Source: Chitinophaga pinensis
Lineage (GTDB): Bacteria; Bacteroidota; Bacteroidia; NS11-12g; UBA9320
NCBI GenBank assembly: GCA_945897885.1
Contig: CAMDGU010000027.1
Span: 1 to 39,399 of the forward strand
Direction of reading: 5' to 3'
DNA length: 39,399 nt
Position 1 is the stretch's first letter, and each line of letters opens with the position of its first letter. The position numbers were made by a program, and so were the translations under genes. The notes under the pieces were generated by a model. That model was not told where the DNA came from, did no database searches, and saw only the letters and a program-made list of their open reading frames with translations. Shown here one piece after another: positions 1 to 39,399 of this stretch.

Positions 1-516
1 GTTTATTATCATCAAGCTAAGTTATTTAATGTTTTAGAAAATTTTTATTTGGGAGCTTCCTATAATCACTTAAATGCCGCCAATTATAATTTTACGGTTA
101 CAATGGCTGATGGAACCAACGGAGCTGTTGATATGGATTTCGTTAGATATTTATATTTAACATCAGGTGCAGATTGGCAACTGGCTAATCCTAATTGGAA
201 ATTAGAACCTTCTGTTTTGGTAAAATACAATCCTAAATTGCAGTTAGACTTAAGTATGACAGCCTTATATTCCCAGTCGATTCGTATGGGTTTAGGGTAC
301 CGTTCAGCAGCTGATGCATTATCGGTTATTGTAGGTTATGAGAGAGGGCAACTACAAGTAGGGTATTCTTATGATATAACAATGTCGAAAATTAGAAAAG
401 TAAGCGATGGTACGCATGAAATATTTGTAAAGTATTGTATTCCAATTTCTTTTCCACCGCCACCTGAGAAGAAGTTTAGATTAACTCCCCGTTTTATGGG
501 TAGAGGAGCGTATTAA
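1..516 (+). CDS. porP: PorP/SprF family T9SS outer-membrane protein, C-terminal part (5' end outside window)
   Basis: The frame is open from base 1, so the gene is cut by the window edge; 171 residues remain. Alternating beta-strand segments and the closing stretch with GYSYDITMSKIRKVSDGTHEI match the end of PorP/SprF-type proteins, which form outer-membrane barrels that work with the type IX secretion machine. The short FPPPPEKK segment and basic C-terminus are also usual for the family. The gene lies 127 bp before gldK in the order porP–gldK–gldL–gldM–gldN, the same order as the porPKLMN locus of Porphyromonas. In-frame TTG codons near base 49 are not needed as starts because the protein continues upstream. 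Family assignment is firm; whether it is the PorP of the core machine or an SprF-like adhesin partner rests on position only. Confidence 0.85.
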   Translation, partial: VYYHQAKLFNVLENFYLGASYNHLNAANYNFTVTMADGTNGAVDMDFVRYLYLTSGADWQLANPNWKLEPSVLVKYNPKLQLDLSMTALYSQSIRMGLGYRSAADALSVIVGYERGQLQVGYSYDITMSKIRKVSDGTHEIFVKYCIPISFPPPPEKKFRLTPRFMGRGAY

Positions 517-584
517 TATTTTTAAAATTTACACAATAATAACAAATTGATAACCGTTTATAGTTTGAATTAAACAAAAAGTCT

Positions 585-613
585 TGTTTTTAAGTTCAAA
601 TAAATTATAATTG
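585..613 (+). promoter_or_regulatory. possible promoter for gldKLMN
   Basis: A TTG at 585–587 (CTTG from 584) lies 18 bp before TATAATTG at 606–613, one base off the Bacteroidota -7 consensus TAnnTTTG. It sits 30 bp before the gldK ATG. It is weaker than other promoters in this window, and readthrough from porP is equally possible because no terminator is visible between them. Confidence 0.3.
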
Positions 614-643
614 CAGACTCAAAAATAAAACCATAGTAACGAA

Positions 644-1906
644 ATGAACAGAGTGATTAGGATATTAGCAGTTGTAGGGGTTATAACCCTTGGTAGTTGC
701 GGTTTGAATCAGGACCGTGGCGAGTTAACTGGTGTACCAGGTCGTAAGCCTTGGTTTCATCCTCAGCCATATGGCACTATTTACGTGCCAACAGGAACTT
801 TTCATACAGGTCAAAGCGATCAGGATATTTTCCGTTCCTACATAGCACCTAATAAGCAGGTTTCTATTCATGCTATGTGGGTTGATGAAACTGAAATAAC
901 TAACAACGAGTACCGTCAGTTTGTGTATTATGTAATTGATTCTCTTGCCCGAACCATTGGTGAGCAAGTAACAGAGGTAGATAATGCAGGTGATAACTAT
1001 ACTATTCTTGATTATAATAAAAAGGTTGATTACAAAAACGAGGATCTTGATCAATTGTATTATACCCCAGGTCAAAGATTTCGTCACAAGAAACAATACG
1101 ATACTGATAAATTGATATTTACATATCAGTGGATCGACTATAGAGAAGCTGCTGCTACCCAAAAGGTCCCAGGACAGGATCACAGAGCCCCATTTGTGAA
1201 AACTGCGACTGTGCCAATTTATCCTGATACTTTGTGCTGGATACGCGACTTTGCATTTAGTTATAATGAACCAATGACTCGTCAATATTTCTGGCATCCA
1301 AAATATGATGACTATCCGGTTGTGGGTGTAAATTGGAAACAAGCAAAAGCTTTTTGTAAGTGGAGAACAGAGTGGTTAAACAGATATTGGGAAGCAATTG
1401 GTCAGCCAATTACTGAAGAGTTTCGTTTGCCAACCGAGTTTGAGTGGGAATATGCGGCCAGAGGAGGAAGAGACAATAATATGTATCCTTGGGGAGGTCC
1501 TTACACAAGAAATAGCAAAGGTTGTTTCTTAGCTAACTTTAAGCCAAATCGGGGAGATTATATGGGAGATGGAGGCATGTATCCGGTTAGATCTGATGCC
1601 TATTTCCCAAATGATTATGGATTGTATAACATGGCAGGTAACGTAGCTGAATGGACAATAAATGCCTATTCTGAATCTACTCACCAATTTGCACATGATC
1701 TTAATCCTGATTATCAGTACGATGCTCGTGAAGACGAGTCCGTTTCAATGAAACGGAAGGTTATTCGTGGAGGATCATGGAAAGATATAGCCTATTTTAT
1801 TCAGAACGGAAGTAGAACGTATGAGTATCAGGATACTTGTAAGTCATATGTTGGTTTCAGATGTGTTCAAACTTACATCGGACGTTCGGCACTTGATAAA
1901 AGATAA
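644..1906 (+). CDS. gldK: T9SS ring lipoprotein GldK (PorK-like)
   Basis: Outer-membrane lipoprotein that with GldN/PorN builds the large periplasmic ring of the type IX secretion and gliding machine. The 420-residue product starts with a lipoprotein signal peptide ending LGSC (acylated Cys19). The rest is an FGE-sulfatase/SUMF1-type fold: RLPTEFEWEYAARGG near 262–276, GNVAEWT near 330, VIRGGSWKD near 370 and the closing GFRCV. Length and layout match GldK/PorK. It is the first gene of gldKLMN, 66 bp before gldL. Within this fold family the neighbours gldLMN decide the assignment to GldK over other SUMF1 lipoproteins. A 205-residue antisense frame inside it is a shadow. Confidence 0.95.
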   Translation: MNRVIRILAVVGVITLGSCGLNQDRGELTGVPGRKPWFHPQPYGTIYVPTGTFHTGQSDQDIFRSYIAPNKQVSIHAMWVDETEITNNEYRQFVYYVIDSLARTIGEQVTEVDNAGDNYTILDYNKKVDYKNEDLDQLYYTPGQRFRHKKQYDTDKLIFTYQWIDYREAAATQKVPGQDHRAPFVKTATVPIYPDTLCWIRDFAFSYNEPMTRQYFWHPKYDDYPVVGVNWKQAKAFCKWRTEWLNRYWEAIGQPITEEFRLPTEFEWEYAARGGRDNNMYPWGGPYTRNSKGCFLANFKPNRGDYMGDGGMYPVRSDAYFPNDYGLYNMAGNVAEWTINAYSESTHQFAHDLNPDYQYDAREDESVSMKRKVIRGGSWKDIAYFIQNGSRTYEYQDTCKSYVGFRCVQTYIGRSALDKR

Positions 1907-1972
1907 TAAGTAAGTATTATCCGTCAGGAAATTAAATAAATATATAAACAAAATAAATTAAACATTACAAAC

Positions 1973-2611
1973 ATGAGCAAAAGTGTATTTGAAAGTAAAG
2001 GGTTCAAGAAGTTAATGGCCATGTCATATGGCTTAGGTGCTTCAATCGTTATCATTGGTGCGTTATTTAAAATTATGCACTGGCCATTAGCCGATCAGTT
2101 TTTGATAGCTGGTATGACTACTGAGGCCATTATATTTGCTATTTCAGCTTTTGAACCTATTCATCAAGAACTTGATTGGACTCTGGTTTATCCTGAATTA
2201 GCAGGAATGGATACTGGTCCTAAAAAGAAAACAACTAACGATCCTGTGGCTCAGCAATTAGATAAGATGTTAGCTGAAGCTAAAATCGGTCCAGAACTTG
2301 TTGAAAGCCTTGGTTTAGGTTTAAAATCCTTGAGTTCTAATGTTAGCAACATGGCCGATTTGTCAAATGCTACATTAGCAACAAAGGAATATGCTGAAAA
2401 TGTTCAAAAGGCTTCAAATAGCATGAATTCAATGAGTTCAACTTATGGTAGAGCTGTGGAAGCATTAAATTCTTTGGCTGATTCAACTGAATCATTGAAA
2501 AGTGTATCTGGTCAAATGAGTGGAGTAGGGCAAACCTTTAACGATCTTCAAGGCAATTTAACTGCATTGAATAAAGTTTATGGAGGTATGTTGACGGCAA
2601 TGAGACCGTAG
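1973..2611 (+). CDS. gldL: T9SS/gliding motor protein GldL (PorL-like)
   Basis: Inner-membrane motor subunit; in Flavobacterium GldL forms a pentamer around a GldM dimer and converts proton-motive force into rotation. The 212-residue protein has two N-terminal membrane helices (about 17–34 and 42–60) and a long Ser/Asn-rich cytoplasmic coiled-coil tail. Aligned by eye with the F. johnsoniae protein as I remember it, the residues implicated in proton passage are present: Tyr19, Lys33, His36, Glu51 and Glu61, in the blocks GALFKIMHWP and TTEAIIFAISAFEP. The loop between helices is about four residues shorter than in F. johnsoniae. Next gene gldM follows after 42 bp. Confidence 0.95.
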   Translation: MSKSVFESKGFKKLMAMSYGLGASIVIIGALFKIMHWPLADQFLIAGMTTEAIIFAISAFEPIHQELDWTLVYPELAGMDTGPKKKTTNDPVAQQLDKMLAEAKIGPELVESLGLGLKSLSSNVSNMADLSNATLATKEYAENVQKASNSMNSMSSTYGRAVEALNSLADSTESLKSVSGQMSGVGQTFNDLQGNLTALNKVYGGMLTAMRP

Positions 2612-2653
2612 TTTTTGATTTAAAATTTAAAATTATAATTAAAATAGGATAAT

Positions 2654-4234
2654 ATGGCAGGTGGAAAACTATCGGCAAGGCAGAAGATGATTAACATGAT
2701 GTATCTCGTGTTAACAGCTCTTTTGGCCTTGAATGTGTCAAAGGAAATTCTTAAAGCGTTTCATTTGATGGAAGTGAGTTTTAACAAAGCCAATGCAAAC
2801 GTTGATAAAAAGAATGTTAGTATTTTAAAGGCCCTTGCTGAACAAGCAAAGAATAGACCAGAAGAAGTACAACCATATTACGAACGTGCATTGAAGGTTA
2901 AAGAAGCTTCAGGAGAATTTGTTAAGTATATTGAAGAATTGAAAAAAGCTCTTATTGAAAGAACTGAGGGCCGTAAAGAGCCTAAAGAGGGAGAGGAAGT
3001 TGGACAAACTGAACTTACTGAAGCGGACAATATAGAATTACATGCTAACTATTTGTTCAAAAATCCAGACGACAAAAAAGCAAAGGAGTTAACTGATAAG
3101 GTTAATAGTACTCGTGATAAATTGTTAGGATTGTTGAAAGATGGAGGTGGTGTTAAAATTGATGCATCAGATAAAGCAAAGATTGAAGCATACACCAACC
3201 TAAAAACTGCTTATGATAAGACCAATTATTCAGGTTGGGCCGAAATGTATTTTGAGCATTCTCCTTTAGCAGGTGTAATTACAATGCTAACCAAAATACA
3301 AAACGACTGCCGAAATACAGAAGCCGACATTATTGAGGTATTGGCTAAGAATATCGATAAGGATAAAATTACTTTCGATAGATTGGAAGCTAAGGTTATT
3401 CCTAATTCTACAGCCGTTCAGGTTGGTTCTGAGTATAGAGCTGAAGTAATATTGGTAGCCTCCAATACTAAATCTGATAATCCGGTTATAGTTGGAGGTC
3501 GCGCATTACCAATGGAAGAGGGTAAAGGTATTTATACAGCCCGTCCTTCAAATCAAGGTGTGTTTTCTTGGAGTGGTTCTATTGAAGTAAAATCACCAAC
3601 AGGAACAAAGTCTTATCCTTTTAAGCAAGAATACCAAGCTTTTGAAGGTGGAGCAACAATTTCTGCTGATGCGATGAATGTTTTATACATTGCTTTGGAT
3701 AATCCGGTTTCAATATCTGTTTCTGGTTACTCTCCTAATGATATTATAGCTACAATGAGCAACGGATCATTATCAAGAGCTAAAACAGGTTGGGTAGCTA
3801 AAGTTACAGCACCAAATCCTGCAGGAGCAGTTATCTCAGTTTCAGTTAAGATGCCAGATGGTTCAACAAGAAAGATGGGAGAAAAAAAGTATAGAATTAA
3901 GTCTGTACCAAAGCCTGAATCAATGTTTGGTACACTTGAAAGTGGACCGGCTCCAGCCGCGGCTTTATTAGCTCAAAATACAATACGTGCAGTGTTACCT
4001 AACTTCGTTTTTGAAGGAGTAACATTTACAGTTACTAGTTATAATGCCTTGTATGTGCCTAAGAGAGGGAATGCAGAGGCAGTAGCCGGTTCAGGAGCTG
4101 CAGTTACAGCTCAATTAAAAAGTTTTATTACTAGAGCAAAAAAGGGTGATAAGGTTCTTGTTGATGATATTCAGGCGGTTGGTCCTGGTGGAATCAAAAA
4201 GAGACTTGCTCCAATAGCAATAACAATTCAATAA
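2654..4234 (+). CDS. gldM: T9SS/gliding motor stator-rotor protein GldM (PorM-like)
   Basis: Single-pass inner-membrane protein whose long periplasmic part links the GldL motor to the GldK/N ring. The 526-residue product starts MAGGKLSARQKMINMMYLV, a typical GldM N-terminus, with one membrane helix at about 14–32 (MMYLVLTALLALNVSKEIL). A helical region follows (about 40–220, with a charged Lys/Glu insert near 100–145), then beta-rich domains to the C-terminus as expected for the D2–D4 domains. Length agrees with the family (about 510–530). It sits 13 bp before gldN, so they are surely co-transcribed. Confidence 0.95.
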   Translation: MAGGKLSARQKMINMMYLVLTALLALNVSKEILKAFHLMEVSFNKANANVDKKNVSILKALAEQAKNRPEEVQPYYERALKVKEASGEFVKYIEELKKALIERTEGRKEPKEGEEVGQTELTEADNIELHANYLFKNPDDKKAKELTDKVNSTRDKLLGLLKDGGGVKIDASDKAKIEAYTNLKTAYDKTNYSGWAEMYFEHSPLAGVITMLTKIQNDCRNTEADIIEVLAKNIDKDKITFDRLEAKVIPNSTAVQVGSEYRAEVILVASNTKSDNPVIVGGRALPMEEGKGIYTARPSNQGVFSWSGSIEVKSPTGTKSYPFKQEYQAFEGGATISADAMNVLYIALDNPVSISVSGYSPNDIIATMSNGSLSRAKTGWVAKVTAPNPAGAVISVSVKMPDGSTRKMGEKKYRIKSVPKPESMFGTLESGPAPAAALLAQNTIRAVLPNFVFEGVTFTVTSYNALYVPKRGNAEAVAGSGAAVTAQLKSFITRAKKGDKVLVDDIQAVGPGGIKKRLAPIAITIQ

Positions 4235-4247
4235 ATTAGAAAAAATT

Positions 4248-5057
4248 ATGCGTCATATAATCCTTACAGCAATTATGTTATGCACTTTAGGTAGTGCCAT
4301 GGCTCAGTACGAAGATTGGACATTTCCAAAAACAGCAGTTGCTGAGCGTAAAGTGATTCCTTATAGATATATACGAGAGGCCAATGTTAAATGGTCAAAA
4401 CGTATCGATAGGGTTATTGATGTACGTGAAAAGATGAACAAAGTAATGGATTGGCCTCGTAGCCCTTTTTACCGGGTTATACATGACAATGTTATGAAGG
4501 GTCTTTTAAAGCCATACCGAAATGATTCATTAACATCAATATTTACTCCTGAAGAGATTTTAAAGCGAGGAACAAGAGATTTTGTTACCCAAGTAGAAAA
4601 TCCTTTAGATCCTGATAACCCTATAGATTCAACAGTAACCATTCCATTTGATCCTGTTTCTATAAAAAAATATAGGATAATGGAAGATTGGATTTTTGAC
4701 CATAACTATTCCGATTTTAGAGCAAAAATTATTGCTATAGCTCCATTATACAAACCAATTTTTGCAGGAGTTGAATTAGGTGAGCAACCAATTTATTGGG
4801 TAAAAATGGATGATTTACGGCCTATAATTGTCAATATTGAATTGTTTAATACAGATAATGATGCGGCTCGTATATCATATGATGATTTTTTTCAAATGAG
4901 AATGTTTTCAAGTTATATAGTTAAAGAATCAAACGTATATGATATGGACATTAATCTTTTTGATGAGTTTAAGGATGATGGAATAGCTGCTCAACTTGAA
5001 AGTGACAGAATTAAGAATGATTTATTTATTCTTGAGCATGATTTGTGGCAATACTAG
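4248..5057 (+). CDS. gldN: T9SS ring protein GldN (PorN-like)
   Basis: Periplasmic partner of GldK in the T9SS ring that contacts the GldM tip. The 269-residue protein has a cleavable signal peptide (about 1–19, ending AMAQ) and then the characteristic opening with YRYIREANVKWSKRIDRVIDVREKMN. GldN-like blocks follow: FTPEEIL, KYRIMEDWIFDHNYSDFRAKIIAIAPL, YWVKMDDLRP and SYDDFFQMRMFSSYIVKESN. It is the last gene of the operon; a terminator-like hairpin with a T-tract follows within 20 bp. Confidence 0.93.
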   Translation: MRHIILTAIMLCTLGSAMAQYEDWTFPKTAVAERKVIPYRYIREANVKWSKRIDRVIDVREKMNKVMDWPRSPFYRVIHDNVMKGLLKPYRNDSLTSIFTPEEILKRGTRDFVTQVENPLDPDNPIDSTVTIPFDPVSIKKYRIMEDWIFDHNYSDFRAKIIAIAPLYKPIFAGVELGEQPIYWVKMDDLRPIIVNIELFNTDNDAARISYDDFFQMRMFSSYIVKESNVYDMDINLFDEFKDDGIAAQLESDRIKNDLFILEHDLWQY

Positions 5058-5073
5058 AAAATTAAAAAATACT

Positions 5074-5108
5074 AAAAGAGGGTTACAGAAATGTATCCCT
5101 TTTTTTTT
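5074..5108 (+). terminator. intrinsic terminator after gldKLMN
   Basis: An A-rich left side and GAGGGTTACA pair, with one T–T mismatch, with TGTATCCCTTT around a GAAA loop, followed by an uninterrupted run of T. It starts 17 bp after the gldN stop and ends the T9SS operon. Confidence 0.7.
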
Positions 5109-5153
5109 GCCACGACTTACATTGTTATTGTTATAATTTTTTAGCCTTAAAAT

Positions 5154-5183
5154 TTTGTATTTGCCAAAATTCACGTAAGTTTG
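5154..5183 (+). promoter_or_regulatory. Bacteroidota-type promoter of the amino-acid permease
   Basis: TTTG at 5154–5157 (-33 element) is separated by 18 bp from TAAGTTTG at 5176–5183, a full match to the TAnnTTTG -7 element. The permease ATG is only 13 bp further on, so the leader is very short. Confidence 0.6.
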
Positions 5184-5196
5184 GCATTATAAAATT

Positions 5197-6681
5197 ATGG
5201 GAAACATATTTATTAAGAAGGACATTTATTTATTAACCAAAGAGGCTGATGAAAATGATATAGATGATGAGAAAAGCTTAAAGCGAACTTTGAATGCGGG
5301 TAATTTGATTGCCTTAGGCATAGGTGCTATTATAGGGGCTGGTCTTTTTGTGAGAACGGCTGCCGCAGCTGCTAATAATGCCGGACCCTCTGTCACAATT
5401 GGATTTATTATAGCTGCTATTGGTTGTGCCTTGGCTGGGTTATGTTATGCCGAATTTGCAAGTATGATTCCTATAGCTGGAAGTGCTTACACCTATAGTT
5501 ACGCAACTATGGGAGAGTTTATGGCGTGGATTATAGGTTGGGATTTGGTTTTAGAATATGCTTTAGGAGCTGCAACTGTTGGGATAGCTTGGAGTGAATA
5601 TTTAAATAAACTTCTGGAATACGTGGGGATGCATATACCCTATGAATGGTGTCATTCCCCTTTTGAAACATCAACAATAGGGTCTGTAGGTATTATGAAT
5701 ATACCTGCTTTGTTCATAATTTTATTATTATCTCTTTTATTGATTAGAGGTACAAAGGAGTCTGCATGGGTAAATGGCATTATAGTAATTACAAAAGTTG
5801 CTATTGTTATTCTATTTATTGTTTTCGGATGGTCGTTTATGAATCCTGAAAACCACGCAAATTATATTCCTGAGGCAACAGTATATGCGGATAATCAAGG
5901 TGTAGAGCATAATTATGGTGGAATAATGGGAATTTTGGGCGCAGCTGGTGTCGTATTTTTTGCATTTATTGGGTTTGATGCAGTAAGTACTGCTGCTCAG
6001 GAATCAAAAAATCCGAAGCGTGATATGCCAATTGGTATTTTAGGTTCGTTGGCAATATGCACCGTGTTGTATATTCTTTTTGCCCATGTACTTACGGGTG
6101 TGGCAACCATTGATGATTTTAGAAATCAAGGAAAAGAGGCTTCAATAGCTTTTGCAATTAAAACATATATGACAGGATATGATTGGTTAGCTAATTTAGT
6201 TACTGTTGCTATTCTTGCAGGGTTTAGTTCAGTAATTTTAGTAATGTTAATGGGACAAAGCAGGGTTTTTTATTCGATGAGCAGAGATGGATTAATTCCT
6301 CCTGTATTTAGTGTTTTGCACAAGAAGTTTCGTACTCCCTATAAATCAAATTTGATTTTCTTTGTTTTTGTTGGAAGCTTTGCAGCATTTGTGCCCGGTG
6401 ATATTGTTGGCGATATGACAAGTATTGGAACTCTCTTTGCCTTCATATTGGTTTGTGCAGGTGTTATAATTTTAAGGAAAACTAACCCGGAAATTCACCG
6501 TAATTTTAAAACGCCTCTTGTGCCTCTTGTGCCAATTTTAGGGATACTAGTTTGCTTGGCAATGATTCTTGGCTTAGGATGGCCAAATTGGTCTCGTTTG
6601 CTTATTTGGTTAGCTTTAGGGTTTGTAATTTATTTTGCCTACAGCAGAAAGCATAGTAAATTGGGAAATCCGGAGAAATAG
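5197..6681 (+). CDS. APC-superfamily amino-acid permease (cationic amino-acid transporter type)
   Basis: Inner-membrane amino-acid/polyamine transporter. The 494-residue protein has a hydrophilic N-terminus of about 35 residues and then roughly 12–13 hydrophobic segments. The first carries the APC signature GIGAIIGAGLFV near residues 42–53, where the backbone binds the substrate amino group. The block SMIPIAGSAYTYSYATMGEF near 90–110 and FFAFIGFDAVSTAAQESKNPKRDMP near 253–278 are diagnostic of the CAT/YfnA-type branch. It is a single-gene unit with its own promoter and a terminator on each side. Substrate cannot be read from sequence; a basic or branched neutral amino acid is likely. Confidence 0.88.
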   Translation: MGNIFIKKDIYLLTKEADENDIDDEKSLKRTLNAGNLIALGIGAIIGAGLFVRTAAAAANNAGPSVTIGFIIAAIGCALAGLCYAEFASMIPIAGSAYTYSYATMGEFMAWIIGWDLVLEYALGAATVGIAWSEYLNKLLEYVGMHIPYEWCHSPFETSTIGSVGIMNIPALFIILLLSLLLIRGTKESAWVNGIIVITKVAIVILFIVFGWSFMNPENHANYIPEATVYADNQGVEHNYGGIMGILGAAGVVFFAFIGFDAVSTAAQESKNPKRDMPIGILGSLAICTVLYILFAHVLTGVATIDDFRNQGKEASIAFAIKTYMTGYDWLANLVTVAILAGFSSVILVMLMGQSRVFYSMSRDGLIPPVFSVLHKKFRTPYKSNLIFFVFVGSFAAFVPGDIVGDMTSIGTLFAFILVCAGVIILRKTNPEIHRNFKTPLVPLVPILGILVCLAMILGLGWPNWSRLLIWLALGFVIYFAYSRKHSKLGNPEK

Positions 6682-6690
6682 GAAAAGGAT

Positions 6691-6736
6691 TATCATAAAA
6701 AAACCTCCAATGTTAGTTGGAGGTTTTTTTATGATA
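6691..6736. terminator. perfect 20-bp bidirectional terminator
   Basis: A 20-bp inverted repeat with no mismatch (6691–6710 with 6717–6736) around the loop TGTTAG. The core is ACCTCC/GGAGGT flanked by seven A and seven T, so it ends transcription in both directions. It lies between the permease stop (6681) and the end of the minus-strand DUF2480 gene (6754). Confidence 0.9.
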
Positions 6737-6753
6737 CTATCAGAATTAGTACT

Positions 6754-7260
6754 TTAAATTTTTCTTTTATAAACAGGAACAGTGCTGCAAGGCTCGCCAT
6801 ACATAATGCTATTTACCACTGGCAATAAAAGTCTAGAAATTTCGACGTAAGCGTTAATTGGAACCGGTAAATTTCCGCAGCCCTTTATTACTAATTTTTT
6901 ATCACGATAATACTCTACATCAATATCTGATAAGGCTTTTTGAAACAACGAATTTTCAAGATTGTTTAAATCTCCAAAAAAATAATAATTGGCTATACCT
7001 GAAAGTTTGCTTGCTATTAACATATAGGCCCAAGTTGGGACTATGGCATCAGCGGAGCAAGTTATTGCTAAATTTTTATCACGATATTGTTCCCAATTAT
7101 TTGTTTTTACAAATTCTCTAAAATCCTTCTCACGCAATATTAATCCCATATATAAACACTCTTTAATGTCAAAAACTACTCTTTCGTTTTTATCATAATA
7201 ATCTTCCAAATTAAAAGTTATTAAACCACTTTGAGCAACTTTATTAATAATCTGTTCCAT
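6754..7260 (-). CDS. DUF2480 family protein
   Basis: 168-residue soluble protein that I recognise as DUF2480, a family of unknown function found mainly in Bacteroidota. Recognisable blocks are FDIKECLYMGLILREKDFRE near 30–49, CSADAIVPTWAYMLIASKL near 68–86, VIKGCGNLPVPINAYVEI near 124–141 and the closing MYGEPCSTVPVYK. There is no signal peptide or membrane segment. Three conserved-looking cysteines (in CSADA, GCG and PCST) could bind metal or be redox-active, which is inference. The gene starts 14 bp after pyk on the same strand, with no promoter between, so the two form an operon ended by the perfect hairpin at 6691–6736. Confidence 0.8.
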   Translation of the reverse strand: MEQIINKVAQSGLITFNLEDYYDKNERVVFDIKECLYMGLILREKDFREFVKTNNWEQYRDKNLAITCSADAIVPTWAYMLIASKLSGIANYYFFGDLNNLENSLFQKALSDIDVEYYRDKKLVIKGCGNLPVPINAYVEISRLLLPVVNSIMYGEPCSTVPVYKRKI

Positions 7261-7274
7261 TTGTTTTATGTTGA

Positions 7275-8735
7275 TTAATCAACAACACTTACTTTTAATG
7301 TGTTAGTTCTTTGCTTTGCCTGAATTGGCATACTTGCGCAATTAATAACAATGTCTCCTTTTTTTACAAAGCCACTTTCTTTCAAAAAAGCAAGAGCATC
7401 GTTTATTGTTTTGTCAGTGCTTTCCTCATTTTGATAATAAAAGCCTCTTATTCCCCATACTAAATTTAATGTTCTTAAAACGGCATAATTATGTGTAAAA
7501 ATGAAAATATCGCAGTTTGGGCGAAATGAACTTACCTTAATACCAGTGTAACCCGAATGGGTCATTCCTACGATGCTTTTAGCTTTCAAATGTTCACTCA
7601 TTCTAACCGCAGTAAAACATATTTCATCCGATATAAAAGTTTGGCTATCTTTTGTCGGTTTTATTCCTTTATAGTAAGGATTAGCATTTGTTTCAACTTC
7701 CCCTAATATTTTTTCTACCACTTGAATAGTCTTTAGAGCATGTTTTCCTACTGATGTTTCAGCACTGAGCATTACAGCATCAGCGCCATCAAGCACTGCG
7801 TTTGCTACATCATTAACTTCAGCGCGGGTCGGAGTAGCATTTTCAATCATACTTTCCATCATCTGAGTGGCTATTATCACAGGTTTGGATGCAATTATGC
7901 ATTTTTCAACAATTTGCTTTTGAATTATTGGAACCTTTTGCATCGGCATTTCCACCCCTAAATCACCTCTTGCCACCATTACGCCATCTGTTTCTTTTAA
8001 TATAGCATCAAAGTTTTTAACGGCTTGGGGCTTTTCTATTTTTGCTATTATTCGGGTTCGAGGATTATGTTTATTAATTATTTCCCTTAGTTCTGAAATA
8101 TCTTTAGCTTCTCTAACAAAGGATAATCCTATCCAATCAATATCTTGTTTAAGTGCAAAAATTAAATCCAAATGATCTTTCTCGGTTAAACTTGGAACTG
8201 ATAGTTTTGAATTTGGGAGATTAAATCCTTTGCGTGAAGTTAATAATCCACCAACAACAACTTGCGCCAAGACAGATACATTATCAATTATTTCAAGAAA
8301 TTTAAGCTCAATTTTACCGTCATCAAGTAAAACTTTTTCACCAGGCTTTACATCTTGTGCCAGGCTTTTGTAGTTAATATAAATTTTGCTTTTATTGCCT
8401 ACACATTTTTCTGTTGTTAAAATTACTTTTTCACCCCTTTTTAAATCAATAAACCCTCGCTCTACCTCACCAATTCTTAGTTTTGGACCTTGCAAATCCC
8501 CCAAAATGCAGATGTTGGTTCCCATATCTTCATTAATTTGTTTAATCCGGTTGATTACCTCCAAATGGGTGTCGTGTTCACCATGCGAAAAATTAATTCG
8601 GCAAACATCAACTCCGGCTTCAATTATTTTTTTAAGCATTTCGTAGCTGGAGGTGGCAGGACCGATGGTTGCAATTATTTTTGTTTTGTTATACCGAGGA
8701 TAATTTGTTCCCTTTTGCATTTGGGTTCGTTTCAT
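7275..8735 (-). CDS. pyk: pyruvate kinase
   Basis: Last step of glycolysis: phosphoenolpyruvate plus ADP to pyruvate plus ATP. The 486-residue protein contains KTKIIATIGPAT and INFSHGEHD at the N-terminus, GDLQGPKLRIGE, the active-site signature IIAKIEKPQAVKNFD near residue 232 with the catalytic lysine, and VMVARGDLGVEMP, ATQMMESM and NAVLDGADAVMLSAETSVG in the barrel. The C-terminal domain (about 365–486) is complete. ATG at 8735 is preceded by a -7 box at 8759–8766. DUF2480 follows after 14 bp. Length is normal for a bacterial enzyme. Confidence 0.97.
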   Translation of the reverse strand: MKRTQMQKGTNYPRYNKTKIIATIGPATSSYEMLKKIIEAGVDVCRINFSHGEHDTHLEVINRIKQINEDMGTNICILGDLQGPKLRIGEVERGFIDLKRGEKVILTTEKCVGNKSKIYINYKSLAQDVKPGEKVLLDDGKIELKFLEIIDNVSVLAQVVVGGLLTSRKGFNLPNSKLSVPSLTEKDHLDLIFALKQDIDWIGLSFVREAKDISELREIINKHNPRTRIIAKIEKPQAVKNFDAILKETDGVMVARGDLGVEMPMQKVPIIQKQIVEKCIIASKPVIIATQMMESMIENATPTRAEVNDVANAVLDGADAVMLSAETSVGKHALKTIQVVEKILGEVETNANPYYKGIKPTKDSQTFISDEICFTAVRMSEHLKAKSIVGMTHSGYTGIKVSSFRPNCDIFIFTHNYAVLRTLNLVWGIRGFYYQNEESTDKTINDALAFLKESGFVKKGDIVINCASMPIQAKQRTNTLKVSVVD

Positions 8736-8758
8736 TTTGAGATATTAAATTTATTTTG

Positions 8759-8766
8759 CAAAGTTA
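8759..8766 (-). promoter_or_regulatory. -7 element upstream of pyk–DUF2480
   Basis: Minus-strand TAACTTTG fits TAnnTTTG, 23 bp before the pyk ATG. No clear TTTG at the -33 distance. It gives pyk a start point separate from the rbfA–pth genes upstream. Confidence 0.45.
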
Positions 8767-8848
8767 TACATATTCGTAAATCTAAAGTTTAAAGAAAATT
8801 ATTATAACCTATTGATTTTATTAACAAATTAGAGCTTTAATAGGTTTG

Positions 8849-9277
8849 TTAGAGATCTAATATTTTTTTAGTTTTATCTGATAATTTTTGAATTTTAATT
8901 TCGATGACGGCCTGAACTAATTTTTGATTATTTACCAGTTCTTTTATCTCAAGTATTGGGTCCGAATTTTCAGGGTTATGCATCAATAAATAATCCAAAC
9001 CTTTAAATTCTTTTGCCAAAATTCCAAGTGTACCTTTATTTTTAAATAATTTGTACTCATTGTTATTTTCACGATCATTATTGGAAAAACAAATGAAGTA
9101 AGAATTTCCCTGACTCGTTTCAATTTCAATTTCAGCACCTCTTTCAAAATTAAAATACTCCGTTTTGTTGAGGTAATGCACAAATTCTAAATGTGATGAA
9201 GAGGAAACAATACCCAGAATATAGTTTTCATCGGTTTCTTCTTCCCACTCCAATATCAGTTTTTTCTTCTTTGTCAT
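8849..9277 (-). CDS. IPExxxVDY family protein
   Basis: 142-residue acidic soluble protein of the Bacteroidota family named for an IPExxxVDY motif. Here the motif is degenerate, AKEFKGLDYLLM near residues 90–101, but it sits at the usual place, with the typical N-terminus (KLILEWEEE…YILGIVSSSSHLEFVHYLNK) and a Glu/Lys-rich tail. Function is unknown; in flavobacteria the gene usually lies beside pyk, as here (pyk starts 113 bp downstream). Its ATG overlaps the TGA of pth (ATGA at 9277–9274), indicating translational coupling. Confidence 0.72.
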   Translation of the reverse strand: MTKKKKLILEWEEETDENYILGIVSSSSHLEFVHYLNKTEYFNFERGAEIEIETSQGNSYFICFSNNDRENNNEYKLFKNKGTLGILAKEFKGLDYLLMHNPENSDPILEIKELVNNQKLVQAVIEIKIQKLSDKTKKILDL

Positions 9278-9837
9278 CCCTGATTTATTTTGTTCATAGC
9301 CCTTTCACAGCCTTCAAGCACAAATAATTCAACGGCTTTTATAGCGTTCTCAATTCCCTTTTTTATCTCTGGAATTTCTGGCTCAGTCCATTTACCAAGC
9401 ACAAAATCTACCTGGCGGCCTTTTTCAAAAGTATTGCCAATTCCAAATCTAAGCCGCGGATATTCTATTGAATTAAATACTTCATTAATGTTTTTTAAAC
9501 CATTGTGCCCGGCATCACTTCCCTTGCTGCGCAATCGCAATTTAGAAATAGGTAAAGCCAAATCATCTGCTATTACCAAAATATTTTCTTTTTCAATATT
9601 TAACTTATTGGCCCAATATGCCGCCGCTTTGCCACTCAAATTCATATAAGTGGTTGGTTTTATACAATGCAATTGTTTGCCTTTTAGTTTTATTAAAGCA
9701 TAATTAGCAAGCCTGTCAGAGCTAAAGGTAGCTTCGTATTTGGCTGCCATCGTATCAAGTACATCGAAACCTATATTGTGCCTGGTATGTTCGTAGTCAG
9801 TCCCAATATTGCCCAATCCAACTATTAAAAATTTCAT
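9274..9837 (-). CDS. pth: peptidyl-tRNA hydrolase
   Basis: Cleaves the ester bond of peptidyl-tRNAs that drop off ribosomes, recycling tRNA. The 187-residue protein begins MKFLIVGLGNIGTDYEHTRHNIGFDVLD: family signature with Asn9-type and catalytic His20-type residues present. KPTTYMNLSGKA and the block with VIADDLALPISKLRLRSKGSDAGHNGLKNI carry the substrate-binding Asn and Asp. Length is normal. It is 38 bp downstream of the LolC/E-like permease gene and overlaps the IPExxxVDY gene by 4 bp. Confidence 0.96.
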   Translation of the reverse strand: MKFLIVGLGNIGTDYEHTRHNIGFDVLDTMAAKYEATFSSDRLANYALIKLKGKQLHCIKPTTYMNLSGKAAAYWANKLNIEKENILVIADDLALPISKLRLRSKGSDAGHNGLKNINEVFNSIEYPRLRFGIGNTFEKGRQVDFVLGKWTEPEIPEIKKGIENAIKAVELFVLEGCERAMNKINQG

Positions 9838-9875
9838 TTCTGTGTTGTGTTAAAATATTTTGGTTGTCAATTTTA

Positions 9876-11066
9876 TTATAATTTTCTGATAGGTATCCAA
9901 GCGTTAACAAGCCCTATAATCATTGAAATAGTAAATACAAAAATAAAATCCATCGGTTTTAAAGCCATCGGATAGGCATCTACCACACTGTTTTCAATAC
10001 CAAGCAATCCATATTTTATTTGCAGCCAACCAATTATTCCTCCAATTAAAATTCCTATTAATGAGCCAACTATGGATATTACCAATCCTGATAGCATAAA
10101 AACGGATTTAATAGTTTGGTTGGTAGCCCCCATACTTTTTAGAATCGAGATGTCTTTTTCTTTTTCAATAATAAGCATGGTTAAGGCACCTGCCATATTA
10201 AAAGCTGCTATCAAAAGTATAAAACTGAGTATAGCAAAGGTGGCTATTTTTTCACTTTTAAATATTTTATAAATACTTTCCTTTTGTTGGTATTGGTCTT
10301 TTATGATAAATTTATTTCCTAAAGATTTTGATAGGTCGTCTTTAATTTTACTGATTTTAAAATTGGGTTTTACCGAAATTTCTAAAGCCGATAATTCATT
10401 TTTATAACCTAATAAACTGCTGGCAAAGGGCAGTGAAACTAATACATAGCGGCTGTCTATTTCTTCCTGCACAAAAAAGCTTCCGGTGGGTAGCAAACGT
10501 TCTATCGTTAAATTTTGTTCGGGATTTAAGTTTTCAAATTCCCCTTTTTTAGGAACATAAATCGTGACAAAACCCACAGTGTTATTAATATTTAACCCAA
10601 GTTTTGATGCCAGTTCATAACCAAATACACCACCATTAATTGAACTGTTTCCAAGTTTAAAACTGCCTTCTACAAGGGTACAATCAATTTGGGTTACCCT
10701 GTTATAATTATCAGAAACCCCTTTAATAATAGCTATTTCCTGCGATTCGCCGTATTTAAGTACGGCATTGTCTTCCAATACTTGTGCAATATCAGATACT
10801 CCTTCAAGTTTTTTAAGTTGTTCAAATTTTGCAGAATCAATGGTAAATGTTTTGCCTTTTACGGTTTCAATTTTTAAGGCCGGATCAAACGATGTAAATA
10901 ATCCTGTGAGGGTATTTTCAAATCCATTAAGTGCTGAAAGTACTATAATCATTGCTGCTGCCCCAACAGCAAATGCAAGTGCCGTAATGCCTGAAATAAT
11001 ATTTATGGCATTGGTTTTCTTTTTCGAAAACACATAGCGAAACGCAAATATTAAGGATAATCTCAT
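9876..11066 (-). CDS. ABC transporter permease, LolC/LolE-like (FtsX domain)
   Basis: 396-residue inner-membrane permease. It has an N-terminal helix (about 20–45, IISGITALAFAVGAAAMIIVLSALNGFE), a large periplasmic MacB-type domain (about 50–260) and three C-terminal helices with the FtsX fold (about 275–305, 325–350, 370–390), including the block EKEKDISILKSMGATNQTI typical of the coupling loop. This is the architecture of LolC/LolE, which releases lipoproteins to LolA. No ATPase (LolD) gene is adjacent, which is common in Bacteroidota. A role in lipoprotein export is inference from family. It lies between rbfA (57 bp) and pth (38 bp). Confidence 0.85.
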   Translation of the reverse strand: MRLSLIFAFRYVFSKKKTNAINIISGITALAFAVGAAAMIIVLSALNGFENTLTGLFTSFDPALKIETVKGKTFTIDSAKFEQLKKLEGVSDIAQVLEDNAVLKYGESQEIAIIKGVSDNYNRVTQIDCTLVEGSFKLGNSSINGGVFGYELASKLGLNINNTVGFVTIYVPKKGEFENLNPEQNLTIERLLPTGSFFVQEEIDSRYVLVSLPFASSLLGYKNELSALEISVKPNFKISKIKDDLSKSLGNKFIIKDQYQQKESIYKIFKSEKIATFAILSFILLIAAFNMAGALTMLIIEKEKDISILKSMGATNQTIKSVFMLSGLVISIVGSLIGILIGGIIGWLQIKYGLLGIENSVVDAYPMALKPMDFIFVFTISMIIGLVNAWIPIRKL

Positions 11067-11123
11067 GGATTAAAGCAAATGAAAACTAACAGTTATAAAA
11101 AACCGAAAATGTAAAATTAATTA

Positions 11124-11480
11124 CTACTCTTCTTCTTTTCTTATTTTTTCTAGCAATCGCTCAATATGCTCGGCATTATCTAGAGTTGTATCTAAGTAAA
11201 AATGAAGGTTTGGAATTTTTCTTACTTGATTTTTTATTTTATCGCTAAGTGCTTTTCTAATTAAAGGATTGTGAAATTGAATAAGTTCTAATAACTCCTG
11301 TTTTTTGGGATAATTCATAATTCCGATATAAACTTTTGCAATACCCAAATCAGCTGAAACTCTAACTTCCATTATGGTTATAAATGCGTTTTCAAAAAGT
11401 TTGGAAGAAAGAGAGTTGAAAATTTCACTTAAGTCACGTTGTATTTGCCTTGCCAATTTATCCGTTCGTTTTCCACTCAT
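11124..11480 (-). CDS. rbfA: ribosome-binding factor A
   Basis: Late assembly factor of the 30S subunit, binding near the 5' helix of 16S rRNA. The start taken is ATG at 11480 (MSGKRTDKLARQIQRDLSEI), giving 118 residues. The frame can be extended to a TTG at 11498, but that extension contains a -7 promoter box, so it is unlikely to be translated. The KH-like fold shows ITIMEVRVSADLGIAKVYIGI near 35–55 and an IPNLHFYLDTTLDNAEHIERLLEKI end, as in RbfA. It is the first gene of a minus-strand run rbfA – LolC/E-like – pth – IPExxxVDY, divergent from the giant secreted protein. Confidence 0.9.
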   Translation of the reverse strand: MSGKRTDKLARQIQRDLSEIFNSLSSKLFENAFITIMEVRVSADLGIAKVYIGIMNYPKKQELLELIQFHNPLIRKALSDKIKNQVRKIPNLHFYLDTTLDNAEHIERLLEKIRKEEE

Positions 11481-11484
11481 ACCG

Positions 11485-11492
11485 CAAACGTA
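11485..11492 (-). promoter_or_regulatory. -7 element abutting the rbfA start
   Basis: Minus-strand TACGTTTG fits TAnnTTTG. Only 4 bp separate it from the rbfA ATG, which would make the mRNA leaderless or nearly so. No -33 element at the normal distance. Confidence 0.42.
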
Positions 11493-11656
11493 CAACAAAA
11501 ATTTTATTTACTTATTTAAGCCTAATCGAAGTCATATTTTAGTAAGCTAATAACCCATGTAATGTTTATTAAAAATATTGTTTAAATTGCATGAAATTTT
11601 GGCTGCGAGCAACTTATTTACCGCGCGAGTAGTCTACATTACATAATGGTTTGGTT

Positions 11657-14600
11657 ATGAAAAAATTAGTACTTAAGTTATTTTTAATTCTTTTGTTTTT
11701 GGGAAATCAATATTCCAAAGCAGATCATATTGTTGGGAATGATATCACCTATAGATGTTCACCAACCAATGATAGTATTTTTACAATTATCTTTAATTTT
11801 TATAGAGATTGTAATGGATGTTATGTTCTCGGTCAGTCTCCTAAATGTGGAACCTCAGAAAATTGCGGATCGAGCCAAACTGCTCCAACTTCTCTAACTT
11901 TAAGTTGCACTTCATCGGGTACCAATTTAGGGACTATTAGTATGACCCGAACCAGCATTACCGATATTACTAAAACATGCAAGAAGGAGAAAAGTCGATG
12001 TGCGCAACCTTGTAACGGATCCTATCCTTATGGCATAGAGCGTCATACATTTGAGGGTACTGTAGACTTAAGATCATATATGAAAAATGGCTGCTGTAGA
12101 TTTACGGTATCTGTATTACTTTATGTACGAGGGGCAAAAATCACAACAGGTATGCAGCAACAAGGCTTTTTTACGTTTGTAGAGTTTGACGCGTGTAAAA
12201 AACCATGTAATAGTTCACCTCAGTTAACCAATGATCCAGTGGCTATTGTTTGCTGCAATCAACCTTATTTTTTTAATAATGGTGCTGTAGATACGGTTAA
12301 TTATGATTCATTATCTTATTCCTTAGCACCAGCATATCAGTCTTCTGGCGCTCAGGTAAGTTACACATCTCCTTACAGTGCTACTTATCCAATGAAGGCT
12401 TATTTTGTTGGATCATTTTCACCGCCATATTCCAATCCCAATGCCGATCCTCCAATAGGAATTTTTCTTGACCCTGAAACCGGTGACCTTATTTTTACCC
12501 CCACTGAATGTGGGCAGGAGGCAGTGGTGGTTATGCAAATAACTGAATGGCGAAAGAATAGCAAAGGAAAGTATGAAAATGTGGGTATTACCCGGCGTGA
12601 TATGCAATTTATTGTTCAAAATTGCCCGGCCAATAATCCGCCCAAAATAACCAATAAAGTGTTTAAGTATAGCGTATGTGCCGGCACCCAGCTTTGTTTT
12701 GATGTAACCACAGAAGATAAACCTTTCGTGCCGCCACCACCCGCTAAAACTCCCGACCCTGATACGGTTAATCTAACATGGAATCGCGGTATACCGGGGG
12801 CTACTTTTACGATAAAAAATACCAAAGCCCGTGAAAAAGTTGGAACATTTTGCTGGACTCCTAAAAAGAACCAAGCCAGTGATTTGCCTTATACCTTTAC
12901 AGCCACTGCCATTGACGATGCCTGTCCTAAAAATGCAATTACTACCAGGTCGTTTTCGATTGTTGTAAAACCATTAGCTGAAGCCGAAAGAGATGTGGAT
13001 ACATTTGACTGTGGGAAATACAGCATAGAAAGCAAGGTCTTTCCCAATTTTAAAACCCCCGCATCCTATTTTTGGGAATTATCTGATTCGAATAATTTGG
13101 CTTTAGGTCGAAATTATTATTATTTTAAAAGTAACAATGGAACAAAGTCAAATAAAGTTATAGATACCATTCAATTTAGAAAAGGAGGAAAGTATATTAT
13201 ACACCATCGTGTAAATAATTCAGTTAATTGTCCTACTGATTATTTTGATACGCTAGTGGTTCCACCCTTATTGGAGGTTGATTTGGCTTTAGGACCCGAT
13301 ACTTTTGTGTGTGCCGGAACTACACTACGATTAGGAGCGAAGGTAGCTCATGGTGTTCCCTCTTTTAAATATCAATGGTTTACTCCTGTTAAATTTAACA
13401 AGAAAGATAGTTTAGATTACATCAATGTTACCATGACTACTCATGATAGTACATTTAGAGTAGAAATATCAGATAAAAATAAGTGTACAGCTTACGATAC
13501 CATTAATGTGTTTTTAAAACCTAATCCAAAAGTGGATATGGGAAAAGACCCAAGAATATGCTGGTATGATAGTGTAACAATTACGCCAAATGCGAAATTT
13601 GCTTATTGGGTAGATCCTATGCTTGGTGATACCTTGCAACAAGGAGATACCCTATTATGGCAATGGAAAAAGGATGGTTTGGATTATGGTACTGATACAT
13701 TTTTACGAATTGCTGAACGAGGAATATATACTTCCACAGTTACAGATAGCTTAGGGTGTACTTTTACGGATACCTTAAATCTTCTGGTAAACGACACCCT
13801 ATACCCAAATGCCGGCCCCGACCAAACTAAATGTTTTAACGATACATTGGTATTAAACGCAAATGGACTGGATACGGTAGCTAATACTAAAAGTGGAACA
13901 TATTTATGGTATAAAGGTTTACCAAAAACGCCACCATCCTTTAGCACCGGCGAAAAAATTAAATTTAAAGTTCAAACATCAAGCCCATATTTACTAGAAC
14001 TCCAAGTTCAAGAGGATACAGTAAGATGTTATGGATTTGATACCGTAGATATAACCGTAAATCCATTACCTAAACTCACGTTAACAGCCCCTCAAAAATT
14101 TTGCTGCGATTATGGAAACGTATCGATGGGAAGTAGCACATTTGCAAGCCCCACGGGAGGTGTTTGGAGTTGCCGTCAAAATTCAGCTTATGTCAGTGGA
14201 AATAATTTTCTAACCCCAATAGCATGTGATCCTAAAAAGGCAGGAGTTTTTTCACTTATTTATACCTATACCGAACCAATTACTAAATGTATAAATAAAG
14301 ATAGTACGAGATTTACCATTAATCCTTTGCCAGGGTTGCTATTTGAAGGAGGAACAATTTGTCAAAATGCAGAAGAGGTATCATTAAAACCTTATATTAA
14401 AGCACCATTGAATTTAAACTCAATGGTTAATGTTAAGTTCAGATTGTTAAAAACAATAGCAAAAACCGGAGGTGGATTTGTTACGGATACGGATATTCCA
14501 ACAGATAAGGATGCAAGTTTAAATTATGATTTTTGGCTAAGGGTAGGCAAGGGGTTAATGGATTTACAAGGCAAAAATAAAGATTCGATACAGTTAGAAA

Positions 14601-16324
14601 TTACAATTCAAGACGGGGAGGGATGTTTTAATAAAGATACAACGTGGTTTTATATTGTAAATGTGCCAACTATTACATTCAATGCATTTCCCGATTTGTG
14701 TATTGATGCGGGTATTGTTAATTTAACAAACATAAGTAACACTAAACCTGTTACGGGTAAATGGTCGGTTATTGATAGTGCCGGCACTACAAAATCCAAG
14801 TCATTACTTCAAATTGGTTTGGACAAAAATAATGGGGACACATTAAATACAAATTTACTTAGCTTACAAAATGGACCGGGTTTATATAAACTGAGATATA
14901 CGGATGTTTCAACCGGTTGCTATATCAAACGTGATACCTTTATCAGAATTAATCCGTTGCCTAAAGTAACCATAGGGATTACACCAAGCGGCGACCAAGG
15001 CAAGTTTTGTGAAATTGATGCAGATGTAACACTTAATGCATCTCCGGCAGGTGGTATTTGGTCGAGTTCGGTTGCAGGGGTTATTAGTGGTGGCGTTTTT
15101 AAACCATCCAAGGTGCCGGCCACTGAAAGGGATAAGTTTATAACATTAACATACACCTATGTGCATCCCACTACAAAATGTGATACATCAAAATCGCTTC
15201 TTGTTTATGTTCAAAGTGCTCCAACTATTGATATTATTACACCTGATATTGAAGCTTGCCGAACCAATAACATGAAGTTTACACTTACTGCTGATTATAA
15301 ATTTACAAGTAAAATAAATTGGGTTCATAGCGCAGGTAGTGTAAGAGGTAGTTTTGATAATAACCAACAATTGGTAAACAGTAATCCTACAACCTATAAT
15401 TTATCACCTCGTAGTGATAGTGCAACGAATATATTAATTACAGCCTTTACCGAGTCAGAAGGTGTTTGTCCATTTGCCCAGGATTTTATGAATATCACAA
15501 TTAATCCTAAGCCTCATGGATCCATAGCGGTAGACGATCCTGACGGCTGTGTTCCACATACTGCTAATTTTACTTCAAGAATTAATAATAAAATCGATTC
15601 AGTAGCTTCAAAATATACCTGGAAGTTTGGGGATGGTGATTCTGCCAATACTAAAAATGCATCTCATACCTACATCAAAACAGGTCCTAATTCTGTAAAT
15701 CTTAAAATTGTTAGTGATAAAGGATGCGATAGCACAATAGGTCCTATTTTGGTTGATGTTTACCCAATACCAGTTGCCGATTTTGTACCAAATCCAAATA
15801 ATAGTACCACTGCGGCATTACCAAGGTTTAAATTTACAGACCAAAGCAGTGTTGGTTTGGGTAATAAGCTAACTAGTCATATTTGGGATTTTGGAGATCT
15901 GAATTCAGATGCCGACACTTCCACTAAGGTTAATCCTGAGTATTATTATTCAAGTGACACAGGAACCTATTATGTTTCATTAATTGTAGAAACAGAACAT
16001 GGGTGCAGGGATACTATTTCCAAACCTGTAATAGTTGGGCCTGATATCTTGGTTTATATTCCAAACGTATTTACCCCTGATGGAGCCGGTCCATTAAAGA
16101 ATGATAAATTTTGGGTAGAGGCTAGTGGATATGATTCATACCAAATTTTAATTTTTAATAGATGGGGTGAAAAGCTTTATGAATCTGACAAGCTTGAAGA
16201 ACCTTGGGACGGAAAGTTTAAAGGTGAGTTGGTTCAAATGGATGCCTACGTTTATGAGGTTCAAGTTACTAGTTTTAGTAAAAAGCTCTATAAATTTTCG
16301 GGAACAGTATTGCTTGTCCGTTAA
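11657..16324 (+). CDS. giant secreted protein with PKD-like repeats and T9SS type B C-terminal domain
   Basis: 1555 residues from ATG 11657; a TTG two codons earlier is possible but ATG gives a clean signal peptide (MKKLVLKLFLILLFLGNQYSKA). The mature N-terminus, DHIVGNDITYRC followed by IFNFYRDCNGC, is a Cys-rich module seen at the start of many large Bacteroidota surface proteins. Ig/SprB-like repeats follow with recurring PNAGPD-, LPKLT- and G.YSLIYTYT-type strands. Two PKD domains stand out: WKFGDGDSANTKNASHTY near 1325 and WDFGDLNSD near 1415. The last ~85 residues (YIPNVFTPDGAGPLKNDKF, FNRWGEKLYES, WDGKFKGELVQMDAYVYEV) are the gliding motility-associated sorting domain used by the T9SS. 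Predicted role: surface adhesin or biofilm/gliding protein. A LysE-like gene starts 28 bp later. Confidence 0.88.
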   Translation: MKKLVLKLFLILLFLGNQYSKADHIVGNDITYRCSPTNDSIFTIIFNFYRDCNGCYVLGQSPKCGTSENCGSSQTAPTSLTLSCTSSGTNLGTISMTRTSITDITKTCKKEKSRCAQPCNGSYPYGIERHTFEGTVDLRSYMKNGCCRFTVSVLLYVRGAKITTGMQQQGFFTFVEFDACKKPCNSSPQLTNDPVAIVCCNQPYFFNNGAVDTVNYDSLSYSLAPAYQSSGAQVSYTSPYSATYPMKAYFVGSFSPPYSNPNADPPIGIFLDPETGDLIFTPTECGQEAVVVMQITEWRKNSKGKYENVGITRRDMQFIVQNCPANNPPKITNKVFKYSVCAGTQLCFDVTTEDKPFVPPPPAKTPDPDTVNLTWNRGIPGATFTIKNTKAREKVGTFCWTPKKNQASDLPYTFTATAIDDACPKNAITTRSFSIVVKPLAEAERDVDTFDCGKYSIESKVFPNFKTPASYFWELSDSNNLALGRNYYYFKSNNGTKSNKVIDTIQFRKGGKYIIHHRVNNSVNCPTDYFDTLVVPPLLEVDLALGPDTFVCAGTTLRLGAKVAHGVPSFKYQWFTPVKFNKKDSLDYINVTMTTHDSTFRVEISDKNKCTAYDTINVFLKPNPKVDMGKDPRICWYDSVTITPNAKFAYWVDPMLGDTLQQGDTLLWQWKKDGLDYGTDTFLRIAERGIYTSTVTDSLGCTFTDTLNLLVNDTLYPNAGPDQTKCFNDTLVLNANGLDTVANTKSGTYLWYKGLPKTPPSFSTGEKIKFKVQTSSPYLLELQVQEDTVRCYGFDTVDITVNPLPKLTLTAPQKFCCDYGNVSMGSSTFASPTGGVWSCRQNSAYVSGNNFLTPIACDPKKAGVFSLIYTYTEPITKCINKDSTRFTINPLPGLLFEGGTICQNAEEVSLKPYIKAPLNLNSMVNVKFRLLKTIAKTGGGFVTDTDIPTDKDASLNYDFWLRVGKGLMDLQGKNKDSIQLEITIQDGEGCFNKDTTWFYIVNVPTITFNAFPDLCIDAGIVNLTNISNTKPVTGKWSVIDSAGTTKSKSLLQIGLDKNNGDTLNTNLLSLQNGPGLYKLRYTDVSTGCYIKRDTFIRINPLPKVTIGITPSGDQGKFCEIDADVTLNASPAGGIWSSSVAGVISGGVFKPSKVPATERDKFITLTYTYVHPTTKCDTSKSLLVYVQSAPTIDIITPDIEACRTNNMKFTLTADYKFTSKINWVHSAGSVRGSFDNNQQLVNSNPTTYNLSPRSDSATNILITAFTESEGVCPFAQDFMNITINPKPHGSIAVDDPDGCVPHTANFTSRINNKIDSVASKYTWKFGDGDSANTKNASHTYIKTGPNSVNLKIVSDKGCDSTIGPILVDVYPIPVADFVPNPNNSTTAALPRFKFTDQSSVGLGNKLTSHIWDFGDLNSDADTSTKVNPEYYYSSDTGTYYVSLIVETEHGCRDTISKPVIVGPDILVYIPNVFTPDGAGPLKNDKFWVEASGYDSYQILIFNRWGEKLYESDKLEEPWDGKFKGELVQMDAYVYEVQVTSFSKKLYKFSGTVLLVR

Positions 16325-16352
16325 AATTGGAAACTTGTGAGTAAGCATAAAT

Positions 16353-16973
16353 TTGAATAATATATTACTCCCTTTTTTCTCAGGCATCGGTATGGGAATA
16401 ATCCTGGGGTTTGGATTTGGTACTATTTTTTTTGCACTCATCCAAAACAGCATTAAGCATGGATTTAAGAAGGGGTTAGATATCGCAATTGGTGTAGTTC
16501 TCAGTGATATTCTGATTGTTTTATTAATCTTATTTGGTTCTCAATATTTAGATGAAGTAGATAAGTATAAAAATTTAATAAAGTACACGGGTGGAATTCT
16601 TTTGATAGGTTTAGGCATTTATCAATTTGTACCTCATAAACCGGTTATGGATAAAAACGGAGTTGTAATTGGAAAATCGCGCTACTTATATATTACCAAA
16701 GGATTCTTTCTTAATTTTATGAATCCTATTAATTTTATTGCTTGGTTAACTATTCAAATACAACTTAAAGGGGTTTATATGTATAATACCATTCAATCCT
16801 TTTACTTTTTTATAGGTTCAATTTTGGCCATATTTACCATAGAAGTGCTTATAAGCAGATTGGCACATCAAATAGGAAAAAGTTTAAGTGAGAGGGTAAT
16901 AAAGGTAATAAACTATACCGCAGGATATATTTTTATAATATTGGGTATAGTATTGTTCTTTAAAAAGATTTAG
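16353..16973 (+). CDS. LysE family transporter
   Basis: 206-residue membrane protein with about six hydrophobic segments, the layout of the LysE/RhtB exporters of amino acids and other small metabolites. The first segment has [40 protein letters not shown]-type sequence, in which the short loop and amphipathic stretch match the family signature. [13 protein letters not shown] near 125–137 is the second conserved block. The start chosen is TTG 16353, the only usual start codon between the upstream in-frame stop at 16338 and ATG 16392; the ATG would cut into the first helix. Its TAG overlaps the TAA of pyrH on the other strand (shared bases 16970–16973). Probably co-transcribed with the giant protein. 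Substrate unknown. Confidence 0.78.
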
Positions 16974-17680
16974 TCTGATACTAAAGTCCCTACAGATTTA
17001 CCATCAAGTAAATCTAAAAGGTTTCCGTTTTTGTTCATGTCAAAAACAATAATTGGAAGGTTATTTTCTTTGCAAAGAGTTATGGCCGTTAAATCCATAA
17101 CATTTAACCCTCGCTTATATACCTCTGAAAAACTGATAGTATCAAATTTTGTAGCAGATGCATCTTTTTCAGGATCGGCTGTATAAACGCCATCAACTCT
17201 TGTGCCTTTTAATATCACATCAGCCTCAATTTCCACAGCTCTTAGTGAAGCTGCCGTATCCGTTGTAAAATAGGGATTACCCGTTCCTGCCCCAAAAATA
17301 ACAACACGACCTTTTTCCAAATGTCTTACAGCTCTTCGGCGAATAAAAGGTTCACAAATTTGTTCCATTTTAATAGCGGAGAGAAGTCTGGTCTTCATAC
17401 CGTATTTTTCTAAAGCACCCTGCAAAGCCATAGCATTTATTACAGTAGCCAGCATTCCCATATAATCACCCTGAGCTCTATCAACCACACCTCCTTGTAC
17501 ACCTTGTACACCTCTAAAAATATTACCACCACCTATTACAATAGCTACCTGAACTCCGGTATCTGAAGCCTTCTTTATTTCAAGGGCATACTGCTCTAGA
17601 ATATTAGAATCAATACCAAATTCTTTCGTGCCCATTAAAGCTTCACCACTTAGTTTTAGTAAAATGCGATTGTATTTCAT
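16970..17680 (-). CDS. pyrH: UMP kinase (uridylate kinase)
   Basis: Phosphorylates UMP to UDP for pyrimidine nucleotide synthesis. The 236-residue amino-acid-kinase fold protein starts [17 protein letters not shown]. It has the nucleotide/UMP loops [13 protein letters not shown] near 45–57, [16 protein letters not shown] near 129–144, [21 protein letters not shown] near 153–173 and VMDLTAI near 194. Length is normal. It follows the tsf terminator by 80 bp and has its own candidate -7 box, so it is separable from rplM–tsf. The frr gene that usually follows pyrH in bacteria is absent; a convergent LysE-like gene is there instead. Confidence 0.97.
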
Positions 17681-17742
17681 ATTTGTAAAGTTTATTATTT
17701 ATTATAATCCCTTTCTGAAAAAGTAAGGAATAATTTGATATG

Positions 17743-17750
17743 CAAATGTA
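17743..17750 (-). promoter_or_regulatory. -7 element upstream of pyrH
   Basis: Minus-strand TACATTTG fits TAnnTTTG and lies 62 bp before the pyrH ATG, between the tsf terminator and pyrH. No good -33 partner, since the terminator A-tract occupies that position. Confidence 0.42.
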
Positions 17751-17763
17751 AAGGGTATTTCAA

Positions 17764-17796
17764 AAAAAAAGAGAAACTTAAAGTTTCTCTTTTTTT
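17764..17796 (-). terminator. intrinsic terminator of rplM–rpsI–rpsB–tsf
   Basis: A perfect inverted repeat (GAGAAACTT with AAGTTTCTC, extended by seven A/T pairs) with a T-tract on the minus strand, starting 5 bp after the tsf stop. It separates the ribosomal operon from pyrH. Confidence 0.85.
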
Positions 17797-17800
17797 GTAT

Positions 17801-18628
17801 TTAGGCTCCTAGTTGAATTCGTTTGAATAGGGTAACTGTAAGTCCCTTCTCTATATCATTCAGCATTTGGCTGATTGTTTTAGAACTATCCTTAACAAAA
17901 TCTTGATTCAAAAGCGTTGAATCCTTATAGAATTTATTTAATTTTCCTAAGGCAATTTTTTCCAACATAGCCTCAGGTTTCCCTTCAGCTGCTGCTTGCG
18001 CTTTTCCAATTTCTATTTCACGGGCAATAATATCTTGCGATACATCACCTTTATCTAAAGCTACCGGTGACATAGCTGCAATCTGCATCGCAACATCTTT
18101 TCCTGCTTCTTCTACGTGACTACCTGTAATTGATAATGCTACCAAAACACCAATCTTATTTCCTGCATGTATATAAGGAACGATTAAATTTCCTTCTACC
18201 AAGTCATAAGTTGTTACATCAATTTTCTCTCCTATTTTACCAACGTAATCTAGAATTAATTCGTTGATTGATTTACTATTAATAGAAAGTTCTTTTAATG
18301 CATCAATTGAAGATGGTTTGTTGTTAAGTGCTGCTGCGGCTATATCATTGGCAAATTTTATGAAATCTTCATTTTTTGCTACGAAATCCGTTTCACAATT
18401 CAATCGGATAACCACTCCTGTTTTTTTATCAGATGAAGCTATAGCTATAACTGCTCCTTCTGCTGCTTCGCGATCAGCACGATTGGCTGACACTTTAGCT
18501 CCTTTTTTTCTTAGAAAATCGATAGCTTGTTCCATATCGCCGTTAGTTTCTTGCAAAGCTTTTTTGCAATCCATCATTCCAGCTCCTGTTGCTTTTCTTA
18601 ATTCGTTAACTGCTGCTGCTGTAATCAT
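17801..18628 (-). CDS. tsf: translation elongation factor Ts
   Basis: Nucleotide exchange factor for EF-Tu. The 275-residue protein opens with the UBA-like domain and signature AAAVNELRKATGAGMMDCKKAL, followed by the TDFV contact motif in LNCETDFVAKNEDF near 77–90 that inserts into EF-Tu. The central domains VPYIHAGNKIGVLVAL near 168–183 and AMQIAAMSPVAL near 200–211 are intact. It starts 5 bp after rpsB and is the last gene of the operon. Confidence 0.98.
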   Translation of the reverse strand: MITAAAVNELRKATGAGMMDCKKALQETNGDMEQAIDFLRKKGAKVSANRADREAAEGAVIAIASSDKKTGVVIRLNCETDFVAKNEDFIKFANDIAAAALNNKPSSIDALKELSINSKSINELILDYVGKIGEKIDVTTYDLVEGNLIVPYIHAGNKIGVLVALSITGSHVEEAGKDVAMQIAAMSPVALDKGDVSQDIIAREIEIGKAQAAAEGKPEAMLEKIALGKLNKFYKDSTLLNQDFVKDSSKTISQMLNDIEKGLTVTLFKRIQLGA

Positions 18629-18633
18629 TGGTA

Positions 18634-19377
18634 TTAAATTGTTTCTGATACTTCTGCTTTTACTTCTACTTCTTCCTTATCAGCTTTGTCTTTACGCTCC
18701 TGCATTCCTTCGATAATTGCATTCGAAAATTCACGGGTTATAAGATAAACAGATTTTGCTGCGTCATCATTAGCAGGTATTGGATAATCTACTTTTGTTG
18801 GATCACTATTGGTATCAACAATTGCAAAAATTGGAATATTTAATTTTTGAGCTTCAGCTACTGCTAAATGTTCGCGTTTTGAATCAACAATAAATAAAGC
18901 CGAAGGAATACGATTAAGGTCAGCAATTCCTCCCAATAATTTTTCAAGCTTTATTTTTTCACGATCAATCATTAATCGTTCGCGTTTTGAAATGTTTTGG
19001 TAAGTTCCATCTTGCGACATTTTTTCAAAATTTTGCATTTTTTTGATGGATTTGCGCACAGTAGCAAAATTGGTGAGCATACCACCTAACCAACGTTCAG
19101 TTACGAAAGGCATGTTAACACGCTTTGCTTCTTCAGCTACTAATTCCTTTGCTTGTTTTTTTGTAGCAACGAATAATACTTTTTTACCGGATTTAACTAT
19201 ATTTTTAATGGCGGCTTTGGCATCTTCAAGTTTTGAAACAGTTTTGTTTAAATCAATCAAATGGATACCGTTTTCTTCCATTAGTATATATGGAGCCATT
19301 TTTGGGTTCCATTTACGGGTAAGGTGACCGAAATGAACTCCGGCTTCCAATAATTCTTTTGTTGTAAGATTTGACAT
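18634..19377 (-). CDS. rpsB: 30S ribosomal protein S2
   Basis: Small-subunit protein at the 30S neck. The 247 residues include LLEAGVHFGHLTRKWNPKM near 9–27, VLFVATKKQAKELVAEEAKR near 68–87, the WLGGMLTNF block near 98–106, and ALFIVDSKREHLAVAEAQKL near 160–179. A Glu/Lys-rich tail of about 20 residues ends the protein, as in many Bacteroidota S2. It lies 15 bp after rpsI and 5 bp before tsf. Confidence 0.98.
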   Translation of the reverse strand: MSNLTTKELLEAGVHFGHLTRKWNPKMAPYILMEENGIHLIDLNKTVSKLEDAKAAIKNIVKSGKKVLFVATKKQAKELVAEEAKRVNMPFVTERWLGGMLTNFATVRKSIKKMQNFEKMSQDGTYQNISKRERLMIDREKIKLEKLLGGIADLNRIPSALFIVDSKREHLAVAEAQKLNIPIFAIVDTNSDPTKVDYPIPANDDAAKSVYLITREFSNAIIEGMQERKDKADKEEVEVKAEVSETI

Positions 19378-19392
19378 GAATTGTATAAAATA

Positions 19393-19782
19393 TTAACGTT
19401 TGCTGAACTGGAATCTCTTTCTTGCTTTTTTCTGACCTGGTTTCTTTCTTTCAACCATTCTTGAGTCACGAGTCATTAATCCGTTTGATCTTAAAAGAGG
19501 TTTGTTAGTCTCTTCGTCAACCAAAACTAATGCTTTGGCAATACCTAATCTCAATGCTTCTGCCTGACCATGGTAACCACCACCATCAATATTTGCTTTA
19601 ACATCATATTGACCTACCGCATTACAAATGGTAAAAGGTAAGTTAACATCGTATAACTGTGCTGTTGAAGGAAAATAGGAAACTATATCCTTTCCATTGA
19701 CAGTAATATTACCAGTACCTGCAGTCATATAAACTCTGGCTACGGCTGTTTTTCTTCTTCCTGAGGTGTTTAAAACTTCCAT
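19393..19782 (-). CDS. rpsI: 30S ribosomal protein S9
   Basis: 129-residue S9 whose C-terminal tail reaches the P-site tRNA. The sequence shows GRRKTAVARVYMTAGTG near 8–24, the family signature GGGYHGQAEALRLGIAKAL near 67–85, and the basic end RKKPGQKKARKRFQFSKR with the terminal Lys-Arg. Spacing to rplM is 9 bp and to rpsB 10–15 bp. Confidence 0.98.
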   Translation of the reverse strand: MEVLNTSGRRKTAVARVYMTAGTGNITVNGKDIVSYFPSTAQLYDVNLPFTICNAVGQYDVKANIDGGGYHGQAEALRLGIAKALVLVDEETNKPLLRSNGLMTRDSRMVERKKPGQKKARKRFQFSKR

Positions 19783-19791
19783 CTATATAAT

Positions 19792-20235
19792 TTAAAATTC
19801 TAAAATTTCTGGTTTCTGAGCTTGATGTGGATGCTCGTTTCCTGCATAAACAAATAGATTGTGAAATACAGCACGTCCTAATTTATTTTTAGGTAACATT
19901 CCTTTAACTGCTTTTTCAACTAAAGCTTCAGGTTTTTTGGCTAGTAAATTTTTAGCACTGGTAAAACGTTGTCCACCAGGATAACCTGAATAGGTAACGT
20001 AATCTTTAGTGGTCATTTTATCTCGGCTTAAAGCAACTTTTTCAGCATTAAGTACAATTACATTATCACCACAATCTACGTGTGGGGTAAAGTCTGGCTT
20101 GTTTTTGCCGCGGATAACCTTAGCAATTGATGAGCTTAAGCGGCCAAGGGTTTTTCCTTCGGCATCTACCACAAACCAACGCTTGTTTACCGTTGCTTTA
20201 TTGGCTGATATGGTTTTGTATGACAGTGCGTCCAT
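19792..20235 (-). CDS. rplM: 50S ribosomal protein L13
   Basis: Early-assembly large-subunit protein. The 147 residues include KRWFVVDAEGKTLGRLSSSIAKVIRGKNKPDFTPHVDCGDNV-type sequence (about 18–58) and GMLPKNKLGRAVFHNLFVYAGNEHPHQAQKP near the end, the L13 signature. It opens the rplM–rpsI–rpsB–tsf operon, with a promoter 34 bp upstream. Confidence 0.98.
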   Translation of the reverse strand: MDALSYKTISANKATVNKRWFVVDAEGKTLGRLSSSIAKVIRGKNKPDFTPHVDCGDNVIVLNAEKVALSRDKMTTKDYVTYSGYPGGQRFTSAKNLLAKKPEALVEKAVKGMLPKNKLGRAVFHNLFVYAGNEHPHQAQKPEILEF

Positions 20236-20269
20236 TACAGTATGTTTATATAAATTCTTTTAAGGGCTG

Positions 20270-20301
20270 CAAAAGTATGTATATATTTTCTAAAATTCAA
20301 G
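20270..20301 (-). promoter_or_regulatory. promoter of the rplM–rpsI–rpsB–tsf operon
   Basis: On the minus strand CTTG (20301–20298), 20 bp, then TACTTTTG (20277–20270), a full match to TAnnTTTG and a near match at -33. Leader to the rplM ATG is about 30 bases. The remaining 150 bp up to the DUF1501 stop at 20452 show no gene or strong hairpin. Confidence 0.55.
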
Positions 20302-20451
20302 ACTGATTTAAAAAGTATTTTAAAATCATTTTGACAAGCTAAAATCATTTTGAAATTTGTTAAATATTTTAGCATTAAGTATGCTTTTTTGAAACTTAAC
20401 AGAACAGTGATTTAAGCAATGTTTATGTAACTTAATAAGAAATCTAAAGGA

Positions 20452-22029
20452 CTATTTCTTTAACATTACACCATTCAATCTATTTGAACCGCTTATAACA
20501 CTGTAATAATAATTTCCTGAAGTTAAATTATGGGTTTCGTATAAAATCTCATGGGTTCCCGATGATAGAATTTTGTTTACCAAAGTACAAACTTCGTTTC
20601 CTATAGCGTCATATATTTTTACCTGAGTGAGTCCGCCCGTAGTTTGAATTTTTAAAGTAGTACTATTTTCAAATGGGTTGGGGTAATTACTAACAAATGA
20701 AATATTTGACTTTTTAATATCGGTTATACTTCCTGTTGTTTTAAAAATTGGTAAAGTATCAAAATCTTTCAGCATAACACCTGCAGCTTCATTTTTGGTA
20801 AGTCCAAACCATTGTTGCAAAACAGATGAATAAATTTGTCGGAAGTCATATTGCATATTTACATTATCAGCAGCACCCACTGTTCCCGGGATGGTTGGGT
20901 TGGATCCAATTAGTGTATTATTTACCTTGGTTCCAAAAACAAAAGATGGTCCGGCTGCACCATGATCGGTTCCTAAACTGGCATTGGAAGCTATTCTTCT
21001 TCCAAATTCAGAATAGGTCATTCCGGCTACTCTGTCGACTACACCAAGTTTTTTGCAATCATCCATAAAGGCGCTGATGCCAACTGAAACTTTGCTCCAT
21101 AAATCGGCATGGGCTCCGGTTTCAGTTCCCCCGGTAGTATTAACCTGATTAGAATGGGTATCAAATCCTCCCAAACTTACCATGTAAATTTTTGTTTTTA
21201 ACCCTCCTGCTATCAATCTTGCTACAATTTTTAATTGGTCGGATAATGAATTACCCGTGGTAGCATACATTGTAGATTTTGTGGTTACGGCATTGTAAGC
21301 AGTTTTTATACTATCCGCATACTTGTCAGTCTGTTGGGCTACCAATCTAACATAGGCTAATTCTTTTTCAGCAGGTGTAGTAGGATTTGGATTTACAACG
21401 CTATCAGCAAAATTGTAAAAACTGGTAGGATTACTAATGGCCATTCCCATGTTAACTTCCGGGCCTTGCAATGCTTGAGAAACTACTCCACCAATGGAAA
21501 TGGCAAGTGGGTCAGGCATATCTGTATTTGGATAATTATTTGGAAATCCGGGATAAGCATCGTCCAAATATCTCCCTAACCATCCTGAATTAATGATTTG
21601 GTTACTATCTGATGCACTTAGCCAAATGTCGGTGGCTCTGAAGTGAGAAAAATTTGGACTTGGATAACCAACGGCCTGTATCACATTCAAACTGCTTTCA
21701 TTATTAAAAAGATTCAGCATTCCCGTCATTGCAGGGTGTAAACCTGTTTTTTCATAGCCTTTTAATTTGAGAACCTTGGTGTCTTGAATCATAATATTAG
21801 AGCGGGCCGCGGTAAGGTTGGTATATTGGTCTAAAGGAATCAATGTATTCAATCCGTCATTTCCTCCATTCAGTTGCACCAATACTAAAACTTTATCATT
21901 AAGGGCTGCTTTTGCTGCAAGTAATCGCAATAGCGGCGAATTTGCGTAACTGCGAAATGTAAGCCCATTAATAAAAACAGGTAAAAGTGAGGCAGCGGCT
22001 GTGCGTTTTATAAATGATTTTCTTTTCAT
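20452..22029 (-). CDS. DUF1501 family secreted protein with T9SS type A sorting domain
   Basis: 525-residue secreted protein. A basic N-terminus with hydrophobic stretch (MKRKSFIKRTAAASLLPVFI) forms the export signal. The DUF1501 domain (about 45–420) shows VLVQLNGGNDGLNTLIPL near 50–67, GLHPAM near 97, GGFDTHSNQ near 287, YSEFGRRI near 335 and GTDHGAAGPSFVFG near 350. DUF1501 belongs with the alkaline-phosphatase/sulfatase superfamily; substrate is unknown. The last ~80 residues (SNYPNPFENSTT, KIYDAIGNEV, SGNYYYSVISG) are a type A T9SS sorting domain. It starts 18 bp after the DUF1800 gene, its usual partner. Confidence 0.9.
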   Translation of the reverse strand: MKRKSFIKRTAAASLLPVFINGLTFRSYANSPLLRLLAAKAALNDKVLVLVQLNGGNDGLNTLIPLDQYTNLTAARSNIMIQDTKVLKLKGYEKTGLHPAMTGMLNLFNNESSLNVIQAVGYPSPNFSHFRATDIWLSASDSNQIINSGWLGRYLDDAYPGFPNNYPNTDMPDPLAISIGGVVSQALQGPEVNMGMAISNPTSFYNFADSVVNPNPTTPAEKELAYVRLVAQQTDKYADSIKTAYNAVTTKSTMYATTGNSLSDQLKIVARLIAGGLKTKIYMVSLGGFDTHSNQVNTTGGTETGAHADLWSKVSVGISAFMDDCKKLGVVDRVAGMTYSEFGRRIASNASLGTDHGAAGPSFVFGTKVNNTLIGSNPTIPGTVGAADNVNMQYDFRQIYSSVLQQWFGLTKNEAAGVMLKDFDTLPIFKTTGSITDIKKSNISFVSNYPNPFENSTTLKIQTTGGLTQVKIYDAIGNEVCTLVNKILSSGTHEILYETHNLTSGNYYYSVISGSNRLNGVMLKK

Positions 22030-22047
22030 TTCTCTGTCTTTTAAGTT

Positions 22048-23712
22048 TTAGTTAAGTTGATATTCGGCTAAGTTAAGAATGTAAGATAATGCCAGTTTTA
22101 GCTGATTGGTGCAATAGTTTTTGTTTATTGTATCGTTGTTGTTTGCTACATAAGCATTCCAAGCATCTGTCCAATAATAATCACTACTTTGCCCGTTTAA
22201 TAGTGTCGATTTTAAAATTGGTTTAACGGTAGAATCAGCGCTCATTGGAAGCAATAAGAGCAAAAGGTTGTCGATTAATTTATTTGGGTCGGAGGCATTA
22301 GGAATTTTAGCTGTGAAAGCTAAAACATCAACGATAAGTTTAAAACTACCTTTGCTATACCCTGAAGTAAGCAATTGGGTAGCTAACGCCATGCGCTTAG
22401 GCAATGTATCTGAGTTTATCCAAATTTCAAAATACTGTGGTTCTTGGTAATATGCCGGCCAACCGGCTACGTTTGGAGGATCTCCAATATCTTGCTGCAT
22501 TATTGCGGCAGCCGATTGCAGGTAGGCCCAATGATTAAATAGGTTTACATAATCTGAAGTTGGTGGAAATGCAATTTGAAACTGGCGGCAAAATCCCACT
22601 GTAAAATCAAGGGGCGACTTAATATCACATGACATGCTTAATGAATCATAAAAGTGTTGACTTTTTAAAAGCGCTGCTAATACAGGCTTAATCTCATAAT
22701 TATTATTTCTGAAAATAGTAGCTAATGGTTCAATAACGTTGGTTTCTACAGTAGCATCAATATCATAATATACAAACCAGCGATAGAGTTTACAGCAAAT
22801 AAATTTTGCTAATTCATTTTGTTGAAATAGCATCGTTATTAACTCATCTGTTTCATTTGCACCTGTAGCTCCCGATTTACCGCTAATAAAGGTGTTGTTA
22901 TAAAATGATGAAAATTGTTTGTTTCCTGTATCATGTTTGGTTGAGTCAAAATAGGAAGAAAAGTTTAGGTTATTAACCCGCCAACCGGTTAATACCTTTG
23001 CGGCAGCTTTCACATCATCCTCAGTGTATTTACTGTCTTTTCCTTTTCCCATGGTGAAAAGTTCCTGCAGCTCACGGGCGTAGTTTTCATCAGGTGCCGT
23101 TTTTGTGTTTAAATATCCATTGAGGTAACGCAACATTCCCGGGTCAATCGTCATATCTTTGACAAAAGTTTTAAAATTTCCTAGAGCATGCTGACGACAA
23201 AGCACATTGTTTTTATAAAAGTAATGCTCTACCTGGATGGTATCTGATTCGGTGGCAAAATGATTATGCCAAAACAAAACCATTTTTTCAAGAATCGTGC
23301 TATCTTGATTTATCATTAAGCCTGTCCACCAGTTTTTTACAGACCTACGGCGTTGAAATGAGTAATTAGGGCTAATAGGTGAATTAACCCAAGTTTGACC
23401 AGCTGGAACATCAGGGTCAGTTGCTGTTCCTGAATTATAAGCATTCACGGGTGGTGAAGGTTGAGTCGTTGAGACATTTAGTAAAGCGTCAACAGCATTG
23501 TTCATGCTCATGGCCTTAAAAGTATCAAGCTCCGATTGCTTTACACCGAATAAGGTTCTTCTTAACAGATGAAGGACTTGAGCATTGCCCCAATTGCCTG
23601 AATATGGTGTTAAACCTGTTGTAGGTGTTTGGCCCAACCCGCGGCCTTTCCCAGCAGGGGAAGGGGCTAACGCTGTGGATGTTAATTGATGGAGAAAATC
23701 CCGTCTATGCAT
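22048..23712 (-). CDS. DUF1800 family protein
   Basis: 554-residue protein of the DUF1800 family, typically encoded next to DUF1501. It shows the family opening HLLRRTLFGVKQSELDTF near 49–66, MVLFWHNHFATE near 142–153, RQHALGNFKTFVKDMTIDPGMLRYL near 170–195, NENYARELQELFTMG-type sequence near 209–222 and PPNVAGWPAYYQEP near 417–430. The N-terminus MHRRDFLHQLTSTAL has a twin-arginine-like RRDFL, but residues 16–27 (APSPAGKGRGLG) come from a dispersed palindromic repeat, so the export signal looks interrupted. There is no C-terminal sorting domain, unlike its partner. Function unknown; probably acts with DUF1501. Confidence 0.88.
   Translation of the reverse strand: MHRRDFLHQLTSTALAPSPAGKGRGLGQTPTTGLTPYSGNWGNAQVLHLLRRTLFGVKQSELDTFKAMSMNNAVDALLNVSTTQPSPPVNAYNSGTATDPDVPAGQTWVNSPISPNYSFQRRRSVKNWWTGLMINQDSTILEKMVLFWHNHFATESDTIQVEHYFYKNNVLCRQHALGNFKTFVKDMTIDPGMLRYLNGYLNTKTAPDENYARELQELFTMGKGKDSKYTEDDVKAAAKVLTGWRVNNLNFSSYFDSTKHDTGNKQFSSFYNNTFISGKSGATGANETDELITMLFQQNELAKFICCKLYRWFVYYDIDATVETNVIEPLATIFRNNNYEIKPVLAALLKSQHFYDSLSMSCDIKSPLDFTVGFCRQFQIAFPPTSDYVNLFNHWAYLQSAAAIMQQDIGDPPNVAGWPAYYQEPQYFEIWINSDTLPKRMALATQLLTSGYSKGSFKLIVDVLAFTAKIPNASDPNKLIDNLLLLLLPMSADSTVKPILKSTLLNGQSSDYYWTDAWNAYVANNNDTINKNYCTNQLKLALSYILNLAEYQLN
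23632..23667 (-). repeat. dispersed palindromic repeat inside the DUF1800 coding region
   Basis: A GC-rich, imperfect palindrome in AT-rich surroundings. On the coding strand CCCCTTCCCCTGCTGGGAAA continues into GGCCGCGGGTTGGGC. This resembles a short extragenic repeat I have seen in many Bacteroidota genomes. It is read in frame as APSPAGKGRGLG. Only one copy lies in this window. Confidence 0.55.
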
Positions 23713-23735
23713 TGGAATAAGTTTTTATAATCAGA

Positions 23736-23743
23736 CAAATCTA
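23736..23743 (-). promoter_or_regulatory. -7 element upstream of DUF1800–DUF1501
   Basis: Minus-strand TAGATTTG fits TAnnTTTG, 23 bp before the DUF1800 ATG; no clear -33 partner. Confidence 0.4.
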
Positions 23744-23827
23744 ATTTTATTTTTATTCCTTGGACAGAAAAATTTAAAATTCCTTTACAAATTTTACATT
23801 GTTAAAATAAGGTGATTATGTTAGTGA

Positions 23828-24415
23828 TTAATTTCCCTTAGCTGCATCATAGCCAACATTACGGCTACCATCAATATATTGGGTAACGAATGCATTTGTA
23901 ATTCCAAGTTTTTTTATATTGTCAGCAAACTTAATCGCCTCCTCTGCTGAATTGAAATTTCCAATTAAGTAAGCATTTCCACCTGTATAATTCTCTGTTC
24001 TTAAACCTTTGCCTGTATTAAATGTGCTCCGCAAATCAAGTTTGTTAAAATTACCAATTTGGACGGAATAAACAGTGCCTTGGGAAGGAACCTGTCCGCA
24101 ATCAATGGATGATTTTTCGAACTCATCAATAGTTTGCTCACTTTCGGCAATAATATTTTTTAAGGAATCTACTTTGCTCCATTCTGTTGATAACTGATTT
24201 CTTAATGACTCCAGTTCTGTTTCCATAACAGCTATTTTCTTTTCGTTCTTTACCTTCACATCTTTATACAATTCAGGATTTTTTTTGTAAGCTTTTATTT
24301 CTTTTTTTAAAGCTTTTTTTTCTGCAACGGTAAGCTCTTCCTGAGCAAAAGATGATGAGATAGCTATGAAAAAAGCTGCAATTAATATCAGGATTTTTAA
24401 ATATTTGGTTTTCAT
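23828..24415 (-). CDS. secreted coiled-coil protein with SPOR-like C-terminus
   Basis: 195 residues from ATG 24415, chosen because it gives a clean signal peptide (MKTKYLKILILIAAFFIAIS, cleavage after SFA). The upstream ATG at 24457 would add 14 polar residues in front of it. A charged helical coiled coil follows (about 25–105, EKKALKKEIKAYKKNPELYK, then KKIAVMETELESLRNQLS), then a domain YSVQIGNFNKLDLRSTF…YLIGNFNSAEEAIKFADNIKKLGI (about 115–185) resembling SPOR, which binds denuded glycan strands of septal peptidoglycan. Proteins of this type are often labelled ezrin/radixin/moesin-like in Bacteroidota because of the coiled coil. A cell-envelope role is inference. Single-gene unit. Confidence 0.65.
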   Translation of the reverse strand: MKTKYLKILILIAAFFIAISSSFAQEELTVAEKKALKKEIKAYKKNPELYKDVKVKNEKKIAVMETELESLRNQLSTEWSKVDSLKNIIAESEQTIDEFEKSSIDCGQVPSQGTVYSVQIGNFNKLDLRSTFNTGKGLRTENYTGGNAYLIGNFNSAEEAIKFADNIKKLGITNAFVTQYIDGSRNVGYDAAKGN

Positions 24416-24595
24416 TTTAGTTTTGAAATTTGGTAAAATCAAATTACACTCTTTCATCTGAGGTTTAAAAGGCTATTCGCTGAATAATAACCACTTACTG
24501 TAAGTTAATTAGTACACCGTATAAATTATTCATTTAACTGAATAAATAGTATGACCAAAATCAGAAAATCTAATTCTCAAAATCTTTAAAATAAC

Positions 24596-24603
24596 TATCT
24601 TTG
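24596..24603 (+). promoter_or_regulatory. -7 element next to the fumC start
   Basis: TATCTTTG fits TAnnTTTG and ends 7 bp before the fumC ATG, implying a leaderless or very short-leader mRNA. No TTTG at the -33 distance. Confidence 0.5.
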
Positions 24604-24610
24604 CAACACT

Positions 24611-26035
24611 ATGAACAGCAGTATAAATTCAGCAAATTTCAGGGTAGAAAAAGATACGATGGGTGAGGTGAAAGTGCCTGCCGATAAGTATTGGGGAGCG
24701 CAAACCGAGCGCTCAAGAAACAACTTTAAAATAGGGGCGGAAGGAAGCATGCCTATTGAAATAATTAGAGCATTTGCGGTTCTTAAAAAATGTGCTGCAT
24801 TAGCTAATTTTCAATTAGGTAAATTATCAAAAGAAAAATGCGATTTGATAGCCCTGGTTTGCGATGAAATAAATGCCGGTAAATTGGACGAACAGTTTCC
24901 ATTGGTGATATGGCAAACCGGTTCAGGAACTCAAAGTAATATGAATATGAACGAGGTTATAGCTAATCGTGCACATGTTATTAGCGGAGGAAGCTTAAAT
25001 GACGAAAAGAAAATTTTGCATCCAAATGATGATGTAAATAAATCGCAATCGAGCAATGATACGTATCCAACAGCAATGAGTATCGCAGTTTATAAGCAAG
25101 TTGTAGATTATACATTGCCCGGTATGCAGGCTTTAAAGACAACAATAAAGCATAAGGCCCGTGATTTTAAAAATATTGTAAAAATTGGCCGCACCCACTT
25201 GATGGATGCCACTCCACTAACTCTTGGACAAGAGTTTAGCGGTTATACTCAACAACTAAAAATGAGTTTAAGAGCCATTAATAATGCGCTGCCGGTAGCT
25301 GCCGAACTAGCTTTGGGCGGAACTGCTGTAGGCACAGGATTAAATGCTCCTGAAGGTTATGATAGGTTAGTAGCCAAACTTATTGCTGAAGAAACTGAAT
25401 TACCTTTTGTAACTGCTCCTAATAAATTTGAAGCTTTGGCAGCGCATGATGCCATGGTAGAAATACACGGTGCTTTAAAACGTGCAGCGGTTAGTTGTAT
25501 GAAAATAGCCAACGATATTCGTTTGCTAAGTTCAGGCCCTCGCAGTGGTATTGGCGAAATTTTTATACCGGAAAATGAGCCGGGTAGCAGTATAATGCCC
25601 GGTAAAGTAAATCCTACTCAATGTGAAGCCTTAACCATGGTTTGTGCACAAATTATGGGAAATGATGTGGCAGTTTCAATAGGTGGTAGTAACGGTCATT
25701 TTGAATTAAATGTATTTAAACCAATGATTGCCTATAATGTTTTGCAATCTGCGAGATTATTAGGACAAGCTTGTTTGTCATTTAATGATAATTGTGCTGT
25801 GGGAATAGAGCCAAATTATGCAGAAATTAAAAACAAAGTAGAAAACTCCTTGATGCTGGTAACGGCACTTAATACCCATATTGGATATGATAATGCAGCC
25901 AAAATTGCTAAAAAAGCTCATAATGAAAACTTATCTCTTCGCGATGCGGCCTTAAGTTTAGGTTTGTTAACCAACGATCAGTTTGATGCATGGGTAAAAC
26001 CAGAAGATATGGTTGGTAAGGTTGAAGTGGAATAA
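24611..26035 (+). CDS. fumC: class II fumarate hydratase
   Basis: Reversible hydration of fumarate to malate in the TCA cycle; an oxygen-stable, iron-independent tetramer. The 474-residue protein shows [17 protein letters not shown] near 27–43, [16 protein letters not shown] near 102–117, [17 protein letters not shown] near 136–152 with the substrate-binding [23 protein letters not shown] near 194–213 and the superfamily signature [15 protein letters not shown] near 323–337. The [10 protein letters not shown] form is typical of FumC over aspartase. Length is normal. Single-gene unit. Confidence 0.97.
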
Positions 26036-26108
26036 GCTTACCATAGTTAGTTAACTTGTTTATACCATCCATATTGCACTACCATTTTTGTTAAGAGGTG
26101 GATAAAGT

Positions 26109-26156
26109 TTTGAAACTCTATTATCAGTGGTGCTATTTTTGTATGTATTATCTTTG
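26109..26156 (+). promoter_or_regulatory. promoter region of the L,D-transpeptidase gene
   Basis: TTTG at 26109–26112, 21 bp, then TATTTTTG at 26134–26141. A second full -7 match, TATCTTTG, lies at 26149–26156, 20 bp before the ATG. Two alternative start points are possible. Confidence 0.5.
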
Positions 26157-26176
26157 AAAATATTATAAAACACTCC

Positions 26177-26959
26177 ATGCTCAAAAAAAATGTATTTATC
26201 CTTTTGGTTATAATTGGGTTTGGTATTACCTCATTTATGATGCATCAGGTTCATTATTTTGGTGATGAGGATTTTAAAAGAGGGCAATTAAATAATACCC
26301 GTGTTTTAAGTGCTTACCAGGAAAGAATTGATAGCATTGACCAATGGTTGCTATCCAAAAATCTTTCTATTGCAAATTATGAAATACTAATTAGGGCATT
26401 CAAAAAAGAAGATTTAGTAGAAATGTGGGTGAAAAATTATGACACAGATACTTTTGCCTTATTTAAGACCTATCGTATATGCTCATCATCGGGTTTGCCT
26501 GGTCCTAAACGTCGCCGTGGTGACCATCAAATTCCCGAAGGTGTTTATTACATTAATGAATTTAATCCTTCAAGTAATTATCACCTTTCTCTTGGTATTA
26601 ATTATCCCAATAAGTCAGACAGCATTTTGGGTGAAAAAGGGAATTGGGGAGATGATATTTATATTCATGGCGGTTGTGAATCTGTGGGGTGCCTGCCAAT
26701 AACCACCCGAAGAATAAAGGAATTTTATGTAATGGCATTGCAGGCTCGCTATTTTGGCCAGAAAAGGATTCCCGTGCTTATTTTTCCTTGTAAACTTACA
26801 AACTATAATTACAAACAATTATCAAAAAGCCACAATAATCAAAAGTTAACTAAATTTTGGGTCAGTTTACGGTCACTATACAGTTATTTTGAGAGTTTCC
26901 ATTCCTTACCTAACATGCGTATTGAAGAAAATGGCAATTATTATTTTTATGCTAAATAA
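26177..26959 (+). CDS. L,D-transpeptidase (YkuD-type) family protein
   Basis: 260-residue exported protein with an N-terminal membrane anchor or signal (about 3–22). The catalytic YkuD-type domain shows LRPIVY-adjacent PEGVYYINEFNP near 117–128 and the active-site block IHGGCESVGCLPIT with His164 and catalytic Cys172. Such enzymes make 3-3 peptide cross-links or attach proteins to peptidoglycan; the shorter YafK-like branch, which this resembles by length and by the GDHQIPEG motif, can instead cut such links. A C-terminal extension of about 60 residues is unassigned. Which reaction applies is not decidable here. It converges on ccmB. Confidence 0.82.
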   Translation: MLKKNVFILLVIIGFGITSFMMHQVHYFGDEDFKRGQLNNTRVLSAYQERIDSIDQWLLSKNLSIANYEILIRAFKKEDLVEMWVKNYDTDTFALFKTYRICSSSGLPGPKRRRGDHQIPEGVYYINEFNPSSNYHLSLGINYPNKSDSILGEKGNWGDDIYIHGGCESVGCLPITTRRIKEFYVMALQARYFGQKRIPVLIFPCKLTNYNYKQLSKSHNNQKLTKFWVSLRSLYSYFESFHSLPNMRIEENGNYYFYAK

Positions 26960-27021
26960 TAAGTTTTTAAAAAGGCGCACTTTGTGAGATTCAAAGTACC
27001 AAGTTAAACATTCAAAAAATC

Positions 27022-27684
27022 TTAATTTTTCCAAAGGTATTTATAAAGCAATACGGCCAAATAAATCAACATCACGTCCATAAAAGCCAAAGCTGCTAAA
27101 TCATAATAAACAGCGTTGGTTTCAATACCATCCATGGCCTTTTTAGCTGATTTTACAGTAATCAACAATAGTGGCAACATTAATGGAAGGCCCAAAACTG
27201 GAATCAATAAATGGTTATTTCCTGCTCCTGCAGCTATGGCCGATACCAAAGTAAATACGGTTGAAAGTCCGATTGTAAAAAGAACTGAAACTAGCAAATA
27301 TTGTGTTGGAAACTCAATCTTGAAACCAAGTACCAAAGAATAAGCAATGCTGAAAACCAAAAGCAGCAGCAATGAAACCAATGAATTGAAAATAATTTTT
27401 GAAAAAATTAAAGCTTCGGGTTTGCAAAGAGAATGGTAGTAGAGCATTTTGCCTTCTGATTCTTGTAGAAATCCTTTAGCAATTGTATTCATTGTATTAA
27501 AGAGCACCATTAGCCAGAATAAGGCATTCCAAACTGGTAGCGATATACTTGATATACTTAAGTATATCAAAAATACGGAAGTAAACATTTGAACCAGCAC
27601 ACCTTGCAAGGCATATTTCTGCCTCCACTCCAAAGTAATGTATAATTTTAAAAGATTTTTAACAGATGTAGTAGTTTTAAGCAA
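27022..27684 (-). CDS. ccmB: heme exporter protein B (CcmB)
   Basis: Permease subunit of the CcmAB transporter used in cytochrome c maturation system I. The 220-residue protein has six hydrophobic segments and the CcmB opening YITLEWRQKYALQGVLVQMFTSVF near 14–37, plus FWLMVLFNTMNTIAKGFLQESEGKMLYYH near 56–84, the family hallmark. The start is TTG at 27684; no ATG or GTG lies between it and an upstream stop. No ccmA, ccmC or other maturation gene is adjacent. It diverges from the TerB-like gene with only 56 bp between. Confidence 0.88.
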   Translation of the reverse strand: MLKTTTSVKNLLKLYITLEWRQKYALQGVLVQMFTSVFLIYLSISSISLPVWNALFWLMVLFNTMNTIAKGFLQESEGKMLYYHSLCKPEALIFSKIIFNSLVSLLLLLVFSIAYSLVLGFKIEFPTQYLLVSVLFTIGLSTVFTLVSAIAAGAGNNHLLIPVLGLPLMLPLLLITVKSAKKAMDGIETNAVYYDLAALAFMDVMLIYLAVLLYKYLWKN

Positions 27685-27725
27685 AATGGAGGGTAATGTG
27701 GTTGGGATTTTTTAATTTCGCGGCA

Positions 27726-27733
27726 CAAAAATA
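27726..27733 (-). promoter_or_regulatory. -7 element upstream of ccmB
   Basis: Minus-strand TATTTTTG fits TAnnTTTG. A one-mismatch element for the opposite gene (TAATTTCG, 27713–27720, plus strand) lies just 5 bp away, so the two divergent promoters would share this 56-bp gap. Confidence 0.38.
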
Positions 27734-27740
27734 TTCATAA

Positions 27741-28202
27741 ATGTTATACCATATTAGTAAATTACATCGCGATGAGCAGGAGTTGGTTAAAAAAGCTCCT
27801 TTATTAGTAACAATACTTGTAGCAGGAGCTGATGGAGAGGTGGATTCAGAAGAAATAAACAAGGCTGCTAATCTTATTCATACCAAAGCTTTTTTTGAAG
27901 CTTCTGATATCCGTCACCTTTACAAAGAAATTGATCATGATGTAGAAGCATCTTTAAATACTTTGTTAAAAGAATTGCCAACCGATGCTATTGAACGTGA
28001 GAAACGCTTGTCCGAGCAATTGGAAGGATTAAATCCGATTTTTGTAAAACTAGATTCTCAAATTGCCGTTGATTTTTATAAAAGCTTAAGAAATTTTGCT
28101 GTAAAAGTAGCTCAAACATCGGGCGGAATATTGGGAATCAATGTGGTAAACCATCACGAAAAAGAGGTGGTAAAGTTACCAATGCTTAATGAACCTAAGT
28201 AA
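27741..28202 (+). CDS. TerB-like / tellurite-resistance-fold protein of unknown function
   Basis: 153-residue, mostly helical soluble protein with no signal peptide. The segment LVTILVAGADGEVDSEEINKAANLIHTKAF near 22–51 resembles the TerB fold, where a helix is followed by an acidic GADGEVDxxE loop that can bind a metal. The rest is amphipathic helices (KEIDHDVEASLNTLLKELP, AVDFYKSLRNFAVKVAQTSGG). Similar proteins are widespread in Bacteroidota and have no known role. It starts at ATG 27741, divergent from ccmB, and is followed after 63 bp by accC. Confidence 0.5.
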   Translation: MLYHISKLHRDEQELVKKAPLLVTILVAGADGEVDSEEINKAANLIHTKAFFEASDIRHLYKEIDHDVEASLNTLLKELPTDAIEREKRLSEQLEGLNPIFVKLDSQIAVDFYKSLRNFAVKVAQTSGGILGINVVNHHEKEVVKLPMLNEPK

Positions 28203-28265
28203 ATAGGTGCTATCCCGCTAATAACTAAATAACCAGTGACAGAATAACCCACTAACCAAACAAAG

Positions 28266-29735
28266 GTGAAAAAAATACTAATAGCCAACCGAGGTGAAAT
28301 AGCCCTGAGAGTTATGCGTACCTGTAAAAAAATGGGTATTAAAACCGTAGCGGTTTATTCGGAAGCCGACCGTCAAGCCTTGCATGTAAAGTATGCTGAT
28401 GAAGCCTATTTACTCGGGCCACCACCTTCGGCACAATCTTACTTGTTAGGTGATAAAATTATTGATATTTGCTTAATGGCAGGAGTGGATGGTTTACACC
28501 CTGGTTATGGATTTTTATCAGAAAATGCAGATTTTGCAAGAAAGGTTAGAGCCGCTGGAATTACCTTAATTGGTCCTTCGCCAGAAGCAATGGATGCCAT
28601 GGGTAATAAATTGGCAGCCAAAGATGCAGTTTCGGCCTATAACGTGCCTATGGTACCGGGAATAAATACGGCTATTACGGATATTCCTAAAGCAAAACTA
28701 GAAGCTGAGAAAATAGGATTCCCGGTATTGATAAAAGCTGCTGCAGGTGGAGGAGGGAAAGGAATGCGGGTAGTAAATAGCCTTGTTGATTTTGAAGAAC
28801 AAATGAACTTGGCCATTAATGAAGCAAAAAGTGCTTTTGGAGATGGTTCGGTTTTTATTGAAAAATATGTTGGAAGTCCACGCCATATCGAAATACAGGT
28901 GTTGGGTGATACTTTTGGAAATATCGTTTATCTTTTTGAAAGGGAATGCAGCATACAACGTCGCCACCAGAAACTGGTGGAGGAAGCCCCATCAGCAATT
29001 GTTAGTGCTGAATTGCGAAATAGAATGGGTGAAGCAGCAGTTAACGTTGCTAAAGCCTGCAATTATATCGGAGCCGGCACTGTAGAATTTTTGGTAGATG
29101 AAAATCTGGATTTTTATTTTTTAGAAATGAATACCCGCTTGCAGGTGGAACATCCTGTAACTGAACTTATAACCGGACTTGATTTGGTAAAAGAACAAAT
29201 TCGTGTGGCAAGGGGTGAAAAATTGGGGTATACCCAAGCCGATTTAAAAATTCATGGACATGCTATTGAATTGAGGGTGTGTGCTGAAGATCCTGCTGAA
29301 GATTTTGTGCCAAGTATTGGGACATTGTCTGTTTACAAAAAGCCTGTTGGCAATGCTATCAGAGTAGATGATTGCATGGAGCAGGGTATGGAAATTCCTA
29401 TTTATTACGACAACATGATAGCAAAATTGATTGTGTGGGCCGATAGCCGTGATGAGGCAATAACTTTGATGAAAGAAGCAATCAGCATTTATGAAATAGA
29501 AGGTATAAAAACAACCTTACCATTTGGTCAGTTTGTTATGAATCATGATGCATTTAAGAGAGGGAATTTTGATACTCACTTTATAAAAAATTATTTTACT
29601 TCCGAAAGTCTTTTGGAAAACAATGATGAAGTAGCTGCTTTATTTTCGGCTTGGTATTTGGAGCAAGAAAAGAAGGAAGTTGTGTTACCAAAAATGGGTT
29701 CCAAAAAAGCATGGTCAATGAACCGCAAGTTATAA
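28266..29735 (+). CDS. accC: biotin carboxylase subunit of acetyl-/acyl-CoA carboxylase
   Basis: ATP-dependent carboxylation of biotin carried on BCCP, for fatty-acid synthesis or for propionyl-CoA carboxylation. The 489-residue protein starts at GTG (KKILIANRGEIALRVMRTC). It has the N-terminal biotin carboxylase domain with GLHPGYGFLSENADFA near 75–90, an ATP-grasp domain with AAAGGGGKGMRVV near 157–169, YLFERECSIQRRHQKLVEEAPS near 224–245 and the catalytic block FLEMNTRLQVEHPVTE near 288–303, then the C-terminal domain (HAIELRVCAEDP). About 40 residues longer than E. coli AccC at the C-terminus. No accB, accA or accD gene is adjacent, so which complex it serves is open. The next gene begins 18 bp later. 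Confidence 0.93.
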   Translation: MKKILIANRGEIALRVMRTCKKMGIKTVAVYSEADRQALHVKYADEAYLLGPPPSAQSYLLGDKIIDICLMAGVDGLHPGYGFLSENADFARKVRAAGITLIGPSPEAMDAMGNKLAAKDAVSAYNVPMVPGINTAITDIPKAKLEAEKIGFPVLIKAAAGGGGKGMRVVNSLVDFEEQMNLAINEAKSAFGDGSVFIEKYVGSPRHIEIQVLGDTFGNIVYLFERECSIQRRHQKLVEEAPSAIVSAELRNRMGEAAVNVAKACNYIGAGTVEFLVDENLDFYFLEMNTRLQVEHPVTELITGLDLVKEQIRVARGEKLGYTQADLKIHGHAIELRVCAEDPAEDFVPSIGTLSVYKKPVGNAIRVDDCMEQGMEIPIYYDNMIAKLIVWADSRDEAITLMKEAISIYEIEGIKTTLPFGQFVMNHDAFKRGNFDTHFIKNYFTSESLLENNDEVAALFSAWYLEQEKKEVVLPKMGSKKAWSMNRKL

Positions 29736-29753
29736 TGATGTATCACCAAGCTT

Positions 29754-30587
29754 TTGAAAACTAAATTCAAGCTATTTTTTATTACAACTTTATTTTTAAC
29801 TTTAGCCGGAAAAGGCTTTTGTCAGGATATTTACGATTCGTCTCACGCGTTTCAATATGCCAATTTTTTATTTAAATCAAAGGAATACCAGAGGGCTTCA
29901 TTAGAATATGAACGAACCTGTTTTTTAGATTCTCAAAACTGGGGTGCTCATTTTTATTTAATACAGAGTTATCGCAAAAGTGAGCAGGCCACAAAAGGGG
30001 TGGCTCATTTTCAGCAAATCCGTTATCAATTGCCTCCAACCGAATTTCAAAGGTTTGAACACGAAAAAAATATTAATTTGTTTATAGTTCAGCCTTCTTA
30101 TTTTCTTGCTCAGGCTCAAATGGATTCGATGGATGAACTTCCTTATTTTAAATCTCCATCGTTACTGTTAACCCATAATTGGAAGGTTTCAAGATCGTAT
30201 TTAACCGAAGTTGATTATAAATCGGATAAAACCCTTGCAGTCTATTATGAAAATACGTTAGCAGGTTTAAATTTAAACTATAAAAAACCATGGTTAGCCG
30301 GCACTATGTCTGCTTTAGTTCCGGGTTTAGGCAAAGTTTATTCCAGCTACTACAAAGATGGAATAATAGCTTTTTTGATGACTGGTATTTCGGCATTTCA
30401 AGCTTACCGAGGATATAATGCCAAAGGGGCAAATTCGGGTATTTTTATTATTTATACTGGAATGACAGCCGGTTTTTATTTAGGAAATATTTATGGTTCG
30501 ATAAAATCAGCCCGACAAAAGAATAAGCGACTAAACGAGGCAATAGATAAGAAAACCCGTGCTGCTTTTTATGAGTGGGCAAAATAA
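29754..30587 (+). CDS. exported TPR-containing membrane protein of unknown function
   Basis: 277 residues from TTG 29754, the only start that gives a signal peptide (MKTKFKLFFITTLFLTLAGK, ending FCQ). A TPR-like helical region follows (about 27–95: FQYANFLFKSKEYQRASLEYERTCFLD). Near the C-terminus is a membrane-associated module AGTMSALVPGLGKVYSSYYKDGIIAFLMTGIS… (about 180–245) with a SALVPGLGxxY motif like that of TM2/DUF5683-type proteins. Bacteroidota proteins of this build often neighbour yidD, which is not seen here. It lies 18 bp behind accC and converges on the next gene with only 8 bp between stops. Confidence 0.55.
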   Translation: MKTKFKLFFITTLFLTLAGKGFCQDIYDSSHAFQYANFLFKSKEYQRASLEYERTCFLDSQNWGAHFYLIQSYRKSEQATKGVAHFQQIRYQLPPTEFQRFEHEKNINLFIVQPSYFLAQAQMDSMDELPYFKSPSLLLTHNWKVSRSYLTEVDYKSDKTLAVYYENTLAGLNLNYKKPWLAGTMSALVPGLGKVYSSYYKDGIIAFLMTGISAFQAYRGYNAKGANSGIFIIYTGMTAGFYLGNIYGSIKSARQKNKRLNEAIDKKTRAAFYEWAK

Positions 30588-30595
30588 AGTAAAAT

Positions 30596-32185
30596 TTATT
30601 TAACCTCCATTTCATCCATATAAATAACGTTGCTGCCTTCCCGGTCTTTAATATCTGACCTTTTTATCTTTTGTACTCCCCAAATTAAATATTTATTCCC
30701 ATACCAAGGAGTTACATCAGCAATGTATTCACTTGCTTTTTCATCTTCTTTAAGCAATCGGGGAAGTTTAAAATTTTCAGGGTCAGATACATCATCACCA
30801 CTTATGGAAATAACATTGATATTTCCTCCCGAACCATAGGATAGTTGAACATCTTCACCGTTTTGCAGCAATTCAACTTTTTGAGATAAGTTAAGATACA
30901 AACGATTGAAATTTAAAGGAACTGTTTTATCCCATTTAATATTTCCATTTTTATCAAAACAAAGAATAAGGCAATGGGTGTAATTATACCCTTCAAAATA
31001 TTGAATTAAATTTCCATTGGCATCGCGGTAGCTTGAGTACACAGGGTAAAAGGCCTCTGCGGTAGCTATAAAATCATCTTCACGCTCTACAATTTCATTA
31101 AATCGCAACAAGGTGGAGTAGTTTTTATAGCGTTTTTTTAAACGGTTTTTTCGGCTTTCGGAAAGTTCCGATTTTCCTCGTGTGTTTACATCTTCAATGT
31201 ATTTTTCAAACGATTTTAACTCAGAAAAGCGGAATATTTTAACAGTATTTACATTTTTATTAGAATCAATAATTACAGTGTAAAACCCTTGAGCATTGAT
31301 GGTGTTAATGTCATCATCAGGTTCAGGAACTGAACTGTTGAAGGTTCCAACTCCGGCAATTCCATTACCTGATTTTACCAATTGAATATTTTGAAGGTAA
31401 TAATTTTCGGGAGCTAGAATGATAACACTATCATTGGTTTTTAATCTGAGGTCAAGGTTTTTTACAATCAAAGCTGTTTTGCCATGGGAGTGGGGCCTTT
31501 GTTTAAAACTTGATACTGAAATGGTCTCACTACTTAAACTTTTATTTTGTATTTTATCAGGAATTGAAATTCCCTTTCCTACATCCGTTTGCTCATACTT
31601 AAGTTGGTTTTTAAGGTCAATTCTGGTATAGATACTTCCATATTTAAAAACAGATAATCCTGCCATGCGCAAGGGGAAGGATATAAAACAACACATGTTA
31701 AAGCAATGGCTTGCCTGATCATCTGGACCATATTTGAAAAGGAGAAACAAATTATTTTCAACAATTTTAGCAGAAACAATCTCTCGGGCATGACCTCCCA
31801 AGTTGTAAGTCTGGGTTGAATTTAGCCCGTCATTTAAATCTACCATATCCACTCGCAATTGCGAGGAAGATATACTTACCCAAATAAATCGGTTCGAAAT
31901 ACTGTCATTTAAGTATTTTTCAATAGTGTAGCGGCTTGGAATATCAATTAATTTATTCCATTGTTCCTCAAAATTGGTGTTAAATTTAGTAATGTTCCAA
32001 GAATTATAGGCATTTCCCCTGCGATCTCCCCCAGTGTACAATAGCAAAAAACCTTTTCGTTCCAAGGAAATAATTTCCATATCTTTTGGAATACGGTTTA
32101 GTTTTATTTCAATACGAGTATCCTGGCCTACACAAAACGTAGTTAATATTAGAAATAACGTAACTGTTGATAGAATTTTAAACAT
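30596..32185 (-). CDS. secreted protein of unknown function, probably beta-propeller-like
   Basis: 529 residues from ATG 32185, which gives the signal peptide MFKILSTVTLFLILTTFCVG. A TTG four codons upstream touches the -7 box, so ATG is preferred. The mature protein is beta-strand rich with blade-like phrases (GFLLLYTGGDRRGN, RFIWVSISSSQLRVDMVDL, CLILCFDKNGNIKWDKTVPL, KYLIWGVQKIKRSDIKDREG), suggesting a propeller. A Cys-rich patch (HCFNMCCF near 165) is unusual. No sorting domain is visible at the C-terminus. I do not recognise a named family. Confidence 0.55.
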   Translation of the reverse strand: MFKILSTVTLFLILTTFCVGQDTRIEIKLNRIPKDMEIISLERKGFLLLYTGGDRRGNAYNSWNITKFNTNFEEQWNKLIDIPSRYTIEKYLNDSISNRFIWVSISSSQLRVDMVDLNDGLNSTQTYNLGGHAREIVSAKIVENNLFLLFKYGPDDQASHCFNMCCFISFPLRMAGLSVFKYGSIYTRIDLKNQLKYEQTDVGKGISIPDKIQNKSLSSETISVSSFKQRPHSHGKTALIVKNLDLRLKTNDSVIILAPENYYLQNIQLVKSGNGIAGVGTFNSSVPEPDDDINTINAQGFYTVIIDSNKNVNTVKIFRFSELKSFEKYIEDVNTRGKSELSESRKNRLKKRYKNYSTLLRFNEIVEREDDFIATAEAFYPVYSSYRDANGNLIQYFEGYNYTHCLILCFDKNGNIKWDKTVPLNFNRLYLNLSQKVELLQNGEDVQLSYGSGGNINVISISGDDVSDPENFKLPRLLKEDEKASEYIADVTPWYGNKYLIWGVQKIKRSDIKDREGSNVIYMDEMEVK

Positions 32186-32199
32186 GTCAATTAACAATA

Positions 32200-32207
32200 C
32201 AAAAATA
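32200..32207 (-). promoter_or_regulatory. -7 element for the secreted unknown protein
   Basis: Minus-strand TATTTTTG fits TAnnTTTG and lies 14 bp before the ATG at 32185. It supports that ATG over the upstream TTG. Confidence 0.45.
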
Positions 32208-32296
32208 TAATAATATCAAAGGTTTGACTACTGTTTTTTAGTTTTGAAAGATTTTTAAAACTAGACAAATTTTAACTTTTTTATAAAAACCTATAG

Positions 32297-32324
32297 TTTG
32301 GCATGGTTTTGTATTATATATTTG
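32297..32324 (+). promoter_or_regulatory. promoter of the CTD-only mini-protein
   Basis: TATATTTG at 32317–32324 fits TAnnTTTG and lies 17 bp before the ATG. TTTG at 32297–32300 is a possible -33 element but at 16 bp is closer than usual. Confidence 0.45.
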
Positions 32325-32341
32325 TAAATTATTAATATAAT

Positions 32342-32692
32342 ATGAGATTGAAATTACTATTCTTTTTTCTGCTGTCTGTATCAATTTTAAGCGTTGATGC
32401 TAAAACTCCCAATCTGGGAACCGGAGACGGTGCAACCGGTTCGGTTGTTGTTTTAGGTCAGAATTATCCAAATCCTGCTAAAGGTAAAACTGTAATTTTG
32501 GTTGAATTTTCCTCTTCTGAAGCAGTATTGAGTATTTATAATGTTTTAGGAAAACTTGTAGAACAACATTTTATTTCTAATGATCAAAAAAGAATAATCC
32601 TTGATGTTTCTGAGTACAAAGAAGGAATTTATCTTTATTCCATAGAAGCGGATGGTCAGAAAGTGACCAAAAGAATGACAGTAAGTAAATAA
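32342..32692 (+). CDS. small secreted protein made only of a T9SS type A sorting domain
   Basis: 116 residues: a signal peptide (about 1–20, MRLKLLFFFLLSVSILSVDA), a short Gly-rich linker (about 21–36), then a complete type A T9SS C-terminal domain: LGQNYPNPAKGK near 38–49, VLSIYNVLGKLVEQ near 62–75, YKEGIYLYSIEADGQKVTKRM near 92–112 and terminal Lys. There is no passenger between signal and sorting domain. The ATG at 32342 is preceded by a promoter and the gene has its own terminator, so it is a complete transcription unit and not a fragment left by the window edge. Possible roles (cleaved spacer, T9SS-associated ligand as proposed for the CTD protein PorA of Porphyromonas, decayed protein) are inference. 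Confidence 0.85.
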   Translation: MRLKLLFFFLLSVSILSVDAKTPNLGTGDGATGSVVVLGQNYPNPAKGKTVILVEFSSSEAVLSIYNVLGKLVEQHFISNDQKRIILDVSEYKEGIYLYSIEADGQKVTKRMTVSK

Positions 32693-32719
32693 TTTTTTTT
32701 TAAACTCCTTAATATATCG

Positions 32720-32752
32720 AATGCCTTGCTGAAAAGTGAGGCATTTTTTTTA
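32720..32752 (+). terminator. intrinsic terminator after the CTD-only gene
   Basis: AATGCCT pairs with AGGCATT around a 12-base inner region and is followed by eight T. It lies 28 bp after the stop and directly abuts the mgtE stop on the other strand. Confidence 0.72.
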
Positions 32753-32753
32753 C

Positions 32754-34106
32754 CTATAACATTAATCGGGCTAAGCTAAAATAGAGAAACAATCCAACCA
32801 AGTCATTTGTGGTAGTAATGAATGGTCCGGTAGCCAAGGCAGGGTCTATTTTAAAACGTTCAAGAATAAGTGGAATAAGTGTGCCTATGATTGATGCAAA
32901 CAAGATTACTGATAACAACGCAATGCTAACTACTTCTGCAATATTGAGAGGATTGCCGATGGCAGCTGTATATGCCAAAAGTAGGCCTGAGCATATTAAA
33001 CCATTCAGTAAGGCCACAGAAAATTCTTTAGCCAAGCGGGGAATAAAATTTTTGGTATCCAAACTATCGTTAGCTAAACCCTGAACAATAATAGAGGATG
33101 ATTGAACTCCGGCATTTCCACCCATTGCAGCTACAAGTGGCATAAATAAAGCAAGTTGCAAGTTGGCAGAGAGCTGGCTCTCAAATCCTTTAATTACAAA
33201 GGAATTCATTAATCCTCCCCCCAATCCAATAATTAACCAAGGTAATCTGGCTCGGGATAATACCCATATTTTATCGGTTGATTCTACGTTTTCACTGATA
33301 CCTGATAGTAACTGATAATCCTTGTCGGCTTCTTCTTTTACAAAATCTATCACGTCATCAATTGTAATCAAACCAATCAGACGTTTTAATGCATCAACAA
33401 TTGGCAAAGCTTCTAAATCGTATTTGCTCATTATGTTGGCTACTTCTTCGCCTCGCGTATGCACATGAGCAAAGATTACGTTGGTATCAAATATTTCAGA
33501 GACTTTAGTTGATGCTTTTTCTAGCAGTATTTTTTTTAAAGGAACAATTCCTAAAAGAATATCATGGTTATCTACCACATATATGGCATTAACCTTTGTG
33601 ACATTTTCAGCCTGTTTTCTTATTTCTTCGGTACATTGGGCAAGGTTCCAGTTTAGGTTAACTTTAATTAATTCCTTCGCCATTAATCCACCCGCAGTAT
33701 CTTCATCATGGTGAAGCAGAGAAACCAATTGTATTGAATATTCTAAATCCGCAACGTAGCTTATTATTTCCTGTGATAAAGATTTTGGTAATTCATTCAG
33801 GATATCCACCGCATCATCCGAATTTAGATTTTCAATAAACCTGGAGGCAATTTCCTTTGGAGTGTATGTTAAAAAAAGAGGTTCTCTTTTTTCAGTTTCT
33901 AATTCTGCCAGTACTTCTACGGCTTTATCATTGGCCAAGTGATCAAGGCAATATCTGCACTCGACAAGGGTTAGTTCATCAAAAAGTTCGGCAATATCAA
34001 CAGCATATAGTCGATTTAAAGTAGTTGTAGCACTGGCATACAAATCACGGCTAATCCATGATTTTAGCTCTTCTATAAAGGTATCTGTTAGCTGAAACTG
34101 TGACAT
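32754..34106 (-). CDS. mgtE: magnesium transporter MgtE
   Basis: Mg2+ channel of the inner membrane gated by cytoplasmic Mg2+. The 450-residue protein has the N-terminal helical domain (about 1–130, DIAELFDEL, SDDAVDILNELP), two CBS domains (about 135–255: MAKELIKVNLNWNL, VTKVNAIYVVDN, DTNVIFAHVHTRGEE, LIGLITIDDVIDF), the plug helix, and five membrane helices (about 280–450). The pore signature PLVAAMGGNAGVQSSSI near 322–338 and the cation-binding block PALATGPFITTTNDLVGL near 425–442 are intact. It follows rsmA on the same strand after 57 bp. Confidence 0.96.
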   Translation of the reverse strand: MSQFQLTDTFIEELKSWISRDLYASATTTLNRLYAVDIAELFDELTLVECRYCLDHLANDKAVEVLAELETEKREPLFLTYTPKEIASRFIENLNSDDAVDILNELPKSLSQEIISYVADLEYSIQLVSLLHHDEDTAGGLMAKELIKVNLNWNLAQCTEEIRKQAENVTKVNAIYVVDNHDILLGIVPLKKILLEKASTKVSEIFDTNVIFAHVHTRGEEVANIMSKYDLEALPIVDALKRLIGLITIDDVIDFVKEEADKDYQLLSGISENVESTDKIWVLSRARLPWLIIGLGGGLMNSFVIKGFESQLSANLQLALFMPLVAAMGGNAGVQSSSIIVQGLANDSLDTKNFIPRLAKEFSVALLNGLICSGLLLAYTAAIGNPLNIAEVVSIALLSVILFASIIGTLIPLILERFKIDPALATGPFITTTNDLVGLFLYFSLARLML

Positions 34107-34163
34107 TCTTTATATTATAACAGACGACTTCCAATTTTTTTATAAACTGCTTACATTTAAAAC

Positions 34164-34937
34164 TTACCCTTTTACACTTTCTATAAATTTTGTAAGTTCT
34201 ATGAACTGATTTACCGAAAGTGTTTCAGGCCGCAATTTAGCAAAAGGATGGCTTAAAAAAACTTCTTTTAAATTAAATTTGCTCAAACTGTTTAGAAGTG
34301 TTTTTCGTCGCTGATTAAAGGCAGTTTTTACTACTTCAAATAGAAGTTTTTCATTGCAATCCAGTTTGAATGATTCTTTTCGGATACATGATATAACAGC
34401 TGAATCTACCTTTGGTGGCGGGAAAAATGCTCCAGGTGAAATTTTAAATTCAATTTTTACATCGTAAAAAGCTTGTACCAAAACCGATAAAATTCCATAT
34501 TCCTTACTTCCTTCTTTTGAGGCAATTCTTAATGCAACTTCTTTTTGAAACATTCCTCCCATTAAAGGAATCAGATGACGATACTCAAGCATTTTGAAAA
34601 TGATTTGAGAAGAAATATTGTAGGGGAAATTGCCTATAAGTATAAATTCTTTATCAAAAAGTTTCGAAATTTGAAGGTTTAAAAAATCGCCTTCAATTAA
34701 AAACGGTTTCTGTAAAATGCCATTTTCTTGCAAATATTCCGAAGATTCAGTATCAATTTCAATGGCATGAATAATCTTGTTGGGTTGATTTAAAAGATGT
34801 TTGGTTAAAATTCCTTTACCGGGTCCAATTTCCAAAACGTTCTCTACATTGCTTTTATTTGTCAGAATTGCAGTTCGTTCGGCGATGTTTTGGTCGGTTA
34901 AAAAATGCTGGCCAAGGTGTTTTTTAGGTTTTACCAT
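34164..34937 (-). CDS. rsmA: 16S rRNA (adenine1518/1519-N6)-dimethyltransferase RsmA (KsgA)
   Basis: Dimethylates two adjacent adenines in the 3' loop of 16S rRNA, a late 30S maturation step. The 257-residue protein begins VKPKKHLGQHFLTDQNIAERT, the family opening. It has the AdoMet site VLEIGPGKGILTKHL near 34–48, a GDF block, and the catalytic motif IGNFPYNISSQI near 101–112 (NFPY in place of the commoner NLPY). FFPPPKVDSAVI near 174–185 and FNQRRKTLLNSL near 210–221 complete it. A -7 box 8 bp upstream marks its own start of transcription. mgtE follows. Confidence 0.97.
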   Translation of the reverse strand: MVKPKKHLGQHFLTDQNIAERTAILTNKSNVENVLEIGPGKGILTKHLLNQPNKIIHAIEIDTESSEYLQENGILQKPFLIEGDFLNLQISKLFDKEFILIGNFPYNISSQIIFKMLEYRHLIPLMGGMFQKEVALRIASKEGSKEYGILSVLVQAFYDVKIEFKISPGAFFPPPKVDSAVISCIRKESFKLDCNEKLLFEVVKTAFNQRRKTLLNSLSKFNLKEVFLSHPFAKLRPETLSVNQFIELTKFIESVKG

Positions 34938-34945
34938 TTACCAAG

Positions 34946-34953
34946 CAAAGATA
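34946..34953 (-). promoter_or_regulatory. -7 element next to the rsmA start
   Basis: Minus-strand TATCTTTG fits TAnnTTTG with only 8 bp to the ATG. A CAAA/TTTG at 34980–34983 is 26 bp away, too far for a normal -33. The mRNA would be leaderless or nearly so. Confidence 0.48.
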
Positions 34954-35011
34954 GTCAAGAGATGTAAAGGAATGAAAAGCAAAAGATTTATTGTAATGCT
35001 TTTAAAAATCC

Positions 35012-35042
35012 TTTGAATAAATAATTATTATTTCTATTTTTG
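35012..35042 (+). promoter_or_regulatory. promoter of rpsO
   Basis: TTTG at 35012–35015, a 19-bp spacer, and TATTTTTG at 35035–35042: the best full match in the window to the Bacteroidota -33/-7 arrangement. The rpsO ATG is 30 bp downstream. Confidence 0.7.
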
Positions 35043-35072
35043 CCGTCCTTTAAAGAAAATCAATAGCATACA

Positions 35073-35342
35073 ATGCATTTAACAACAGAAGACAAAAAAG
35101 AAATTTTCAAAACCTACGGAGGTAGTGAAACCAATACAGGTTCGGCAGAAGCTCAAGTAGCTATGTTTACACAACGTATCACTTATTTAACCGGCCATTT
35201 GAAACTTAACAAAAAGGATTTCTCTACTGAATTAAGCCTTGTTAAATTGGTTGGTAAACGTCGTGCATTACTTGATTATATCGCTAAAAAAGATATTTAC
35301 AAGTATCGCGAACTTATCAAACAATTAGGTATACGTAAATAA
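35073..35342 (+). CDS. rpsO: 30S ribosomal protein S15
   Basis: 89-residue primary 16S-binding protein. It shows ETNTGSAEAQVAMFTQRITYLTGHLKLNKKDFSTELSLVKLVGKRRALLDYI-type sequence, the S15 signature spanning helices 2–3. Length is normal. It lies 98 bp before pnp, the gene order conserved from E. coli to Bacteroidota; two hairpins occupy the gap. Confidence 0.98.
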   Translation: MHLTTEDKKEIFKTYGGSETNTGSAEAQVAMFTQRITYLTGHLKLNKKDFSTELSLVKLVGKRRALLDYIAKKDIYKYRELIKQLGIRK

Positions 35343-35351
35343 TTTCTTTTT

Positions 35352-35420
35352 CGTCCCGATACTTTCGGGACGGAATTTCACCTTCTCGGTAAAAAGCCCC
35401 GTTCGGAAACGACTTTTTTT
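35352..35420 (+). promoter_or_regulatory. structured rpsO–pnp intergenic region (hairpin plus terminator-like hairpin)
   Basis: First hairpin: CGTCCCGA (35352–35359) pairs perfectly with TCGGGACG (35365–35372) around TACTT. Second: AAAAAG (35391–35396) pairs with CTTTTT (35413–35418), with CGTT/AACG inside and an uneven internal loop, followed by T residues, resembling an intrinsic terminator. No TAnnTTTG promoter lies between it and pnp. It may attenuate readthrough from rpsO or act as a pnp leader; in E. coli the pnp leader is cut by RNase III and used for autoregulation. Confidence 0.5.
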
Positions 35421-35440
35421 ACTATTAAAAAAAAATTAAG

Positions 35441-37681
35441 ATGAACTATACAGCTTTTACCAAATCATTCGATTTTGGCGACGGACGCACAATTACTTTA
35501 GAAACAGGTAAATTAGCAAAACAAGCACATGGATCCGTGGTGCTAACGCAGGGCAAAACTATGATTTTGGCCACCGTGGTTTCAAATTATGAAGCCAAAG
35601 AAGATTTAGATTTTCTTCCTCTTTCAGTTGATTACCAAGAAAAATTTGCAGCCGTAGGTCGTATTCCCGGCAGTTTTTTACGCCGAGAAAGCCGTCTTTC
35701 GGACTACGAAGTATTGATCTGTCGTATTGTTGACAGAGCTATTCGTCCTTTATTTCCCGATGACTACCACTCCGAAACTCAAGTAAATTTATTTTTAATC
35801 TCAAGTGATGAAAATATTTTACCTGATGCTTTAGTAGGTTTGGCTGCTTCAGCTGCTATTTGTATCACTGATATTCCTTTTGCCGGTCCTATTTCAGAAG
35901 TAAGAGTCGCTCGTGTGGATGGCAAATTTATCATCAACCCCTATAAAGACCAATTAGAGAAAAGTGATTTGGACTTGATTGTTTCAGGAACCGCCAATGA
36001 ACTTAACATGGTAGAAGGTGAAATGACCAACGCTTCGGAAGCGGATATGGTTGAAGCTTTGAAACTTGCTCATGAATACATAAAAAAGCAATGTGCTTTT
36101 CAGTTGGAGTTTTGTGATTTAATGGGTGGTCGTAAGGCAACCAGAGAATACAATCATGAAATAAATGATGAGGATTTAAAGAAGAAAGTGAGAGAAGATG
36201 TTTATCAAAAAATATATGATGTAGCTAAAGTTCCCAGCAATAAGGATGAACGTTCGGCTGCATTCAAAGCTATTTTGGATGAATACATTTTATCAAAAGG
36301 TGATGGTCTTGAAGACACAACAAAAAAGCTTATAAAAAGATATTTTGGTAAAGCCAAAAAGGAAGCGGTTCGTAATATGATGTTGGATACCCGCAGTCGT
36401 TTGGATGGTCGTCAACTGGATGAAATTCGACCAATATGGAGCGAAGTAGATTATTTGCCTTGTGCTCATGGTTCTAGTGTTTTTACTCGTGGTGAAACGC
36501 AATCATTAACCTCAGTAACTTTAGGCGGAAAACTTGACCAACAATTATTGGATAGCCCAATGGTTTATGGTAAAAGCGGTTTTATGTTACATTACAATTT
36601 TCCCGGCTTTAGTACGGGTGAAATTAAACCAAATCGTGCCCCAGCCCGCCGTGAAATAGGTCACGGAAATTTAGCTGCACGTAGTTTAAAGAAAATGTTA
36701 CCTGATCAAGTAGACTACACCATCCGTATCGTTTCTGATATTTTAGAATCCAACGGAAGTAGCAGTATGGCTACCGTTTGTGCTGGTTCATTAGCGTTAA
36801 TGGATGCCGGTATTAAAATGAAAGAAGCTGTTTCAGGTATTGCGATGGGGATGATTTCTGACCCGGTAACCGGCCGTTATGCTATTCTTTCTGATATCTT
36901 GGGTGATGAAGATCATTTAGGAGATATGGATTTTAAAATTGTTGGAACCAAAGAAGGCATCGTGGCTTGTCAAATGGATATAAAGGTTGAAGGATTATCC
37001 TATGAACTTTTAGCCGAAGCTTTGGAACAATCACGTAGAGGCAGACTTCATATTTTGGGTAAAATGAATGAAACCCTTAGTGGTCCTAGAGAAGAACTGA
37101 AACCACATACCCCACGTATTGAGCGTATTGAAATTGAAAAAGATAAAATAGGTGCAGTAATTGGTAGCGGAGGAAAAGTAATTCAGGATATTCAGGCACA
37201 AACCGGTACAACCATTTCTATTGAAGAAGTTGGAAACAAAGGAATCGTAGAAATTTTGGCAACTGACATGGAAAGCATGGAAAAAGCCAAAGCCATTGTG
37301 ATTGGAATAATTACTGATCCTGAAGAAGGTGCCACTTACGAAGGTGTGGTAAAAGGTATTCAGGAATTTGGTGCTTTTGTTGAATTCATGCCGGGCAAAC
37401 AAGGTTTGTTGCATATTTCTGAAATAAGCTATTCTCGCTTAAACAGCATGGATGGTGTGTATCAGGAAGGTGATAAAGTAATGGTGAAGTTACTTGAAGT
37501 TGATAAAAAGACAGGTAAGTTTAAACTTTCACATAAGGCACTTTTAGAAAAACCTGAAGGATATGTTGAGCCAGCTCCTCGTCCTCCCCGTGATAGAGAT
37601 GAAAGAGGCAGAGGTGGTGACCGTCGTGATGACCGCAGAGGTGGCGGCGATAGAAGAGGAGATGATAGAAACCGTCGCTAA
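35441..37681 (+). CDS. pnp: polyribonucleotide nucleotidyltransferase (PNPase)
   Basis: Phosphorolytic 3'-to-5' exonuclease in RNA turnover. The 746-residue protein has two RNase PH domains (about 10–215 and 305–540; GRIPGSFLRRESRLSDYEVLICRIVDRAIRPLFP-type block near 77–110, and ARREIGHGNLAARSLK near 402–417), a KH domain (GAVIGSGGKVIQDIQAQTG near 570–590) and an S1 domain (YEGVVKGIQEFGAFVEFMPG near 634–653). The last ~35 residues are an Arg/Gly/Asp-rich disordered tail, usual in Bacteroidota. Downstream is a perfect 15-bp terminator. Confidence 0.98.
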   Translation: MNYTAFTKSFDFGDGRTITLETGKLAKQAHGSVVLTQGKTMILATVVSNYEAKEDLDFLPLSVDYQEKFAAVGRIPGSFLRRESRLSDYEVLICRIVDRAIRPLFPDDYHSETQVNLFLISSDENILPDALVGLAASAAICITDIPFAGPISEVRVARVDGKFIINPYKDQLEKSDLDLIVSGTANELNMVEGEMTNASEADMVEALKLAHEYIKKQCAFQLEFCDLMGGRKATREYNHEINDEDLKKKVREDVYQKIYDVAKVPSNKDERSAAFKAILDEYILSKGDGLEDTTKKLIKRYFGKAKKEAVRNMMLDTRSRLDGRQLDEIRPIWSEVDYLPCAHGSSVFTRGETQSLTSVTLGGKLDQQLLDSPMVYGKSGFMLHYNFPGFSTGEIKPNRAPARREIGHGNLAARSLKKMLPDQVDYTIRIVSDILESNGSSSMATVCAGSLALMDAGIKMKEAVSGIAMGMISDPVTGRYAILSDILGDEDHLGDMDFKIVGTKEGIVACQMDIKVEGLSYELLAEALEQSRRGRLHILGKMNETLSGPREELKPHTPRIERIEIEKDKIGAVIGSGGKVIQDIQAQTGTTISIEEVGNKGIVEILATDMESMEKAKAIVIGIITDPEEGATYEGVVKGIQEFGAFVEFMPGKQGLLHISEISYSRLNSMDGVYQEGDKVMVKLLEVDKKTGKFKLSHKALLEKPEGYVEPAPRPPRDRDERGRGGDRRDDRRGGGDRRGDDRNRR

Positions 37682-37701
37682 TTTTTAGCAATAAATTATA
37701 T

Positions 37702-37737
37702 AAAATGAGTTATAAGTTTATTCTTATAACTCATTTT
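37702..37737. terminator. intrinsic terminator after pnp (probably bidirectional)
   Basis: A perfect 15-bp inverted repeat (37702–37716 with 37723–37737) around TTTATT, core ATGAGTTATAAG, with A-tract left and T-tract right. It starts 20 bp after pnp and also lies behind the minus-strand gene ending at 37777. Confidence 0.88.
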
Positions 37738-37776
37738 TTTTAGATTGATATTTCTAACAACTCAGAATTAAATTCA

Positions 37777-38505
37777 TCATTTTTGGCCATTCTTCATTGC
37801 CCAGTCATCCTTTACCAAATACCCTATTGTGAACCTGATGTTAAAGAAAAATTGACCGGGTATATCGGTGTTTTTTCCAAGCGAAAAATTATTATAATTA
37901 ATATTGGCTCCCAATTGATAGTACTTTAAGTTTTTTCTGGTTAACCGATAGCCAATACCTCCCATTCCATGAAAACTGATGGTGCTAGGTCTTGATTGAC
38001 TTGCGTTTCGGGCAGTGCGTTCAAGATATAGTACTTCAAAACCGGGACCTATTTCATAAAACAGTTCCTTGCCGGTGGCTTCAATAAGTGGTTTGTGGTA
38101 ATAAAATGAAAAAGCTAAATCGCCAAAATATCGGGTGTTTAAAGTGTCGTTACTAAAATAGTACTCATAGGGTTTTCGGGTTTTTATAAAACGGTAGGTT
38201 CCGGTAATGCCCAACGAATAGTCCTCTTTTTTTGAACCAATTCCCAAACCAAATTCTGGATGCATGTTCATGGCGCTTATATAGTTGGGGGAGTGGGTAT
38301 ATCCAAAAATGTATTGATAATCGAGGTAAACAAGTTTATTCGAATTTAGTAAGTTAAAGTTAAACTTTGAGGCGATGGGAACACTAGGTATTTCTTTGAT
38401 TGTGGTTAAATTTGCCAACGATTTATTGCTTACAGCCAATTGAGCCTTAAGAGGAATTATTAATAAAATTACAAAACTTAAAACGGCTATAGCTCTTAAA
38501 TTCAC
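37777..38505 (-). CDS. predicted outer-membrane beta-barrel-like protein
   Basis: 242 residues from GTG 38505, which gives a signal peptide (MNLRAIAVLSFVILLIIPLK, ending AQ). The rest is rich in alternating polar/aromatic strands: LVYLDYQYIFGYTHSPN, YSLGITGTYRFIKTRKPYEYYF, YFGDLAFSFYYHKPL, GIGYRLTRKNLKYYQLGANINYNNF and the near-terminal FFFNIRFTIGYLVKDDW. This is the pattern of a small outer-membrane barrel, but no named family is recognised. It diverges from the retropepsin-like gene with 23 bp between start codons. Confidence 0.55.
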   Translation of the reverse strand: MNLRAIAVLSFVILLIIPLKAQLAVSNKSLANLTTIKEIPSVPIASKFNFNLLNSNKLVYLDYQYIFGYTHSPNYISAMNMHPEFGLGIGSKKEDYSLGITGTYRFIKTRKPYEYYFSNDTLNTRYFGDLAFSFYYHKPLIEATGKELFYEIGPGFEVLYLERTARNASQSRPSTISFHGMGGIGYRLTRKNLKYYQLGANINYNNFSLGKNTDIPGQFFFNIRFTIGYLVKDDWAMKNGQK

Positions 38506-38528
38506 ACTGCAATTTAGATATAAACAAT

Positions 38529-38948
38529 TTGAAAATAAAAATAGAATTACAATCGCTGGGCGACGATGGTTACCACTTGTTTTGCAAAGTAAAAGTGAAT
38601 GGTAAAAAGTGCCGTGCCTTAATTGATACAGGAGCCAGCAAATCGGTTATTGGTAAAAAACTGATTGAAAAATTGAAGGTGGAAGAATACAAAGTGAAAG
38701 GAGATAATCAAATGACAGGTATTCATCCCGGCGAGGTAAATGTGGCCTTTGCCAAAATTGACAGCATTGCCTTTGGTAACCTAAAGTTTAAAAATTTAAT
38801 CACCGGTCTTATAGATTTGGAGCATGTAAATTTGCAGTATAAAACCTTAAATATTGAACCTTTTGAACTGATATTGGGTGGCGATATTTTAAGCAAAGGC
38901 AAAGCGGTGATTGATTACAAAAACAAATTTTTAAAGCTTGTTAAATAA
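38529..38948 (+). CDS. single-domain retropepsin-like aspartic protease
   Basis: 139 residues from TTG 38529, the closest usual start codon upstream of the active site; no ATG lies before the catalytic motif. The fold shows CRALIDTGASKSVIGKKL near 28–45 with catalytic Asp33 in the DTGAS motif, and the closing flap-side sequence ELILGGDILSKGKAVIDYKNKFLKL near 113–138, where the hydrophobic-Gly-Gly-Asp/Asn-Leu is the second family block. Retroviral-type aspartic proteases work as dimers with one Asp per monomer. No signal peptide, so cytosolic. Not part of a retroelement: no reverse transcriptase or integrase is near. Substrate unknown. Confidence 0.8.
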   Translation: MKIKIELQSLGDDGYHLFCKVKVNGKKCRALIDTGASKSVIGKKLIEKLKVEEYKVKGDNQMTGIHPGEVNVAFAKIDSIAFGNLKFKNLITGLIDLEHVNLQYKTLNIEPFELILGGDILSKGKAVIDYKNKFLKLVK

Positions 38949-38954
38949 TATAAG

Positions 38955-39040
38955 TTTTACCACGGAGGCACAGAGAACACGAAGGAATACTAAGAAAACT
39001 CCTAGTGTCTTTTTGCCCTTAGTGCCTTTATGTATAATTT
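38955..39040. repeat. dispersed repeat, copy A
   Basis: Begins AGTTTTACCACGGAGGCACA and shows loosely complementary ends (GGAGGCACAGAG with the reverse of TTAGTGCCTTTATG). This class of repeat, with CACAGAGGCACAGAG-like arms, recurs in intergenic DNA of many environmental bacteria. Copy B follows after about 17 bp in the same orientation. Confidence 0.6.
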
Positions 39041-39057
39041 TTTTATTTAATCATTTA

Positions 39058-39147
39058 AGTTTTAACGCAGAGGTACAGAGAATACATAGATTAAAAAAGA
39101 AAACTCCGTGCTTCTTCGCTTTCTTCGTGTCTCCGTGTTTAATTTTT
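39058..39147. repeat. dispersed repeat, copy B
   Basis: Begins AGTTTTAACGCAGAGGTACA, clearly related to copy A through the shared AGAAAACTCC centre, and ends with a better preserved complementary arm, CTTCGTGTCTCCGTGTTTAA. The right arm runs into the 5' part of the following reading frame. Confidence 0.6.
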
Positions 39148-39399
39148 TTATGCATCCTTGGTTTAGCAAACTGCAATTCCAAACCGTTTCATACCCTAAA
39201 AGGGAAAACCACCAACATAGATATTAAAACCAATACCAAAGCCATTGTTTATTTTTTTATGGTTCCCGATTGTCCGTTTGCGCAATTTTATACAATGTCT
39301 GTCAATCAGGTTTACAGTCAGTATTACACTAAGGATGTTCAGTTTTTTGGCATTGTGCCGGGCAATTTATATTCCTTAAATGAAATTGATTCGTTTAAA
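39127..39399 (+). CDS. start of a redoxin/thioredoxin-like protein (3' end outside window)
   Basis: The frame is open to the window end and reads a hydrophobic segment, LIFLCILGLANCNS, then AIVYFFMVPDCPFAQFYTMS, VNQVYSQYY and VQFFGIVPGN, the pattern of AhpC/redoxin-fold proteins with a D/E-C-P active site near residue 48. These often serve as thiol-dependent partners of envelope metalloproteins in Bacteroidota. The first segment resembles a lipoprotein signal ending LANC, though Asn before Cys is unusual. GTG 39127 is the only usual start codon in the right area; it lies inside repeat copy B, and basic residues encoded just upstream (LKKK) suggest the true start may be earlier with an atypical codon. 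The second active-site Cys is replaced (CPFAQ). Confidence 0.55.
   Translation, partial: MSPCLIFLCILGLANCNSKPFHTLKGKTTNIDIKTNTKAIVYFFMVPDCPFAQFYTMSVNQVYSQYYTKDVQFFGIVPGNLYSLNEIDSFK

What the first reader, a model, noticed from the sequence alone, without database searches (positions are those of the whole stretch)
32342..32692. Free-standing T9SS sorting domain as a whole gene
The gene encodes a signal peptide, a ~15-residue linker and a complete type A T9SS C-terminal domain, with no passenger. It has its own -7 box and its own terminator, so it is not a broken tail of a larger gene. In the pathway, the CTD is the ticket for export and is normally removed. A product that is only the ticket could be a ligand or sensor of secretion load (a CTD protein, PorA, has been proposed to signal through PorXY in Porphyromonas), a decoy, or an adaptor for cell-surface anchoring. 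This is the best candidate here for an under-described function.
Basis: partly seen in the sequence, partly recalled or inferred. Interest (0 to 1): 0.55.

Follow-up and report, generated by a model that had tools for sequence, protein, structure and literature searches.

The report
Stand-alone T9SS sorting-domain gene
This gene makes almost nothing but an export tag of the kind bacteria normally attach to cargo proteins, and its conservation as a stand-alone gene in related bacteria suggests that the tag itself does a job, perhaps tuning the secretion machine.

Summary
Window 32342-32692 (+) encodes 116 aa: signal-peptide-like start, short linker, complete type A T9SS sorting domain (CTD), no passenger, with a -7 box and a terminator. 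It is not a dead remnant: 34 of 38 genomes of its family carry one strong match, each in a short frame. The CTD is under purifying selection; signal peptide and linker drift. Three family genomes gave no such match and one has a frameshifted copy; all four have a SprA gene, so it is not essential for T9SS.

A sister family has stand-alone CTD genes in at least 20 of 70 genomes. In 18 of the 20 the gene lies between an M1 aminopeptidase gene and a PorE-like gene. All 20 have a sigma-54-like -24/-12 site upstream, against 0 of 870 control ORFs. Common origin of the two families' genes is not proven: the tree separates them.

Best guess (0.38): a regulated, passenger-free ligand of the CTD receptor (PorV/SprA) that tunes secretion. 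A minimal secreted cargo (0.32) is a close rival.

The parts
32342..32692 (+). Stand-alone T9SS type A CTD gene, 116 aa
32342..32401 (+). Signal-peptide-like start, residues 1-20 (cleavage site by eye)
   Evidence: Sequence; crude rule passes 50 of 50 family members
32402..32461 (+). Linker, residues 21-40, fast evolving; much shorter in genus g10
32462..32689 (+). CTD, residues 41-116, seven-strand sandwich
   Evidence: purifying selection
32297..32304 (+). TTTGGCAT element; TGGCAY lies within 60 nt upstream in 18 of 30 f1 and 18 of 20 f2 stand-alone CTD genes, 15 of 904 control ORFs
32317..32324 (+). -7 box TATATTTG (TAnnTTTG; consensus recalled)
   Evidence: within 40 nt of the start in 29 of 30 f1 genes and 2 of 20 f2 genes
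32719..32746 (+). Terminator hairpin followed by T run, between the convergent CTD and mgtE genes

Best explanation
The gene makes a dedicated, passenger-free T9SS CTD protein. It is exported by Sec and the signal peptide removed, leaving essentially the folded CTD. A CTD is what the T9SS receptor (PorV loops inside SprA) binds, so the product most likely acts as a ligand of that receptor, a substrate mimic that occupies or titrates the carrier or translocon and so tunes secretion. Shown here: CTD-only architecture, conservation as a stand-alone gene, selection on the CTD but little on the linker, a conserved promoter region, and, in a sister family, a place beside a PorE-like gene behind a sigma-54-like site. 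Inferred: Sec export, binding to PorV/SprA, the tuning role, and that the two families' genes are the same gene.
For: One strong match, short frame, in 34 of 38 f1 genomes. dN/dS of the CTD 0.004-0.25 in the 14 of 21 pairs where it could be computed, of signal peptide + linker 0.20-1.04 in 19 of 21. In f2, 18 of 20 such genes lie between an M1 peptidase gene and a PorE-like gene. Sigma-54-like site in 20 of 20 f2 genes, 0 of 870 control ORFs. A CTD buries about 1,850 square angstroms on SprA and PorV (PMC10994853, passages). Own genome: 150 TIGR04183 matches and a full-length SprA gene.
Against: No binding was tested. G009, G012 and G020 have no such match and G029 a frameshifted copy, though all four have SprA. 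The lone CTD is not more conserved than the CTD of a ~650-residue cargo (83 of 153 pairs; 20 of 84 between genera, 60 of 66 within g10), so selection need not mean a special role. f1 and f2 genes form separate clades, and in f1 no lone CTD was seen within the 1.5-kb flanks of the 12 PorE-like loci fetched. PorV is thought to be in excess or recycled (PMC12618676, passages), which would weaken titration. Four of the 20 f2 genomes with the sigma-54-like site, one of them rated 100% complete, gave no RpoN hit.
Confidence: 0.38

Rival explanations
1. A minimal secreted cargo: the small Ig-like sandwich is itself the useful product outside the cell (adhesive or structural), exported by T9SS or by another route, with no role in regulating the machine.
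For: A 112-residue CTD protein of F. johnsoniae, Fjoh_0547, is found in supernatants even of sprA and porV mutants (PMC7712824, Discussion part 1). The CTD is about as conserved as that of a ~650-residue cargo. DUF3244 domains of Bacteroides share the fold.
Against: 18 of 20 f2 genes lie beside a PorE-like gene. No extra domain or insert beyond the CTD is present.
Confidence: 0.32
2. A PorA-like reporter: the CTD protein feeds the state of secretion back to T9SS gene expression, for example through PorXY.
For: PorA, a CTD protein, affects PorXY-SigP signalling and its CTD interacts with PorV (PMC7712824, abstract, section list and Discussion part 1). The f2 promoters look regulated.
Against: PorA's N-terminal FimH-like domain is absent. 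PorX, PorY and SigP were not searched for in these genomes.
Confidence: 0.12
3. A partner of the PorE-like protein: an adaptor that links a CTD carrier or surface protein to the cell wall.
For: Adjacent to a PorE-like gene in 18 of 20 f2 loci. In F. johnsoniae a PorE homologue appears to anchor a type B substrate (PMC12618676, passages).
Against: In f1 it is not near the PorE-like loci examined (12 fetched, 1.5-kb flanks). The PorE-like proteins score 364-428 bits, below the NF052230 cut-off of 600. This CTD is type A, the anchored one type B.
Confidence: 0.12
4. A non-functional remnant or split-off tail of a larger cargo gene.
For: G029 has a frameshifted copy. In f2 an exported M1 peptidase gene lies directly upstream. 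In family f5 CTD-bearing frames of 339-474 codons lie directly beside the M1 gene (3 of 3 loci read: L249, L252, L256), so origin by passenger loss at that locus is open.
Against: Stand-alone in 34 of 34 strong f1 matches; selection on the CTD; own promoter and terminator. The M1 frames of 27 class genomes outside the order are 783-858 codons and none was hit by the lone-CTD profile, so it is not the lost tail of M1.
Confidence: 0.04

Closest known systems
T9SS type A sorting domain (TIGR04183 / PF18962)
   Same: Sequence and fold of the CTD; both curated cut-offs passed
   Different: Normally the tail of a much larger cargo protein; here it is nearly the whole mature protein
Fjoh_0547 of Flavobacterium johnsoniae (112 aa, known to me only from PMC7712824)
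   Same: Small CTD protein of about the same length
   Different: Its sequence was not compared; no conserved family, promoter or PorE neighbour is described in the passage read
PorA (PGN_0123) of Porphyromonas gingivalis
   Same: Small CTD protein linked to control of T9SS genes
   Different: 246 aa with an N-terminal FimH-like domain
CTDs of PorU and PorZ
   Same: Same fold (Z 10.5 and 9.8); CTDs that are not cleaved off (PMC11285876, passages)
   Different: Attached to large T9SS component proteins
DUF3244 (PF11589)
   Same: Similar fold (3sd2: Foldseek rank 1 by E-value; Z 9.2)
   Different: About 15% identity; the best family member scanned scores 18.7 bits, below the cut-off 25

Membership tests
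T9SS type A CTD (TIGR04183 / PF18962) | Score above the curated cut-off | tested here: met
   50.1 against 23 bits; 55.9 against 27 bits
T9SS type A CTD (TIGR04183 / PF18962) | Conserved glycine after beta-3 and conserved C-terminus, needed for T9SS function in P. gingivalis (PMC11285876, passages) | tested here: met
   G70 invariant and K116 at least 90% in 30 f1 sequences; equivalence of the positions judged by eye
T9SS cargo protein | Signal peptide | tested here: inconclusive
   Crude rule passes 50 of 50; no predictor available
T9SS cargo protein | A passenger domain | tested here: not met
   118 codons from stop to stop; no other Pfam domain above cut-off
T9SS cargo protein | Translocation and CTD removal | not testable with these tools
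   Needs an experiment
PorA | N-terminal FimH-like domain | tested here: not met
   No room: signal peptide and linker only
DUF3244 (PF11589) | Score above the gathering cut-off of 25 | tested here: not met
   Window protein not listed at E up to 1; a g10 member scores 18.7
Neighbour gene as PorE (NF052230) | Score above 600 bits | tested here: not met
   Three f2 neighbours score 379.5, 364 and 428.2 over nearly the whole model; hence 'PorE-like'
Sigma-54 promoter (-24/-12; consensus recalled) | GG and G(C) elements ten bases apart, TGGCAC-N5-TTGC | tested here: inconclusive
   f2: TGGC[AC]Y-N5-TTG in 20 of 20, GC in 8 of 20; f1: -12 G in 0 of 18; the window copy is one base short and not met. 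No transcript start known

The most novel reading that the evidence does not exclude
Two sister families of uncultured Bacteroidota keep a T9SS component that is only the export ticket: a state-controlled, passenger-free CTD, ancestrally under sigma-54 and set beside a porE-like gene, that regulates the secretion machine by imitating its substrate.
Probability: 0.25. Interest if true: 0.75.

Novelty: new variant of a known kind. Interest (0 to 1): 0.55.

Why it matters
CTDs are treated as sorting signals that are discarded after use. A single, selected protein that is nothing but a CTD, and in relatives stands beside a porE-like gene behind a promoter of alternative-sigma type, would mean that the signal can act in its own right. 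It would give a natural probe of what CTD occupancy does to PorV and SprA, which can be tested in a laboratory model such as Flavobacterium johnsoniae.

Tried and rejected
Dead remnant: rejected on conservation and selection. Tail of the M1 peptidase: M1 frames of 27 class genomes outside the order are 783-858 codons and none is hit by the lone-CTD profile. Against this, nine CTD-bearing frames (98-474 codons) lie elsewhere in eight of those loci; five are cut by the locus end. In three f5 loci CTD frames abut M1 (one 339-codon frame 42 bases after it, and frames of 430-474 codons before it), so descent from a passenger-bearing neighbour of M1 is open.

Linker as peptide message: rejected, the linker drifts. 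Viral spread: 18 pattern matches, none a relative by tblastn.

Other short CTD frames of the own genome: six frames of at most 120 codons, the window gene included. Four were read (C10 52.3 bits, C4 37.9, C3 34.8, C76 26); none begins like a signal peptide. C117 at a contig start was not read. Frames of 150-200 codons were not examined.

Regulon: the combined pattern gave 5 sites in the own genome, reversed control 1; the sigma-54-like pattern 17 sites in 8 genomes, control 3, two of the 17 being the lone CTD genes themselves. Before plausible starts: HtrA-like, DUF1573-like and thioredoxin-like genes and small exported proteins (names by eye). Too few to define a regulon.

Common origin of f1 and f2 genes: a tree of 115 CTDs gives f1 (29 pure, support 0.61; 30 with one outsider, 0.92) and f2 (18 pure, 0.93; 20 with three outsiders, 0.80) apart; 75-residue domains resolve deep nodes poorly.

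Extra conservation: the lone CTD beats a ~250-residue cargo's CTD in 102 of 105 pairs but not a ~650-residue cargo's.

Literature: Fjoh_0547 occurs in one held paper; stand-alone-CTD phrases, DUF3244, small CTD proteins, sigma-54 with T9SS and PorE with CTD and operon listed no paper that I recognised by title or abstract as describing this gene type; PMC10202324 had no match for five terms.

Limits: hit lists are cut, so 20 of 70 is a lower bound and absence outside the order covers only listed hits of 395 genomes. The promoter motifs were defined after looking at these genes. The start codons of f2 genes were chosen by rule. 30 of the 34 f1 genes were aligned (G032, G058, G059, G060 not). 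Three frames (L181-L183) were dropped from the f2 set as cargo or cut frames. dS is saturated in several pairs.

Full report
What is there. The ORF at 32342-32692 encodes a signal-peptide-like start, a linker of about 20 residues and a complete type A CTD (PF18962 55.9 bits; TIGR04183 50.1 bits). The frame is open for 118 codons from stop to stop. A TATATTTG box lies 17 bases before the ATG and a strong terminator follows. The genome has 150 TIGR04183 matches and a full-length SprA gene, so a T9SS is very likely present.

Is it a real gene? A protein search of 58 genomes and a profile search of 108 genomes of the order gave one strong match in each of 34 of the 38 genomes of its family (f1), E 1.0e-45 to 8.4e-39, then a gap to 3.8e-19. 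The 34 frames are 82-176 codons; the 82-codon one (G058) starts at a contig edge. G029, the 3.8e-19 match, is a frameshifted copy in a locus with mgtE and ksgA. G009, G012 and G020 have only weaker matches. All four have SprA matches, so the gene is dispensable. In 30 aligned sequences conservation begins at the CTD. Among seven species of the genus, dN/dS of the CTD is 0.004-0.25 in 14 of 21 pairs (7 undefined) and of signal peptide plus linker 0.20-1.04 in 19 of 21 (NG86, dS partly saturated). In genus g10 only 29 or 30 residues precede PNP, counted from the start codon, which leaves little beyond a signal peptide. The CTD is the part under selection.

Compared with cargo in the same genomes, the lone CTD is more conserved than that of a ~250-residue cargo in 102 of 105 pairs, but equal to that of a ~650-residue cargo: 83 of 153 pairs, 20 of 84 between genera, 60 of 66 within g10. 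It evolves like the CTD of a well-kept cargo.

Neighbourhood. mgtE and/or ksgA lies in 26 of 33 named relatives' loci; in g2, g3 and g6 the neighbours differ. The gene moves, so mgtE is probably not a partner.

The sister family. A profile of four g16 genes found further stand-alone CTD genes in f2. Reading the frames gives 20 genes in 20 of 70 genomes: nine in g16, six in g12, one in g22, two in g20, two in g14. In the 18 outside g14 the gene lies between an M1 aminopeptidase gene and a gene with TPR, PD40, carboxypeptidase-regulatory and OmpA domains. Three of these neighbours score 364-428 bits against NF052230 (PorE), over nearly the whole model but below its cut-off of 600. In the two g14 genomes the neighbours differ. 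Outside the order, the listed best hits among 395 class genomes are all in frames of 200 codons or more (list cut). M1 frames outside the order show no CTD tail, but in family f5 CTD-bearing genes of 339-474 codons abut M1 in the three loci read, so the f2 gene might descend from such a neighbour by passenger loss.

Promoter. TGGCAY lies within 60 bases of the start in 18 of 30 f1 and 18 of 20 f2 genes, against 15 of 904 control ORFs. In 20 of 20 f2 genes the site reads TGGC[AC]Y-N5-TTG, seen in 0 of 870 control ORFs and 0 of 82 in the same f2 loci. This is the spacing of a sigma-54 -24/-12 promoter (consensus recalled). RpoN was found in 99 of 108 genomes, but not in G046, G062, G100 and G104, four of the 20. 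In f1 the -12 G is lost (0 of 18) and TAnnTTTG is present in 29 of 30, against 2 of 20 in f2. I infer that the promoter changed class and kept its upstream half. A published analysis links sigma-54 in Bacteroidota with chaperones and proteases (PMC12316311, passages); in the own genome such a site precedes an HtrA-like and a DUF1573-like gene (names by eye). This hints at an envelope-state regulon, no more.

Structure. The model is confident over the CTD. It matches the CTDs of mirolase, PorU, PorZ and NucA (Z 10.6, 10.5, 9.8, 9.3) and DUF3244 domains (Z 9.2). The top row is an S-layer protein (10.7) and fibronectin-type domains reach 9.6, so the fold alone proves little. The best PDB sequence match is 8glj chain D (E 3.3e-9), the FspA CTD in a T9SS complex.

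How it may work. In F. johnsoniae a CTD is bound inside SprA by PorV loops and SprA, burying about 1,850 square angstroms (PMC10994853, passages). A protein that is only a CTD should fit the same site. With no passenger to deliver, it either acts on that machine (0.38), is a small secreted product (0.32), signals like PorA (0.12) or partners the PorE-like protein (0.12). Precedents are PorA and Fjoh_0547 (PMC7712824, abstract and part 1 of the Discussion). Against simple titration, PorV is thought to be in excess or recycled (PMC12618676, passages).

Novelty. Small CTD proteins are known, so the kind is known. A conserved stand-alone CTD gene family that, in relatives, stands beside a PorE-like gene behind a sigma-54-like site was not seen in the paper searches made (listings only, apart from the papers named). 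I rate it a new variant of a known kind.

Noticed in passing
L123 (G029:C66), about 4850-5150: Frameshifted copy of the stand-alone CTD gene in a locus with mgtE and ksgA; could be decay or assembly error.
   Followed up: partly
window 20482-20685 (-): A second, ordinary CTD-bearing gene in the window, TIGR04183 30.4 bits in a 531-codon frame.
   Followed up: no
L188, L191, L197 (G046 and G050): Genes for 140-residue exported proteins (in G046 two nearly identical ones in tandem), each with a sigma-54-like site upstream.
   Followed up: no
g10 orthologues, e.g. L028, L029, L035-L038: Several of these stand-alone CTD genes seem to start with GTG or TTG.
   Followed up: no
window 30596-32182 (-): A 528-residue protein, found again in four relatives of the genus (L039-L042), with no Pfam or NCBIfam match at E up to 1.
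   Followed up: no
L249, L252, L256 (family f5): CTD-bearing frames of 339-474 codons directly beside the M1 aminopeptidase gene.
   Followed up: partly
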